Below, in pieces: positions 1 to 64,000 of a stretch of DNA of 64,000 bases (positions within the stretch are counted from its first letter, which is position 1; every line of letters begins with the position of its first letter). The DNA is taken from the NCBI RefSeq assembly GCF_027257175.1, contig NZ_JAPFGD010000003.1, positions 270,865-334,864 of the forward strand, in the 5' to 3' direction. The position numbers and the translations under genes are program-made. Below the pieces are notes generated by a model that made no database searches, was not told the origin of the DNA, and was given only the letters and a program-made list of their open reading frames with translations. This stretch comes from Castellaniella sp. S9 (GTDB taxonomy: Bacteria; Pseudomonadota; Gammaproteobacteria; Burkholderiales; Burkholderiaceae_B).

Positions 1-932
1 TCCTGTCGAGCCAGGCCCTTGCCGCCTCCGAGGCGCGCTTCGGCAACCACTACGAGCCGGGGCACCCCAACAATCGCTGCGGCGCCAACCCGATGGTCGA
101 TGCCATCGCCAAGGCGGGCGTGGGCTTGTCGGCCAAGGTCTATCCGGCCGCTCAACTGGGCACTGCGCCGCAAATGATCGAGCAGCTGGCGATCGGCGAA
201 CTGGAAATCGCCATGGGATCGCCCTCGGACCTCGGCGTCTGGCATCCGCCGCTGTCAGTCATGACCGCCGCGTACGCCTTCAAGGACTATGACGGCGTCA
301 AGCAATTCGTGAATAGCGACATCGGCCAGCGCCTATACGACGAGGTGCTGAAGAAAGCAAACATCCGGATCATCGGAACCTGGCTATATGGGACGCGCCA
401 CCTCACGGCCAACAAACCCATCCGCACACCCGAGGACCTAGCCGGTCAAAAAATCCGCGTGCCCGATGCGCCCATCATGCTAGCCAACCTCCAGGCCATG
501 GGCGGCAGCCCCACCCCCATGGCCTTCGGCGAGGTGTACCTGGGTCTTCAGCAGAAGGTGATCGACGCGCAGGAGAACCCGCTGCCGACCATCCAGAGCA
601 TGAAATTCTATGAGGAACAGGATTATCTGATGCTCACGGGCCACGTCGTCGAAACCACCCTGATCATGGTCGCCGAGCCGTTCTGGCAATCGCTGAATGA
701 CGACCAGCGCGCGGCTTTGAGCAAGGCGGCCGACGAGGCGACGGGCGCAGTAGCGGCCTGCATACAGGACGAGGAAGCCACTATCGTGGACCGCTGGAAG
801 GCCAGCAATACGATCGAAGTGATCGACGTCGATCGCGACGCCTTCCGCAACCGGGTGATAGAAAGCTTCTCCAAGGACGATGGACGATTCGTCTGGACAA
901 GTATTTACAGAGACCTCGTCCAGGCTCAATAA
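1..932 (+). CDS. TRAP transporter substrate-binding protein, DctP family (5' end outside window)
   Basis: This is the periplasmic solute receptor of a tripartite ATP-independent transporter, most likely for an organic acid. The frame is open from base 3. The first residues read LSSQALA followed by ASEARF, which looks like the end of a Sec signal peptide with an A-x-A cleavage site, so only the signal-peptide start is missing. The segment QKIRVPDAP carries the arginine that in DctP proteins usually salt-bridges the ligand carboxylate, and QQKVIDAQENP is the family hallmark. The small and large membrane subunits follow 60 bases downstream, so this is the receptor of a complete DctPQM system. 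The ligand cannot be read from the sequence. Confidence 0.93.
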   Translation, partial: LSSQALAASEARFGNHYEPGHPNNRCGANPMVDAIAKAGVGLSAKVYPAAQLGTAPQMIEQLAIGELEIAMGSPSDLGVWHPPLSVMTAAYAFKDYDGVKQFVNSDIGQRLYDEVLKKANIRIIGTWLYGTRHLTANKPIRTPEDLAGQKIRVPDAPIMLANLQAMGGSPTPMAFGEVYLGLQQKVIDAQENPLPTIQSMKFYEEQDYLMLTGHVVETTLIMVAEPFWQSLNDDQRAALSKAADEATGAVAACIQDEEATIVDRWKASNTIEVIDVDRDAFRNRVIESFSKDDGRFVWTSIYRDLVQAQ

Positions 933-992
933 CACCTATCATCCAGATCCGGCGGCGGGCATCCGCCGCTTTCCTCTTGCGAGTCACGCCTC

Positions 993-1508
993 ATGAATAG
1001 AATGCTCGTCAACGCGGAAAGGACGATCTCGGCCTTGCTGCTGCTCATGCTGTTCCTGCTGATCGTGGCGCAGGTCCTCAGCCGCTATCTCTTCGCCCAT
1101 CCGTTCACCTGGACCGAGGAAGTAGCCCGCTACACGATGATCTGGCTGATCTTCATCGCAGCGGCCCAGGTGACGAGCACGGACGGGCATATCGCCATCA
1201 CACTGATCGACAAGGCCTTACCCGGCTGCATGGTGAAATGGGTGGTGGTGGTCTCGCGCCTGATCGTTGCCGGCGGCTGCGTGGCGCTGCTTCCCTACGG
1301 CTGGCGGTTCGTCTCCCGGATGTTCGCCATCTCGTCGCCGGCCGCCTCCATCCCCATGGGGTGGGTGTACTTGGCCAGTTTCGCGGGGATGGTGCTCATT
1401 GCCCTGCATTCCCTGATCAGTGCCTTGCTGGTCGCCCTGGACCGGATTCCGGCCACCGCGCCGCCGGAACAGCAAGAGACCGGCATCCTCGAGGAGCCCG
1501 CAGCATGA
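993..1508 (+). CDS. TRAP transporter small permease, DctQ family
   Basis: This 171-residue inner-membrane protein has four predicted transmembrane segments, the usual DctQ layout: about residues 11-30, 45-65, 84-104 and 125-148. The motif FTWTEEVARYTMIWLIF after the first segment is characteristic of DctQ. It should sit between the binding protein and the large permease in a sodium- or proton-driven TRAP complex. Its stop codon overlaps the start of the large permease gene in an ATGA arrangement, so the two are probably translationally coupled. A second ATG lies three codons downstream and could be the true start. Confidence 0.92.
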   Translation: MNRMLVNAERTISALLLLMLFLLIVAQVLSRYLFAHPFTWTEEVARYTMIWLIFIAAAQVTSTDGHIAITLIDKALPGCMVKWVVVVSRLIVAGGCVALLPYGWRFVSRMFAISSPAASIPMGWVYLASFAGMVLIALHSLISALLVALDRIPATAPPEQQETGILEEPAA

Positions 1509-2788
1509 CCACCTTGATATGGCTGCTAGGCGGCGTGGCGGCGCTCATGCTGATGCGCGTGCCCGTTGCCTTTTCGCTGCTGATCCCCTCGCTGTTCTAC
1601 ATCCATTTTGCCGACGGCATCACCCTGACCATCGTCCTGCAGCGGATGACCTCGGGCGTGGACTCGTTCCCGCTGCTGGCCGTACCGATGTTCATCCTGA
1701 TGGGCAACCTGGCCAACCAGGCTGGGATCGCGGACCGCTTGTTCAACTTCGCGCTGGCGGCCTTGGGCCACGTGCGCGGCAGCCTGGGCTATGTCAACGT
1801 CGCCTCCAGCGTCGTCTTCTCGTGGATGAGCGGCTCGGCCATGGCAGACGCCGCCAGCTTGGGCAAGATCCAGGTGCCGGCCATGACGACCCGGGGATAC
1901 GACGAGCGGTTTTCCGTCGGCCTGACGGCAGCAGCGACGCTGATCGGACCCATCATGCCGCCCAGCGTCACGGCCGTGGTATACGGCGTCGTGTCGGGTG
2001 TGTCGATCGGCAGCCTGTTCATGGCCGGGGTCGTCCCCGCGCTCCTGATCGCCGCCGTCCTGTCCATCGTCGTGTACCTGCACGCCCGCAACAAGCCCGA
2101 GCTCCGCCTGCCGAAGGCCCCGCGCAAGGATCTGGCCAGGGCGGCGGGGTCCGCGTCATTCGCGATCCTGGCCCCGGTCATCGTGCTCGGAGGCATCCTG
2201 GGCGGCGTCTTCACGCCCACGGAGGCAGCCGGTGCGGCGGTGTTCTACATGATCGTACTGGGCCTGGCCTACAAGACGCTGGGCCTGCGGGCCTTCAAAT
2301 CGGTCTTCGTGTCCACGGCCTCCACCACGGGCTCGATCATGTTCATCGTCGCTGCGGCGGCCGTGTTCGGGTGGGTACTGGGACGCGAGCAGGTGCCGCA
2401 GATGCTGGCGGCGGGCATACTGGACGTCACCCAGAATCCCCTGGTCTTCCTGTTGCTGCTCAATATATTCCTGCTGCTGATCGGCATGGTGATCGAGCCG
2501 AACTCGGCCATCCTGATCCTGGTGCCTGTGATCATGCCGGCAGCCGCGGCCTATGGCATCGAGCCGGTCCAACTGGGATCCATCATCATCTTCAACCTGA
2601 TGATGGGCCTGCTGACCCCTCCCGTCGGCCTGGTCCTTTTCGTGCTCAGCTCGGTAACGAACATTCCCATCGGCCGCATCGCCCGGGGCGTAGTGCCGCT
2701 CCTGGCGCCACTTTTCCTGGTCCTCATGATCGTCACCTACGTGCCTTCCGTGACGCTCGGCCTGCCCAGGTTGCTGGGCCTGCTATAG
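1505..2788 (+). CDS. TRAP transporter large permease, DctM family
   Basis: This 427-residue protein is the translocating subunit of the TRAP transporter, made almost entirely of hydrophobic segments. Recognisable DctM features are FPLLAVPMFILMGNL near the N-terminus, SGSAMADAASLG, the GPIMPPSVTAVVYG re-entrant loop, GVFTPTEAA in the middle and the repeat-equivalent GLLTPPVGL near the C-terminus. The start is the ATG in the ATGA overlap with the small permease gene. Although the frame stays open upstream, that part is out of register with known DctM N-termini. It forms an operon with the binding protein and small permease upstream and an acylase gene 14 bases downstream. Confidence 0.94.
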   Translation: MTTLIWLLGGVAALMLMRVPVAFSLLIPSLFYIHFADGITLTIVLQRMTSGVDSFPLLAVPMFILMGNLANQAGIADRLFNFALAALGHVRGSLGYVNVASSVVFSWMSGSAMADAASLGKIQVPAMTTRGYDERFSVGLTAAATLIGPIMPPSVTAVVYGVVSGVSIGSLFMAGVVPALLIAAVLSIVVYLHARNKPELRLPKAPRKDLARAAGSASFAILAPVIVLGGILGGVFTPTEAAGAAVFYMIVLGLAYKTLGLRAFKSVFVSTASTTGSIMFIVAAAAVFGWVLGREQVPQMLAAGILDVTQNPLVFLLLLNIFLLLIGMVIEPNSAILILVPVIMPAAAAYGIEPVQLGSIIIFNLMMGLLTPPVGLVLFVLSSVTNIPIGRIARGVVPLLAPLFLVLMIVTYVPSVTLGLPRLLGLL

Positions 2789-2802
2789 AAAGGATCACCG
2801 TG

Positions 2803-5121
2803 ATGCGACAAAGCAGAACTTTCACCGTCGACGCGCTGGAGCACCCAGTAGACATCCTCGTGGACGAGTGGGGCATCGCCCACATCCAGGCCCGATCCAA
2901 GCGGGACGTCTTCATTGCGCAAGGCTTCAACGCAGCGCGAGACCGACTCTGGCAAATCGACTTCTGGCGGCGGCGCAACCTGGGGCGCCTCGCCCAGGTC
3001 TTCGGACCGGACTATATCGAACGCGACCGGGCCGCCCGCCTGTTCCTGTATCGCGGAGAGATGCGCAGCGAGTGGCTGGCTTACGGCATGGAAACCAAGC
3101 GCATCGTATCGGCCTTCGTGGCGGGCATCAACGCCTACGTCCAACTGTGCCGCTCCGACCCCCAATACCTGCCCGTCGAATTCAGCGCCCTGGGCTACCT
3201 GCCCGAATTATGGAATATCGACGACATCCCCCGCATGCGCAGCCATGGCGTGGCCGCCAACGTGCGCGAGGAAGTGGCCCGCGCCCTGGCCCTGCGCGAC
3301 CACGGGCCGGAAACCGAGAACCTGCGACGCCAGCGCGAACCCGCACACGAACTGGAAATCCCCGACGGACTGGATCTATCGCTGATTCCAGACGATGTCC
3401 TGCGCGTCTATGACCTGGCAACCGCGGTCCTGCCGGAAATGAACATCCGCCCCCCTGGCTTCGTGCCCGATGGCAGCAACAACTGGGCGCTCGCTGGCAG
3501 CCGCACGGCAAGCGGGCGCCCAATCCTGGCCAACGATCCTCACCGGGCGGCCGCCGCGATCCCCGGGCTGCGCTACATCACCCACCTGACGGCACCCGGG
3601 CTGGACGTGATCGGTGCCGGCGAACCCGGGCTCCCGGGCGTCTCCATCGGGCACAATGGCACGGCTGCGTTCGGCCTCACCACATTCGCCATCGATCAGG
3701 AAGACCTCTACGTCTATCGAACGAACCCAGAGAATCCGCTCGAATACTGGTACCAGGGACGCTGGGAGCCGATGCACGCCGTCCAGGAGAGCATCGAGGT
3801 GCTGGACGGCCCGCCACGGACGGAAACCCTGCTCTACACCCGGCACGGCCCCGTCATTCGCCAAGACTCACGGACGCACAGTGCCTTTGCCCTGCGCGCA
3901 GCTTGGCTGGAGCCCGGCATGGCGCCCTACCTGGCAGCGACACAATCGATGCAGGCGAAGTCATGGGAAGACTTCACCGCCGCCATGAACCGCTGGGGCG
4001 CACCGCCGCTCAACCAGGTGTACGCGGATGCGGCGGGCAACATCGGCTGGAAGCCCTCGGGCCTGATGCCGCGCCGCCCGAACTGGGACGGGACCCTGCC
4101 CGTGCCGGGGGACGGACGCTACGAATGGGACGGCTTTCACGATGGCGACGAGCTGCCCGAGGTCCACAATCCGGCCTCCGGCATGGTGGCCTCGGCGAAT
4201 GAATGCAATCTTCCGGACACCCACCCCCTGCACCGCAAGGTCACCTACGATTGGTTCGCGCCGTACCGCAAGCAGCGCATCGAGGAATACTTTCAAGACG
4301 CCCCCAAAAGCACCGTCGATCACTCCCTGGCGCTGCAAAACGACGTCCTGAGCATTCCCGCCCGCCGCATCCTCGACAGCATCCGCCGGATCGTGCCGGA
4401 CGGCGGCGCCGTCCCCGGTCTGGAGATGCTGCTGGCATGGGATTGCCGCCTGGAGCGGGACTCCGCCGCCGCCGTCCTATTCGAGACCTGGTATCGGAAG
4501 TTTCTGCGCCCGGCACTCAAGCGCATGGCGCTGAGCCGCAGCATCCTCGACGCCGCACGTCTGGAGGATGCACTGGCTGCCACGGCGGTCGCCGAGGACT
4601 TCCTGGCTGACGCGCGTGTGGACATCGCCTTGCTGGAAGGCTGGCCGGACGACCATACGGGCCGGGAATCGCTGGCCGCCATCGTCCGCGACTCGCTGGC
4701 GCGAGCCGTGGCCGCGGTTGCGGAACGGCTGGGGCCAGACATGGGTTCCTGGCGTTGGGGCACGCTCCATGTGTCCTATATGCGGCACCCCATGCGCACC
4801 CGCCTGTTGGCCCACGGCGTCGACGATCAATTGCTGTCGATAGGCCCGCAAAGCCGCGGCGGCAGCGGCGACACCGTTTGCGACACCGCCTACAACGCCG
4901 ATTGGCAGCAAACCTCCGGCTCGACCTTTCGTCTGGTCGTGGACGTCGGCGCATGGGATCGCAGCCGCGCCATGAACGCGCCGGGGCAGTCGGGCGACCC
5001 GCGCTCGGAGCACTATGCGAATCTGTTCGCACCCTGGGCGCGCGGCGAGAGCTTTCCGCTGCTGTACGCATGCACCGAGATCCAGGCACACTGCCATGAA
5101 CGGATCCTGCTGGAACCCTAG
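2803..5121 (+). CDS. Penicillin-acylase-family N-terminal nucleophile amidohydrolase
   Basis: This 772-residue protein belongs to the penicillin amidase (Ntn hydrolase) family, which hydrolyses N-acyl bonds in penicillins, acyl-homoserine lactones or other amides. The precursor is normally cleaved autocatalytically so that a serine starts the beta chain. Here the site is DGSNNWALAG, with Ser225 as the expected nucleophile. The N-terminal block (VDEWGIAHIQA, QGFNAARDRLWQIDFWRR) matches the alpha chain, and HNGTAAFGLT and YADAAGNIGW match the beta chain. The start follows a good AAAGGA site 14 bases after the TRAP permease stop. Unlike classical penicillin G acylase it has no signal peptide, so it probably acts in the cytoplasm on something the TRAP system imports. 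The true substrate is unknown. Confidence 0.88.
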   Translation: MRQSRTFTVDALEHPVDILVDEWGIAHIQARSKRDVFIAQGFNAARDRLWQIDFWRRRNLGRLAQVFGPDYIERDRAARLFLYRGEMRSEWLAYGMETKRIVSAFVAGINAYVQLCRSDPQYLPVEFSALGYLPELWNIDDIPRMRSHGVAANVREEVARALALRDHGPETENLRRQREPAHELEIPDGLDLSLIPDDVLRVYDLATAVLPEMNIRPPGFVPDGSNNWALAGSRTASGRPILANDPHRAAAAIPGLRYITHLTAPGLDVIGAGEPGLPGVSIGHNGTAAFGLTTFAIDQEDLYVYRTNPENPLEYWYQGRWEPMHAVQESIEVLDGPPRTETLLYTRHGPVIRQDSRTHSAFALRAAWLEPGMAPYLAATQSMQAKSWEDFTAAMNRWGAPPLNQVYADAAGNIGWKPSGLMPRRPNWDGTLPVPGDGRYEWDGFHDGDELPEVHNPASGMVASANECNLPDTHPLHRKVTYDWFAPYRKQRIEEYFQDAPKSTVDHSLALQNDVLSIPARRILDSIRRIVPDGGAVPGLEMLLAWDCRLERDSAAAVLFETWYRKFLRPALKRMALSRSILDAARLEDALAATAVAEDFLADARVDIALLEGWPDDHTGRESLAAIVRDSLARAVAAVAERLGPDMGSWRWGTLHVSYMRHPMRTRLLAHGVDDQLLSIGPQSRGGSGDTVCDTAYNADWQQTSGSTFRLVVDVGAWDRSRAMNAPGQSGDPRSEHYANLFAPWARGESFPLLYACTEIQAHCHERILLEP

Positions 5122-5146
5122 CCGGCGCCCACGCTCCGGTTCTGAC

Positions 5147-7402
5147 TCACTCGCGGCTCATCTCGGCCAGGCCGACGGCCTCGCCGTCGAAGGCCTGGTC
5201 GTCGTCCAGCTCGACCTCGACGCGGGACAGCAAGCCCGTGAACGGGAACGGCGCCTCGTACAGGGACACCGCGCAACCCCGGTCGCAGCCGATGTCGCAA
5301 CCGGACCATGAAATGAGGGACTTGAAGTAGCGCGTGCTCTCGATGCTGCCCGCGGGTTCATCATCGACCAGCAGGGTGTAGCGGCTGCGCAAGGCCTCGC
5401 CCTGCGCCCCGCGCTCGAGCCTGTCGACCCGCAGGCCCAGTGTGCTTGCGCTGGACGGCACCCGGTGGTTCGATTGGACGATCTCGTGGCTGCCTCCGAG
5501 GTTGAGGTCGTGAAACAGGTGGCCGTCCTTGAGGTACAGCGCATAGCCCGTCGTGGCGTCGCCATGGGCGATCAGCACGCCCTGCGCGCCCGGTTTCATG
5601 TCCACGAAACAGCGGATGGTATAGCTGCGGCTGCGGACGTCCGGGGCCAAGTCGGTCGGCACGTGGCCCACGCCACGGTGAAAGACGAAGTGCCGGCGTT
5701 CGCCGAGTATGCGCTGGGCATTCTCGGCAAAGCGGGGACCAAACCGGTCGTCCAGCGGCAGGACCTTGTATTGGGCGGCCTGCTCCCACCAGATCGCCTT
5801 GAGGGCGTCGAGCAGGATGGGCTTCTGCGCCGCCAGGTCGCGCACTTCGGAGAAATCGGTGTCGAGGTGATAGAGCTCCCATTGGTCGTCGTCGAACGGC
5901 GTGCCAGGCGGATGGTAGGCCACGGCCTTCCAGCCCGCCAGCCACAAGCCGCGGTGACCAAACATCTCGAAATGCTGGGGCACGTTCTTGGAAGGCGCCT
6001 CGGGATCGGCGAGCGACGCCTTGAAACTCACCCCCTCGATGGGCATCTGCGCGATGCCGTTGACGGACTCGGGGCTCTGTACCCCGATGAGGTCCAGCAG
6101 GGTCGGGTACAGGTCGCAGGCATGGACGAACTGGTGCCTGATCTCCCCTCGGGCCGCGATCCCCCGATCCCATGACATGACGAAGGGATCCCGGATGCCG
6201 CCGCCATGCGTGTTCTGCTTGTAGCGCTTCAGCGGCGTATTGGAGGCCATCGCCCAGCCATGGGGGATGTTCGAGTGGCTGCCCGGTCCACCGATGGTGT
6301 CGATGCGTTCGAGCTTGTCCTGCAGGGACTCCGGCTGGTAGTTGTAGCTGCCCAGGGTATTGACGGCACCCAGCGGTCCGCCCTCCTGGCTTGCGCCATT
6401 GTCGGACATCACGATCACGATCGTATTGTCCAGGGTTCCGGTGGTGCGCAAAAAGTCCACCAGGCGCGCGATCTGCTGGTCGGCATGGTCCAGCATCGCC
6501 GCGTACGCCGCCTGCAGGCGCACGAACAAGCGGCGTTCGTCTCCGGAAAGCTCGTCCCAGGGACGCACCCCGTCGTTGCGCGGCGGCAGCGGCGTGCCCG
6601 GCGGCACGATGCCCAGTTCGATCTGCCGGGCCAGGCGCCGCCGGCGGTCGACGTCCCAGCCGTCGGCGAATACGGATTCGTAGCTGTCGATGAGGGCGCG
6701 CGGCGCCTGGTGCGGCGCATGGCAGGCGCCGAACGCGAGCCATGTGAGCCACGGCGCCGAGGGCTTTTGCGCGATGTGGTCCGCGATGAAGCCGATGGAC
6801 TTGTCCACGAGGTCGGCGGTCAGGTGATAGCCGCCGGCATAGTCGCCCGGGGTCGCGATGTGCGTGTTGTCCTGGACGAGTTCAGGCGAATAATGATCGG
6901 TTTCCGCGTTCAGAAACCCATAGAACCGATCAAATCCACGGCCCAGCGGCCAGCCGTCGAATGGCCCTGTGGATCCGGCCTCATTCATCGGCGTCACGTG
7001 CCACTTGCCGACGAAGTAATTCCGGTAGCCGGCCGGCCGCAGGGCTTCGCCGAGCGTGCAGGCTTCCTTGGCGATCTTGCCCCGATAGCCTGGATATCCG
7101 CTGTCGAAGTTGGCCAGGCAGCCCATGCCCACCGAATGATGGTTGCGGCCCGTCAACAGGGACGCGCGGGTGGTCGAGCACATCGCGGTCGTGTGGAATC
7201 CCGAGTACCGCAGGCCACCGGCGGCCAGCGCATCGATGGCCGGGGTGCGGATCGCCGACCCATAGCATCCGAAGTCCGAAAACCCGACGTCGTCGAACAG
7301 CACCACCAATACATTGGGCGCCCCTCGCGGCGCGGTCGGTTGCGCGGGCCAATGGGGCGTGGACTCCTCGATTGTCCTGCCGATACGCTGGGGATGGGCC
7401 AT
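5147..7402 (-). CDS. Arylsulfatase, formylglycine-dependent (sulfatase family)
   Basis: This 751-residue enzyme should hydrolyse sulfate esters. The N-terminal metal site reads VLFDDVGFSDFG. The active-site segment is MCSTTRASLLTGRNHH, with Cys75 the residue to be oxidised to formylglycine and Arg79 its partner. The usual C-x-P-x-R has Thr in place of Pro. Further metal-site residues are in VMSDNGAS. The length and C-terminal beta-rich part (residues about 560-751) match the long bacterial AtsA-like arylsulfatases. There is no signal peptide, so a cytoplasmic location is likely. It is convergent with the acylase gene, separated by 25 bases. A formylglycine-generating enzyme is not encoded in this window. 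Confidence 0.92.
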   Translation of the reverse strand: MAHPQRIGRTIEESTPHWPAQPTAPRGAPNVLVVLFDDVGFSDFGCYGSAIRTPAIDALAAGGLRYSGFHTTAMCSTTRASLLTGRNHHSVGMGCLANFDSGYPGYRGKIAKEACTLGEALRPAGYRNYFVGKWHVTPMNEAGSTGPFDGWPLGRGFDRFYGFLNAETDHYSPELVQDNTHIATPGDYAGGYHLTADLVDKSIGFIADHIAQKPSAPWLTWLAFGACHAPHQAPRALIDSYESVFADGWDVDRRRRLARQIELGIVPPGTPLPPRNDGVRPWDELSGDERRLFVRLQAAYAAMLDHADQQIARLVDFLRTTGTLDNTIVIVMSDNGASQEGGPLGAVNTLGSYNYQPESLQDKLERIDTIGGPGSHSNIPHGWAMASNTPLKRYKQNTHGGGIRDPFVMSWDRGIAARGEIRHQFVHACDLYPTLLDLIGVQSPESVNGIAQMPIEGVSFKASLADPEAPSKNVPQHFEMFGHRGLWLAGWKAVAYHPPGTPFDDDQWELYHLDTDFSEVRDLAAQKPILLDALKAIWWEQAAQYKVLPLDDRFGPRFAENAQRILGERRHFVFHRGVGHVPTDLAPDVRSRSYTIRCFVDMKPGAQGVLIAHGDATTGYALYLKDGHLFHDLNLGGSHEIVQSNHRVPSSASTLGLRVDRLERGAQGEALRSRYTLLVDDEPAGSIESTRYFKSLISWSGCDIGCDRGCAVSLYEAPFPFTGLLSRVEVELDDDQAFDGEAVGLAEMSRE

Positions 7403-7943
7403 GCCTGGTCTCCTGATGCCCGTCGCGGCGCCGCGCGGGCGTGCCTTGCCGACCGGCTGCGGTTCGCGGCCCGGGGCGCGACGCCGGCCTGGCGGCGGGT
7501 TGATCCGGAGACTCAGTGTATGTGCCTGGCCCTTAGATATCTATTGCATTATTTTAGCGTATTCGATGCGTTTTCTGCATTTTTAGGCCGTGTCTCATGG
7601 CCGGCCATAGCATTGACCTATTCGATCCCCCATCTGAAAAAATTTATTCTATAGTGGACAAACTCATGTTTCTTGATCCGAAAACATCATGGTTTACCAG
7701 AATTATTCTTCCACTCCGGGCTCGACAAAAAAATCTATAGATCAAAAAAAATAGAATTTTTCCTTTTTAATCAATCAATAAAAAATCCGATATGTCAAAT
7801 TTCAGACCGTTTCCTCTCGCCGCGCCTGGATTGATCTTTATTCGCAGCAATGTCTACTATGAGCCCACGGCCTGGTAGACAGACCCCAGCCCCAAAACGC
7901 TTCCTGCCCGACTATACGCAGCATCGACAAGGTGAACGCAGCC
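7403..7943. other. AT-rich intergenic region between two catabolic loci
   Basis: This stretch of about 540 bases separates the divergently read arylsulfatase and AA_synth genes. From about 7520 to 7850 it is far richer in A and T than anything else in the window and is full of A- and T-tracts. It contains two CTATAG sequences (7649-7654 and 7735-7740), each preceded by an A-tract, the second within the palindrome TCTATAGA. No convincing open frame with a ribosome-binding site lies inside. It is best read as the control region for both flanking transcription units, with possible operator sites. Confidence 0.6.
7831..7860 (+). promoter_or_regulatory. Candidate sigma70 promoter for the AA_synth/dehydrogenase/TRAP operon
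   Basis: TTGATC at 7831-7836 and TACTAT at 7855-7860 are separated by 18 bases, each matching four of six consensus positions. The pair sits at the downstream edge of the AT-rich region, about 84 bases before the ATG at 7944. This is a visual match only; the region is AT-rich, so chance matches are likely. Confidence 0.3.
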
Positions 7944-8537
7944 ATGGACATCCGAGAAATCCACCTCATCACGCAAGAAATTCATCATTCCTCGGGCGTG
8001 GCCATCGACCCGCCAGCGCTGCGGGTTGCCGCTTGCGCGGTGCTGGGCAACCCCACCCGCGGGAGCGCCGGCCCCGACACGCTGGACGACTGCATCGCCG
8101 AATCCTCCCGCATCGGCGACCTCCTGGTGCGCCGCAGCCTCGATGCCCTGGGCGGGCGCCAGCCGATTGCTTTCGGCAAGGGCGTGATCGTCGGCGAGGC
8201 CGGTGACCTTGAGCAAGGTGCGGCCATGATCCACTGCAAGATCGGCCTGTCGATTCGCGCCGCCATCAAGGCCGGCTATGCCCTGATACCGGGCAACGCG
8301 AAACGAGGCGGACCAGGCGCCTCCATCGACGTCGTGCTGGGCGGCATCGATGACGGCTGGCATTACGACGCCATGGACACGATGGAGATCCACGTGCCCG
8401 GCGCGCCGCGCGCGGATGAAATCCTGCTGATCGTCGCCTATGCTACCGGGCGCCCGAACGCGCGCATCGTGGGCGCCAGCGAGGAAACCGTGCGCAACTT
8501 GGTGAACGGCATGCGCAACACCCCTCAAAACGCCTGA
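7944..8537 (+). CDS. AA_synth (DUF1185) family protein
   Basis: This 197-residue protein matches the 'amino acid synthesis' family (PF06684), whose biochemical role is not established. Conserved-looking blocks are VLGNPTRGSAGPD, GKGVIVGEAGDLEQGAAM and a C-terminal stretch around DEILLIVAYATGRPN. It is soluble with no signal peptide. The ATG at 7944 is chosen because AAGGTG lies at a good distance upstream; a GTG four codons earlier overlaps that site. It is the first gene of an operon with a dehydrogenase 32 bases downstream and a TRAP transporter, which suggests a part in catabolism of a transported organic acid rather than amino-acid biosynthesis. The function is inferred from context only. 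Confidence 0.82.
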   Translation: MDIREIHLITQEIHHSSGVAIDPPALRVAACAVLGNPTRGSAGPDTLDDCIAESSRIGDLLVRRSLDALGGRQPIAFGKGVIVGEAGDLEQGAAMIHCKIGLSIRAAIKAGYALIPGNAKRGGPGASIDVVLGGIDDGWHYDAMDTMEIHVPGAPRADEILLIVAYATGRPNARIVGASEETVRNLVNGMRNTPQNA

Positions 8538-8569
8538 TCCTGAATTTTTTCTTTTACAGCGGTGACGAC

Positions 8570-9478
8570 ATGGACACTTCCATCAGGAAAATCGGTTTTA
8601 TCGGCCTGGGCATCATGGGCACCCCCATGGCGGGCCACCTGATTGCGGCGGGACATGAGGTCTACGCACACAGCCGCAGCGGGGTCCCCGAGGCGATCGC
8701 GGGCATGGGCGCCGTGCCCTGCGACAACCCCGGCGAGGTCGCCCGCCAGGCGGACATGATCATCCTCATGCTGCCCGATACGCCCGACGTAGAGCTGGTG
8801 CTGTTCGGCGAGCACGGCGTCGCAGCGGGCCTGGAGCCCGGCAAAACGGTCGTGGACATGAGTTCCATTTCGCCGGTCGGCACCAAGTCCTTCGCCAAGC
8901 GGATCGAGGCGCTGGGATGCGACTATCTGGATGCCCCCGTCAGCGGCGGAGACGTCGGCGCCCGGAATGCGTCCCTGTCCATCATGGTCGGCGGCCGGCC
9001 GGAGGTCTTCGAGCGCGCCCAGCCGGTCTTTGCCCTGATGGGCAAGAACATCACACGCGTCGGCGACATCGGCGACGGCCAGACCTGCAAGGTCGCCAAC
9101 CAGATCGTGGTGGCGCTGACCATTGCCGCAGTGTCCGAGGGGCTGCTGTTTGCCGCACGCGCGGGCGCCGACCCCGCCAAAGTCCGGGAAGCCCTGATGG
9201 GCGGTCTCGCAACCTCGCGCATCCTCGAGATCCTCGGCGAGCGGATGATCCGGCGAACCTTCCAGCCGGGATTCCGCATCGCGCTGCATCAAAAGGATCT
9301 CAACCTCGCGCTGGGCTCCGCCAAGGCACTGGGCCTGGCGCTGCCGTCAACCGCGCTCGCCCAGCAATTGTTCAACGCCTGCGTCGCCCATGGCGGCGCG
9401 GACTGGGACCATTCCGGCATGGTCCGCGCGCTGGAACAGCTATCCCGATTCGAAATCGGACAGGACCCCACGGCATGA
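8570..9478 (+). CDS. NAD(P)-dependent 2-hydroxy-3-oxopropionate (tartronate semialdehyde) reductase-like dehydrogenase
   Basis: This 302-residue protein belongs to the beta-hydroxyacid dehydrogenase family (GarR/GlxR, 3-hydroxyisobutyrate dehydrogenase). The Rossmann motif GFIGLGIMG is at residues 9-17, the substrate-binding signature DAPVSGG at 121-127 and the catalytic lysine in GDGQTCKVANQ (Lys174, with Asn177). These residues indicate an active enzyme interconverting a beta-hydroxy acid and its semialdehyde. The overall sequence looks closest to tartronate semialdehyde reductases, but substrate choice within the family cannot be fixed by eye. It lies between an AA_synth gene and a TRAP transporter, which fits uptake and oxidation of a hydroxyacid. 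Confidence 0.87.
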   Translation: MDTSIRKIGFIGLGIMGTPMAGHLIAAGHEVYAHSRSGVPEAIAGMGAVPCDNPGEVARQADMIILMLPDTPDVELVLFGEHGVAAGLEPGKTVVDMSSISPVGTKSFAKRIEALGCDYLDAPVSGGDVGARNASLSIMVGGRPEVFERAQPVFALMGKNITRVGDIGDGQTCKVANQIVVALTIAAVSEGLLFAARAGADPAKVREALMGGLATSRILEILGERMIRRTFQPGFRIALHQKDLNLALGSAKALGLALPSTALAQQLFNACVAHGGADWDHSGMVRALEQLSRFEIGQDPTA

Positions 9479-9546
9479 CCTGATCCCGTCGCGCCGCATC
9501 TGGTCTGAACCCCGGGGATCGACCGCAACCCATCTCAGGAGGCATC

Positions 9547-10521
9547 ATGAAACCCACCAGACTCTTGCTCAGCTTGTGCCTGACGTTCGGACTTACCCTG
9601 GGCGGCGCCCAAGCGCAGACCGTCATGCGTATCAGTATCGCCACGGCGCAGGATTCGCACCAGGGCGTCGCCATCGACACCTTCGCCCGCGAGGTCGAAA
9701 AACGCACCGACGGCAGATACCAGATCAAGACCTTCTACAACGGCGCCCTGGGCGGCGAACGCGAGTACGTCGAGGCGGTGCAGATGGGGACCCAGGAACT
9801 GGCCCTGTCCACCACCGGCCCCATCCCGAACTTCGTGCCCGAGACCAAGATCCTCGACATGCCGTTCCTCTTTCGCGACAAGGCCCATGCCCGTGCGGTA
9901 TTGGACGGCCCCATCGGCGCGGAGCTCTTGAAAAAGTTCGACGGCCGGGGTTTCAAGGCCCTGGGCTGGGGTGAAAACGGCTTTCGCCATATGACCAACA
10001 ACGTCCGCGCCATCCACACGCCCGAGGACCTCCATGGCCTGAAGATGCGCACCATGGAAAACCCGGTGCACATCCGGGCCTACAAGGCGCTGGGCATCAT
10101 TCCGACCCCCATGGCGTTCCCCGAGGTCTTCACCGCCTTGCAGCAAGGCACCGTGGACGGCCAGGAGAACCCCCTGTCCATCATCATCGCCGGCAAGTTC
10201 GAGCAGGTGCAGAAGCACATCTCGCTCACGGGCCATGTCTACTCGCCCTGCGTCTGGCTGATGAACCCGGATGCCTACGCCAAGCTCAGCGACGCCGACA
10301 AGCAGGCCTTCCTCGAGGCCGCCATCGAGGGCACGAAGGCAAACCGGGCCCGCGTCGATGCGGACGACGCCAGCGGGGTGGAGTACCTGCGCAAGGGCGG
10401 CATGGAGGTCATCGAGGATGTCGACAAGACAAAGTTCATTGCAGCCCTGGCGGAGGCCAACGCCTACTTTGAACAGGAATTCGGCGCCGACAACATCCAG
10501 CAGATTCGCGATTTCAAATAG
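9547..10521 (+). CDS. TRAP transporter substrate-binding protein, DctP family
   Basis: This 324-residue periplasmic receptor starts with a clear Sec signal peptide (MKPTRLLLSLCLTFGLTLGG, cleavage near AQA). A perfect AGGAGG site precedes the ATG. DctP family signatures are present: the ligand-carboxylate arginine in GLKMRTMENPVH, then PTPMAFPEVFTALQQGTVDGQENP. It is followed after nine bases by the small permease gene and then the large permease, so the operon encodes a full transporter. It is clearly a different paralogue from the binding protein at the start of the window. The neighbouring dehydrogenase suggests a hydroxy- or dicarboxylic acid ligand, which is inference. Confidence 0.94.
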   Translation: MKPTRLLLSLCLTFGLTLGGAQAQTVMRISIATAQDSHQGVAIDTFAREVEKRTDGRYQIKTFYNGALGGEREYVEAVQMGTQELALSTTGPIPNFVPETKILDMPFLFRDKAHARAVLDGPIGAELLKKFDGRGFKALGWGENGFRHMTNNVRAIHTPEDLHGLKMRTMENPVHIRAYKALGIIPTPMAFPEVFTALQQGTVDGQENPLSIIIAGKFEQVQKHISLTGHVYSPCVWLMNPDAYAKLSDADKQAFLEAAIEGTKANRARVDADDASGVEYLRKGGMEVIEDVDKTKFIAALAEANAYFEQEFGADNIQQIRDFK

Positions 10522-10530
10522 CCGCCCATC

Positions 10531-11025
10531 ATGAAGCAGGCCTTTCTCGCATTCGAGCGCAGGATGACGCAGCTTGCCACCGCGGGGGCCTGCGTCATGA
10601 TGGCGGCGTCCTCCATCCTGGCCATGTTCCAGATCCTGACACGATTCGTTCTGGAGCAGCCGGCCGAATGGACGGAGATCCTGATTCGCTTGAGCCTGAT
10701 CTGGATGGTGTTCCTGGGCTCCCCCATCGCGTTCAGGCTGGGCGCCATGATGAGCGTCGACGTCCTGCACCGTCTCGCCACGCCGTTCTGGCGGCGCGCC
10801 ATCGACTGGATCGTGTTCATCGCCGCGCTCGCGCTGGTCCTGGTGATCATCCATTGGGGCTGGGACTACGCACTGCGCAGCCGGGTGCAATCCATGGCGG
10901 GCCTGGAGTCCATCTCGATGATCTGGGGCTATATCGCCATGCCCATCGGCGGCGTGTTCTGCATCTTCGCCCTGATCGGGCACATGCTCGATCCGAAGCA
11001 CGAAGAGCTGGAAACCGCCACATGA
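10531..11025 (+). CDS. TRAP transporter small permease, DctQ family
   Basis: This 164-residue membrane protein has four hydrophobic segments (about residues 18-38, 50-70, 88-110 and 128-150). The DctQ signature EQPAEWTEILIRLSLIWMVFLG follows the first segment in shortened form as PAEWTEILIR. It couples the binding protein to the large permease. It lies nine bases after the binding-protein stop and 34 bases before the large-permease start, in one operon. Confidence 0.92.
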   Translation: MKQAFLAFERRMTQLATAGACVMMAASSILAMFQILTRFVLEQPAEWTEILIRLSLIWMVFLGSPIAFRLGAMMSVDVLHRLATPFWRRAIDWIVFIAALALVLVIIHWGWDYALRSRVQSMAGLESISMIWGYIAMPIGGVFCIFALIGHMLDPKHEELETAT

Positions 11026-11059
11026 CGGCCCTGGAAACCGACACCCTGGAGCGACAACC

Positions 11060-12337
11060 ATGACCACCGTCATGCTGACCACGATGGCCATCGGCTTCGC
11101 ATTGTGCGTACCGATCGCCGTGGCCATCGGGCTCGGTGCGGTGCTGGGCATACAGGTCGCCGGCATCAACATGCTGCTGGCCGTCAAGGAAATGTATGCC
11201 GCCATCAACAAGTTCCCGCTGGCCGCGATTCCGTTCTTCATCCTGGCCGGCAATCTGATGGAGGCCGGGGGGATATCCGAGCGGCTGGTGGCCTTTGCCA
11301 AGAGCATCGTCGGCAACGTCCAGGGCGGGCTGCCGATGACTTGCGTGCTGACCTGCATGATATTCGCGGCGGTGTCGGGCTCGTCGATCGCCACCACCTT
11401 CGCCGTGGGTTCCATCCTGATCCCGGCCCTGATCAAGAACGGTTACCCCACCCCCTACGCCGCGGCACTGCAAGCCACCAGCGCGGAATTGGGCGTCATC
11501 GTGCCGCCCTCCATCCCCATGATCCTGTTCGGGGTCAGCGCCGAGGTCTCGATCGGGGAGCTGTTCATCGCCGGCATCGGCCCGGGCATCCTCATTGCCG
11601 GCGCCCTGATGCTCTACGTCTACCTCTACTGCAAGATCAAGGGGCTGGGCAAACACGACGGGGACGGGCGCATGGGCCTGCTGCGCGCCACCTGGCGCGC
11701 CGGCTGGGCGCTGCTCATGCCGGTCATCATCCTAGGCGGCATCTATGGCGGCGTCTTCACGCCCACCGAAGCCGCCGCCGTCGCCGTGTTCTACGCATTG
11801 GTCGTCGGCATGCTGATCTACCGGACGATCCGATACAAAGAGCTGGTCCAGGTCTTGCGCAAATCGGTGATCTCGAGCACGGTCATCATGTTCATCATCG
11901 CCAACGCGGGCCTGTTCGCCTTCCTGATCACGCGCGCGGGCGTCCCGGATGCAATCGGCTATTGGCTCGAAGCCAACATGAGCTCGCCGGCGATGTTCCT
12001 GATCGGCACGAACCTCGCCCTGTTCATCATCGGCATGTTCATCGAAACAAGCGCGGCGGTCATCGTGCTGGCGCCCATCCTGACGCCGGTCGCCATGCAT
12101 TTCGGCGTGGATCCGATCCACTTCGGCATGATCATGGTGGTCAACCTGGCCCTGGGCATGATCACCCCGCCGTTCGGCGTCAACCTGTTTGCCGCCTGCT
12201 CAGTCGCCAAGCTGCCCCTCGACAAGATCGTGCCGAACCTGCTGCAGTTCGTGCTCGTCATCGTATTCTGCCTGGCGGTCATCACCTACTTTCCGCCCCT
12301 GTCGCTCACCTTGCGCGATCTGGCCTACGGACACTGA
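11060..12337 (+). CDS. TRAP transporter large permease, DctM family
   Basis: This 425-residue polytopic protein is the transport channel of the second TRAP system. DctM hallmarks are FPLAAIPFFILAGNLMEAGG, SGSSIATTFAVG, the re-entrant loop GVIVPPSIPMILFG, GGVFTPTEAAAVAVFYAL and the second-repeat loop GMITPPFGVNLF. It ends the operon that starts at 7944. The next gene is convergent, only 23 bases away, and encodes a cupin-type regulator that may control this operon. No strong terminator hairpin is visible between them. Confidence 0.94.
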   Translation: MTTVMLTTMAIGFALCVPIAVAIGLGAVLGIQVAGINMLLAVKEMYAAINKFPLAAIPFFILAGNLMEAGGISERLVAFAKSIVGNVQGGLPMTCVLTCMIFAAVSGSSIATTFAVGSILIPALIKNGYPTPYAAALQATSAELGVIVPPSIPMILFGVSAEVSIGELFIAGIGPGILIAGALMLYVYLYCKIKGLGKHDGDGRMGLLRATWRAGWALLMPVIILGGIYGGVFTPTEAAAVAVFYALVVGMLIYRTIRYKELVQVLRKSVISSTVIMFIIANAGLFAFLITRAGVPDAIGYWLEANMSSPAMFLIGTNLALFIIGMFIETSAAVIVLAPILTPVAMHFGVDPIHFGMIMVVNLALGMITPPFGVNLFAACSVAKLPLDKIVPNLLQFVLVIVFCLAVITYFPPLSLTLRDLAYGH

Positions 12338-12360
12338 CGAAAGGGCCATGCAGGCGGGCA

Positions 12361-12927
12361 TCAGAAGCTGCCCGTATCGTTGTTGTTGACCACAACGAAG
12401 AACCTTGCCTCCTGGACCGCCGAGGCATTATCGAACCGATGGGGGAAGTGTGCCCTATAAAAGATCGAGTCCCCTTCGGACAGCTCGTAAGGTGTTTCCC
12501 CATGCCATAGGACGATGGCACCCGACATGATGTAGAGGGTTTCCTCGACCCCCTCCTTGTGCGGGGGAAAATAGCCCGAACTGCGGCCCGGCGGAAGGAC
12601 ATTCATCGCGAAATCCACCGTCCGGACCTCGCTGATCGGCGACAGCGACCAGCGCTCGAATCCCGTCTTGGGCACCCGGAACACCGGATGTTCGCTTTGC
12701 CGCATCACGATCACGTCACGCGGCGCGACACCGCCCACCAATTGGGAAATCGAGATGCCCAGGCCCTCGCAGATCTTGCCCAAGGTCGTCGCCGTCGGTG
12801 AGGAACGGCCCGTTTCGATCTTGGAAAGCATCGAGCGGCTGACCCCGCTCAATTGCGAAACGTCTCTCAGATTCAGCTTTCGGGATTGTCGCAGTTCCCG
12901 CAGTCTGCTGCCGATACCAGAGTGCAT
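12361..12927 (-). CDS. XRE-family transcriptional regulator with C-terminal cupin sensor domain
   Basis: This 188-residue protein has an N-terminal helix-turn-helix of the lambda repressor type (SGIGSRLRELRQSRKLNLRD, then VSRSMLSKIETGRSSPT) at about residues 3-60. A cupin beta-barrel follows at about residues 105-185, with PHKEGVEETLYIMSG and HFPHRFDN supplying likely metal or ligand residues. Such proteins usually repress or activate catabolic and transport genes in response to a small carboxylic or amino compound bound in the cupin. The start is the ATG before HSGIG; frame extension upstream runs into pckG. It is convergent with the second TRAP operon, its most probable target, and lies 14 bases downstream of pckG. 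Confidence 0.9.
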   Translation of the reverse strand: MHSGIGSRLRELRQSRKLNLRDVSQLSGVSRSMLSKIETGRSSPTATTLGKICEGLGISISQLVGGVAPRDVIVMRQSEHPVFRVPKTGFERWSLSPISEVRTVDFAMNVLPPGRSSGYFPPHKEGVEETLYIMSGAIVLWHGETPYELSEGDSIFYRAHFPHRFDNASAVQEARFFVVVNNNDTGSF

Positions 12928-12941
12928 GATCTGGACTTGAT

Positions 12942-14783
12942 CTATGAAACCAGCTGTGCCGTCAGCCGCTCGCAATGGGCGCGCAACGCAGCCGGCAGGC
13001 CCGCGGCGAGCTTGTCGAACCATTCGGCGTGGGAGGCCAGTTCGTGCTGCCAGGCCTGTGCGTCGATGGCGGTGATCCGGTCAAAGGCGTCCCGGCCGAA
13101 ATCCAGGCCGTCCCAAGCGATGTCCTCGTAGCGGGGCGTGGTCCCCAGCAGGGTATCGCGCCCGCCCGCGTCGCCCTCGATGCGCTCGAGCATCCATTTC
13201 AGCACCCGCATGTTTTCGCCGAATCCAGGCCAGAGGAAACGCCCCTCGTCGTCGGTCTGGAACCAGTTGACGGCGAAAAACCGCGGCAGCGTGGCGCCCG
13301 CGGTCTGGAGCTTGTCCCCCAGGCGCAGCCAATGGGCAAAATAGTCGCTCATGTTGTAGCCGCAGAACGGCAGCATGGCGAAGGGATCGCGGCGCACCAC
13401 GCCCTGGGCGCCCGCGGCGGCGGCCGTGGTCTGCGATCCCAGCGTCGCCGCCATGTACACGCCTTCGACCCAGTTGCGCGCCTCGGTGACCAGGGGCACC
13501 GTATCGGCGCGCCGCCCGCCCACCACGAAGGCGTCTATGGTCACGCCCTCGGGGTTGTCCCAATCAGGGTCGATGGCGGGGTTCTGTTGGGCCGACACGG
13601 TGAAGCGGGCATTGGGATGCGCCGCCTTGCGGCCGCAGTCCGGCGTCCAGTCCCGGCCCTGCCAGTCCAGGCAGTGGGCTGGCGCCGGACCCATGCCTTC
13701 CCACCAGACGTCGCCGTCGTCGGTCAGCGCCACGTTGGTGAACAGCACGTTCTCGCGCAGCGAGGCCATGCAGTTGTAGTTGGTCTTTTCATTGGTGCCC
13801 GGCGCGACGCCGAAATAGCCGGCCTCGGGATTGATGGCACGCAGCCGGCCGTCGGACCCTGGTTTGATCCAGGCGATGTCGTCGCCGATGGTAGTGACCT
13901 TCCAGCCCGGCAGCGAGGCCGGCGGAATCATCATGGCGAAGTTGGTCTTGCCGCAAGCCGAGGGGAAGGCCGCGGCCACGTGCATTTTCCGGCCCTGCGG
14001 CGAGGTCACGCCCAGAATCAGCATATGCTCGGCCAGCCAGCCCTCGTCCCGCCCCATGTTGGAGGCGATCCGCAGCGCGAAGCATTTCTTGCCCAGCAAG
14101 GCATTGCCGCCATAGCCCGAGCCGAACGACCAGATCTCGCGGGCCTCGGGGTAGTGGACGATGTACTTGGTTGGGTTGCATGGCCAGGGCACATCGGCCT
14201 CGCCGGGCTGCAGCGGTTTGCCCACGGAATGCACGCAGGGCACGAAATCGCCGTCCTCGCCCAGCACGTCGTAGACCTTGCGGCCCATGCGCGTCATGAT
14301 GCGCATATTGGCCACCACATAGGGCGAATCGGTGAGTTCGACCCCGATGTGGGCGATCGGGGAACCCAGCGGCCCCATGGAAAACGGGATCACGTACAAG
14401 GTGCGACCCTGCATGCAGCCATCGAACAGGCCATGGAGGGTTTCCCGCATCTGGCCCGGCGGCGCCCAGTTGTTGGTGGGGCCGGCATCCTCCTGGCGTT
14501 CCGAGCAGATGAAGGTACGGTCCTCGACCCGGGCGACGTCATCGGGGTCGGACCAGGCCAGATAGGAATTGGGCCGCTTTTCCGGATTCAGCCGGCGCAG
14601 CGTGCCCGCGCGCACCAAGCCCGCGCACAATCGGTCGTATTCCTCTTGGGAGCCATCGCACCATTCGATGCGGTCGGGTCGGGTCAAGGCGGCGATTTCC
14701 CCGACCCAGGCCTGCAGGCGCCGGTGGCGCACCCACTCGGGCGCATCCACCCGCACTGACGATTTCGGATTGGCTGCGTTCAT
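12942..14783 (-). CDS. pckG: Phosphoenolpyruvate carboxykinase (GTP)
   Basis: This 613-residue enzyme converts oxaloacetate and GTP to phosphoenolpyruvate, GDP and CO2, the entry step of gluconeogenesis. It belongs to the GTP class: the P-loop reads [12 protein letters not shown] with the class-specific reactive cysteine at Cys277 and Lys279/Thr280. The kinase-2 region is TIGDDIAWI. The substrate-binding region [14 protein letters not shown] and the C-terminal [23 protein letters not shown] are also typical. The length matches the family (about 600 residues). It is followed by the XRE-cupin gene on the same strand, but an operon relation is uncertain. Confidence 0.97.
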
Positions 14784-14825
14784 GAAATGCCTGGCCTCCT
14801 TGTTCTTGTTCCGGGTTCAATCCTG

Positions 14826-14992
14826 CTAGTGTCGTGCCTCGGAAATACGCAGCCATGATGAAATCGATGGATTCGTGTCCGGGGCAAGGCGCAAAGCGCA
14901 GCGATAGCCCGTGCTATCGCGAGCATTTGCAACGCCGCCCCGGGCGCGAAGACACGATTTCATGGATGCGTATTTCCGAGACACGGCACTAG
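14826..14992. repeat. Long imperfect palindrome (candidate MITE/REP-like element or structured RNA)
   Basis: The outer arms at 14826-14850 and 14968-14992 are inverted copies of 25 bases with two differences, both running from CTAGTG through CGGAAATACGC. Inside, 14901-14908 and 14913-14920 form a perfect 8-bp stem (GCGATAGC/GCTATCGC) with a 4-base loop. The intervening arms (around GGGGCAAGGCGCAAAGCG and its partner near 14921-14941, and ATGAAATCG against CGATTTCAT) are also partly complementary. The whole 167-bp unit can therefore fold as one long hairpin on either strand. It fills most of the 337-base gap between pckG and the universal stress protein gene, which holds no gene. Ending in CTAG at both tips is compatible with a small mobile element. 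Confidence 0.7.
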
Positions 14993-15120
14993 TGTATGGC
15001 ATCGAAACACCGTTTTGAACCATGGCCGATGGATGCATGGCCGCCGGCCACCCTTTTCGCTAATATAGGTCTGTAGGGTAGGAAAATCCGACTGAATCCA
15101 CGAGACACAAGGGGGTTTCC

Positions 15121-15951
15121 ATGCTAGGCCGTATCGCAATCCACCTGAGTGACGACGATGCCTGCGCTCGACGCGTCGACGCCGGCTTTCTGCTGGCCAA
15201 GGAACACGGCGCCGCGGTGATCGGCGTCTATCCGACCGAAGACTACATCGACCGCTACGGCAACGTCCTGCCACAGGACATCCGCAGCCACCTGCGCAAA
15301 CAGCGCCAGGAACGCCGCGAAACCCTGCAAGCCCAGTTCGAGCAAAAGGCGCGCGCCGCCGGCGTCCAGGCCGACTGGCGTGAACCGCAGGGCGTGGCCG
15401 AGGAGTCCCTGGCCCTGCATGCGCGCTATTGCGACCTGCTGATCATGAGCAAGTCCCGGCACGACGACCAGGTCGCCCGCCTCATCCCCGATCTGCCCGA
15501 ATCGGTCATCATGGCCGCGGGCCGACCGGTGCTCATGATACCGAATGCTGGGCCCATCGAATCCATTGGCACGCGCATACTGTATTGCTGGGACCAGCGC
15601 CGCGAGGCCGCCCGCGCGTTCGCCGATGCGGCGCCCTTCCTCGAACGCTGCAAAGAACTCGTCGTCCTCGAGGTGGACCGCGACCAGGACATGCTGCAGG
15701 TGCGCGACATCCAGGATGGCGACTTCAGTGATTACTGCGTCCGGCGCGGCTATCCCAAGCCACGGCACCGGATCACGGAAAGCGGCGACATCGGTGTCGG
15801 CCACGTCATCCTGAACGCCGCCAGCGACGCGGCCAGCGACCTGATCGTGATGGGCGCGTACGGCCACAGCCGCATGCGCCAATGGGTGATGGGCGGCGCC
15901 TCGCGCACGCTGCTGTCGTCCATGACGGTGCCGGTGCTGCTGACGCAGTGA
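15121..15951 (+). CDS. Universal stress protein, tandem UspA domains
   Basis: This 276-residue protein contains two UspA folds, about residues 1-140 and 150-276. The C-terminal half ends with GAYGHSRMRQWVMGG, which fits the G-x2-G-x9-G nucleotide-binding loop, followed by SSMTVPVLLTQ, the usual terminal strand. The N-terminal half has a degenerate loop (SKSRHDDQVARLIPDLPES), so only the second half may bind ATP. Tandem Usp proteins are cytoplasmic stress-survival factors. It is a single gene downstream of the palindromic element, with AAGGGGGT upstream of the ATG. Confidence 0.88.
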   Translation: MLGRIAIHLSDDDACARRVDAGFLLAKEHGAAVIGVYPTEDYIDRYGNVLPQDIRSHLRKQRQERRETLQAQFEQKARAAGVQADWREPQGVAEESLALHARYCDLLIMSKSRHDDQVARLIPDLPESVIMAAGRPVLMIPNAGPIESIGTRILYCWDQRREAARAFADAAPFLERCKELVVLEVDRDQDMLQVRDIQDGDFSDYCVRRGYPKPRHRITESGDIGVGHVILNAASDAASDLIVMGAYGHSRMRQWVMGGASRTLLSSMTVPVLLTQ

Positions 15952-16097
15952 CCATCCGCCTGGCCCTGCGACACCGGGGCGACCACATGCCTGGACCTGC
16001 CGCGGACAGCGCGGCAGGGTGATTTCCTGGTACGATTTGCAGCTTTGCGACGACCACGGCGCAACGGCCCAATTGCCTGTTGCGACTTACCCAATCA

Positions 16098-16865
16098 ATG
16101 GCCATGCTGCAAATTTTTCCAGACCAGAGCGCGATTGCCGAGCACGTCAGCAACATCCTGATCGACAAGATCCAAAGCAAGCCCGACGTGGTGCTGGGCC
16201 TGGCCACCGGCGGAACCATGGAGCCGATCTACGAACGGTTCGTGATCAAGGTGCGACGGCAAGGCGTCGACGTGTCCAAGCTGACGTCCTTCAACCTGGA
16301 CGAGTACGTGGGTCTCGCGCCCGATCACCCCAAAAGCTATGCGGCCTACATGCGCAAGCATCTCTTTGGGCAACTGGGCTTTGACGAGTCGCGCCTGCAC
16401 CTGCCCAATGGCCTGGCGCCAGACCTCGAACAACACAGCAAAGACTACGCCTTGCGGCTGCGCCAGACCGGCGGCGTGGAACTGCAACTGCTGGGGGTCG
16501 GCAGCAATGGGCATATCGGCTTCAATGAGCCCGGCACGCCCTTCGACAGCCAGTGCCACGTTGTGCGGCTGTCCGAGGACACCCGTCGGGACAACAGCCG
16601 ATTTTTCGAAGGCAATGCCATCGTGCCCGCCCATGCCGTCACCCTGGGCATGGCGGACATCATGCAGGCGCGGGAAATCCTGCTGGTGGCGACAGGCGAG
16701 GCCAAGGCGCGGATTGTCGCCCACTGGTATCACAACGAGGTCACCGAGGCCGTGCCCTTCACCATTCTGAAGCGGCACCGCCGGGCCCGCATCCTGTTGG
16801 ACGAGGCGGCCGCCAGCCTGCTGCCGGATCAAGCCCGGAAGACCTTGGCGGCGATGCCGGCGTAG
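16098..16865 (+). CDS. nagB: Glucosamine-6-phosphate deaminase
   Basis: This 255-residue protein should convert glucosamine-6-phosphate to fructose-6-phosphate and ammonia. Family signatures are clear: GLATGGTMEPIYE (phosphate loop), TSFNLDEYVGL with the catalytic aspartate, and LGVGSNGHIGFNEPG with the catalytic histidine and the adjoining active-site glutamate. The ATG at 16098 puts the product in register with known NagB N-termini (MLQIFPD); an in-frame ATG six codons earlier at 16080 is the alternative. No nagA or other amino-sugar gene is adjacent, so it is probably a single-gene unit. It is slightly shorter than the E. coli enzyme and resembles the compact form that may lack allosteric control. 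Confidence 0.93.
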   Translation: MAMLQIFPDQSAIAEHVSNILIDKIQSKPDVVLGLATGGTMEPIYERFVIKVRRQGVDVSKLTSFNLDEYVGLAPDHPKSYAAYMRKHLFGQLGFDESRLHLPNGLAPDLEQHSKDYALRLRQTGGVELQLLGVGSNGHIGFNEPGTPFDSQCHVVRLSEDTRRDNSRFFEGNAIVPAHAVTLGMADIMQAREILLVATGEAKARIVAHWYHNEVTEAVPFTILKRHRRARILLDEAAASLLPDQARKTLAAMPA

Positions 16866-16921
16866 CCGGCGTCAGGGTCGCCCGGTACGGGTGCTGCCGA
16901 CGCAGTCAACCGTCCGTTCCG

Positions 16922-18418
16922 CTACTCGAATCGGCCCAGCGTGATTTTCAGGCCCGTGGTCTTGGTGGCGATGATCATGGGCTGCTGATCACCGACGTCG
17001 TCGTAGGCAAACCCATACGCCAGGCCGTTGGCGCTGTACTGGTGGAAGTGCTGCGCCCAGGCATTGCAGGCGGTGCCGGGCGGATAGTTGGTGCTCAGAG
17101 GCGGGGTATAGCTGGGCCCCGACTCGATATTCAGCTCGGTGGTGTTTTTGATGACGCCGCGGTTGAACCCGGCCAGTATGGCCTTGCCGGTATTTTTGAG
17201 GTCGCCCAGCAGATCGCCGGTCTGCGGCACGCCGACGCCCGTCATCGTGCCATCGCAATCCAGGACGTTCGCGGTCGTGAGGTCATCAAACGTGAACTGT
17301 GCCCCACCCGTTTTGACCTTGTCTTTATAGAAAGTCAGTGTCTTCGGGGTGCTGTGCGGATCGGCTTGCCCGTAATACGTCTTTTGCAGGGCATTGGACG
17401 GGCACGTCACGCTCAGCCAGTTGTCCTCCCAATACGCCAGCGCCGCGCTGATCTCCGCATCCAGATAGGTGCTGGTGCCGATGTCCGGGGTCTTGGACGG
17501 TGCCAGCGCCCGCAATTTCCCCTGCGTATTGGCCGTCGGTGGATAGGCGTCGGCATCCACGTCAGCCGTCGGGAATGCGACCGACGTATTGAACGGCGCA
17601 TCCAGCAACGCCAGTGCGGCGAGGATCTCGGACCGCTTTTTGTTGAAAACGCCTTGCGGGCTGCCGTGGACATTGTCGCCGGTGGCCGCCGCGGACACCG
17701 GGAATCCGTATTGATCGACCTGCGTGGTGTTGATGTACAGCAGCCCGTTCACGTCGAACGAGAATTCCATCCAGTCGTAAAAGCAAAGCGATCCGATGCC
17801 GTCGGCCGCGACGACGGGCGTCGTATAGCCATCGACCGTTCCCGCCCCCTCGAAATCGGCGCCCACCCGGGGGGTGAACGGCAGCAGGGGCTTGCCCACC
17901 GAGATCCAGATGCGTCCGCTGAAGGCGGCCGCGCCACTGCCGTAACCCGGAATATTGGCATTGTTGAAACTGGCCAGGTCCGCGACCACGGTGACGTCCG
18001 AACGGCTCAATGGAATGCTGTAATTGGCCCAGGGCGTGGGATAGTTCTTGGTGTAGTTGACGCCATACAGGCCTGTTTCGATCTTCAAGCTGTCGGTGAT
18101 CGTATTGTCCCGGGTCGACATTTCGACGGGACGCCCCATGGCCGAGTCGTAGCGATAGAACACCTGGCCCGGTATTTTGACCAGGCCGGTGATATAGGCA
18201 TAGATCGGGATATTGGCGGGAATGCCGGTGGCATCGACACTGGCGTCGATCAGAAGTTTGTTGGCCACATCGCCCGGGCCGCCGCTGCCCAATCGCGGCG
18301 CCGCGGCGGCATCGCCGCCGGACCCGGAATCGTCCAGGCAACCGCCGAGAATGCTCACCATCCCTGCCGCGCCCAGACCCTTGAACACGGCCCGCCGCTT
18401 CCAGTTGACATCCGCCAT
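16922..18418 (-). CDS. GH64-like beta-1,3-glucanase, Tat/lipoprotein-type export signal
   Basis: This 498-residue protein resembles glycoside hydrolase family 64 (beta-1,3-glucanases releasing laminaripentaose). Matching segments are SGRIWISVGKPLLPF, FYDWMEFSFDVNGLLYINTT with VDQYGFP, and the C-terminal NGLAYGFAYDDVGDQ. Glu218 and Asp235 fall where the family's catalytic acid and base are expected. The N-terminus reads NWKRRAVFKGLG, a twin-arginine-like motif, and then SILGGC, a lipobox with Cys27, so it is probably exported and lipid-anchored. The ATG follows AAGGAG at good spacing, which rules out the longer upstream frame. It stands alone downstream of tRNA-Val. GH64 is best known from actinobacteria and fungi, so transfer is possible. 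Confidence 0.82.
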   Translation of the reverse strand: MADVNWKRRAVFKGLGAAGMVSILGGCLDDSGSGGDAAAAPRLGSGGPGDVANKLLIDASVDATGIPANIPIYAYITGLVKIPGQVFYRYDSAMGRPVEMSTRDNTITDSLKIETGLYGVNYTKNYPTPWANYSIPLSRSDVTVVADLASFNNANIPGYGSGAAAFSGRIWISVGKPLLPFTPRVGADFEGAGTVDGYTTPVVAADGIGSLCFYDWMEFSFDVNGLLYINTTQVDQYGFPVSAAATGDNVHGSPQGVFNKKRSEILAALALLDAPFNTSVAFPTADVDADAYPPTANTQGKLRALAPSKTPDIGTSTYLDAEISAALAYWEDNWLSVTCPSNALQKTYYGQADPHSTPKTLTFYKDKVKTGGAQFTFDDLTTANVLDCDGTMTGVGVPQTGDLLGDLKNTGKAILAGFNRGVIKNTTELNIESGPSYTPPLSTNYPPGTACNAWAQHFHQYSANGLAYGFAYDDVGDQQPMIIATKTTGLKITLGRFE

Positions 18419-18656
18419 GATGCCTCTCCTTGGATACACCCAATCTATGCCTGACCGTGAACGGCCTTGGCTGCGAGACTCCGGCGCTGATGCCCGGCGG
18501 AGGCCCCTCCAACTTTCGGGCACGCCCCCCGACTCAGGGGTGTCTTGTACGCCCAAAAATTTCAAGCTTTAATTATTCTTGTCAGTGTATTGCGGATCGA
18601 GACAGGATTTCCAGCTTTTTTTGCGCGGCCGGCGGGGATGTCTGAACGTATGGACT

Positions 18657-18731
18657 TGGTGGGCGGTACTGGGTTCGAACCAGTGACCCCTGCCGTGTGA
18701 AGGCAGTGCTCTACCACTGAGCTAACCGCCC
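18657..18731 (-). tRNA. tRNA-Val (anticodon CAC)
   Basis: On the minus strand the sequence folds into a full cloverleaf. The acceptor arm is GGGCGGT/ACCGCCC with discriminator A, the D arm contains AGCTCAGTGGTAGAGC, and the anticodon stem CTGCC/GGCAG encloses TTCACAC (anticodon CAC). The T arm contains GGTTCGAACC. The 3' CCA is encoded (18657-18659). It lies downstream of dnaQ on the same strand. Confidence 0.95.
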
Positions 18732-18830
18732 AATCTGGGCTTGCCCTGAGGGTGCGGGACGGTCCGCGCGGGCAAACGACTGGGAAGGCCAGAATTGTAC
18801 ACGATCCGGGCCTGCGATGCAGGCGCAGGC

Positions 18831-19568
18831 CTATGCAGCGACTTCGCTGTCGACGGTGGCGCCCTGGGCGCGCCAGACGCAGGGCTTGCCCGCCGCCTTG
18901 TCCAGCGCATCCAGATAGGCTTCATGGGCTTGTGCGGTGGCCTCGTCGACCTCGATGACGGGGAGCTTCGAGACATCGAAGCCGCCGCCGACGAAGCCCG
19001 CCCCGCGTCCCTGGCCGGAGCCCTCGTCCTCGCCCTCCATAAGGAGGGAGTCCTGCCCGCGCGTCATGGCCAGCCAGACTTCGCCCAGCAGCTCGGAATC
19101 CAGCAGCGCGCCGTGCAAGGTGCGGTGGGCGTTCGAGATCCCGAAGCGCTCGCACAGGGCATCCAGGTTATTGCGCTTACCCGGGAACATCTCGCGCGCC
19201 ACCAGCAGCGAGTCGGTGATCTTGCCGCACAGCTCGGTGAACGGCGGATGGCCTGCACGCGCCAGTTCCGCGTTCAGGAACTTGACGTCGAAAGCGGCGT
19301 TGTGAATGATGATCTCGGCACCGCGCACAAACTCGATCAATTGCTCGGCCAGCTCGGGAAACCGTGGGTGCCCCGACAGGAAATCCGTGGTCAGGCCATG
19401 CACCCGCAAGGCCTCGGGATCACTGTCGCGATCCGGATTCATGTACAGGTGCAGGTGGTGTTTGGTGACCTGGCGGTTCTGGATCTCGACACAGGCCAGT
19501 TCGACGATGCGGTGGCCTTGCTCGGGCTCCAGGCCGGTGGTTTCGGTATCGAGAATGATCTGTCGCAT
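18831..19568 (-). CDS. dnaQ: DNA polymerase III epsilon subunit (3'-5' proofreading exonuclease)
   Basis: This 245-residue protein is the proofreading subunit of the replicative polymerase. The DEDDh exonuclease motifs are visible: ILDTETTGLEP (Exo I) at residues 5-15, IIIHNAAFDVKFLN (Exo II) near 90-103, and the Exo III region AHRTLHGALLDSELL with the catalytic His and Asp. The C-terminal tail (about residue 180 onward) contains a glycine-rich linker and would contact the alpha subunit. The ATG before RQIILDTETTG is the conserved start; the open frame upstream is not in the family. It follows rnhA on the same strand with 43 bases between them, a common betaproteobacterial pairing. Confidence 0.96.
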   Translation of the reverse strand: MRQIILDTETTGLEPEQGHRIVELACVEIQNRQVTKHHLHLYMNPDRDSDPEALRVHGLTTDFLSGHPRFPELAEQLIEFVRGAEIIIHNAAFDVKFLNAELARAGHPPFTELCGKITDSLLVAREMFPGKRNNLDALCERFGISNAHRTLHGALLDSELLGEVWLAMTRGQDSLLMEGEDEGSGQGRGAGFVGGGFDVSKLPVIEVDEATAQAHEAYLDALDKAAGKPCVWRAQGATVDSEVAA

Positions 19569-19611
19569 AATGTGTGAGGCGGCCGTCCGCCGGGCGGACG
19601 TGGATGGGATT

Positions 19612-20073
19612 TCAGCAGGTCGTGGCGCGGCTGCGCAGCAGATCCTGGACGCCGAGATTGGCCAGGGCATCGGCGCATTCGTTGCCGGGGTCGCCGGCAT
19701 GGCCCCTGACCCACTTCCAGTGTAATGCATGCTGCCCGGCCAAGGCATCCAGCATCTGCCACAGGTCGGCGTTCTTGACGGGTTTCTTGTCGGCGGTGCG
19801 CCAGCCGCGGCGCTTCCAGTTGGGCAGCCACTCGGTCATGCCCTTCTGGACATAGGATGAATCCGTATGGATCGTGACGACGCAGGGGCGCTTGAGCGCG
19901 CGCAGGGCCTCGATCACCGCGAGGAGTTCCATGCGGTTGTTGGTGGTGTTCGCCTCGCCGCCATGCAGTTTTTTTTCATGGGCGCCCTGGCGCAGCAGCG
20001 CGCCCCAGCCGCCGGGTCCGGGGTTGCCCTTGCAGGCCCCGTCCGTCCATATCTGTACCACTGGATCAGCCAT
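19612..20073 (-). CDS. rnhA: Ribonuclease HI
   Basis: This 153-residue enzyme cuts the RNA strand of RNA:DNA hybrids. The four catalytic carboxylates are in [17 protein letters not shown] (Asp), [13 protein letters not shown] (Glu), [11 protein letters not shown] (Asp) and GNECADALA (Asp), and the catalytic-loop histidine is in [10 protein letters not shown]. The basic handle [20 protein letters not shown] is also present. The start overlaps the last eight bases of the upstream methyltransferase gene, so translation may be coupled. Confidence 0.97.
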
Positions 20074-20839
20074 TGCAGTTGTTGTCCTTGATCTGATTGG
20101 CCACCGGCGCCACCGCGGCGCGGCGCACCCGGCGGCGCTTGCCCTTGCGCCATGCCGGGCCGACCAGGCGCGCACCGGCGACGCGCTTGACCGCCGAGAT
20201 CGCATAGACAGCGCCGCACGCTGGCCACCAGCGGTCCCCCGCGTGCTCCATGAAACGCCAGCGCAGCAACCACTTCTGCGATTCGCACAAGGGCGCATAG
20301 CAGCCGAAACGCCCGCGGTCGGGCTCGAAGGATAACAGCTTGAACCAATCCTTGAGGCGCCCCGGCGACACCTGCGAGGGTACGGCCGCGGGCAAACGCA
20401 AGGCCAGGCCCGGCAGGGACTCGCGCGCCCCCCAGAGGCTGAAAGGGTTGAAGCCGGTGATCACCACATGGCCCTCGGGCACCAGCACGCGCTCGACCTC
20501 GCGCAGCAGCCGGTGCGGGTCGATGCTCCATTCCAGCGTGTGCGGCAGGACCAGCAGGTCGACGCTCTGGCTATCGATGGGCAACTGCTCGGGTTCGCAG
20601 ATCAGACGCCCGCTGCGCGTGCCGTACGGCGCGGCCGGGCTATGGGCCCAGACCTTGTGCGGCATGCGGTTGGCCTGCAGCAGGTCCCAATGCGGCAGGC
20701 CGATTTGTATGGCATGATAGCCAAACACATTTGCCACCATGGCATCCACCTGCCGCTGTTCCCAGGCGCGTACATACAGCCCCGCGGGGGTTTCCAGCCA
20801 TTCGGCCAGTTCGATCGGCATCGCGCGGTCCAGCGGCAC
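20066..20839 (-). CDS. Class I SAM-dependent methyltransferase-like protein
   Basis: This roughly 257-residue protein has the C-terminal half of a Rossmann methyltransferase: [11 protein letters not shown], a helix [15 protein letters not shown] and [13 protein letters not shown]. The usual glycine-rich motif I is not obvious; the equivalent stretch reads [10 protein letters not shown], so SAM binding may be altered. The C-terminus is very basic ([12 protein letters not shown]). Homologues commonly sit beside rnhA and gloB in this group, but the substrate is unknown. The GTG at 20839 is preferred because AGGAG lies five bases upstream. The alternative ATG at 20857 has no good ribosome-binding site and would overlap the divergent gloB start. 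Confidence 0.75.
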
Positions 20840-20855
20840 ATTGACTCCTAAATCC

Positions 20856-21665
20856 ATGGAAAATCACGCCACGACCACCGGCGCGCCGGCCATCCTGACG
20901 CCCATCCCCGCCCTCTCGGACAACTATATCTGGATGGTACGAAAAAACGGCCATGCCATCATCATCGATCCCGGGGTGGCCGCCCCCGTCGAGGCGGCGC
21001 TGCCGCCCGGCGTGATCCTCGAGGCCATCCTGATCACCCATCACCACAATGACCATGTGGGCGGATTGCGTGCATTACACCAGCGAACCGGCGCGCGCGT
21101 CTACGGCCCGAGGAACGAAACCCTGCCCTATTGCGACGTGCGGCTCGGCGAGGGGGACCGGATCCACCTGCCCGGCTGCGGTCTGTCTTTCGAGGTGCTG
21201 GACGTCCCGGGACACACTGCCGGGCACATTGCCTACTTCGGCGAACTCGATCCGGGCCGGCCCGCCGTCTTCTGCGGCGACACCCTGTTTGCGGCCGGCT
21301 GCGGACGCCTTTTCGAGGGCACCCCTGCACAAATGGTCGATTCCTTGGGTAAACTTGGGACCTTGCCACCGCAAACCCTCGTGTGCTGCGCACACGAGTA
21401 CACTGCGGCAAACATCCGCTGGGCCTTGCAGGTGGAACCCGACAACACGGCATTGCACGAACGCGAGCGCGAGGTCACGCGTCTACGGGGATTGGACCTG
21501 CCTACCGTGCCGTCGAGCATCGAGGCCGAATTGCGCACCAATCCGTTCATGCGGACGGACTGCGCGCAGGTCGGCGCGGCTGCCTCGGCCCATGCGGGCA
21601 CGCGGCTGGACACACCGCAGGCGGTGTTCGCCTGTTTGCGCGAATGGAAGAACAACTTCAAATAA
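20856..21665 (+). CDS. gloB: Hydroxyacylglutathione hydrolase (glyoxalase II)
   Basis: This 269-residue metallo-beta-lactamase-fold enzyme hydrolyses S-lactoylglutathione to lactate and glutathione, the second step of methylglyoxal removal. The metal ligands are in ITHHHNDHVGG, DVPGHTAGH, FCGDTLFAAGCGRLFEG and CCAHEYT, and the C-terminal glutathione-binding region ends RTNPFMR. The ATG at 20856 starts in register with the family (AILTPIPALSDNYIW). It lacks a visible ribosome-binding site and lies against the divergent methyltransferase gene. The downstream transglycosylase gene begins seven bases after the stop. Confidence 0.95.
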   Translation: MENHATTTGAPAILTPIPALSDNYIWMVRKNGHAIIIDPGVAAPVEAALPPGVILEAILITHHHNDHVGGLRALHQRTGARVYGPRNETLPYCDVRLGEGDRIHLPGCGLSFEVLDVPGHTAGHIAYFGELDPGRPAVFCGDTLFAAGCGRLFEGTPAQMVDSLGKLGTLPPQTLVCCAHEYTAANIRWALQVEPDNTALHEREREVTRLRGLDLPTVPSSIEAELRTNPFMRTDCAQVGAAASAHAGTRLDTPQAVFACLREWKNNFK

Positions 21666-21672
21666 ACCGGTC

Positions 21673-23106
21673 ATGAGACTTCTGCGATTCTATCTCCTGC
21701 TGGTCCTCGTCGCCCTGGCTGGCTGTGCCACCCAGAACCCCTCATCGGACCGGCAGGCCTACGTCGCCGAGGATACCTCGCGCACCATCGATCTCACCCA
21801 TCCGCCGCGCGACATGTGGGACCGGATCCGGCGCGGCTTCGCCATCCCCAACCTGCGCGGCGAGCGCGTGGACTACTGGACCGACTACTACGCGTCCCAT
21901 CCGCAGTCGGTGCTGCTGATGAGCCAGCGCGCCGGAAAATACCTGTACTACATCGTCGACGAGCTCAACCGCCGCGGGCTGCCGACCGAGCTGGCGCTGC
22001 TGCCCTTTGTCGAGAGCGCCTACAACCCGACGGCGCTGTCGCGCTCCAAGGCCTCGGGCCTGTGGCAATTCATCCCCAGCACCGGCCAGTACTACAATCT
22101 GCAACAGGATTGGTGGCGCGACCAGCGTCGCGACCCCGTCGCCTCGACCCAGGCGGCGCTGGACTACCTCAGCTATCTGTACGACTTCCAGGGGGACTGG
22201 TACCTGGCCCTGGCTTCCTACAACTGGGGTGAGGGCGCGGTCAAGCGCGCGATGGCAAAGACCGAGCGCGCCGGCATCCAGCCGACCTACCTGACGCTGG
22301 ACCTGCCCGACGAAACCCGCAACTACGTGCCCAAGCTGCAAGCCATCAAGAACATCATCGCGCGCCCCGCGAAATTCGGCATCACCCTCCCCCAGGTCAA
22401 CAACACCCCCTACTTCACCACCGTCCACAAGGCCCGCGACATGGACATCGAGGTCGCCGCCGCCTTGGCCGAAATGCCCCTCGAGGACTTCAAGGCCCTG
22501 AATCCATCCTACAACCGGCCCATCATGCTGGCCTCCCACAGCCCGGCGCTGCACCTGCCGATGGACAAGGTGGCGGTCTTCAACAGCAATCTCGAGACCT
22601 ACACCGGCCAGCTCAGTTCCTGGCAGATCTACCACCCCAAGCGCGGCCAGTCTCTGGCGGCGATCGCGAAATCCCACGGCGTGACCGTCAGCGCGCTGCG
22701 CGAGGCCAACGGGCTCAGCCGGAAGCGCACCGTCGCCAACGGCGACATCCTGCTCATACCCTCCTCCCGCGCCTCCGATGCCGAGCCAGCCCCGGGGATC
22801 CGCCTGGTGTCGTACACGCCGGGCGGCACCCGGGACACGGCGCCCCGGACCATACGGACCGTAGGCCCCCAGACCTCGAACGACGTGCGGGTCGTCAGCA
22901 TCCCGCGGTCACAGGCGTCCACGCCGGACATGCGGCCCAAGGTCGTCGCCCGGACGCACACGGTGCGCCGCGGCGACACCCTGTACTCGCTCGCGCGGCG
23001 CTACAACACGTCGGTGGACGCGCTACGCAAACTCAACAACCTCAAGGGCAGCACCCTGTCCACCGGCGTGCGCCTGCGCGTGCCCGGCGCGGACGTCCGG
23101 GGCTGA
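21673..23106 (+). CDS. mltD: Membrane-bound lytic murein transglycosylase D-like, with LysM repeats
   Basis: This 477-residue lipoprotein cleaves peptidoglycan glycan strands to 1,6-anhydromuropeptides. The signal peptide ends in the lipobox LVALAGC. The transglycosylase (SLT) domain spans about residues 95-230 and has the catalytic glutamate in LPFVESAYNPTALS, followed by GLWQFIPSTGQYY and ALASYNWGEGAV. Two LysM peptidoglycan-binding modules lie in the C-terminal half, around residues 318-362 (YHPKRGQSLAAIAKSHGV) and 430-475 (HTVRRGDTLYSLARRYN). The start just after the gloB stop gives a proper lipoprotein signal. Confidence 0.94.
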   Translation: MRLLRFYLLLVLVALAGCATQNPSSDRQAYVAEDTSRTIDLTHPPRDMWDRIRRGFAIPNLRGERVDYWTDYYASHPQSVLLMSQRAGKYLYYIVDELNRRGLPTELALLPFVESAYNPTALSRSKASGLWQFIPSTGQYYNLQQDWWRDQRRDPVASTQAALDYLSYLYDFQGDWYLALASYNWGEGAVKRAMAKTERAGIQPTYLTLDLPDETRNYVPKLQAIKNIIARPAKFGITLPQVNNTPYFTTVHKARDMDIEVAAALAEMPLEDFKALNPSYNRPIMLASHSPALHLPMDKVAVFNSNLETYTGQLSSWQIYHPKRGQSLAAIAKSHGVTVSALREANGLSRKRTVANGDILLIPSSRASDAEPAPGIRLVSYTPGGTRDTAPRTIRTVGPQTSNDVRVVSIPRSQASTPDMRPKVVARTHTVRRGDTLYSLARRYNTSVDALRKLNNLKGSTLSTGVRLRVPGADVRG

Positions 23107-23139
23107 CCCCGCCCTTCCACCAAATAGGACTTTCAAGAC

Positions 23140-23922
23140 ATGGGCTTTCTGAATGGCAAACGCATCCTGATCACGGGCGTGATCTCGAACCGGTCCATCG
23201 CCTACGGCATTGCGCAGGCCTGCCGCGCACAGGGCGCCGAACTGGCCTTCACCTACGTGGGCGAGCGCTTCGAGGATCGCGTCAAGGAGTTCGCCCAGGA
23301 ACTGGGCAGCACGATCGTCATTCCCTGCGACGTCGCCGAGGACGCCCAGATCGAGGCCACATTCGCCACCCTGGGCGAACACTGGGACGGCCTGGACGGG
23401 CTGGTGCATTCGATCGGCTTCGCCCCGCGCGATGCGCTGGCCGGCGACTTGCTCGACGGCATGAGCCGCGAGAACTACCGCATCGCGCACGACATCTCGG
23501 CCTACAGCTTCCCGGCCCTGGCCAAGGCGGCGCTGCCCCTGATGGAAGGCCGCAACGGCTCGGTGCTGACCATGACCTACCTGGGCGCCGAAAAGGCCAT
23601 CCCGCACTACAACATGATGGGCCTGGCCAAGGCCTCGCTGGAGGCCAGCGTGCGCTACCTGGCCACGGCCCTGGGCAAGCGCGGCCTGCGCTCCAACGGC
23701 ATTTCGGCCGGACCGATCAAGACCCTGGCCGCCAGCGGCATCAAGGACTTTTCGAACATGCTGAAGTACGTCGAGTCCCAGTCCCCCCTGGGCCGCAACG
23801 TCACCATCGAGGACGTGGGCAACGCCGCGGCCTTCCTGCTTTCGGACCTGGCCTCCGGCATCACCGGCGAGATCCTGCACGTGGACTGCGGATTCTCGAA
23901 CACCGTGCCGGGCATGGATTGA
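23140..23922 (+). CDS. fabI: Enoyl-[acyl-carrier-protein] reductase (NADH)
   Basis: This 260-residue short-chain dehydrogenase-type enzyme performs the last reduction in each round of fatty-acid elongation. The FabI cofactor motif is [13 protein letters not shown]. The active site contains Tyr147 ([11 protein letters not shown]) and Tyr157 with Lys164 ([10 protein letters not shown]), the Y-x6-K arrangement. [10 protein letters not shown] is also typical. It is a single-copy-type housekeeping gene and the usual target of triclosan-like inhibitors. It lies 33 bases after the transglycosylase gene. Confidence 0.97.
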
Positions 23923-23977
23923 ACGCCGCGACCGGCCGCCTCGTTGCGGGACGGGGCCGCCGGCCTCCATACGACCC

Positions 23978-24808
23978 ATGACCATCGGCATCCTGGCCGC
24001 CCTGCGCGAGGAGGCCGCCCACTTGCTCGAGGATCTCGAGCCAGGCGGTCGCCGCACGCAAATCGCCCTGCGCGACTATACCGCCGGCACGATCCACGGG
24101 CATGATTGCGTCATCGTGCTCGCACGCGTCGGCAAGGTCGCCGCGGCCACCACGGCCACTGCACTGATCGAGCGTTTCGGCGCCGACCGGCTGATCTTTA
24201 CCGGTGTGGCCGGCGGGGTGGCGCCGGGCTTGCGGATCGGCGACATCGTGATCGCCGATGCCCTGGTCCAGCACGACCTGGATGCGCGGCCTTTTTTCCG
24301 CCGCCATGAAATCCCGCTGCTGGGCACCAGCCATTGCGCCACGGACGCCGGCCTCACCGACCGGCTCGAGGCAGCGGCGCGCGCCTTCCTGGACGGTCCC
24401 ATGCGGCAACGGATCTCTCCGGAGGTCTGCGAACGCTTCGGCCTGGACCGTCCGCGCGTGCACCGCGGCCTGATCGCCAGCGGCGACCAGTTCATCGGCA
24501 GCGCCGCCGGGGTCGCCGCCCTGCGCGAGGCGCTGCCCGACGCGCTGGCCGTCGAAATGGAGGGCGCGGCCGTCGCCCAGGTCTGCCATGAATACGGCAT
24601 CCCCTTCGCCGTCATGCGCACGGTATCCGACACCGCCGACGACCAGGCCCATCAGGACTTCCCCGCCTTCCTCGTCGAGGTCGCCAGCCATTACGCCCAC
24701 GGCATCCTACAATGCCTGTTCCAGGCGGGCATCCCGCCCGCCGGCGCCATTGAGCGGCACGCCGGCACACCGCCGGATGCGCCGGGCGGATGGACACTCG
24801 CAACATGA
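23978..24808 (+). CDS. mtnN: 5'-methylthioadenosine/S-adenosylhomocysteine nucleosidase
   Basis: This 276-residue enzyme removes adenine from methylthioadenosine and S-adenosylhomocysteine in methionine salvage. Family features are [36 protein letters not shown], the ribose-binding [16 protein letters not shown] and the catalytic aspartate in RTVSDTADD. It is about 40 residues longer than typical MtnN (about 230), owing to an insertion around residues 128-155 and a proline-rich C-terminal tail. It precedes the glutathione reductase gene by 16 bases and is probably co-transcribed with it. Confidence 0.92.
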
Positions 24809-24824
24809 TTCGGGGAGGCTATTG

Positions 24825-26177
24825 ATGACCAGGCACTACGACTACATCGCCATCGGCGCCGGCAGCGGCGGTATCGCCTCCGTCAACCGCGCCGCCATGC
24901 ACGGCAAGACCTGCGCGCTGATCGAGGCTCAGGTCATTGGCGGCACCTGCGTGAACGTCGGCTGCGTCCCGAAAAAAGTCATGTGGCACGCCGCCCAGGT
25001 GGCCGATGTGATCCGCCATTACGGCCCCGACTATGGCTTTGACGCCCAGGCGGGCCCCGTCGACTGGACGCGCCTGGTCCGCAACCGCAGCGCCTACATC
25101 GATCGCATCCATGCCTCGTACCGGTCGGGCCTGGACAAGAACGGCGTCGACCTGATCGAAGGGTCCGCCCGCTTCATCGACGCCCACACCCTGGCGGTCG
25201 GCGACGACCGTTATACCGCCGACCACATCCTGATCGCCACCGGCGGCCGGCCCTCGCGCCCCGACATCCCGGGCGCAGAGCACGGCATCGACTCGGACGG
25301 CTTCTTTGCGCTGGACGCCCTGCCCCAGCGCGTCGCCGTCGTGGGCGCAGGCTATATCGGCGTCGAACTCGCAGGCGTCCTCAACGCCCTGGGATCGGAC
25401 ACGCACCTGTTCGTCCGCAAGGACACCCCCCTGCGTCGTTTCGATCCGCTACTGCGCGACACGCTGGTGGCAATCATGCAAACCGAAGGCCCGACGGTGC
25501 ATCCCCATTCCGATGCCGAGTCCCTGGTCCGCAACGACGACGGCAGCCTGACCCTGCACTTCAAGAACGGCACCTGCCATGACACGGACTGCGTCATCTG
25601 GGCCACCGGCCGCGAGCCCGACACCTCGGCGCTCGGGCTGGAAGCGGCCGGTGTCGCGCTGGACGATCGCGGCCACGTCGCCGTGGATGCCTACCAGAAC
25701 ACCAATGTGCCAGGCATCTATGCGGTGGGCGACATCACCGGGCAACTGGAACTCACGCCCGTCGCGGTCGCGGCCGGCCGCCGCCTGTCGGAGCGCCTGT
25801 TCAACGACAAGCCCGACGAGCGCCTCGACTACGAAAACGTCCCCACCGTGATTTTCAGCCACCCGCCCATCGGCACGGTAGGCCTGACCGAACCTCAGGC
25901 TCGCGAACGCCATGGCGATGAGGCCGTCACGGTCTACCAGGCGTCGTTCGTCGCCATGTACACCGCGGTGACGCAACACCGCCAGCCCTGCCGCATGAAG
26001 CTCGTATGCGTCGGCCCCGAGGAAAAAATCGTCGGCATCCACGGCATCGGCCACGGCATGGACGAGATCCTGCAGGGATTCGCCGTGGCACTGAAGATGG
26101 GCGCCACCAAAAAGGATTTCGACGACACCGTGGCGATCCACCCCACGGCCGCCGAGGAATTCGTCACCATGCGCTGA
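24825..26177 (+). CDS. gor: Glutathione-disulfide reductase
   Basis: This 450-residue flavoprotein reduces oxidised glutathione with NADPH. The FAD motif is [17 protein letters not shown]. The redox-active disulfide is [13 protein letters not shown] (Cys42 and Cys47). The nucleotide-binding region is [13 protein letters not shown], the second FAD motif is YAVGDITG, and the catalytic His-Glu pair is in [12 protein letters not shown] at the C-terminus. An AGG-rich site precedes the ATG at 24825. The gene follows mtnN and overlaps the convergent PEP-mutase-family gene by 14 bases. Confidence 0.95.
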
Positions 26178-26988
26178 GCATTCGGGCAATATCGGGATAG
26201 CTGACCGCCTCTTCGCCGAACGTGAACGTGCCCTGCTCCAGCACCTCGCGGCTGGCGCGCAGGAAGGCCCCCAGCGCCGCACGGCTGAGCGCGCTGCCCA
26301 CGCTGATGCGCCGCACCCCCATCGCCGACAGCTCGGCCACGCTGAAAGCCATCCCGGGCGCGCCCATCAGCACATTGACCGGCCGGTCGACCGAGCGCAC
26401 CACCGCCTCGATCTCGTCGCGCGTGCGCAGGCCCGGCGCATACAGCACGTCGGCGCCGGCCTCCTGGTAGGCCTGCAGGCGGCGGATCGTATCCCCCAGG
26501 TCGGGGCGCCCGTGCAGATAGTTTTCCGCGCGCGCCGTCAGAGTGAACGGGAACGGCAGGCCGCGCACAGCCTCGACCGCGGCCTGGACGCGCTCCACAG
26601 CCCGGGACAGGTCCTGGATCGGCGCATCCGCATCGTCCGAGGCATCCTCGATCGAGGCCCCCACCAGGCCGGTTTCGGCCGCCAGCCGATAGGTCTGCGC
26701 CACACCCTCGGGCGTATCGGCGAAACCGTTTTCCAGGTCGGCGCTGACGGGCAGGTCCGTGGCGCGAACCAGTTCGGCCACGTGCGCCAGCATGCGATCC
26801 CGCCCCACCCGCATGTCCGGCACACCCAGGGTGTAGGCGTAGCCGGCGCTGGTGGTGGCCAGCGCCTCGAACCCCATGTCGGCCAGCAGGCGGGCCGTGC
26901 CGACATCCCAGGGGTTGGGGATGACGAACGCCTGGTCTCGTTCATGCAAGGCGCGGAATGCGCGGGCTTTGTCCGCTTGAGAAATCAT
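26164..26988 (-). CDS. Isocitrate lyase/phosphoenolpyruvate mutase family protein
   Basis: This 274-residue TIM-barrel protein belongs to the PEP mutase/isocitrate lyase superfamily (PF13714-like). Signatures are [40 protein letters not shown] (metal-site aspartate and glutamate), GASIEDAS and [12 protein letters not shown]. The loop cysteine typical of lyases (KKCGH) is absent, so it is not isocitrate or methylisocitrate lyase. Proteins of this subgroup act on oxaloacetate-like or phosphonate substrates and most are uncharacterised. The 3' end overlaps gor by 14 bases in convergent orientation. Confidence 0.85.
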
Positions 26989-27078
26989 GAGTCGGCTCTG
27001 ACGATGAATGATTCATGCAGTATAGGGCAGAGGCCGACGAACGACTGTCGGGGTTCCTGGCATGCCCTTCCCATGCCT

Positions 27079-28026
27079 CTAGCGTTGCAGAAAATCGCTG
27101 ATGAGCGCCCCAGCTTGCTCGATGGCAGCATCACTATTCAAGCCATTCCTTCCAGAAAAATGGGGTACGACAGCCAGCTTTCGGCCATCGAACTGGCTTA
27201 AATAGATCTTCTTCCTATACCCGTTTATAAGGATTTCATGATATTCAGACTCAAGGTCGTAACCGAATACGGATAAGGCAAAATCTGTCCGGAAGGAGTT
27301 GCCCACACCGATAAACAGCTTGGGCTGATGCTCGTCAACCCAGTTCTTGATGGCCGGCCAACGATATTGTGCGCACCATGCCTGGTATTCAGCCTTACTC
27401 GTCAGCCCCGTTTCCTCCACTGCATCCTCAGGCCAATGAGCAAGGTCAGTGCAGGCGTATGGATACAGATTGCCCTTGAAGTAACCGCTGGAACCCCGTT
27501 CGAACGGCCGACGCTCGAATGCGAATTCACGATATCGCGAGACTGGAATGCCATCAATGGCAGCGAACAATTTAAATGCCTTGCGGTTATACACCCATCC
27601 CAGTTGAGTCTCCACGGAATAGCCATCATCCTCTTGGCCGGAGGGTGATTCAGCGCGTTTCTGATCACGTTTTGACCACCCAGGCTCCAGACCAAAGAGC
27701 CAGATCGTTGGGGATGTCGCATTACCCGCATCGCCGCCTTCGCAGCCATAGAACTTGTCCAGCATCTCAATCAAGTTGGGGTTCATGTGTGCCTGCATTG
27801 AGTGGTTCCTCCTGTACGAACTCGTAAGTTGACGGCCCCCCAAAGGCATCAAAGAGGTGACAATACCGTCCGCTTCGAGCCGCTCCATCAGTGACAAAGC
27901 AATGCTGTAACCGATCCGCAAATGGCGTTGAATCAGCGAGATCGACACGGACTGTCTTTGAATGACGATGGTTTTGGCCTGCTCATACCATTCGTCGGCT
28001 GTATGATCGATCGAAGGTTCTTGCAT
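27079..28026 (-). CDS. FtsK-gamma winged-helix protein with a uracil-DNA-glycosylase-like C-terminal domain
   Basis: This 315-residue protein has an unusual make-up. Residues about 11-66 match the FtsK gamma winged helix (EWYEQAKTIVIQRQSVSISL, then IQRHLRIGYSIALSLMERLEA), the DNA-sequence-reading domain of the FtsK translocase. No translocase motor is present. The rest (about 90-315) contains TIWLFGLEPGWS, GNLYPYACTDLAHW, LFIGVGNSFRTDF and AVVPHFSGRNGLNSD. These resemble in order the G-x-x-P-G loop, core strands and the H-x-S-G-x-N-type loop of the uracil-DNA-glycosylase superfamily. AGGAG precedes the ATG. It is the last gene of a three-gene cassette with a WYL regulator and a tandem AAA+ ATPase. 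The fold assignment of the C-terminus is inference. Confidence 0.7.
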   Translation of the reverse strand: MQEPSIDHTADEWYEQAKTIVIQRQSVSISLIQRHLRIGYSIALSLMERLEADGIVTSLMPLGGRQLTSSYRRNHSMQAHMNPNLIEMLDKFYGCEGGDAGNATSPTIWLFGLEPGWSKRDQKRAESPSGQEDDGYSVETQLGWVYNRKAFKLFAAIDGIPVSRYREFAFERRPFERGSSGYFKGNLYPYACTDLAHWPEDAVEETGLTSKAEYQAWCAQYRWPAIKNWVDEHQPKLFIGVGNSFRTDFALSVFGYDLESEYHEILINGYRKKIYLSQFDGRKLAVVPHFSGRNGLNSDAAIEQAGALISDFLQR

Positions 28027-28082
28027 AGTCCGCTCCTGTTGATGATTGAGGTGCCGGCGGTTATGCCATCTGCCGCCTTAGG

Positions 28083-29039
28083 TTAACATCGCCGCTGGAT
28101 ATCCCAGATTGCATCACCGAATCCGCGCAGCCACCACTCCAGCATGGCGCTATCCACGACGGACGCAGTAATGCCAAGAGAGCCATCCCGATGTCGGACC
28201 ACCTTCTGGTCCACGGATAGCGGCGACTCGATCAGGTGTTGGCCAGCATCGTGAGTGATATGGAAGCTCAAGCGCACTTTCTCACCATCACCAAAACCAA
28301 AACGCCCATCGTCGTCATATTGCTTCAGGTCGAAATCCTTGGGGCGCTCGAACGCAAGCGTCGACATCCGTGCACTGATGATGCGATGCAATGCAAGATT
28401 GCGTTCATTGTCAAAACCACGATAACGACAAACAAGATACAGACGCGGCCCCTGCTGCACGAGTCCCAGCGGCATGACATCGACGGTACTACGCCAGCCG
28501 CTGGCATTCTGGTAGTCCAGATACAACCAGCGATTGGCAAATAGTGCATCGCTGACGACTTCAAAGACCTCCGGCTCGATCCTGGGCGGCAGCAGGGGTT
28601 GACTGGTGGCGACCACTCGCACCTTGCTTGGCCACTCCCGCTCAAGCCGAGCATCACCATCAGGACCAAGATTACGCCTGGCTTGGTGAAAGAAGCCCTC
28701 CATGGACTTCATCAGGCGGGGCGGCAGAAAATGCTTCAAGTGGTCTTCCGCCAACTGGAGCAACAGTGACTCTTGCGGTGTGAGAGTGGGGACCGCCAAG
28801 ACCCGGGCGCGGTCCAGCCACCGATATCCGTAGGGTTTGCTGCGATCATCGCACTCGATCTCGAAATGCTCACTGAGCATCTTCATCTGTCGCTGAATGG
28901 TGCGCAAGTCACGATATATCCCGGCCTCCTCGAGCTGTCGGTGTAGCTCGTTGACCGTCACCTTGCGGCCACGCGGAATACGACGCAACAACTCAACCGC
29001 CAACAGGGCGGTCTCGAGAGTGTCAGAGCGCTTTGCCAT
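28083..29039 (-). CDS. WYL-domain transcriptional regulator
   Basis: This 318-residue protein has an N-terminal winged helix (about residues 8-70: TLETALLAVELLRRIPRGR, YRDLRTIQRQMKMLSEHF). A WYL ligand-binding domain follows at about residues 160-240, with WLYLDYQN, VMPLGLVQQGPRLYLVCRY and NLALHRI. A WCX-like C-terminal part covers about 245-318. WYL regulators sense nucleotides or other negatively charged ligands and often control DNA-repair or phage-defence genes. The ATG is preceded by AAAGGA. It sits between the tandem AAA+ ATPase gene (42 bases) and the FtsK-gamma/UDG-like gene (56 bases), all on the same strand, so it probably regulates this cassette. Confidence 0.88.
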   Translation of the reverse strand: MAKRSDTLETALLAVELLRRIPRGRKVTVNELHRQLEEAGIYRDLRTIQRQMKMLSEHFEIECDDRSKPYGYRWLDRARVLAVPTLTPQESLLLQLAEDHLKHFLPPRLMKSMEGFFHQARRNLGPDGDARLEREWPSKVRVVATSQPLLPPRIEPEVFEVVSDALFANRWLYLDYQNASGWRSTVDVMPLGLVQQGPRLYLVCRYRGFDNERNLALHRIISARMSTLAFERPKDFDLKQYDDDGRFGFGDGEKVRLSFHITHDAGQHLIESPLSVDQKVVRHRDGSLGITASVVDSAMLEWWLRGFGDAIWDIQRRC

Positions 29040-29081
29040 CGCCGAATCCTTTGTTCAATATAGAACCCCTCAGACCCACAA

Positions 29082-31172
29082 TCACAGAAACCCCATGGAT
29101 TGCCGAACCCCCTCTTTCATAGCACATTCGGCTTCCAACGCCGACAACAAGGCGGCTGCGGACTTCAGCGGGCGGAATCGGTGCTGCCGCAGAACAACCG
29201 TGAAATCACCGGGCGTCAGTTGATGCAGGCGCGCGATTCTGGCCTGTTCCGCAGCCATCGGCGGCGCCAAAAAAAGCACCTCGCAAACGCGACACAGTAG
29301 CTTCCACGCTTGGTCGCCACGCAGAAAGTCGAACTTCACTTTCAGATCGAATCGACGCAAGGCGGCCTGATCCAGCCCCTGCATCAGATTTGTCGTGGCG
29401 ATGAACACACCTGAAAAAGACTCGGTCTGGGTCAACACCTCGTTGACCAGGCGGGTCTCCCACCCCAATCGCGCATCGCGCCGATCCATCAGAAAGGTAT
29501 CGATCTCGTCAATCAGCAGGATGGCCCCTTCGGTTTCCGCCTGGCGAAAAGCGCCGGCAATGTTCTTTTCGTTTTCACCCACCCACATTGACATCAGATC
29601 CGAGGCGCGCTTGACCAGCAAGGGGGCGTCAAGCTGCTGCGCCAGCCAACGCCCATACGCCGTCTTGCCGGTGCCGGCCGGCCCGTACAGGCAAAGTCTG
29701 CCCGCACGCGCCGCAATCAATCCCTCCGCAACAACACTCAGATCTGCGTCAGCATGAATGAAGTCCAGATCGTAGGGGCCTGATTGTCTGGCGGGATCAT
29801 GGGACGGCAAGGGCTGGTGGCCCTGAGCCGCCAGCGTATTCGAAATCAGGTACTCGAATGCTGCGCCCGTATTTACCGAACCAAGCTGATCTCGAATCGA
29901 CCGCACAACGGATCCAGCCCTGGTTACGATAGCGGGTGCCAATGTTTCAATGTCGGCGACACGAGACAACGTATCCGCATCGAGCAAATCCGCACAGTTT
30001 TCATGCAGGATCCGCTGGCGCTGTTGCCTGGGAGGCACAGGCACTTCGAACACCAGATCGAAACGGCGGATAAAAGCCGGATCCAGACCGCCGATGGAGT
30101 TGGACAGCCACAAGGTTGGCACGGGATTATCCTCGAGCATGTTGTTGATCCACGCCTTGCGCAACTGCGCCGTGCTTTTGCGGCCAAACGGGCCATCCCC
30201 GTCACTGAATACATCCTCGGCCTCATCAAAAACCAGCATCGCCCGCCTCTGAGAAAAGAAGCTTTGTGCAGCGCGATAAGCACGCAAGCGCTGCTCGCCG
30301 CTGGCTAGTTCTCCGTCAACAGCCTCACTGGCGACTTCGAACAACTCCACGCCCAGCGTCGACGCCAAGGCGCGCGCGAGTTGGGTCTTACCCGTCCCCG
30401 GCGCCCCATGCATGTAAACATTGACGCCGCGCTGCCCACTTGCCATGGCATGGCGCAAGTAAGGGCACAGAATATCCAATGCCAACTGGATGTGCCTGTA
30501 ATTCGACAACTGTAGGCGGCCTGGGCCGACAGCGGACACCATGCCGCGCAGCAGCGCGATCGGATTTGCCTCGGAGGAGACCATCAGATCCGCGAATGTA
30601 TCGGACAGGAGCTTCAGCTTCGTTCGCAAAACGCCTGTGCCCCTATGATCGACCGAGACTAGGCCCGTGCGGGCGAGTACGCTGTTTTCGTCAAGCGCGC
30701 TACGGACAACGGATTCAGGCAGATCCAGAATAATAGACAGTGTTCTGAACACCTTGATCGACGATAGGCCACCCAGTAAGTCAGCTGCGTCATCCAGCAC
30801 GCGCTCGCTGTGCAGCGTCACGGTAAATTCCAGTATCTGGGAATCAGCCTTATCCAACCTCATCAAGCCGGATAGTTTCTGGACATTCCCGCGCAAACGA
30901 GTTGGCAGCACCGCCTTGGCACTTTGCTGTTCCGCCGTGCGATGCAATTGCCGCAATTCAGACAGCACCGCCCCCGCGTCGAAACTGTTGTCAGGTTGCT
31001 CGATCCAGTGCTCAAGACCAATGGATGCCGCCACACCGTCGTCCGCGAAACTTTGCGGCGCCACGAAATTGCGATGTGCGCCCAAAGGAACCAGAATCCG
31101 CAACAGCCACAGGCGCACTATCGCATCAATGTCAGTGATGTGGCGGATATCTCTGATGTAGTGCCGAAGCAT
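29082..31172 (-). CDS. Tandem AAA+ ATPase
   Basis: This 696-residue protein carries two AAA+ modules behind a roughly 230-residue helical N-terminal region that I do not recognise. Module 1 has Walker A GAPGTGKT (256-263), Walker B MLVFDE (312-317) and an arginine finger in RRFD (369-372). Module 2 has Walker A GPAGTGKT (497-504), Walker B ILLIDEID (551-558) and RRFD (606-609). Only module 2 shows a classical aromatic pore loop (MWVGE, 529-533), suggesting it threads a protein substrate. No protease or membrane segment is present, so it may be an unfoldase or remodelling factor. AGGAG precedes the ATG. It is the first gene of the cassette. Confidence 0.87.
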   Translation of the reverse strand: MLRHYIRDIRHITDIDAIVRLWLLRILVPLGAHRNFVAPQSFADDGVAASIGLEHWIEQPDNSFDAGAVLSELRQLHRTAEQQSAKAVLPTRLRGNVQKLSGLMRLDKADSQILEFTVTLHSERVLDDAADLLGGLSSIKVFRTLSIILDLPESVVRSALDENSVLARTGLVSVDHRGTGVLRTKLKLLSDTFADLMVSSEANPIALLRGMVSAVGPGRLQLSNYRHIQLALDILCPYLRHAMASGQRGVNVYMHGAPGTGKTQLARALASTLGVELFEVASEAVDGELASGEQRLRAYRAAQSFFSQRRAMLVFDEAEDVFSDGDGPFGRKSTAQLRKAWINNMLEDNPVPTLWLSNSIGGLDPAFIRRFDLVFEVPVPPRQQRQRILHENCADLLDADTLSRVADIETLAPAIVTRAGSVVRSIRDQLGSVNTGAAFEYLISNTLAAQGHQPLPSHDPARQSGPYDLDFIHADADLSVVAEGLIAARAGRLCLYGPAGTGKTAYGRWLAQQLDAPLLVKRASDLMSMWVGENEKNIAGAFRQAETEGAILLIDEIDTFLMDRRDARLGWETRLVNEVLTQTESFSGVFIATTNLMQGLDQAALRRFDLKVKFDFLRGDQAWKLLCRVCEVLFLAPPMAAEQARIARLHQLTPGDFTVVLRQHRFRPLKSAAALLSALEAECAMKEGVRQSMGFL

Positions 31173-31215
31173 GGCGAATTCTCCTGGCTGGGAATCACCA
31201 TGATATGGATCACTG

Positions 31216-31230
31216 CGACATTATGTGTCG
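31216..31230. promoter_or_regulatory. Inverted repeat upstream of the AAA+/WYL/UDG-like cassette (possible operator)
   Basis: The sequence CGACA, five bases, TGTCG forms a perfect 5-bp inverted repeat about 44 bases upstream of the ATPase start codon on the minus strand. A CATAAT element that could serve as a -10 overlaps it on that strand. It is a plausible site for the cassette's WYL regulator. The arms are short, so chance occurrence is possible. Confidence 0.25.
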
Positions 31231-31305
31231 TGCTCGGACGCACCTGCCTGGTGTGCCTCACGTATATTCATGGTTGAAAAACACGGCCCCAATGTGGAGA
31301 CCACG

Positions 31306-32355
31306 ATGCACGCCCAATTCATCCAGGGACACGCCTTCGGCGATTCCACCGTCCTGTCTCTGCAATCCGAGACACTGGGGAACCCTGGTCCCGATCAACT
31401 GCTGGTGCGCCACACGGCGATCGGCATCAATTTCATCGACATCCTGCAGCGGCGCGGGGACCTGGCGCCCGACCTGCCCTATCGCCTCGGCCTGGAGGCG
31501 GCCGGCGAGGTGCTGGCCGTGGGCGCCGACGTGCAAGGGTTCAACCCTGGGGACCGGATCGTCTATGCCGGGGGCCCGATGGGGGCGTATGCCGAGGCAC
31601 GGCTGCTGCCGGCGGCGCGCGCAGTGCGCCTGCCCGATCACGTCGACGACCGGACGGCGGCGGCGATCTTCTTCAAGGGACTGACGGCGGATTACCTGGT
31701 TCATCGCCTGCGCCCCATCGCGCCCGGCGATGCCGTCCTGTTCACCGCGGCCGTGGGCGGCGTCGGCCAGTTGGCCGTGCCGATGCTGAAACAGGCCGGC
31801 GCCACGGTCATCGGCACCGTGGGCAGCCCCGACAAGGTCGACGCCGCGCGAGCCATCGGCTGCGATCATGTCCTGGTGCTGCCGGTCGGCGTTGACCAGG
31901 GGGTCGCTCAGATCAGGCAGTGGCTGAGCGGGCAAGGCGTCCAGATTGCCTACGACTCCATTGGCCGCGCGACCGTCGATCTGTCACTGGCCGCACTGGC
32001 CCGGTTCGGCCTGCTGGTCAGTTATGGCTGGGCCTCGGGCGAGGTCGACCCGGTTCCGCTTGCGCGCCTGCGCCAGATGGGGTCGCTGTTCGTGACGCGG
32101 CCCACCATCGGCGACTACACGGCCAGCCGCGACGACCTGGAGGCGGGCGCCCAGCGGGTTTTCGACGCGCTGCGAAAAGGCGTGATCCATGCGCGAATCC
32201 ACGCCGCCCTGCCCTTGAGCAGGGCCGGCGAGGCGCACCGGATGATCGAAAGCCGGGCGACCCAGGGGTCGGTCATTTTGACGACGGGGGATCGTAGTCA
32301 TGCAGGCAGAGGGGGGATTTGCGCACCGGGCGGCCGCGCCAGCGCGCCGGGTTAG
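31306..32355 (+). CDS. NADPH:quinone oxidoreductase, zinc-independent MDR family
   Basis: This 349-residue medium-chain dehydrogenase/reductase resembles Qor, which reduces quinones with NADPH. Signatures are GINFIDILQRRG, LGLEAAGEVLAVG, the glycine-rich nucleotide loop TAAVGGVGQLAVPMLK and the core IAYDSIGRATVDLSL. Structural zinc cysteines are absent, as expected for this branch. GGAG seven bases before the ATG at 31306 supports that start; an ATG at 31270 would add twelve residues. The last 20 or so residues (from about GDRSHAG) are a non-conserved extension. It is divergent from the accessory cassette and has core-like high GC. Confidence 0.88.
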   Translation: MHAQFIQGHAFGDSTVLSLQSETLGNPGPDQLLVRHTAIGINFIDILQRRGDLAPDLPYRLGLEAAGEVLAVGADVQGFNPGDRIVYAGGPMGAYAEARLLPAARAVRLPDHVDDRTAAAIFFKGLTADYLVHRLRPIAPGDAVLFTAAVGGVGQLAVPMLKQAGATVIGTVGSPDKVDAARAIGCDHVLVLPVGVDQGVAQIRQWLSGQGVQIAYDSIGRATVDLSLAALARFGLLVSYGWASGEVDPVPLARLRQMGSLFVTRPTIGDYTASRDDLEAGAQRVFDALRKGVIHARIHAALPLSRAGEAHRMIESRATQGSVILTTGDRSHAGRGGICAPGGRASAPG

Positions 32356-32386
32356 CTTGCCTGGCCGCTTACGTCAATGGAATCGT

Positions 32387-32872
32387 TTAAGCGTGCGCGG
32401 TAGCGGCCAGTATGGCCTCCTTGGTTTCCTTCATAGGCGCTTCTAGATCCCGTAGGTCAATGTCTTTCTTTACCACCTTGGGGAACAATTCATCCTCTTC
32501 TTCGGTGATGTGGTGGTTGGTATATTCTCCGAGTACTGTGAAGTGTGCGTCAAACATTTCATCAGTAGGTTTCATCGTTTGAAGTTGGGCTATGAGATCC
32601 TTTGCGCTGGCATGTTCCACCTTCGCTTCGTTGAGCAGGCTACCAAACTCTTTGGGGTCCGCCTCCCGCAGCAAAGGATAAAAATGCTGTTCCTCGATCT
32701 CAGTGTGCGCCGTTAGTGCTGCACAGGCCCGTTGGGCGATCTGCTTCTTTTGAGCGTCATCTTTAGCGGACTCAAATTCCTTGAACAGCTTTTGCGCTTC
32801 GCGATGATCATCGATCAACATGCCCAGCACACTTCGCTGCGCTGTAGGAACGTGCGTTTTATTCATAGCCAT
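32387..32872 (-). CDS. Hemerythrin-like (HHE cation-binding) domain protein
   Basis: This 161-residue helical protein has the pattern of hemerythrin-like di-iron proteins: LIDDHREAQKLFKEFE, HTEIEEQHFYPLL, VEHASAKDLIAQL and YTNHHITEEEDELFP. These supply the spaced His and Glu residues expected to bind two iron atoms. Such proteins sense or bind O2, NO or iron, and the exact ligand is not predictable. GGAG at good spacing supports the first of two close ATGs. Base composition is visibly lower in GC than the surrounding genes. It is divergent from the iron-permease-family gene, sharing a 121-base intergenic region, which suggests a small iron- or stress-related module. Confidence 0.9.
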   Translation of the reverse strand: MAMNKTHVPTAQRSVLGMLIDDHREAQKLFKEFESAKDDAQKKQIAQRACAALTAHTEIEEQHFYPLLREADPKEFGSLLNEAKVEHASAKDLIAQLQTMKPTDEMFDAHFTVLGEYTNHHITEEEDELFPKVVKKDIDLRDLEAPMKETKEAILAATAHA

Positions 32873-32993
32873 TATTCTTCTCCCTGAAAAAGGCGTGCCG
32901 TAACCAGCAGTCTGTTTCAGCAAGCGCCGTACCCGCCTGCGTCGGCATGCAATTTGCCACTATCAGAGGAATTTCATCCACGAGAGAAAAATC

Positions 32994-33407
32994 ATGCAAG
33001 AACAATTTCGAAAATGTGCCGAGATCGCCTCCAAGGCTGCGGGGTCGCCCTGGGGATTCTGTATAGCGGTAACGCTTGTTTTGGCGTGGGCAGTGTCGGG
33101 GCCCATTTTTGAATACTCTGATACGTGGCAGCTGGTCATCAATACGTGCACCACGATAGTGACATTTATGATGGTATTCCTGATCCAGAATGCTCAAAAC
33201 AGAGACTCGCTGACCCTGCAGTTGAAACTGGATGAGTTGCTATGTGCAGTGCGAGGCGCCCGCGTGGGAATGATCGATTTGGATCAACTGACAGAGGCGG
33301 ATCTGGCTACGCTGCGCAGAAATTTTCAACAGCTGGCGCACGCAAAGGGGGGCTCGAAAGAACCAGTCGAAAGAAACGAAAACCCCACGGCAGGCAACGC
33401 GCCGTGA
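32994..33407 (+). CDS. Low-affinity iron permease family membrane protein
   Basis: This 137-residue protein matches the bacterial members of the low-affinity iron permease family (PF04120-like). It has two transmembrane helices, about residues 19-41 and 48-68, followed by the hallmark FLIQNAQNRDSLTLQLKLDEL and an acidic amphipathic helix. The bacterial proteins have not been firmly shown to transport iron. A GAGAG site precedes the ATG. It is divergent from the hemerythrin-like gene, shares its low GC and ends 22 bases before the tRNA-Ser gene. Confidence 0.87.
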   Translation: MQEQFRKCAEIASKAAGSPWGFCIAVTLVLAWAVSGPIFEYSDTWQLVINTCTTIVTFMMVFLIQNAQNRDSLTLQLKLDELLCAVRGARVGMIDLDQLTEADLATLRRNFQQLAHAKGGSKEPVERNENPTAGNAP

Positions 33408-33428
33408 ATCTGCAGCAGCGGGGAATTC

Positions 33429-33519
33429 TGGCGGACAGAGGGGGATTCGAACCCCCGATACGCTATTCACGTATACACGCTTTCCAGGCGTGCGCCTTCA
33501 ACCACTCGGCCACCTGTCC
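33429..33519 (-). tRNA. tRNA-Ser (anticodon GGA)
   Basis: The minus strand gives a class II tRNA. The acceptor arm is GGACAGG/TCTGTCC with discriminator G, the D arm contains GTGGCCGAGTGGTTGAAGG, and the anticodon loop CTGGAAA gives GGA. A long variable arm lies around GTATACGTGAATAGCGTAT, and the T arm contains GGGGGTTCGAATCCCCC. CCA is encoded at 33429-33431. Confidence 0.95.
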
Positions 33520-33628
33520 TGATTCGGCCGCAGGACGCAAATCCCGGATGGATCCGAGGGGCCTGGGCGAAAGTCCGCCATTTTAGCAGATCGCCGCCCC
33601 CCATGTCCGGCGCGGTTCGGCCGCCGCT

Positions 33629-34252
33629 TCAGCCGGGCACACCCCCGGCACCCACCATGCGTTCGACGTAGCGCGCCAGCATGTCGACCTCGATGTTGAC
33701 CGGCGAGCCGACGTCCAGGTGGCGCAAGGTGGTGACCTCGACGGTGTGGGGGATCAGGTTGATGTAGGCCTCGGTGCCTTCCTCCTGGTCGACCACGCGA
33801 TTGACGGTGAGGCTGACGCCGTTGACCGCCAGCGAGCCCTTGTAGGCGAGGTACTTGGACAGGTGCGCGGGGACGATGACCCGCAAGTCGAAGGATTCGC
33901 CCACGGCCTCCATGCAGGTCACCTGCCCCACGCCGTCGACGTGGCCCGACACCAGGTGGCCGTCCAGGGAATCGCCCAGGCGCATCGCGTGTTCGAGGTT
34001 GACCTCGCCCGGGCGGTCCAGGCCGCAGGTGCGATCCAGGCTCTCGCGCGAGATGTCGACCTCGAAGGCGCCCTCGTGCAATGCCACCACCGTCATGCAG
34101 GCGCCCTGGACGGCGATCGAATCCCCCAGCCGTGTGCGGTCCAGCGGCAGGCCGCCGGCCTCGATGCGGGCGCGCACGCCGGCCTCGGGCACCTCGCCCA
34201 GCGGGCGCACCTCGGTAATGCGGCCCACGGCCGCCACAATTCCAGTAAACAT
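33629..34252 (-). CDS. ribE: Riboflavin synthase (alpha subunit)
   Basis: This 207-residue enzyme dismutates two 6,7-dimethyl-8-ribityllumazine molecules to riboflavin. It begins with the invariant MFTGIV and has the two internally repeated lumazine-binding barrels, about residues 1-97 and 98-195. Matching signatures are AVQGACMTV in the first and AVNGVSLTVN in the second. It is the last gene of the glyA-nrdR-ribD-ribE run, 42 bases after ribD. The genes ribBA and ribH, often next, are absent; tRNA-Ser follows instead. Confidence 0.96.
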   Translation of the reverse strand: MFTGIVAAVGRITEVRPLGEVPEAGVRARIEAGGLPLDRTRLGDSIAVQGACMTVVALHEGAFEVDISRESLDRTCGLDRPGEVNLEHAMRLGDSLDGHLVSGHVDGVGQVTCMEAVGESFDLRVIVPAHLSKYLAYKGSLAVNGVSLTVNRVVDQEEGTEAYINLIPHTVEVTTLRHLDVGSPVNIEVDMLARYVERMVGAGGVPG

Positions 34253-34294
34253 GGTGATTCCGTCAAAAGAATGAATGGCGGACGCGCCGGGCCC

Positions 34295-35428
34295 TCAGGC
34301 CTCGAGCACCGCGCACAATGCCTGCCAACGCGCCTGATCGCGCAAGCGCAGGCGCATGTCCCGACCCAACTGTACCGCATCCACGAACTCGTAGCGGGGC
34401 GCCTCGGACAAGTCGTCGAACGCACCGGAATTCCCCGCCAGGCCATGCCCGGCCCCCAGCACGCGCGGCGCCACGTAGGCGATCCATTCGTCCACCCAGC
34501 CGCCGGCCACCAGCGCGTCGTTGAGGCGTGCGCCCGCCTCGACGTGCACCTCGTTGATCTCGTGTGCGCCCAGCCAGTCCATGAGGGCGCCGAGGTCCAG
34601 TCCGCCGGCGGCGTCCTGCGGCAGGCGGATCACGCGCGCGTTGCGCCGGGACAGCCGATCGATCTTGGCCGCGTCCGGGCGCGCCGTGAAGATCCACACG
34701 GGGTCGCCGTTGAACAGGTTGGCATCCTCGGCGATCCGGAAGTCCGTATCCAGGACCGCACGCACCGGCTGCCGGGTGGTGGCGACCACGCGTACATTCA
34801 TGATCGGGTTGTCGGCCATCACGGTGCCGATGCCGGTCAGGATCAGGCAGGCGCGGGCGCGCCAGCGGTGCCCGTCGGCACGCGCCTCCTCGCCGGTGAT
34901 CCACTGGGACCAGCCGTTGGGCAGGGCCGTGCGGCCATCCAGCGATCCGGCGGTCTTGAGCCACACCCAGGGTCGGCCCCGCGTCATGCGGGCGACGAAA
35001 CCCGGGTTGAGCGCCAGCGCATCGGATGCGCACAGGCCCATGTCGACCTGGATGCCCGCCCGCCGCAGGCGGGCCGCCCCCTGACCGGCGACCTTGGGGT
35101 TGGGGTCGCCCATCGCGGCGACCACGCGCACGATGCCGGCCGCCACGAGGGCATCCGCGCAAGGCGGCGTACGGCCGAAATGGCTGCAGGGCTCGAGCGT
35201 GACGTAAGCGGTGGCGCCGCGGACGTCGATCCCCTGGCTGGCCGCCTCGTGCAAGGCATCGACCTCGGCATGGCGTCCGCCGGCGTGCCGGGTATAGCCC
35301 TCGGCCAGCCAGCGGCCGTCGCGCACCAGCACGCAGCCCACGCGCGGATTGGGGGTGCTGATGTCCAGCGAGCCCTCGGCCACGGCCAGGGCGCGGCGCA
35401 TCCAACGATGATCCTGGGGCGAAAACAC
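34295..35428 (-). CDS. ribD: Bifunctional diaminohydroxyphosphoribosylaminopyrimidine deaminase/5-amino-6-(5-phosphoribosylamino)uracil reductase
   Basis: This 377-residue enzyme catalyses the second and third steps of riboflavin synthesis. The N-terminal deaminase (about residues 1-145) has the zinc site HAEVDAL and PCSHFGRTPPC. The C-terminal reductase (about 146-370) has RPWVWLKTAGSLDGR and an NADPH-binding core. The GTG at 35428 is chosen because GAGG lies five bases upstream and the product then starts at the conserved SPQDHRWMRRALAVA. Longer frames would run inside nrdR. It starts seven bases after the nrdR stop. Confidence 0.95.
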   Translation of the reverse strand: MFSPQDHRWMRRALAVAEGSLDISTPNPRVGCVLVRDGRWLAEGYTRHAGGRHAEVDALHEAASQGIDVRGATAYVTLEPCSHFGRTPPCADALVAAGIVRVVAAMGDPNPKVAGQGAARLRRAGIQVDMGLCASDALALNPGFVARMTRGRPWVWLKTAGSLDGRTALPNGWSQWITGEEARADGHRWRARACLILTGIGTVMADNPIMNVRVVATTRQPVRAVLDTDFRIAEDANLFNGDPVWIFTARPDAAKIDRLSRRNARVIRLPQDAAGGLDLGALMDWLGAHEINEVHVEAGARLNDALVAGGWVDEWIAYVAPRVLGAGHGLAGNSGAFDDLSEAPRYEFVDAVQLGRDMRLRLRDQARWQALCAVLEA

Positions 35429-35435
35429 GGCGGCC

Positions 35436-35903
35436 TCAGTCTTCGGGGTCCGGCGAGGACTGGAACTCGTCGATGGTCCGCACGAATTCCTGGATGTCCT
35501 CGAAACTGCGGTAGACCGAGGCAAAGCGCACGTAGGCCACTTGGTCGAGCTGGCGCAGTTCCGCCATGACCAGTTCGCCGATGTGGCCCGAGGGCACCTC
35601 GCGGCGTCCGCTGGCCATCAGCCGATCCTGGATGCGGGCGACCGCGGCATCGACTTCGGCCGTGCTGACCGGCCGCTTGCGCAGGGCCAGCCCCATGCTG
35701 GCGCGCAGCTTGGACACATCGAACTCGCTGCGGGTGCCGTTGCGCTTGACCACCGCCGGCATCATGAGGTCGACGCGTTCGTAGGTGGTGAACCGCCGGT
35801 CACAGGCCGTGCAGCGGCGCCGGCGCCTGATCGTGTCGCCTTCCTCGGAGACCCGCGAGTCGATGACCTGCGTGTCGAAGCTGCTGCAGAACGGACACTT
35901 CAT
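35436..35903 (-). CDS. nrdR: Transcriptional repressor NrdR
   Basis: This 155-residue protein represses ribonucleotide reductase genes by binding NrdR boxes when its ATP-cone is loaded with dATP. The N-terminal zinc ribbon has CPFC and CTAC pairs and the basic stretch RRRRRC (residues about 2-45). The ATP-cone (about 49-139) contains [17 protein letters not shown]. The ATG directly before KCPFC is the conserved start. Likely targets in this window are the two NrdR boxes before nrdAB at 54.5 kb. It lies between glyA and ribD, as in many betaproteobacteria. Confidence 0.97.
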
Positions 35904-35938
35904 AAGCATGCGGGCGCCCAAGGCGCCCGTGGTGGTGG

Positions 35939-37183
<1,245 letters not shown>

Positions 37184-37301
37184 GAAGGTTCCTAGAGAAT
37201 GGACGGGCGATCGAATGGACTATTCTATCGTGAACCCCCGGCGTCGTGCCCCGCGGCCGGCGCCCGCGCGGGCGCCGGTGGCGCATGCGGGATGCAATCG
37301 G

Positions 37302-37934
37302 CTACAAGGCGTGCAACCGGGGGTTGAGGGTGTAGGTGCCGGTGATCGAGGCCTGGGCCAGGATGTGGCCCTGCATCGCCTCGAGCGCCTGCTGGCCGGT
37401 AAAGCGCCCCTCGACGCCCAGTTCCGCGACGTCCAGCGCGTAAACGGTGAACACGTAGCGGTGCACCAGGGCGTCGTTCCAGGGCGGGCAGGGCCCGTCA
37501 TAGCCGAAATAGTCCCCGCTCATGTCGCGGTCGGCGGCAAACCACTGCGTATAGTCGTTGACGCCCTGGCGGGTGCCGTCCAGGGCCAGCGGCCCGGCCT
37601 TGCCGCGCGGCGTGATGCCGCTGGAATAGTCGCCGGCCGCGATCGAGCGGATCTCGGCGGCGATGTCGACCAGCACCCAATGGTAGAAATCGACCCGCGG
37701 CAGGTCGGCCGGAACCTCGCGGCCTTCCTGGTTGACGTCGTCGGGCTTGCTGGGCACGTCCGGGTCGCAGCACACCACGGCGAACGAGCGCACGCCGTCG
37801 GGCACCTCGGACCACGCCAGATGCGGATTGACGTTGCCCGCCAGCGTCACGTGGGATTCGGGGTCGATACGCGCAAACGCATTGTGCTCGGGGATTACGC
37901 CCTGGTCGGGAAAGGAATCGCTGTGCAGTTTCAT
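37302..37934 (-). CDS. YbhB/YbcL family Raf kinase inhibitor-like (PEBP) protein
   Basis: This 210-residue protein belongs to the phosphatidylethanolamine-binding family. The ligand-pocket signatures are CCDPDVPSKPDD (the D-P-D-x-P motif) and FYHWVLVDI, with YDGPCPPWND for the GxP..H region. It carries no signal peptide, unlike E. coli YbcL, so it should be cytoplasmic. The function of bacterial members is mostly unknown. It lies between tyrS and glyA on the same strand. Confidence 0.9.
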   Translation of the reverse strand: MKLHSDSFPDQGVIPEHNAFARIDPESHVTLAGNVNPHLAWSEVPDGVRSFAVVCCDPDVPSKPDDVNQEGREVPADLPRVDFYHWVLVDIAAEIRSIAAGDYSSGITPRGKAGPLALDGTRQGVNDYTQWFAADRDMSGDYFGYDGPCPPWNDALVHRYVFTVYALDVAELGVEGRFTGQQALEAMQGHILAQASITGTYTLNPRLHAL

Positions 37935-37964
37935 GGTGCCTCCCGTGGTTCGATGGCCGGCGTG

Positions 37965-39191
37965 TCAGGTGAGGATCACCCGCGCGAACTTGCGTTTGCC
38001 GACCTGCATCACATAAGTCCCTGGCGGCAATTGCAGGGATTTGTCGGAAATCCGGTCGCCATCGACGCGCACCCCGCCCTGCTCGACGTTGCGCTGGGCC
38101 TCCGAGGCCGATGCCGCCAGGCCGGCCTCGCGCAGCACCTTGAGTATGCCCATGGGCGCGCCGCCCACGGCGACCTCGGGCAGGTTCTCGGGAATCGCGC
38201 CGTCCCGGAACCGGGCGTTGAAGCCCTCGAGGGCGCGTTCGGCCTCGCGCGCGCTGTGAAAGCGTGCGACCAGTTCCTGCGCCAGCATGACCTTGGCGTC
38301 GCGCGGATTGCGCCCGGCGACGACCTCGGCCTGCAGCGCGCCGATGTCCTCGAGCGAGCGGAAGGACAGCAGCTCATAGTAGCGCCACATCAGCGTGTCG
38401 GAAATCGACATGAGCTTGCCGAACATGGAATCCGGCGTCTCGGTGACGCCGATGTAGTTGCCCTTGGACTTGGACATCTTTTCGACGCCGTCGGTGCCCT
38501 CGAGCAGCGGCATGGTCAGGATGCACTGCGGCTCGATGCCGTATTCCTTTTGCAGCTCGCGGCCCACCAGAAGATTGAATTTCTGGTCGGTGCCGCCGAG
38601 CTCGAGGTCGGCGCGCAAGGCCACCGAGTCATAGCCCTGCAGCAGCGGATACAGGAACTCGTGCACCGAAATCGGGATGCCGCCCCTGTAGCGCTTGGTG
38701 AAATCGTCGCGCTCCATCATGCGGGCCACCGTATAGCGCGAGGCCAGCTGGATCAGCCCCCGGGTGCCGAGCTTGTCGCACCATTCCGAGTTGTAGCGGA
38801 TCTCGGTGCGCGCCGGATCCAGCACCAGGCTGGCCTGCGCGTAGTAGGTCTTGGCGTTTTCCTGGATCTGCTCGGGCGTGAGCGGCGGCCGGGTGGCGTT
38901 GCGTCCGCTGGGATCGCCGATCAGCGCGGTGAAATCCCCGATCAGGAAGATCACGGTGTGGCCCAGGTCTTGCAGCTGGCGCATCTTGTTGAGCACCACG
39001 GTATGGCCCAGATGGATGTCGGGGGCCGTCGGATCCAGGCCGAGCTTGATGCGCAAAGGCGTGCCGGTCGCGCGGCTGCGCGCGAGCTTTGCGGCGAATT
39101 CCGAGGCGACGAGCAGTTCGTCGGATCCCCGCTGGACGACACGCAGATCGGCGTCGTTCCGAGGGTCGGCGGGGAAGGATGGGGACGACAT
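37965..39191 (-). CDS. tyrS: Tyrosyl-tRNA synthetase
   Basis: This 408-residue class I synthetase charges tRNA-Tyr. The HIGH-like motif is [11 protein letters not shown], the KMSKS motif is KMSKSKGN, and the C-terminal S4 RNA-binding domain covers about residues 340-408 ([17 protein letters not shown]). The sequence resembles the long TyrZ-like branch. It is divergent from the M23 peptidase gene, with about 190 bases between start codons and no visible T-box-like structure. Confidence 0.96.
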
Positions 39192-39380
39192 GATATACGC
39201 TTTTGAGGAAAAAAATGAAAAAAGGCTCGAAAAGTCTTGGCCGATGCGCTAGCATAACGTGCCATCGCAGCTTCTGTACAACAATTCGCCGCCTGGCCGG
39301 GCGGCCAGGGGCCACATATTATCAGAGCCTCGGCCTTCACCCGACGGGTGTGGCCCGAGCACACCAACCCACCACCGTCC

Positions 39381-40724
39381 ATGACGACCGAAGACCATCA
39401 ACCGCGCCGCAAACACATCACCCGGAGCCTGCTGATCGCTGCAGGCGGTCTCTTCATCACCGCCGCGGCTCTGGCGGTCGTCAAGCCCTCCGCTCCACCG
39501 GAACCCGTCTACGAGGCGCATCGCACGCTCGACCTGCGCCCGCTCGACGAGCCGGTTGCTGCAGCAGACGAGGCGCCCTTCATTACCGAGACCCGCATCC
39601 GGCGCGGCGACACGGTGGCGGCGGTACTGCAGCGCCTGGGCGTCGACGAGGACGGCCTGCTGCCCTTTCTGATCCAGAACAAGGGCGCGCGCTCGATCTA
39701 CAAACTCTATCCCGGGCGCGTGCTGCAGGCCGCGCTGGACGATGCGGGGTCGCTCGTGTGGCTGCGCTATGCGCACACGCCGGGCACGCGCGACAAGGCC
39801 GACTACGTGTCGCGCTGGCTCGAGGTGCGCCCCGACGGCCAGGGCGGCTTCGAGGCCGCAGAGCACTCGATGCCGGCGCAGGCCCAGCTGCGCATGGCCG
39901 AAGGCGACATCGACAGCTCGCTGTTCGGCGCAGCCGACGAGGCCGATATTCCCGACGCCGTCACCATGGACATGATCGAGATCCTCGGCAGCCGGATCGA
40001 TTTCCTCAAGGATCTGCGCAAGGGCGATCGTTTCCGCATCGTGTACGACGCCTACATGCACGACGGCGAGCAGGTCGGCACGGGACGCATCCGCGCCCTC
40101 GAATTCATCAACCGCGGCAAGACCTACAGCGCCGTCTGGTTCCGGACCGCCGACGGCAACGGCGGCTATTACGATTTCAACGGCGCCAGCCTCAAGGGCG
40201 CCTTCCTGCGCACGGCCATCAAGTTCACCCGCATCAGCTCGCGCTTCGGGATGCGCATGCACCCCGTCCACAAACGCTGGGCCGGCCACAAGGGCGTGGA
40301 CTACGCCGCGCCCACCGGCACGCCGATCCATGCGACCGCCGACGGCACGGTCCAGTTCATCGGCCGGCAGAACGGATACGGCAACGTCATCATCCTCAAG
40401 AACTTCGGCAAGTATTCCACCGTGTACGCGCACCAGAGCCGCTTTGCGAAGGGCTTGAAAAAGGGCGATCGCGTGCAGCAGGGCCAACTGATCGGCTACG
40501 TGGGCTCCACGGGCTGGGCCACCGGCCCGCACCTGCACTACGAATTCCGCATCAATAACCGGCCCGTGGATCCGCTGGCGGTCGACCTGCCGGTGGCGCG
40601 CACGCTGGGGCCCGAGGACCGCAAGGCCTTTGCCTCGGTGGCGGCCCAATATCGCGGCCACATCGATTTCCTGGCACGGATCCAGGACATGCAGGACGAC
40701 GCCACCCAGGTGGCGCAGCGCTAG
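39381..40724 (+). CDS. M23-family peptidoglycan endopeptidase (LytM-like, membrane-anchored)
   Basis: This 447-residue protein has an N-terminal membrane anchor (about residues 15-35), a LysM/OapA-like module with ITETRIRRGDTVAAVLQRLG near 60-90, and a C-terminal M23 metallopeptidase domain. The zinc ligands are in GHKGVDYAAPTGTPI and HLHYEFRINN, with the general-base His in YAHQS. It probably cuts peptide cross-links in peptidoglycan, like MepM. The ATG at 39381 is used; a GTG at 39348 would add eleven residues. It is followed by anmK, another cell-wall gene, after 32 bases. Confidence 0.92.
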   Translation: MTTEDHQPRRKHITRSLLIAAGGLFITAAALAVVKPSAPPEPVYEAHRTLDLRPLDEPVAAADEAPFITETRIRRGDTVAAVLQRLGVDEDGLLPFLIQNKGARSIYKLYPGRVLQAALDDAGSLVWLRYAHTPGTRDKADYVSRWLEVRPDGQGGFEAAEHSMPAQAQLRMAEGDIDSSLFGAADEADIPDAVTMDMIEILGSRIDFLKDLRKGDRFRIVYDAYMHDGEQVGTGRIRALEFINRGKTYSAVWFRTADGNGGYYDFNGASLKGAFLRTAIKFTRISSRFGMRMHPVHKRWAGHKGVDYAAPTGTPIHATADGTVQFIGRQNGYGNVIILKNFGKYSTVYAHQSRFAKGLKKGDRVQQGQLIGYVGSTGWATGPHLHYEFRINNRPVDPLAVDLPVARTLGPEDRKAFASVAAQYRGHIDFLARIQDMQDDATQVAQR

Positions 40725-40756
40725 CCGCTGCCGCCTCCACCAGGGCTGGCCGCGGC

Positions 40757-41911
40757 ATGGGCAGCATGGACGCCGGACCCCAGGACGCGCATCGCTCTGG
40801 CGGGCCGCCGGCGGCATCCGTCGAACACTATATCGGCCTGATGTCGGGCACCAGCACCGACGGCGTCGACGGCGTGCTTGCCGAATTCGACGAGAGCGCC
40901 ATCCGGATCGCCGCCACGGCCAGCCTGCCGCTGCCCGAGGCATTGCGCGGCGAATTGCTGGCCCTCAACGCCGCCGGGCCCAACGAACTCGCTCGCGCTG
41001 CGCATGCGGCAAACGGCCTGGCCGATCACTACGCGCAAGCCGTCGGGCAATTGCTGGCGGCCTCGGGCCTGGCACCCGGACAGGTGCGCGCCATCGGCGC
41101 ACACGGCCAGACGGTGCGCCATTGCCCGCAGGATGGCTACACGCTGCAGATCAATGCGCCCGCCCGGCTGGCCGAGCGCGCCGGCATCGCGGTGGTGGCG
41201 GACTTCCGCAGCCGGGATGTCGCCGCGGGCGGTCAAGGCGCGCCGCTGGTGCCGGCCTTCCATGCCGCCTGGTTCGGCCATCGGCCGGACTGCGTGGTCC
41301 TGAACCTGGGCGGCATCGCCAATCTCACGCTCCTCGGGGACCCGGTGCGCGGCTTCGACACCGGCCCGGCCAACATGCTGATGGACGCCTGGGCGCAACG
41401 GCATCTGGAGCAGGCCTACGACCAGGGCGGCGCATGGGCCGCCAGCGGACGCTGCCACGAGGGCCTGCTGGCGCGACTGATCGCCGAGCCCTGGTTCGGC
41501 CAGGCGCCGCCCAAATCCACGGGCCGCGACCTGTTCAGCCTGGACTGGCTGCATGCTCGCCTATCGGCGAACCCGCAGTGGGCCCGGCTGGCGCCCGCCG
41601 ACGTGCAGGCCACCTTGCTGCAACTCTCGGTCCGCACGATCGCCGCGGCCATCGCAAGGTACGCCCCGCACACACGCGAGGTCCTGGTCTGCGGCGGCGG
41701 CGCCTTGAATGCGGCCTTCATGGCGGCCCTGGGCCAGGCCCTGCCCTGCCGGCTGGCGACGACCGCCGAGCATGGCATGCCCGTCCAGGCGGTCGAGGCG
41801 CTGGCCTTTGCATGGCTGGCACGCGCGCACGTCCACGGCCATGCCGCTTGCCTGCCAGCGGTGACGGGCGCAAAACATGCCACGATTGCGGGTTGCCTGT
41901 ATCCCGCCTGA
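40757..41911 (+). CDS. anmK: Anhydro-N-acetylmuramic acid kinase
   Basis: This 384-residue kinase phosphorylates 1,6-anhydro-MurNAc during cell-wall recycling, hydrolysing the anhydro bond. Signatures are YIGLMSGTSTDGVDGVL (phosphate loop), GAHGQTVRH, DFRSRDVAAGGQGAPLVPAFH and NLGGIANLT. The N-terminus has about 20 extra residues before the conserved YIGLMSGTS, and an ATG at 40766 is an alternative start. It fits functionally with the adjacent M23 endopeptidase and the transglycosylase elsewhere in the window. Confidence 0.94.
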   Translation: MGSMDAGPQDAHRSGGPPAASVEHYIGLMSGTSTDGVDGVLAEFDESAIRIAATASLPLPEALRGELLALNAAGPNELARAAHAANGLADHYAQAVGQLLAASGLAPGQVRAIGAHGQTVRHCPQDGYTLQINAPARLAERAGIAVVADFRSRDVAAGGQGAPLVPAFHAAWFGHRPDCVVLNLGGIANLTLLGDPVRGFDTGPANMLMDAWAQRHLEQAYDQGGAWAASGRCHEGLLARLIAEPWFGQAPPKSTGRDLFSLDWLHARLSANPQWARLAPADVQATLLQLSVRTIAAAIARYAPHTREVLVCGGGALNAAFMAALGQALPCRLATTAEHGMPVQAVEALAFAWLARAHVHGHAACLPAVTGAKHATIAGCLYPA

Positions 41912-41980
41912 ACGCGCGGACGGCCGCCGCCCGCCTTCAGGCGGGCGACCGGACCGAGTGCAAGGACGGCAAGAAGGGAA

Positions 41981-42346
41981 TCAGGGCGCGAAGGACGAGC
42001 CGCAACCGCAGGTGGTGTTGGCGTTGGGATTGCGTATGACGAACTGCGAACCCTCGAGGTCGTCCTTGTAGTCGATCTCGGAGCCGACCAGATACTGGAA
42101 GCTCATGGGATCCACCAGCAGTTGCACCCCTTCGCGCTCGATCGTGGTGTCGTCATCGCTGACTTCCTCGTCGAAGGTGAACCCGTACTGGAATCCCGAG
42201 CAGCCGCCACCCTGCACGAATACGCGCAGCTTCAGATCCGGATTGCCCTCCTCGGCCAGCAATTCGCGGACCTTGGACACGGCGGCGTCGGTAAACAGCA
42301 GCGGGGTGGGGGGAATGTCGAAATCGACGTGCTCGATCGTGCTCAT
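41981..42346 (-). CDS. erpA: Iron-sulfur cluster insertion protein ErpA
   Basis: This 121-residue A-type carrier delivers [4Fe-4S] clusters to apoproteins. The three cluster-binding cysteines are in [11 protein letters not shown] and the C-terminal [10 protein letters not shown]. The length and the acidic DEEVSDDDT segment are typical of ErpA in this group. The start overlaps the stop of the upstream DUF6776 gene by four bases (ATGA), implying coupled translation. Confidence 0.96.
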
Positions 42347-43077
42347 GGAGTGACTCCTGGGGTGCCGGCCACGGGCGCGGCGCCCTCAACAACGGCGTCC
42401 TGGGTGGCGCGGATCAGTCCATCCTCGAGGATCTCGAGGGTGACGGAGCGGACCGCCACGCCGGGCGGAAGGCGCAGGACGCCGGTACTGCGCTGGAACT
42501 GCTCGAAAGCCAGGGCGAACGGGTCGGCGCCTGCAGGGCCGGACTCGGTGCCCGGCGGCGGTGCGGCCGATTCCTCGGCCGTCGCCGCCGCCAACTCTAT
42601 TTTAGCGGGATTCCCGCCCTCGAGTGCATCGGCCATGAAACGCATGCGGCCTCTGAAGGTTTCCTGGGCGGGCGCATTGCGCGTCAGCAGGACCCGATAA
42701 TGCAGGAAACCGCCCTGGGGCCTGACATCGAAGGCACGAATCGCGACGGCACCCGCGGGCCCGGGCGGGATCAACTGCTCGTAGAAGGCGAGCTGGTCGC
42801 GGGTCCGGCCGAGTTCCTGCTGCTGTTTGGCAAGCGTGTCCTCGAGGCCGCGGCGCGTGGCGAGCTCGACGTCGAGCTCGCCTTGCAGCTTGGCCACGCG
42901 CGCATTGGTCTCGGCCTCGGTCATCCGCAGGGTATCCACCCGTGCCTGCAGGTCGAGGATGCGCTGGCGTTCGCCGGCGTGCATGCCGAAATGCATGGCC
43001 AGCGCGCCGGCCAGGAACACCAGGAGCAGCGTCAAGGCCGTGATCAGCCCACGCAGGATCAGGCGTCGCATGCCCAT
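42343..43077 (-). CDS. DUF6776-type membrane-anchored coiled-coil protein
   Basis: This 244-residue protein of unknown function has one N-terminal transmembrane helix (about residues 10-30) and a coiled coil from about 35 to 100 rich in Glu, Gln and Arg ([20 protein letters not shown], then [11 protein letters not shown]). A periplasmic domain with [13 protein letters not shown] follows, which matches the family usually found beside erpA and argC. The proline/alanine-rich stretch around 165-185 is probably a linker. It overlaps erpA by four bases and begins 18 bases after argC, so the three are likely one transcript. Confidence 0.8.
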
Positions 43078-43095
43078 GTCGCGCCCCTGCCCGCC

Positions 43096-44154
43096 TCAAG
43101 GCAGGACTGCAACGTGTTGCAGGCCGGCCGTTTCCTGGAACCCGAACATCAGGTTCATGTTTTGCACGGCCTGCCCCGCCGCACCCTTCACCAGATTGTC
43201 CTGCACCACCAGCACCACCAGTTGGTCGCCGTCGGCCGGACGGTGCACGGCGATGCGCAGCATGTTCGAGGCCCGCACCGAGCGGGTCTGGGGCAGGCTG
43301 CCGGCCGGCATGACGTCGACGAAGGGCTCGTCGGCATAGCGCGCCTCGTACAGCGCCTGGAAATCCGTATCCATGGCCTCGGGCAGGATGCGCAAGTAAA
43401 GCGTGGAGAACATGCCGCGGATCATGGGCACCAGGTGCGGCACGAACACCAGCCCCACCGGCGCGCCCGCTATGCGCTGCAGGCACTCGGAGATCTCGGG
43501 GTGATGGCGATGGCCGGCCACGCCGTAGGCGGCGAAATTGTCGCTGGCCTCGGAAAACAGCGAACCGACCTGGGTCTTGCGGCCCGCCCCCGAGACGCCG
43601 GACTTGGAGTCGGCAATCACGTGGGCGGCGTCGATCAGCGGCCGGCCGGCCTGCAGGACGGGCGCCAGGCCCAGCAGGACGGTGGTGGGATAGCAGCCGG
43701 GATTGCCCACCACACGGGCCTGGCGGATGGCCTCGCGGTCGAGCTCCGGCAGGCCATAGACGGCGTCGCGCAGGATGTCCGGGCAGGCGTGGGGCATCTT
43801 GTACCATTTCTGGAAGGTGTCCACGTCCTGCAGGCGGAAGTCGGCGGCCAGGTCGATCACGCGCACGCCATGATCCAGCAGGTGGCGGGCCTGCTCCATT
43901 GCCACGCCGTGCGGGGTGGCGAAGAACACCACATCGCATTGTTCCAGGGCGGCGTGCTCCGGGGTCTGGAAGCACAGGTCGACGTGGCCGCGCAGATTGG
44001 GAAACATGTCGGCGACCGGCATGCCTTCCTCCTTGCGGGAGGTGATGGCATGCAACTGCACATGGGGATGGGTCGAGAGCAGGCGCAATAGCTCGACCCC
44101 GGTGTATCCCGTGCCCCCGACGATGCCGGCCTTGATCCGTGATGCTGCGTTCAT
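43096..44154 (-). CDS. argC: N-acetyl-gamma-glutamyl-phosphate reductase
   Basis: This 352-residue enzyme makes N-acetylglutamate semialdehyde in arginine synthesis. The NADP motif is [17 protein letters not shown], the catalytic cysteine is in [15 protein letters not shown] and the substrate region is [11 protein letters not shown]. The ATG at 44154 gives the usual N-terminus ([12 protein letters not shown]); an ATG four codons earlier is possible. It lies downstream of rplM-rpsI but is separated from them by a strong terminator hairpin. Confidence 0.95.
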
Positions 44155-44225
44155 ATGCTGTTCCATTCCGAAGAAATGTCCATGGGCTGGTATTAGCTTA
44201 ACTGAATCCGCCGCGGCCCTATAAC

Positions 44226-44253
44226 AAAAAACCCCGGCGCCGGGCCGGGGTTT
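44226..44253 (-). terminator. Rho-independent terminator of the rplM-rpsI operon
   Basis: The 10-bp stem AAACCCCGGC/GCCGGGGTTT (44229-44238 and 44244-44253) has a 5-base loop. On the minus strand it is followed by further T residues (TTTTTTG in all), about 30 bases after the rpsI stop. It separates the ribosomal protein operon from argC. Confidence 0.85.
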
Positions 44254-44283
44254 CTGGGCGGGCGCGAAAGGCCGCGAACCGGA

Positions 44284-44676
44284 TCAGCGCTTGCTGAACT
44301 GCTTGCGGCGGCGGGCCTTGTGGAAGCCGACCTTTTTACGTTCGACCTCACGGGCGTCGCGCGTGACCAGCCCGGCCTGCTTGAGCGAGGGCTTCAGCGT
44401 TTCGTCGTAGTCGATCAGGGCGCGCGTGATGCCGTGGCGCACGGCACCGGCCTGGCCGGATTCACCGCCGCCATGGACGTTGACGTGGAAGTCGAACGAC
44501 TCGAGGTGGTTGGTCAGGGCGAGGGGCTGGCGCACGACCATGCGGCCGGTTTCGCGGGCGAAGTACTCGTCAACGGGGCGGCCGTTGACGATGATCTTGC
44601 CCGTGCCCTTCTTGAGGAACACACGCGCCACCGAGGTCTTGCGGCGGCCGGTGCCATAATTCCAATTACCGATCAT
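44284..44676 (-). CDS. rpsI: 30S ribosomal protein S9
   Basis: This 130-residue ribosomal protein has the typical [20 protein letters not shown] start region, the central [19 protein letters not shown] and the invariant basic C-terminus [14 protein letters not shown], whose terminal Lys-Arg reaches the P-site tRNA. It follows rplM by 12 bases in the conserved two-gene operon. Confidence 0.98.
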
Positions 44677-44688
44677 GATGGCCCGTCC

Positions 44689-45117
44689 TTAGATGTCCAG
44701 AGGTTGCGGCTGCTGCGCCACGTGCGGATGCTCGGCGCCGGCATAGACCTTGAGCTTCTTGGCCATCGCATAGCCCAGCGGGCCCTTGGGCAGCATGCCC
44801 TTGACGGCCTTTTGCAATGCGCGACCCGGAAAACGCTGCTGCATTTTCTCGAAGTTGGTCTCGGTGATGCCGCCCGGATAGGTCGAGTGACGGTAGTAGC
44901 GTTTGTCCTGCGCCTTGGCGCCGGTCACGACGATGTCGGCCGCATTGACGACGACGATGTAATCGCCGGTGTCGACGTGAGGCGTGAATTCGGGTTTGTG
45001 CTTGCCACGCAGGCGGCGTGCGACTTCGCTGGCCACACGGCCAAGGACCTTGCCCTTGGCATCGATCACAAACCAGTCACGCTTGACTTCATGCGGCTTG
45101 GCCACAAAGGTCTTCAT
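44689..45117 (-). CDS. rplM: 50S ribosomal protein L13
   Basis: This 142-residue protein matches L13 along its length: [36 protein letters not shown], and [21 protein letters not shown] near the C-terminus. The start is the ATG before KTFVAKP; the longer open frame upstream is the untranslated leader. A candidate promoter lies about 170 bases upstream. Confidence 0.98.
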
Positions 45118-45286
45118 GATGGTTCCTAAGGAAAAATGAAAGAAAGCATTCCGCAAAGCGCATATGGATAGGCCCGCCAGGACGTTTTGACCCCGTCCGT
45201 ACAAACCCCGCCAACGCCACTGGAAATCATGCGCAAACGGCAAAACGCCCGTGAAGATGATTTTCCAATACCGCGAAAAGCCATAA

Positions 45287-45315
45287 ATTTTAGCAAGCAA
45301 TTGGAAATAAAGCAA
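45287..45315 (-). promoter_or_regulatory. Candidate sigma70 promoter of rplM-rpsI
   Basis: Read on the minus strand, TTGCTT (45310-45315) and TAAAAT (45287-45292) are 17 bases apart; the -10 matches five of six consensus positions. It gives an rplM leader of roughly 160 bases, long enough for autogenous control by L13 or S9. The -35 directly abuts the terminator of the preceding gene. Confidence 0.5.
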
Positions 45316-45316
45316 A

Positions 45317-45346
45317 AACGGCCTGGATCCGAGGATCCAGGCCGTT
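45317..45346 (-). terminator. Rho-independent terminator of the TRAP binding-protein gene
   Basis: A perfect 14-bp inverted repeat AACGGCCTGGATCC/GGATCCAGGCCGTT (45317-45330 and 45333-45346) lies 23 bases after the stop of the gene at 45369. On the minus strand it is followed by a T-rich run (TTTTTGCTTTATTT in part). The two central bases mean the real loop is about six bases. Confidence 0.85.
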
Positions 45347-45368
45347 GCATTGCCTGGTCGGCCGTGAC

Positions 45369-46466
45369 TTAGCCGGCCTTGCTGAGCGCGACGCTGAGGT
45401 AGTTGTCGTAGGAGCCTTCGGCCACGCGGAACCAGGGCACGATCCCGTCACGGAAAGCCATGTAGTTGTCGAAGATCTTTTTGAAGCCCGCGTTCTTGTC
45501 GCAGAATTCCTTGTAGACCTCGTTGGAGGCCTTGAAGGATGCGTCCATCACGTCGCGCGGGAAGCTCTTGAGCACGGCGCCGCTGGCGATCAGACGGCGC
45601 AGCGCGGCGGGATTGCGGGTGTCGTAGTCGGCGACCATCCGGCTGCCCGCGGCGCGCGAAGCCATGTCGATCATGGCCTGGTAGGACTTGGGCAGTTCGG
45701 CATAGGCCTTGTCGTTGACGTACAGCGACACCTGGGCCGAGCCCTCCCACCAGCCCGGATAGTAATAATATTTGGCGACCTTTTGATAGCCGAGCTTTTC
45801 GTCATCGACGGGCCCGACGAACTCGACCGCATCGAGGGCGCCCTTTTCCAGCGAGGGGTAGGTGTCGCTGGGCGGCAATTGCTGGGGAATCACACCCAGG
45901 CGTGCGAGCACCTCGCCCGCGAAGCCGGCGGTGCGCATCTTGAGCCCCTTGAGATCCTCGATCGACTTGATTTCCTTACGGTACCAGCCACCCATCTGGG
46001 TACCGGTGTTCCCAAACGGGAAGTTGATGATCCCGTGCGGCGCAAAGAGTTCGCGCATGAGCTTGAGCCCGTCGCCCTCGTACATCCAGGCATACATCTG
46101 GCGTACGTTCAGGCCGAAGGGCACCGCCGTGTCGAAGCAGAAGGACGGGTCCTTGCCGTAGTAGTAGTACGAGGCGGTCTGGCCGCACTCGACCGTCCGG
46201 TTGCCCACCGCGTCCATCACGCCGAAACCCGGCACCAGTTCGCCCGCCGGATAGAGGCGGATGTCGAACTTGCCGTCGGAGGCCTCCTTGATCAACTGGC
46301 AGAACATCTGCGCCGTAGGGAACAGCGCCGTCTGCTGCGGGCCGTAGGTGGAGGTCATCTTCCAGTTGATCTGGGGGGTGCCCTGCGCGAATACGGGGGC
46401 CGCGACGGCCGCCGATCCGGCGACCGCGCCGAGGCCGGCCTTTTTGAGGAATGAGCGACGCTGCAT
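45369..46466 (-). CDS. Orphan TRAP transporter substrate-binding protein, Tat-exported (TakP-like)
   Basis: This 365-residue periplasmic receptor has a textbook twin-arginine signal peptide: [12 protein letters not shown], then a hydrophobic stretch and cleavage near VFAQ. The mature part resembles the alpha-keto-acid-binding TakP group: [17 protein letters not shown], the ligand arginine in [14 protein letters not shown], and the [26 protein letters not shown] region in pieces. No TRAP membrane subunits are adjacent, so it must use permeases encoded elsewhere. AGGAG ten bases upstream supports the ATG at 46466. A strong terminator follows, making it monocistronic. Confidence 0.91.
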
Positions 46467-46589
46467 AGTGGGTGATCTCCTTTTGGGGTCTCGTTGAAGA
46501 CGATACAAACTGTCAATTTATTGTGGGGTGGCCCCGATATTACACCTGACGCCCGCGAATGCGCATCTGGCGGCGCACACCACGCCGCC

Positions 46590-47957
46590 TCAGCGGCCGG
46601 CAATGGCCATGCGCTCGATCAGCACCGAGCCCGTGGACTTGGCGCCGCGGCCGTGCACATCGGCGCCCACGGCGACGATGTGGCGGAACATGTCGGCCAG
46701 GTTGCCCGCGATCGTGACCTCGTCGACCGCATGCTGGATGCGGCCGCCCTGGACCCAATAGCCGAAGGCGCCCCGGGAATAATCGCCCGTGACGTAGTTC
46801 ACGCCCTGGCCGATCAGTTCGGTCACCAGAAAGCCCGTGTCCATCTTGCGCAGCATCGCCTCGAGGGTGTCGTCCGGCCGGGTCAGGCGCGAGCGCAGGC
46901 TGAGGTTGTGCGATCCGCCCGCGTTGCCGGTGGGAGTCATGCCGAGCTTGCGCGCCGTGTAGGTGGACAGGAAGTAGCCTTCGAGCACGCCGGCGCCCAC
47001 GACGCGGCGGGCCTGCGGGCGCACCCCCTCGCCGTCGAAGGGCGAACTGCCCTGGGCGCCGGGGATGTAGGGGTTTTCGATGACGTCGAGGTGATCGGCG
47101 AACACGGGCTTGCCGAGGGCGTCGACCAGGAAGCTGGCCTTGCGGTAGAGCGCTCCGCCGCTGGCGGCCTGCACCAGCGCCCCCAGCAGCCCCACCGCCA
47201 GGGGCGCCTCGAACAGCACCGGGAAATGGCCGGTGCGCACGGGCCGCGCCGCCAGGCGCGACAGGGCGCGCTCGGCCGCGTAACGGCCCACGCGCACCGG
47301 GTCGGCCAGATCGCCCGGCCGCCGCGCCGAGGTGTACCAATAGTCGCGCTGCATGCCCGAGCCCCGCCCGGCGATGGGCGCCACCGACAGGCTGTGGCGC
47401 GAATACGGATAGCCACCGAGAAATCCGCGCGAATTTCCCAGGACGAAGTGCCCTTCCATGGTATCGACCGAGGCGCCCTCGGTGTTGGTGATCGACGGAC
47501 TGACGGACAGCGCGGCACGTTCGGCGCGAATGGCCAGGCGGGCGGCCTCGCGGGCGTCGATGGCCCAGGGCTGGTGCAGATCCAGATCGGGATAATTCGT
47601 GGCGAGCAGGTCCGCGTCGGGCAGGCCGGCGGCCGGATCCTCGGCGGTATAGCGCGCAATGTGCCAGGCGGCGTCGACGGTCTTGCGCACGGCCTCGGGG
47701 GAGAAATCGGAGGTCGAGGCCGAGCCCCGACGGGTGCCCGCGAACACCGTCACCGCCAGGGAGCGGTCGCGCGTCTGCTCGATGGTCTCGATCGCACACT
47801 GGCGCACGGCCACCGACAGGCCCTGGCTTTCGGACACCTCGACCGCGGCGTCGGTGGCGCCCGCCGCGCGGGCATGATCCAGCGTGTCGGCCACCAATTG
47901 GCGAAACACGCCTTGCTGCGTGGGAATGTCCAGGAGGACCTCGGTATTCTCTTTCAT
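46590..47957 (-). CDS. pmbA: Metalloprotease subunit PmbA/TldE
   Basis: This 455-residue protein is the TldE half of the TldD/TldE protease, which degrades unfolded peptides and matures microcin- or antitoxin-type substrates. Matching segments are FSPEAVRKTVDAAWHIARYT, SNTEG-like ITNTEGASVD, FEAPLAVGLLGALV and NLADMFRHIVAVGAD. TldE lacks the zinc-binding HExxxH motif, as here; TldD is not in this window. It is divergent from yjgA, the usual partner gene order. Confidence 0.95.
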   Translation of the reverse strand: MKENTEVLLDIPTQQGVFRQLVADTLDHARAAGATDAAVEVSESQGLSVAVRQCAIETIEQTRDRSLAVTVFAGTRRGSASTSDFSPEAVRKTVDAAWHIARYTAEDPAAGLPDADLLATNYPDLDLHQPWAIDAREAARLAIRAERAALSVSPSITNTEGASVDTMEGHFVLGNSRGFLGGYPYSRHSLSVAPIAGRGSGMQRDYWYTSARRPGDLADPVRVGRYAAERALSRLAARPVRTGHFPVLFEAPLAVGLLGALVQAASGGALYRKASFLVDALGKPVFADHLDVIENPYIPGAQGSSPFDGEGVRPQARRVVGAGVLEGYFLSTYTARKLGMTPTGNAGGSHNLSLRSRLTRPDDTLEAMLRKMDTGFLVTELIGQGVNYVTGDYSRGAFGYWVQGGRIQHAVDEVTIAGNLADMFRHIVAVGADVHGRGAKSTGSVLIERMAIAGR

Positions 47958-48032
47958 GCGCGCATCCTGCTGCTGTGGTCCGGCGGCGATCTGTCCGCCG
48001 GACGGTTATCATAGTCAATTGACGACCATTTT

Positions 48033-48593
48033 ATGCTCATCCCCATGGACGACATCCCAGAGGACTCCGAGCCCCTCGCGCACGATCGTCCCAGCAAATC
48101 CCAGGTCAAGCGCGACATGCACGCCCTGCTGGCCCTGGGCCGGCGGCTGGTGGACCTGCCCGCCGCCCGGCTGGCGGCGCTGGACCTGGACGAACCTCTG
48201 CGCGAGGCCATCGCCCTGGCGCAGCGCATCCGCAGCCACGAGGGCCGCCGGCGCCAGATCCACTACGTGGGCAAGCTCATGCGCCAGGCCGACGCCGAGG
48301 CCTTGCGCGCGCAACTGGACCTCTGGGACAGCGGCTCGCGCGAGCAGGCGCGGGCCATGCACCGCCTCGAGGCGCTGCGCGAGCAGCTCATCGCCGACGA
48401 CGAGGCCCTGACCCCGGTGATCGACCGCTTTCCATCGCTGGACGTCCAGGCCCTGCGGGCCCAGATCCGCGCCGCACGCAAGGAATCACAACAGAACCAG
48501 GCCCTGCCCCAGGGCCGTGAACCGGCGCGCAAGCACTATCGCGCCCTGTTCCAGGCGCTCAAGCAACTGGAATTCGACGAGGACCGACCATGA
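48033..48593 (+). CDS. yjgA: Ribosome biogenesis factor YjgA/DarP (DUF615)
   Basis: This 186-residue, helical, highly charged protein matches the DUF615 family (YjgA, renamed DarP in E. coli), which associates with pre-50S particles. Typical are [31 protein letters not shown] and the C-terminal [14 protein letters not shown]. An in-frame ATG at 48045 (before DDIPED) is an alternative start. Its end overlaps the start of the esterase gene by four bases. Confidence 0.93.
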
Positions 48594-49273
48594 CCGATCT
48601 GCTCGACTGCATCGAACACGAAACAGGCCCCGATCCCCGCCACGCGGTGATCTGGATGCATGGCCTGGGCGCCGACGGCAATGATTTCCTGCCCATCGTG
48701 CCCGAACTGCAAGCCCCCGGCATGCCGCCGGTGCGCTTCGTCTTTCCGCATGCGCCGGTGCGCCCGGTGACCATCAACCAGGGCATCCCGATGCGCGCCT
48801 GGTACGACATCTTCGACTTCGGCCCCGACGCCCACGAAGACATCGACGGCATCCGGGCGTCGCGCCACGCCATCATGGAACTCGTTGCCCGCGAGTACGA
48901 TCGCGGCGTCCCCAGCACGGGTATCGTCCTGGCGGGATTTTCGCAAGGCTGCGCCATGGCGCTGTACACGGGCCTGCGCATGGACGAGCCCCTGGCGGGG
49001 ATCATCGGGCTCTCGGGCTACCTGCCCTTGCGCAACACCACGGCCACCGAGCGCCACCCCGCCAACGCCAAGGTCCCGCTGTTCGTGGCGCACGGCACCA
49101 TGGACCCGGTCGTGGACCTGTCGCGCGGCGAGGCCGGCCGCGACGTGCTGATCGAACTGGGCTACGCCCCCGAATGGCACACCTACCCCATGCCGCATGC
49201 GGTCCACCCGCAGGAAATCGCCGACATCCGGGATTTTCTGGCCCGCGTCCTGGCGACGCCGCAGGAAGGCTAA
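48590..49273 (+). CDS. Carboxylesterase/phospholipase family alpha/beta hydrolase
   Basis: This 227-residue alpha/beta hydrolase belongs to the Abhydrolase_2 family (carboxylesterase EstB-like). The nucleophile elbow is GFSQG, the oxyanion region is [12 protein letters not shown], the acid is in HGTMDPVV and the histidine in MPHAVHP. Members hydrolyse short-chain esters or lysophospholipids; the physiological substrate is unknown. No signal peptide is present. It overlaps yjgA by four bases (ATGA), so the two are translationally coupled. Confidence 0.92.
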
Positions 49274-49299
49274 GAGTCCAAGGCCCGCGGCGCGGCGGC

Positions 49300-51774
49300 T
49301 CAACCGCCGGCGTCCGAGGCCTTCAGGTCCAGCCAGACCCGGCGCATGCCCGGGTCGTCCTCGTCGGGATCGTTGCGGAACCCCAGATGCGCCATCAGGC
49401 CGAGCATCGGCCGGTTGGTCGCGAGGATCACGCCGTCGATGTAACCCAGGCCCTGGCGGCGCGCCGCGCGAATCAGGCCGCGCATCAATTCCTGGCCCAG
49501 GCCCCGGCGTTGCCAATCGTCGGCAACCACCAGGGCGTACTCGGCGCCCTGTCCGTCCGCATTGCGCAGATAGTGCGAGAACCCGATGATGCGCTCGCGC
49601 AGCAGGCCGCGGTTCTCGGGATTGGACACCTGGATCGTGGCCACCAGGGCCAGTTCGCGGTCGTAGTCGATGCGGGTATAGCGGGCCAGCATGCGCGGCG
49701 TCAGTTCGCGCAGCATCGAAACAAAACGCATGTAGCGCGATTCGTCGGACAAGTCGCGCACGAATTCCTGCAGCAGCGCCGCATCCTCGGGCCGGATCGG
49801 GCGCAGCAGCCATTCCTGCCCGTCGTCGAACTGCATGGCGCGCACCAGCCGCCGCGGATAGGGATGGATGGCCATGTGGCGATAGGCGCGGTTCTCGGGC
49901 CGCTCGCCGTCGTCATGGACGTCGAGTTCGACCTCGACGGCCTCGGCATACAAGGCCGTATCGTCGGCCCATAGAGGATCGATCGACAGGCGCCGGATGC
50001 CGGGCAGTTCGCTGGCGATCTCGGACACGCGCTCGAGCGTCTCGCGCAGCCGCTCGAAGACCGCCGGGCTGAGGGTGCGCGACAGTGCGCGGCTCCAGAA
50101 CTTACCGCGCTGGATCAGCTGGCGGGCCAGGTAATTGTTCAGCGGCGGCAGCTCGATCTCGCGGTTCGGATTGGCGATCTCGGCCAGCCGTCCGCCCGGC
50201 CCGAACTGGATGTACGGGCCAAAGCGCAGGTCCTGGCGGATATGGACGGCCATGGGCAGGCCCGCGCGGATGGCCGGGTCCAGCGGACGGTCCGCGAACA
50301 GCACGGGCATGTCGAAGCAGTCGAACAGCCAGCGGCAGGCGTGCGCATCCAGATGCGTGCGGCCGGTCATGCGGGCGTCGGCCAGCAACGCGCGCGCCTC
50401 GTCCAGGCGCGGCGGCCGATTGAGCATCTCGGGGGGCAGGGCCTGCTGGGCCAGCGTCTGGTTGTACTGATACGAGGCGAGGATGCCGAACGCGTTGGCG
50501 GCCGATTCGGGCGTGCGAAACGCCGGCAGGCCCACCAGATCCAGGCGATGGCGCAGGGGACGCATCGACGCATCCCCCATGAAGCAGCACATGATGGGTT
50601 TCTGGGCATGGGCGGAAAAATCCGCCAGGGCATCGATGGCCGGCGCCATGTCCGACAGCCGGTCGGGCGCCAGCAGCACCAGCACGCCGTCGACCGCGGT
50701 ATCGGCGACCAGCAGGCTGAGCATCCGCCGCATGCGCTCGGGATCCAGCGGCGCATGGCTGATCACCGGATTGCCCACCGCGGCGCCGGGTTCGAGCAGT
50801 TCGGCCAGGTCCTTGCGGGTCTGGCCGCCCAGTTCGGCCCGGGTGACGGGCGCGCCCACGCCGATCACGTCCAGCGCCAGGTGCGCGGCGCCGTGGCCGT
50901 TCGAGACGATCGCAATGCGCCGGCCGCGATGACGCGGCCCATGGACCAGAACCTTGAGCGCGGAAAACAATTGGACGAAGAATTGGATACGCACCGCGCC
51001 CGTGCGCCGCAGCAAGGCGCTGAACACCGCGTCGCCGGCCAGCGACGCCCCCGCGGGATCCGCCTGCCGGCCGACCTTGAGCACGATGACCGGCTTGACG
51101 CTGGCGGCCGCGTTCAGCGCGCTGGTGAAACGGCGCGACGAGTCGACGTCCTCGAGGTACAGCACCACACTGTCGGTGCGCGGATCCATCGCCAGGTATT
51201 CCAGGATCTCGGCCACCGCCACCCCGGTCTCGTCGCCGGCCGACACCACGGCCGAGAACCCGAGCCGGATGTCACCCGCCCAGTCCAGCACTGCGGCGGG
51301 CACCATGCGCGATTGCGCCACCATGGCGACGCGGCCGACCGGCGCGGTATCGGGCTCGAGGCTGAGATTGAGCCCCAGGTGGGGACGCTGCACGCCGAGC
51401 GCGCCCGGGCCCAGCACCAGGCAGTCATTCATCAACCCCCACGATTGGCAATAGACCCGGGTTTCCACCGGATCACGCGAAGGTGTCTCGTGGGGCAGCA
51501 GCACCAGGGCGCGCGGGCGAAACCGGCGCAGGGCCCCCAGGATGGACGGCAAGTGGGCGGGATCGACGCACAGCAGCGCCAGGTCCGGGCGCTGCCCCTC
51601 CTGCAGATAGTCGAGGCGCTCCGGCAGACGCACGCCCCCCGAGGCGTCCACCCTCACCTCGGTGATCCGTCCGCGCAGGCGCGGCGGAGTCTGGCGCACG
51701 ACGGGAAGCTCGCGCGCGCTGATGACCAACACGGAACGTGGCTCGAACAAGGCAGCCAAGCGATGACGCAACAT
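49300..51774 (-). CDS. Pat-like protein acetyltransferase: acyl-CoA-synthetase (NDP-forming)-like region fused to GNAT domain
   Basis: This 824-residue protein has the architecture of Pat/PatZ lysine acetyltransferases. It starts with a CoA-binding domain (LFEPRSVLVIS). A succinyl-CoA-ligase-like region follows (VAMVAQSRMVPAAVLDWAG, then KPVIVLKVGR), then a region like the ADP-forming synthetase ATP-grasp. The GNAT domain (about residues 655-815) has the acetyl-CoA loop QRRGLGQELM. Such enzymes control acetyl-CoA synthetase and other central enzymes by acetylation. The usual S-Q-S-G-A loop is changed to A-Q-S-R-M, so the ligase-like part is probably only regulatory. The ATG at 51774 starts in register with the family. 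Confidence 0.9.
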   Translation of the reverse strand: MLRHRLAALFEPRSVLVISARELPVVRQTPPRLRGRITEVRVDASGGVRLPERLDYLQEGQRPDLALLCVDPAHLPSILGALRRFRPRALVLLPHETPSRDPVETRVYCQSWGLMNDCLVLGPGALGVQRPHLGLNLSLEPDTAPVGRVAMVAQSRMVPAAVLDWAGDIRLGFSAVVSAGDETGVAVAEILEYLAMDPRTDSVVLYLEDVDSSRRFTSALNAAASVKPVIVLKVGRQADPAGASLAGDAVFSALLRRTGAVRIQFFVQLFSALKVLVHGPRHRGRRIAIVSNGHGAAHLALDVIGVGAPVTRAELGGQTRKDLAELLEPGAAVGNPVISHAPLDPERMRRMLSLLVADTAVDGVLVLLAPDRLSDMAPAIDALADFSAHAQKPIMCCFMGDASMRPLRHRLDLVGLPAFRTPESAANAFGILASYQYNQTLAQQALPPEMLNRPPRLDEARALLADARMTGRTHLDAHACRWLFDCFDMPVLFADRPLDPAIRAGLPMAVHIRQDLRFGPYIQFGPGGRLAEIANPNREIELPPLNNYLARQLIQRGKFWSRALSRTLSPAVFERLRETLERVSEIASELPGIRRLSIDPLWADDTALYAEAVEVELDVHDDGERPENRAYRHMAIHPYPRRLVRAMQFDDGQEWLLRPIRPEDAALLQEFVRDLSDESRYMRFVSMLRELTPRMLARYTRIDYDRELALVATIQVSNPENRGLLRERIIGFSHYLRNADGQGAEYALVVADDWQRRGLGQELMRGLIRAARRQGLGYIDGVILATNRPMLGLMAHLGFRNDPDEDDPGMRRVWLDLKASDAGG

Positions 51775-51886
51775 AGAAACCTGAAATAACGGCCCGGAAC
51801 AGGACTTCAACTGTACTTTAAAATGGCGGCTTGACTCCAACCCGCGGCGCCTGGCTTGCCGACGCCGCCCAGCCCATCGATCCGAC

Positions 51887-53305
51887 ATGACCGCGCCCCA
51901 CTCCGACACCGTGCGCACTCGATTTGCGCCCTCGCCCACCGGCTACCTGCACCTCGGGGGCGCGCGCACCGCGCTGTTCTCCTGGGCTTTCGCCCGCCAC
52001 CACGGCGGGACCTTCGTCCTGCGCATCGAGGACACCGACCTCGAGCGCTCGACCCCGGAGGCGGTGCAGGCCATCCTCGACGGCATGGCCTGGCTGGGCC
52101 TGGACCCCGACGAGGGGCCGTTCTACCAGATGCGGCGGATGGACCGCTACCGCGAGGTCATTGCCCGGATGCTCGAGGAAGGCACCGCCTACCGGTGCTA
52201 CAGCACCCCCGAGGAGGTCGAGGCCATGCGCGAGCGCGCCCGCGCGATCGGCGCCAAGCCGCGCTACGACGGCACCTGGCGCCCCGAGCCCGGCAAGACG
52301 CTGCCCCCCGTGCCGCCGGGGGTGCGCCCGGTGGTGCGTTTTCGCAGCCCCCTCGAGGGCGTCACCCACTGGGACGACCTCGTCAAGGGCCCCATCAGCT
52401 TCGACAATACCGAGCTCGACGACCTGGTGATCGCCCGGCCCGACGGCACGCCCACCTATAACTTCTGCGTGGTGGTCGACGACTGGGACATGCGCATCAC
52501 CCACGTGATCCGCGGCGACGACCATGTGAACAACACGCCGCGCCAGATCAATATCCTGCGCGCCCTGGGTGCGCAGCCGCCGTGCTATGGCCATGTGCCC
52601 ATGATCCTGGGCCCCGACGGCGAAAAGCTGTCCAAGCGCCACGGCGCGGTCAGTGTGATGGAGTACGACACCCTCGGCTACCTGCCCGAAGCCATGGTGA
52701 ATTACCTGGCCCGGCTGGGCTGGAGCCACGGCAACGACGAGCTATTCACCCGCGAGCAGTTCGTCGAATGGTTCGATTCCCGCAACCTCAGCCGCTCCGC
52801 CGCCCAATGGGACCCCAAGAAGCTCAACTGGGTCAACGCCCACGCCATCCGCCAGGCCTCGAACGAGGACCTGGCCTCGCGCGTGGCGCCGCGGATACTG
52901 CGCCGGGGCGGCGATGCGGCGGCGGCCGACCTGGCCGCCGTCATGGGCCTGCTCAAGGACCGCAGCGAAACCCTCGAACAACTCGCCGAGGGCGCCATGC
53001 TGTTCTGCGGCCCCTACCGGCCGGCCGACGAAGCGCTGCGCACCGAGGTCCTGGACGAATCCGCCCGCGTCCTGCTGCGGGATTTCGCGGACCGCGCCAC
53101 CGCCCTGACGGACTGGACCGAAGCCGCGCTGGACGCCCTGATCAAGGCGATGCTGCAGTCGCATGGCATCAAGATGCCCCGGCTGGCCATTCCCCTGCGG
53201 GTCGCGACCACCGGCGTCAAGCACACACCCTCGATCGGCGCCGTCCTGGCCCTGCTGGGCCGCGACACCGTCCTCGAGCGCCTGGCCGCCGCGACGGCGG
53301 ACTGA
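51887..53305 (+). CDS. gltX: Glutamyl-tRNA synthetase
   Basis: This 472-residue class I synthetase charges tRNA-Glu. The HIGH-like motif is [17 protein letters not shown], the KMSKS-like motif is KLSKRHGAV and the family marker FVLRIEDTD is present. The length is typical of discriminating or non-discriminating GluRS. It is divergent from the Pat-like gene. Confidence 0.97.
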
Positions 53306-53353
53306 GGCGACACCCGGTCCGCCGGGGCCGGGCGCCCGCGCCGCCGAGGGCGA

Positions 53354-53830
53354 CTAGAACGGCAAGCGATAACCCGCCGACATGCGCCGCACGTCGACCA
53401 GGCCCTCGGCCCCGCGCAAGCGCAGCCTGGCGGGATCGACGTCCAGGATCTCGTAGCGGTTGGTGTAGATCGGATCGTCGAGATTGACGGGCGAGCCGTT
53501 GGACAGCACGGTGCGCAGCACCAGGGTCTGGCCCTCGCGCTGCCAGCAGCCGCTCTCGTGCAGGCCCTGCGAGGGGGTGCGCGGCCGCTTGATCTGCTGA
53601 ACGTAGACCATGGTGCCGTCGGAATTGAGGGTATAGAGGGTGCGGATCGCGCCAGCCACGCCACGCTGGCTGGCAACGCTGAGCCAATTGCCGACCACGG
53701 CCTCGCCGGCGGCGGCGGGCCGGCACTGCGGCGCGGTCTGTTGTTGGCGCACGGAGCCGGTCGGCGCGCAGGCCGCCAGCGCGGCCGCCGCCAGGCACGC
53801 CCCCAGGATACGAAACCGAATAAGCCGCAT
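53354..53830 (-). CDS. Small lipoprotein of unknown function
   Basis: This 158-residue protein starts with a lipoprotein signal peptide (RLIRFRILGACLAAAALAAC, cleaved before the last Cys). The mature part is a beta-rich domain with GNWLSVASQRGVAGAIRTLY, GTMVYVQQIKRP and repeated short strands. This resembles lipocalin-like or META-like small periplasmic domains, but I do not recognise the family. The ATG at 53830 is chosen because it gives the proper signal; it is divergent from the membrane protein gene at 53968. Confidence 0.72.
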   Translation of the reverse strand: MRLIRFRILGACLAAAALAACAPTGSVRQQQTAPQCRPAAAGEAVVGNWLSVASQRGVAGAIRTLYTLNSDGTMVYVQQIKRPRTPSQGLHESGCWQREGQTLVLRTVLSNGSPVNLDDPIYTNRYEILDVDPARLRLRGAEGLVDVRRMSAGYRLPF

Positions 53831-53967
53831 GTCTTGATCCCCATCCATGACAAATGCCATCCAAAAGCCATGACGCGCCCAGGGCCGTCCGGCGCAAGAG
53901 GACGGCGGGCGCCCTACAATCGGATGCAGACGCCTTGGCGGACCGCCAAGGGATCATTCTAACCACT

Positions 53968-54408
53968 ATGAGCCAGCCCATCCTCCTCACCCTGCATCTT
54001 TTTGCCGCGATCTTTTTCGTCGGCACGGTGTTCTTCGAGGTGCTGATACTCGAAGGCATCCGCAAGCCCCTGGGGCGCGAGGCCATGCGCGAGGTCGAGC
54101 GCGCGATCGGCCGGCGCGCGCGCCGCTTCATGCCCTTCGTCATCCTGGTCCTGTTCGGCGCCGGCATCGGCATGGCGTGGCCCTATCGCGAGACGTTGGC
54201 GCATCCCTTCGACACCAGCTTCGCCACCTTGCTGTGGCTCAAGATCCTGCTGGCCGCAAGCGTGCTCGCCCATTTCATCGCCGCCATGGTCCTGGGCGGC
54301 ACCGGCCGCCTCAAGACCCGGCACTTCCAGCGCATACACATCAGCGTGTTCTGCCACGTCGTGCTGATCGTATTCCTCGCCAAGGCCATGTTCTACCTGC
54401 ACTGGTAA
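53968..54408 (+). CDS. Four-helix inner-membrane protein, CopD-like
   Basis: This 146-residue protein has four transmembrane segments (about residues 5-25, 53-73, 86-110 and 123-143). It resembles short CopD/DUF2214-type membrane proteins. Conserved-looking histidines occur in TLHLFAAIFFVG, VLAHFIAAM and FCHVVLIVF and could ligate copper or heme. No copper gene is adjacent, so the role is unknown. The ATG before SQPILLTLHLF is used; the frame extending upstream overlaps the divergent lipoprotein gene. Confidence 0.75.
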   Translation: MSQPILLTLHLFAAIFFVGTVFFEVLILEGIRKPLGREAMREVERAIGRRARRFMPFVILVLFGAGIGMAWPYRETLAHPFDTSFATLLWLKILLAASVLAHFIAAMVLGGTGRLKTRHFQRIHISVFCHVVLIVFLAKAMFYLHW

Positions 54409-54443
54409 GGGTGCCCCAGAACAATTGGTTGCAAAAAGGCCGA

Positions 54444-54466
54444 GCGGCCCGCAGCATGCGGGCCGC
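54444..54466. other. GC-rich hairpin downstream of the CopD-like gene
   Basis: A perfect 9-bp stem GCGGCCCGC/GCGGGCCGC with a 5-base loop lies 36 bases after the stop at 54408. No T-run follows directly on the plus strand, so it is not a classical terminator. It may still help end transcription before the nrdAB control region. Confidence 0.4.
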
Positions 54467-54472
54467 GCGCCG

Positions 54473-54497
54473 TTGTCCACAGACCGAATGTGGACAA
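54473..54497. promoter_or_regulatory. Inverted pair of DnaA-box-like sites upstream of nrdAB
   Basis: TTGTCCACA (54473-54481) and its exact inverse TGTGGACAA (54489-54497) are separated by seven bases. Each differs from the DnaA-box consensus TTWTNCACA at one position. In E. coli the nrdAB operon is controlled by DnaA, so a similar role here is plausible. The sites are 37-61 bases upstream of the candidate -35 element. Confidence 0.55.
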
Positions 54498-54533
54498 GCG
54501 CGCCGGATTGTGGAGAACCCGCTCCCGCGGCGC

Positions 54534-54562
54534 TTGATCCCCCCCGATTACCCCACTACAAT
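54534..54562 (+). promoter_or_regulatory. Sigma70-like promoter of nrdAB
   Basis: TTGATC (54534-54539) and TACAAT (54557-54562) are exactly 17 bases apart; the -10 matches five of six positions. The -10 lies inside NrdR box 1, which is the arrangement expected for repression by occlusion. Confidence 0.6.
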
Positions 54563-54568
54563 TTGTGG
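54553..54568. promoter_or_regulatory. NrdR box 1
   Basis: CCACTACAATTTGTGG is a 16-base near-palindrome that fits the NrdR box (consensus approximately ACACTATATATAGTGT). It overlaps the candidate -10 element and is 31 bases from box 2, about three helical turns. Confidence 0.75.
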
Positions 54569-54583
54569 ACGGCACATTCGACA

Positions 54584-54599
54584 CCACTATATGTGGTAG
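54584..54599. promoter_or_regulatory. NrdR box 2
   Basis: CCACTATATGTGGTAG matches the NrdR box core CACTATAT well. Together with box 1 it forms the paired-site arrangement typical of NrdR-controlled reductase operons. The repressor gene is at 35436-35903 in this window. The remaining leader to the nrdA start (54600-54720) shows nothing else clear. Confidence 0.75.
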
Positions 54600-54720
54600 T
54601 GCCCTGCAGCCTGCTGCATATCTCAAGAAAAACAGAAAGTACGCCCATTTCCACCCTTTTTCCGCTGCGGCGCGCCCGGCTTCCGCCCTCGCCGCAGTCA
54701 TCCGATCGCCAGGAGAACCT

Positions 54721-57639
<2,919 letters not shown>

Positions 57640-57671
57640 GCCGCCCCGAACCGATCAAAGGAGTCCCCATC

Positions 57672-58802
57672 ATGTTGAGTTTCGAAGACACCCCGGTCCC
57701 GGCCCCCGCCCGTGCGCCCGCCCCCATGGCCGGCGCGCCGGGCACGGCGACGCCGCAGACCAGTGTGTCGTCCTCGGGCGACGGCGGGCGCGTGCGCGCC
57801 GCCGACAAGCGCATCATCAACGGCACCACGGACGTCAATCAGCTGGTGCCCTTCAAATACAAGTGGGCCTGGGAAAAATACCTGGCCACCTGCGCCAACC
57901 ACTGGATGCCGCAGGAAATCAATATGTCGCGCGACATCGCGCTCTGGAAGAACCCCGACGGCCTGACCGAGGACGAGCGCCGCATCGTCAAGCGCAACCT
58001 GGGGTTCTTCGTCACTGCCGACTCGCTGGCGGCCAACAACATCGTGCTGGGCACGTACCGCCACATCACGGCGCCCGAGTGCCGCCAGTTCCTCCTGCGA
58101 CAGGCCTTCGAGGAAGCCATCCATACGCACGCCTACCAGTACATCGTCGAGAGCCTCGATCTGGACGAGGGCGAGATCTTCAACGCCTACAACGAAGTCC
58201 CCTCGATTCGCGCCAAGGACGAGTTCCTGCTGCCCTTCATCGACGCCATCGCCGACCCCGACTTCAAGACCGGCACCCCCGAAGCGGACCAGACGCTGCT
58301 GCGTTCCCTGATTGCGTTTGCCTGCCTGATGGAAGGCCTGTTCTTCTACGTCGGCTTCACGCAGATCCTTGCGCTGGGCCGCCAGAACAAAATGACGGGT
58401 GCCGCCGAGCAGTACATGTACATCCTGCGCGACGAATCCATGCACTGCAATTTCGGCATCGACCTGATCAATACGGTCAAGCTCGAAAACCCGCACCTGT
58501 GGACGCCCGCGTTCCGCGAGGAAATCAAGGACATGTTCCTCAAGGCCGTCGACCTCGAATACGCCTACGCCGAGGACACCATGCCGCGTGGCGTGCTGGG
58601 GCTGAACGCCTCGATGTTCAAGTCCTACTTGCGCTTCATCGCCAATCGCCGCAGCCAGCAGATCGGCCTCGAAGCGCTGTTCCCCAATGAGGAAAATCCA
58701 TTCCCGTGGATGGCCGAGATGATCGACTTGAAAAAGGAACGCAACTTTTTCGAGACACGAGTGATCGAATATCAAACCGGGGGAGCGCTCAGCTGGGAAT
58801 AA
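57672..58802 (+). CDS. nrdB: Ribonucleoside-diphosphate reductase, class Ia, beta subunit
   Basis: This 376-residue subunit holds the di-iron centre and tyrosyl radical. Metal ligands are in [11 protein letters not shown] (Asp), [11 protein letters not shown] (Glu, His and the radical Tyr at the expected spacing), CLMEGLFFY (Glu) and [10 protein letters not shown] (Glu and His). The presence of the tyrosine marks class Ia rather than Ic. The first 45 residues are a proline/alanine-rich, probably disordered extension. The ATG at 57672 has AAGGAG upstream. Confidence 0.97.
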
Positions 58803-58838
58803 TGCTTGGAATAGATTGATTGCTTACGTTAGACTCTA

Positions 58839-58867
58839 AGGCGTGCGACATCAACCATCGCACGCCT
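58839..58867. other. Perfect hairpin downstream of nrdB
   Basis: The 10-bp stem AGGCGTGCGA/TCGCACGCCT with a 9-base loop begins 37 bases after the nrdB stop. It lacks a T-run, so it could be a rho-dependent-type or mRNA-stabilising 3' structure, or belong to the leader of the following histone-like gene. Confidence 0.4.
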
Positions 58868-58950
58868 GCGCCATTTGAGATGGGCCGCGCCCGCGGCGGG
58901 GGTCATATCAAATGGGTGGACGTTCACTTTCGACCTCAAGGAGCATGACT

Positions 58951-59559
58951 ATGGCAACCGCCAAGAAGGCCTCCGCCAAGCCGGCCAAGAAAGCTGCACC
59001 CGCGAAATCCAGCAGTAAATCCGAGGACAAGAAGACCGCCAAAAAAGCAGTAAGCAAAGCGGCCGCCACCAAGAAGGCGGTTGCTAAAAAGACCGTCGCC
59101 AAAAAAGCCGTCGCCAAAAAGACGCCCGCCAAAAAAGCCGTCGCCAAGAAGACCGCCGTAAAGAAAGCCACGGTCAAGAAGGCCGCCGCCAAAAAGGCGC
59201 CGGCGAAAAAGGCCGCGACCAAAAAGGCCGTCGCCAAAAAAGCGGCCGCCAAAAAGGCGCCGGTGAAAAAAACGGTTGCAAAGAAAGCGCCGGCCAAAAA
59301 AGTCGCCGTCAAGAAAGCGCCGGTGAAAAAAGCCGCGGCCAAGAAGGCGGTCGCTAAAAAAGCGGTCGCCAAAAAGGCCCCGGCCAAGAAGGCGCCGGCC
59401 AAGAAGGCCGCTGCCAAGAAACCCGCCGCCAAGCCTGCCCCGGCCCGCAAGGCTGCGCCCAAAAAGGCCGCCGCCAAGCCCGAAACCCCGGCACCCGAGG
59501 CACGCACCGACGTGAACCCGGCCAATTCCTGGCCCTTCCCGACGACCAACCGTCCCTGA
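58951..59559 (+). CDS. Histone H1-like DNA-binding protein
   Basis: This 202-residue protein is almost entirely Lys, Ala, Pro, Val and Thr in repeats of the type AKKAVAKKA or AKKAPAKKA, the composition of eukaryotic histone H1 tails and of BpH1 from Bordetella. It should bind and compact DNA without sequence preference. The last 20 residues are not repetitive ([17 protein letters not shown]) and may be a separate functional tail. AAGGAG precedes the ATG at 58951, and a strong terminator follows. Such proteins often vary in length between strains because the coding repeats expand or contract. Confidence 0.93.
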
Positions 59560-59573
59560 CGCCATCCGGCATG

Positions 59574-59604
59574 AAGGCCCGGCAGCAACTTGCCGGGCCT
59601 TTTT
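59574..59604 (+). terminator. Rho-independent terminator of the histone H1-like gene
   Basis: The 11-bp stem AAGGCCCGGCA/TGCCGGGCCTT (59574-59584 and 59591-59601) has a 6-base loop and is followed by T residues up to 59604. It begins 15 bases after the stop codon. Confidence 0.9.
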
Positions 59605-59652
59605 CATTGATGCGAAAATGGACGACTACAAAAGGCCCGCGAGCGACCTCCC

Positions 59653-60219
59653 ATGTTGCGTGACATTCTGGTTTTCCTGATCGACATCGTCTTTTCCCTG
59701 TTCGGGATCGCGCTCATCCTGCGTGCCTGGATGTATGCCATCCGGCTGCACCCTTTCAATCCCTACTCGCAGGCGATCCTGCGCGCCTCCGACTGGCTCG
59801 TCCAGCCACTGCGCAAGGTGGTGCCCGCCACCGGCCGCTTCGATTGGCCCTGCATCATCGCCTGCTGGTTGACCGCGCTGATCTATCTGATGCTCAGCGG
59901 CTTCATTCTCTCGGCGGGCAGCCTGCCGCCGGCCGGCTTGATCGTGCCTGCCATACTGGCCGCGGTGCTGACCGCACTGAAATGGTTTTTCAACGTCATT
60001 GTGTGGGTCACGTTGATCCAGGCCGTGCTGTCGTGGATCAATCCGCTGTCGCCGGTGATGCCGGTGCTCTACACGCTCACCGCCCCATTGCTGGACCCGA
60101 TCCGGCGCGCGCTGCCGCGCATGGGCGGCCTGGATTTCTCGCCCCTGATCCTGCTGGTGATCGCACAGGTCGCCATGATGGTGGTGCAGCACCTGGCGTT
60201 CTCGGTCTTCGGACTATAG
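59653..60219 (+). CDS. YggT family inner-membrane protein
   Basis: This 188-residue protein has two YggT repeats, each with a pair of transmembrane helices and the P-F-x-P/D-P-I-R type loop. Examples are RLHPFNPYSQAILRASDWLV in the first half and SWINPLSPVMPVLYTLTAPL with LLDPIRRALP in the second. YggT proteins are linked to osmotic stress or membrane-protein insertion, without firm biochemistry. It is a single gene after the histone terminator. Confidence 0.9.
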   Translation: MLRDILVFLIDIVFSLFGIALILRAWMYAIRLHPFNPYSQAILRASDWLVQPLRKVVPATGRFDWPCIIACWLTALIYLMLSGFILSAGSLPPAGLIVPAILAAVLTALKWFFNVIVWVTLIQAVLSWINPLSPVMPVLYTLTAPLLDPIRRALPRMGGLDFSPLILLVIAQVAMMVVQHLAFSVFGL

Positions 60220-60233
60220 GCCCCAAAATGCTT

Positions 60234-60256
60234 GCGGCGCCCCAAGGGGGCGCCGC
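60234..60256. terminator. Possible bidirectional terminator hairpin between YggT and glycine-zipper genes
   Basis: The 10-bp stem GCGGCGCCCC/GGGGCGCCGC with a 3-base loop lies between two convergent genes, 14 bases after the YggT stop and 40 bases after the stop of the opposite gene. No clear T-run follows on either strand, so termination activity is uncertain. Confidence 0.4.
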
Positions 60257-60296
60257 GTTCATCGCGGCCACCGGGCCGCAACAGCGAGCGCAGGCC

Positions 60297-60797
60297 TTAC
60301 AGCGGCACGACGCGGGTCGGGCCGCCGCCGCTGATCAATTGCACACGCTGTCCGGAGGACAGCGGCACGTCGTCCGCCTGCGCAATCACGCGGGTTTCCC
60401 CGTTGTCCAGGCGTACAGTGATCTCGAGCCCCTTGGTCTTGGCCGCCGTGTTTTCGATCGTGTTGCCGGCCAAGCCGCCCAGGACCGCCCCGCCCATCGT
60501 GGCCAGCACCTGGCCCGTGCCGCCGCCGATGGTGCTGCCGGCAACGCCGCCCAGGGCTGCGCCGGCGAGCGCGCCCGCCCCCGAGCTCTTGTCGGTCTGG
60601 ATCGTGACGGGACGCACGGAGACCACGGTGCCATAGCGCACGATTTGTTCCTGCTGGGCCTGGCCGTAGGTATAGACGGAACTGGAGGCGCTGTGATTGG
60701 CACAACCCGCCAGGACGGCGAACGAGACCGCCAGGCCGGCCGCTGCCAGCCCGCGCAATACCCGCAGCCGCGCATCGCTTGTGTTCACGGTTTGCAT
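60297..60797 (-). CDS. Glycine-zipper (SlyB-like) outer-membrane lipoprotein
   Basis: This 166-residue lipoprotein has the lipobox FAVLAGC at about residue 32, then a glycine-zipper 2TM segment of alternating Gly/Ala (GAGALAGAALGGVAGSTIGG, then GAVLGGLAGNTIE). The C-terminal beta domain reads EITVRLDNGETRVIAQ. This matches the SlyB/Pcp (17-kDa antigen) family, which stabilises the outer membrane and is often controlled by PhoPQ-like systems. It is convergent with the YggT gene. Confidence 0.9.
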   Translation of the reverse strand: MQTVNTSDARLRVLRGLAAAGLAVSFAVLAGCANHSASSSVYTYGQAQQEQIVRYGTVVSVRPVTIQTDKSSGAGALAGAALGGVAGSTIGGGTGQVLATMGGAVLGGLAGNTIENTAAKTKGLEITVRLDNGETRVIAQADDVPLSSGQRVQLISGGGPTRVVPL

Positions 60798-60836
60798 GAC
60801 GAAAACTCCTGAGTCGAGTGGGACAAGAATAGGTGC

Positions 60837-61784
60837 CTAGGACAGCCCGGATGCATCGATACCATAATTCGACTGCAGCGCAGCCGCGATATCCAGCCGT
60901 GTCGGCTGATGATTTTGTGGTCCCCTCGCCCCGATTTTAAAGCTCCCCATGATGTTCGCCAAGCAGCAGGCATCGCGCAGGGCCCAACCCTCGACCAGAC
61001 CGTACAACAGGCCGGCGCGATGCGCATCGCCGCAACCCGTCGGATCCACGGGATCGTTGGCCGGCACCGGCGGAATGTCGGCCTGCGAGCCGTTTTCGTA
61101 CAGCGTCGCGCCATGGGGGCCGCGCGTCACCACCGCGGCCCGCAACCCTTCCGCGATGCGCTCGATGGGTGCCCCCACACGCTGCTCGATCACGCTGGCC
61201 TCATAATCATTGGCTGTCAGGATGCTGGCCATGGCGAGCATCTCGCGCAGGTCGTCGCCATCGAACAGCGGCATCGCCTGGCCCAGGTCGAAGATGAATG
61301 GAATGCCTTGCGCATGCAGGCGCCGGGCATGAGAGAACATGCCGTCCTTCGCATCCGGCGCAACGATGGCCCATGCGCTCGTCTGGCTGCCGATGTCGTT
61401 TTCGGCCGAACGCAGCATCGCGCCCGGATGAAAGGACGCGATCTGGTTGTTGTCCAGGTCGGTGGTGATGAAGCATTGGGGCGTATAGGCATCAGGCAGC
61501 AGGCGCACCAGCCGGGTGTCGATGCCCATGGCGGCCATGCGCTGCAGGTAGTCCTCGGCATCCATGCCCACGGTGCCCACCGGCACGGGCCGCCCGCCCA
61601 GCAGGCGCAGGTTGTAGGCGATGTTCCCGGCGCAGCCGCCGAACTCCTTGCGCAGGCTGGGGACGAAGAACGACACGCTCAGGGTCTGGATGTTGTCGGC
61701 CAGGATGTGATCCTTGAACCGGCCTTCGAACACGGCGATCGTATCGAAAGCGATCGAGCCGCAAATCAGGACTTCCTTGGACAT
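60837..61784 (-). CDS. PfkB-family carbohydrate/nucleoside kinase (adenosine-kinase-like)
   Basis: This 315-residue kinase has the N-terminal GSIAFDTIAVFEG, the substrate loop FGGCAGNIAYNLRLLGG and the C-terminal signature DPVDPTGCGDAHRAGLL with the catalytic Asp in G-C-G-D. The extended N-terminus and GGCAGNIA resemble adenosine-kinase-like members rather than ribokinase. Its position after accC-prmA-DUF3426 is a common betaproteobacterial arrangement. Eight bases separate it from the upstream gene, so it is in the same operon. Confidence 0.88.
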   Translation of the reverse strand: MSKEVLICGSIAFDTIAVFEGRFKDHILADNIQTLSVSFFVPSLRKEFGGCAGNIAYNLRLLGGRPVPVGTVGMDAEDYLQRMAAMGIDTRLVRLLPDAYTPQCFITTDLDNNQIASFHPGAMLRSAENDIGSQTSAWAIVAPDAKDGMFSHARRLHAQGIPFIFDLGQAMPLFDGDDLREMLAMASILTANDYEASVIEQRVGAPIERIAEGLRAAVVTRGPHGATLYENGSQADIPPVPANDPVDPTGCGDAHRAGLLYGLVEGWALRDACCLANIMGSFKIGARGPQNHQPTRLDIAAALQSNYGIDASGLS

Positions 61785-61792
61785 TGGGTTCC

Positions 61793-62821
61793 TCAGGGAA
61801 AGAACAGATCGAGTTGGTAGCCGTTGACCTGGACGCCCGCCACCGCCAGGGGAACTCGCACGAGAATGTCGTCGTGCGCGCCAAAAGGCCCTTTGAGCGC
61901 GTCCGGTGGCAGGTAGTCGCCGGGTCCCAGGTTGCGCCGCACCAGACGGGTGCCCGAGGCGTCATTGAGGTCCAGCACGATGGTCGGCCATTCCTGCGGC
62001 TGGTCGCTCAGGTTGCGCAAGGTGACCTCCAGCACGTAGTGGCGCGTCGCGTCCTGTGCGGCATCGGTGGCGGCACCGTCCGGCCCCCGGGCGGCCGCCC
62101 GCAAGGCGGAGCCGGAAATGCTCAGTCCGGCCAGATCCCGCGCATACGGGACTTGGCATCCCAGCGGCGCGCAGGCCCGCTCGATCGCCGGCCGCAATGC
62201 CGGCAAAGCCAGGGCGATCTGCGACCGATAAATATAGGCCAGCTGCGCGCATGCCAGCAGGACGAGCAATGCCAGCAGCAGCACCGTGAGCACGCGTCCC
62301 AGCCGGGCCAGCGGGCCGCCCCCGTCCTCGCGGTGCATCAGCGGCGCCGCAGAACCCCCGCGGCCCGCGCGGGCCGGATGCGGTTCGATGAGGAAGGGCG
62401 TCGGCCGCGCGGGCGCCGAGGGCGCCGGCCCGATGACGATCCGCTCGGACGGCGGATCGTCGTCCTCCGGAACAGGCCCGATGGAGGGCCCCGGAGACGG
62501 ATCGTCCCGCCGCCCATCGAGGGCGATGTCCACGGTGAAGTGCGGTTCCTCGCGGCTCGTGCGGCCTGGCCGGAAGACCTGCGGGCCCGGTGGAATCGGC
62601 GCCATGGATTCGGACGGCACACGGGGCGGCGATGCAGAGGCGGCCGGGCCGGGCGGCGGCGCCGGCGTTGTGCGCGACCCCGCGTCCGAGACGACCTCGG
62701 CATAACCATCGAATATGTGCGCGCACTGCACGCAACGGATATAGCCTTTGCGCAACTGCAATTCCTGCAGGCTGACGCCGAAGATGGTTCCGCAGCTCGG
62801 GCAGCGCGTGGTCAGGTCCAT
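61793..62821 (-). CDS. MJ0042 zinc-ribbon and DUF3426 domain membrane protein
   Basis: This 342-residue protein starts with a zinc ribbon (RCPSCGTIFGVSLQEL, then IRCVQCAHIF) of the MJ0042 type, residues about 5-40. A long proline-rich disordered region (about 45-165) follows, then one transmembrane helix (about 178-200), and a C-terminal DUF3426 beta domain (about 205-342) containing LRNLSDQPQEWPTIVLDLND. The function is unknown. It lies between prmA and the PfkB kinase on the same strand. Confidence 0.88.
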   Translation of the reverse strand: MDLTTRCPSCGTIFGVSLQELQLRKGYIRCVQCAHIFDGYAEVVSDAGSRTTPAPPPGPAASASPPRVPSESMAPIPPGPQVFRPGRTSREEPHFTVDIALDGRRDDPSPGPSIGPVPEDDDPPSERIVIGPAPSAPARPTPFLIEPHPARAGRGGSAAPLMHREDGGGPLARLGRVLTVLLLALLVLLACAQLAYIYRSQIALALPALRPAIERACAPLGCQVPYARDLAGLSISGSALRAAARGPDGAATDAAQDATRHYVLEVTLRNLSDQPQEWPTIVLDLNDASGTRLVRRNLGPGDYLPPDALKGPFGAHDDILVRVPLAVAGVQVNGYQLDLFFP

Positions 62822-62830
62822 GCCCGTCGC

Positions 62831-63745
62831 CTATGCGTTCCTGCGGCCGGCCAGGCAGACCCAACCGTCGCGCGCGCGCCAGACCTCGAGGGCCACCCAG
62901 GGCGCATAGGCGGCGGCGACCTCGTCGGCCTGGCGCTCGAGCACGCCCGAGAGCACCAGGCTGCCGCCGGGCTCGACCCGGGCGGCCAGCATGGGCGCCA
63001 GGACCATCAGGGGATTGGACAGGATGTTGGCGACCACGATCCGGCTGCCGCCGTCGGGCAATCCGTCCGGCAGCCAGGCGTCGATCCGCACGTGATTGGC
63101 CGCCGCGTTCCGCTCAGTGGCCAGCACGGCCTGCTCGTCGATGTCGACCGCATGCACGCGCGCCGCGCCGAGCATCCGCGCGGCGATCGCCAGGATCCCC
63201 GAGCCGCAGCCATAGTCGAGGACTGTTTCACCGCCACGGACATGGCTGGACAGCCACTCGAGGCACAGGTGCGTGGTCGGATGGCTGCCGGTGCCGAATG
63301 CCAAGCCAGGATCGAGTTCGATGCGTACGATGCCATCGGCGACGGCCGGCGGCACGCCCTCGTCCTGGCGGTGCCAACTGGGCACGATCCATATCCGGTC
63401 GCCCACCGCGATCGGGCCAAACTGCGATTGCGTCAAACGCACCCAGTCCTCGTCGGGCACCTCGCGCACGGACCAGTGCACGGGTTCCCGGTCCGGTGTG
63501 CCGGAATCGTCCAGCACCGCCGCGATCTGTGCGGGATCCTGGCCGTCGGGCAGCAGCGCCACGATGCGATTGTGCCGCCACGCCAGGACCTCGGGCTCGA
63601 TCCCTGGTTCGCCGAACAGGGCCTGTTCATGCGCGGTGTCCCCATCGGCGTCCTCGACCGATACGGCCAGGGCGCCGGCCTCCAGCAAGGCATCCGACCA
63701 CGCCTCAGCCAGGGCTTCGGGGCAACTCAGCACAAGCTCGCGCAT
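62831..63745 (-). CDS. prmA: Ribosomal protein L11 methyltransferase
   Basis: This 304-residue enzyme trimethylates lysines and the N-terminus of ribosomal protein L11. The SAM site reads VLDYGCGSGILAIAARMLG, with GLAFGTGSHPTTHLCLEWL just before it and NILSNPL as the N-x-L-x-x-P-L-type motif IV. The N-terminal L11-recognition domain occupies about residues 1-60. It follows accC by 15 bases, the conserved order. Confidence 0.96.
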   Translation of the reverse strand: MRELVLSCPEALAEAWSDALLEAGALAVSVEDADGDTAHEQALFGEPGIEPEVLAWRHNRIVALLPDGQDPAQIAAVLDDSGTPDREPVHWSVREVPDEDWVRLTQSQFGPIAVGDRIWIVPSWHRQDEGVPPAVADGIVRIELDPGLAFGTGSHPTTHLCLEWLSSHVRGGETVLDYGCGSGILAIAARMLGAARVHAVDIDEQAVLATERNAAANHVRIDAWLPDGLPDGGSRIVVANILSNPLMVLAPMLAARVEPGGSLVLSGVLERQADEVAAAYAPWVALEVWRARDGWVCLAGRRNA

Positions 63746-63760
63746 CCCGTACCCGCCCCC

Positions 63761-64000
63761 TCAGTTCCGCTGCGAGAGCTTTTGCTCAAGATAATGAATG
63801 CTGGTGCCGCCGCGCACGAAATTGGCATCCTGCAACAGTTCGCGGTGCAGGGGGATATTGGTCTGCACGCCCTCGACGATCATTTCGGACAGGGCGATGT
63901 CCATGCGCATGATGGCCTGGTGGCGGTCATCGCCGTAGGTGATGAGCTTGGCGATCATGGAATCGTAGTACGGCGGCACGGTATAGCCGCTGAAGACGTG
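63761..64000 (-). CDS. accC: Biotin carboxylase subunit of acetyl-CoA carboxylase (C-terminal 79 residues; 5' end outside window)
   Basis: Only the C-terminal end is present. The segment VPPYYDSMIAKLITYGDDR is the conserved end of the biotin carboxylase barrel, and EMIVEGVQTNIPLHRELL and GGTSIHYLEQKL close the protein as in AccC. The enzyme carboxylates the biotin on AccB, the first step of fatty-acid synthesis. prmA follows downstream. The rest of the gene lies beyond base 64000. Confidence 0.95.
   Translation of the reverse strand, partial: HVFSGYTVPPYYDSMIAKLITYGDDRHQAIMRMDIALSEMIVEGVQTNIPLHRELLQDANFVRGGTSIHYLEQKLSQRN

Follow-up and report, generated by a model that had tools for sequence, protein, structure and literature searches.

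The window analysed here, a 64,000-nucleotide stretch of the Castellaniella sp. S9 genome, carries three adjacent genes for a tandem AAA+ ATPase, a WYL regulator and a protein that joins an FtsK-gamma domain to a UDG-like domain (termed P3). A first-pass annotation, made from the sequence alone, had proposed that they form an acquired defence or genome-maintenance system. We asked whether the three belong together, what each is likely to do, and how the locus relates to systems that have been described.

Layout and setting of the three genes

The genes are co-directional on the minus strand and separated by 42 and 56 bases, and each ATG is preceded by a ribosome-binding site (AGGAG for the AAA gene, AAGGA for the WYL gene and AGGAG for P3); genes, domains, gaps and ribosome-binding sites were all as the first-pass annotation had described them. 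The features referred to below, in window coordinates, are:

31216..31230, no strand: exact inverted repeat CGAC-N7-GTCG, candidate WYL operator, 43 bases before the AAA start codon
29082..31172, minus strand: gene 1, tandem AAA+ ATPase (696 aa; open reading frame, domain search and model)
30384..30407, minus strand: Walker A of AAA domain 1, GAPGTGKT (residues 256-263; from sequence)
29661..29684, minus strand: Walker A of AAA domain 2, GPAGTGKT (residues 497-504; from sequence)
28083..29039, minus strand: gene 2, WYL regulator (318 aa; open reading frame and domain search)
27079..28026, minus strand: gene 3, P3, FtsK-gamma plus predicted UDG-like domain (315 aa; open reading frame, domain search and model)
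27850..27999, minus strand: FtsK_gamma domain of P3 (residues 10-59; PF09397, 1.1e-16)
27082..27777, minus strand: predicted UDG-like domain of P3 (residues 84-315; alignment, DSSP of the model and structure matches)
27679..27693, minus strand: motif-A-like GLEPG of P3 (residues 112-116; Glu114 invariant in 22/22 aligned relatives)

Acquisition had been suggested by a GC content visibly lower than that of the flanking genes. At 0.582, 0.571 and 0.517, the AAA, WYL and P3 genes do fall below five neighbours at 0.67-0.71 (a glutathione-reductase-like gene, PEP mutase, quinone reductase and two genes at 33629-35524), but low GC is not peculiar to the cassette, since a hemerythrin gene (0.503, 32387-32869) and an iron-permease gene (0.531) just beyond it are equally low. 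These two genes (0.50 and 0.53) lie beside a tRNA-Ser gene (33429-33519), and 32387-33519 is a possible second acquired stretch. The description of the cassette as lying between core genes suits PEP mutase, of which four of nine congeners carry a 73-76% identical copy, but not quinone reductase, for which no copy above 43% identity was found in the nine. The four congener regions around the PEP mutase copy (12.7-19.9 kb) held no match to any other window gene and, with PEP mutase as the sole matching gene, an empty insertion site was not demonstrable in them. A scan for intrinsic promoters and terminators returned nothing exceeding shuffled sequences, and the three-gene cassette itself yielded no known defence gene.

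Properties of the encoded proteins

The AAA protein has two PF00004 domains according to Pfam, and phrog_10401 matches it over residues 14-690 (394 bits). Both Walker A motifs are intact, as is the RRFD motif behind each AAA domain (positions 369 and 606). Its structure model (pLDDT 73.3, pTM 0.42) found its best matches in p97 N-D1 and Rix7, in a fold search that barely covered the N-terminal region (about residues 1-220). With two AAA modules bearing intact Walker motifs and a tandem AAA fold, the features looked for in a p97/Cdc48-like protein, it models as a p97/Cdc48/Rix7-like tandem unfoldase with a double ring, which agrees with its earlier description as unfoldase-like. Relatives were found in 35 of 399 genomes of the order (E 1e-60) and in 4/61 relatives at 1e-20. 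Membership in IetAS was rejected: the NCBIfam score of 116 bits falls far short of the required 510, and neither partner gene gave a protease match.

The second protein has a wHTH followed by WYL (157-225, PF13280) and WCX (254-311, PF25583) domains, the arrangement of DriD/PafBC-type regulators. In searches of PDB sequences, its family is nearest to WYL chains including PafBC and 8tp8, named in the database as a DeoR-family regulator, which we take to be DriD. Profile matches to BrxR (7qfz, E 0.001) and CapW (0.0034) are much weaker than those to DriD-type chains, and in view of the far better matches to DriD/PafBC chains BrxR membership was rejected. The WYL domain of DriD binds ssDNA, and the site that DriD recognises is ATACGAC(N7)GTCGTAT (PMC12340889); both DriD and PafBC are presented as DNA-damage regulators (PMC12340889 and PMC11804915). 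The premise that WYL regulators control DNA-damage or defence loci is supported by PMC12340889 and PMC9122601.

P3 begins with its FtsK_gamma domain, whose recognition helix reads GYSIALSLME, compared with GYNRAAR..E in FtsK. The KOPS determinants of E. coli FtsK are N1296, R1300 and E1303 (PMC2533119 and PMC2680272); at these positions, by HMMER alignment to the E. coli chain, the window's P3 has Ser, Ser and Glu, and the other gamma-P3 fusions have N, T and Q (L046) and Q, I and R (L050). The R1300 equivalent is thus lost in 3/3 fusions, whereas Asn, Arg and Glu are kept in the FtsK of the same genome and in 27/27 other FtsK loci. Reading of KOPS by P3 was rejected on two of the three published residues (N1296 and R1300, both Ser), and for these reasons the gamma domain has probably been re-tasked as a DNA-binding head that does not read KOPS. 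A gamma domain in phage small terminase is listed as another re-use.

The C-terminal part of P3 models as a UDG-superfamily-like fold. Structure comparison of the AlphaFold2 model (mean pLDDT 87.5, pTM 0.75) supports an alpha/beta UDG fold, and the high rmsd of the UDG-family matches reflects comparison of the whole two-domain chain; the glycosylase-like fold proposed earlier for this DNA-binding protein holds at the level of the model. Along the predicted domain come a strand followed by GLEPG (112-116), a strand followed by N186, an RPKLFIGVG-type strand (237-241) and a strand followed by PHFSG (288-292). Across the 22 aligned sequences, which span two clades, Glu114, Asn186 and the residues around them never vary. 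The motif-C residue His289 also comes after a strand, but most members of the other clade (clade B) have Phe there, and catalysis may therefore differ or be lost. By sequence, the C-terminal part has no match in Pfam, including the Pfam UDG entries, and no hit was found among PDB sequences up to E 10. No PADLOC model matches P3, NCBIfam returned only FtsK and one weak chance match, and NCBIfam 2026 gave no glycosylase match. Alignment of P3 to UDG with hhalign gave a probability of 6% and an E of 0.006 over 60 columns, with a score exceeding 60/60 shuffles. The genome already encodes two PF03167 UDGs.

A shared candidate operator and the partners of the AAA and P3 genes

The inverted repeat CGAC-N7-GTCG before the AAA gene is the core of the published DriD operator, which by sequence places a candidate DriD-type operator at the presumed promoter; our repeat finder did not list it, as its 5-base arms fall below the program's minimum. 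In the region from -250 to +90 bases around the gene start, the repeat was found ahead of 15/40 full-length AAA relatives, while for the same 40 the other spacings between 0 and 15 gave 1/40 each at 0, 10 and 14 and 0/40 at the remaining twelve. It was also found at 5/16 DUF2779 genes, 1/24 WYL genes, 1/27 P3 genes and 31/806 other genes. Aligned sites read roughly TGCGACA-N5-TGTCGCA. The occurrence of this repeat before the window's AAA gene, and its recurrence before AAA relatives, is new. CGACA-N5-TGTCG is not common in the genome itself, with three copies in 3.8 Mb, below the five of a reversed control. The two other copies lie at G000:C22:247410-247424 and G000:C30:8640-8654, the latter within a reading frame similar to quinone reductase.

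To describe the company that the AAA gene keeps, 42 AAA-selected loci were divided at 720 bits, a split chosen after the data had been seen; short-contig loci in which no AAA frame was found (L004, L073, L076, L098 and L177) were omitted. Among the 21 closest relatives, 15 have a WYL gene, nine a DUF2779 gene, 17 either of these and ten the exact operator; the corresponding numbers among the 21 more distant relatives are four, three, four and two. On plasmids, the AAA-WYL pair occurs with DUF2779 (L005 and L006), with PLD-like and SNF2 genes (L008) and with BREX-type and Sir2 genes (L010). The best indication for DUF2779 is a weak match to Cas4 in PADLOC (4e-6), which would make it a Cas4-like nuclease. 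AAA and WYL form a recurrent core, with P3 as one of several partners and DUF2779 as the commonest partner counted. One genome (G193) carries two near-identical AAA, DUF2779 and WYL loci (L150 and L174) with operators before both AAA and DUF2779. An unannotated entry named 'Bacteriophage sp.' (MT835507.1) has an AAA (41%) and WYL (29%) pair with the operator; by eye, its type I restriction-like and Sir2-like genes give it the look of a bacterial defence island and not of a phage.

P3 has a narrower distribution. Its domain was found in at least three of 399 genomes of the order (among matches listed down to about 3e-10) and in 0/368 other genomes of the class; scans with the single P3 protein found no relative in genome or viral contigs, but alignment scans did. 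A conserved three-gene system was rejected: of the loci compared, the window alone showed the exact order AAA-WYL-P3, and 21 of 24 P3 genome loci have no AAA neighbour in the fetched stretch, some of these stretches being ended by contig ends. The co-occurrence that had been expected of all three genes therefore applies to AAA and WYL, found together in most close AAA relatives, but not to P3, which is mostly found apart from AAA.

Several observations argue against mere accident. An AAA relative is present at 3/24 P3 loci, WYL and DUF2779 relatives are present at 4/24, and one P3 gene is preceded by a WYL-type operator. Even density of AAA genes, at a mean genome size of 3.6 Mb, would predict 0.0097 at P3 loci (P 1.5e-7 for 3/24), a chance figure that ignores clustering of defence genes and is drawn from 24 loci that are not independent (L048/L049 share a genome, and L054/L056 and L062/L063 are near-copies). 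The P3 loci with AAA, or with WYL and DUF2779, belong to a clade distinct from that of the window's P3. At one of them, L057 of Extensimonas, P3 is transcribed away from AAA, with one repeat 47 bases before the AAA ATG and another 84 bases before the P3 ATG, and these paired operators are the most direct sign that P3 can be part of the same regulon.

The first-pass annotation had suggested a search for known defence genes near homologous loci. Neighbours of P3 were scanned at 16 of the 24 loci (103 proteins of at least 180 aa within 5 kb), omitting L046, L051, L053, L056, L057, L061, L063 and L069, which are short, near-duplicate or known holders of AAA or WYL. In all, 82 PADLOC families match at least one of the 103 proteins at 1e-10, without assignment to locus, and the matches listed include RmrA, Pycsar cyclase and a type II methylase, but many Pfam matches are to housekeeping proteins (GST, UbiE, IMPDH, ribonucleotide reductase), and of ten neighbours examined singly eight had no PADLOC match at 1e-10, the other two being a DinG-like protein and a DEAD-type helicase. 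GmrSD-like genes follow at L053 and L057; GmrSD is described as cutting glucosylated 5hmC DNA (PMC13160076). In a Herminiimonas MAG (L050), about 2 kb separate a gamma-P3 gene from an operon of three overlapping genes (L050:2928-5664) for a thymidylate-synthase-like protein (phrog_5131, 8.5e-48), a 266-aa protein with GLNPSNLE and a protein matching PF18746, aGPT-Pplase3 (3e-93), a family named for putrescinyl-thymine metabolism. GLNPSNLE in the 266-aa protein resembles the N-P-S-x-x-E of Brig3. Elsewhere, a gene for a 234-aa protein (L069:8768-9472) starts 24 bases after a P3 relative; its FVLLNPGSA looks by eye like a UDG-like motif A, and the protein has no Pfam, PADLOC or PHROG match. Two viral contigs, with terminases of different PHROG families (phrog_9 and phrog_15), carry near-identical P3 genes, in each case encoded on the other strand from the terminase.

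Competing readings and relation to known systems

The reading we favour, tentatively and with somewhat less than even confidence, is that the three genes are a laterally acquired, DriD-type defence operon that would be triggered by ssDNA and whose P3 would attack (modified) bases in the manner of Brig glycosylases. By analogy with DriD and PafBC, the WYL protein would bind ssDNA arising from phage replication or DNA damage and, so loaded, would act at the CGAC-N7-GTCG site to switch on the operon. The gamma-type winged helix would bring P3 to DNA, probably by reading something other than KOPS, and P3, in the manner of Brig1 and Brig3, might then flip a base out and excise it, with modified bases the likelier targets, so that abasic sites would remain in the invading DNA. 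The AAA+ ring, in turn, may strip or unfold proteins on invading DNA or at stalled forks. Counting against this reading are the failure of ordinary sequence search to match P3 to UDG, the Phe that replaces the motif-C His in most of the other clade, the single occurrence of the trio, the usual absence of AAA beside P3, and the exact repeat upstream of only 1/27 P3 genes and 1/24 WYL genes. So do the housekeeping genes among many P3 neighbours, the eight of ten neighbours with no PADLOC match at 1e-10, and the failure to find a known defence gene in the cassette.

The alternative that survives best, although we consider it doubtful, is that P3 is an independent cargo gene behind an AAA-WYL pair and has no joint function with it. 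One locus only has this order, most P3 loci (21/24) lack an AAA relative in the fetched stretch, AAA-WYL pairs have many other partners (DUF2779, PLD-like plus SNF2, Sir2), and defence genes cluster without shared function. It is harder to reconcile with the recurrence of AAA (3/24) and of WYL and DUF2779 (4/24) in a clade distinct from the window's, with the operator that P3 has for itself in Extensimonas, and with the same strand and 56-base gap in the window. An unlikely reading is that the genes serve a host DNA-damage response and not immunity, and form a repair operon of DriD type, independent of SOS, where P3 would remove damaged bases and the AAA+ ring would clear protein-DNA blocks. 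DriD and PafBC are indeed DNA-damage regulators (PMC12340889 and PMC11804915), and base-excision repair enzymes have the fold predicted for P3, but the spread of the genes is patchy (AAA in 35/399 genomes of the order, P3 in at least three of 399 and in 0/368 of the rest of the class), the neighbourhoods are of plasmid, phage-contig and defence type, and the genome already has its two PF03167 UDGs. Very improbable is a P3 whose UDG-like fold is catalytically dead and that serves to regulate by binding DNA or to counter defence; this would suit the unconserved motif-C His and the P3 genes on phage contigs, but not the invariance of Glu114, Asn186 and flanking residues across two clades, which is unlike a decayed active site.

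Should the defence reading be correct, a DriD-type DNA-damage sensor would be tied to defence loci via a shared and simply testable operator, offering a possible answer to how WYL-controlled defence genes detect the start of infection. P3 would be a further glycosylase family beside Brig1-3, with a DNA-targeting head absent from the known ones, and the operator would serve as a sequence tag for locating related loci. In its fullest form the proposal is a new kind of glycosylase immunity, in which a DriD-type ssDNA sensor, a KOPS-blind gamma head, an enzyme of UDG fold whose motif A carries Glu, acting on probably base-modified invading DNA, and a p97-like ring clearing bound proteins would work together, and CGAC-N7-GTCG would mark an AAA/DUF2779/WYL defence regulon; taken as a whole, we regard this as rather unlikely. 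In agreement with the first-pass annotation, no named system of this composition was found in PADLOC, NCBIfam or the literature. The literature search, whose coverage of subscription papers was poor, found no paper joining DUF2779 with WYL and none on a defence locus of UDG-superfamily, WYL and AAA proteins; with most subscription papers outside the search, these negatives are no proof of novelty.

Among described systems, IetAS shares AAA domain homology with gene 1 (PADLOC IetA, 124 bits), but gene 1 has two AAA domains and the three genes include no IetS protease partner. P3 differs from FtsK in having a gamma domain without the motor and Ser at the equivalents of both N1296 and R1300. Like BrxR and CapW, the window's protein is a WYL regulator beside defence-type genes (PMC9122601), but its profile match to them is much weaker than that to DriD-type chains. 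With DriD and PafBC it has in common the wHTH-WYL-WCX order, sequence matches to the solved chains and the CGAC-N7-GTCG operator core (PMC12340889 and PMC11804915); it differs in being encoded within a small, probably acquired operon, and its ssDNA binding is a prediction. Brig1 and Brig3 are defence glycosylases that leave abasic sites in invading DNA, as described in PMC11078745 and PMC13160076. P3 resembles them in its predicted UDG-superfamily fold, both models having S. tokodaii UDG as one of their best matches, and in the defence-type or modified-DNA genes near its loci. Brig3 is reported to depend on N50 and E55 around N-P-S, and where Brig3 has Asn50 at the motif-A position, P3 has Glu. 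Compared with Brig1 and Brig3 by description, P3 further differs in the N-terminal FtsK-gamma domain of the window's copy, in its occurrence in Pseudomonadota loci and in its link to AAA-WYL loci.
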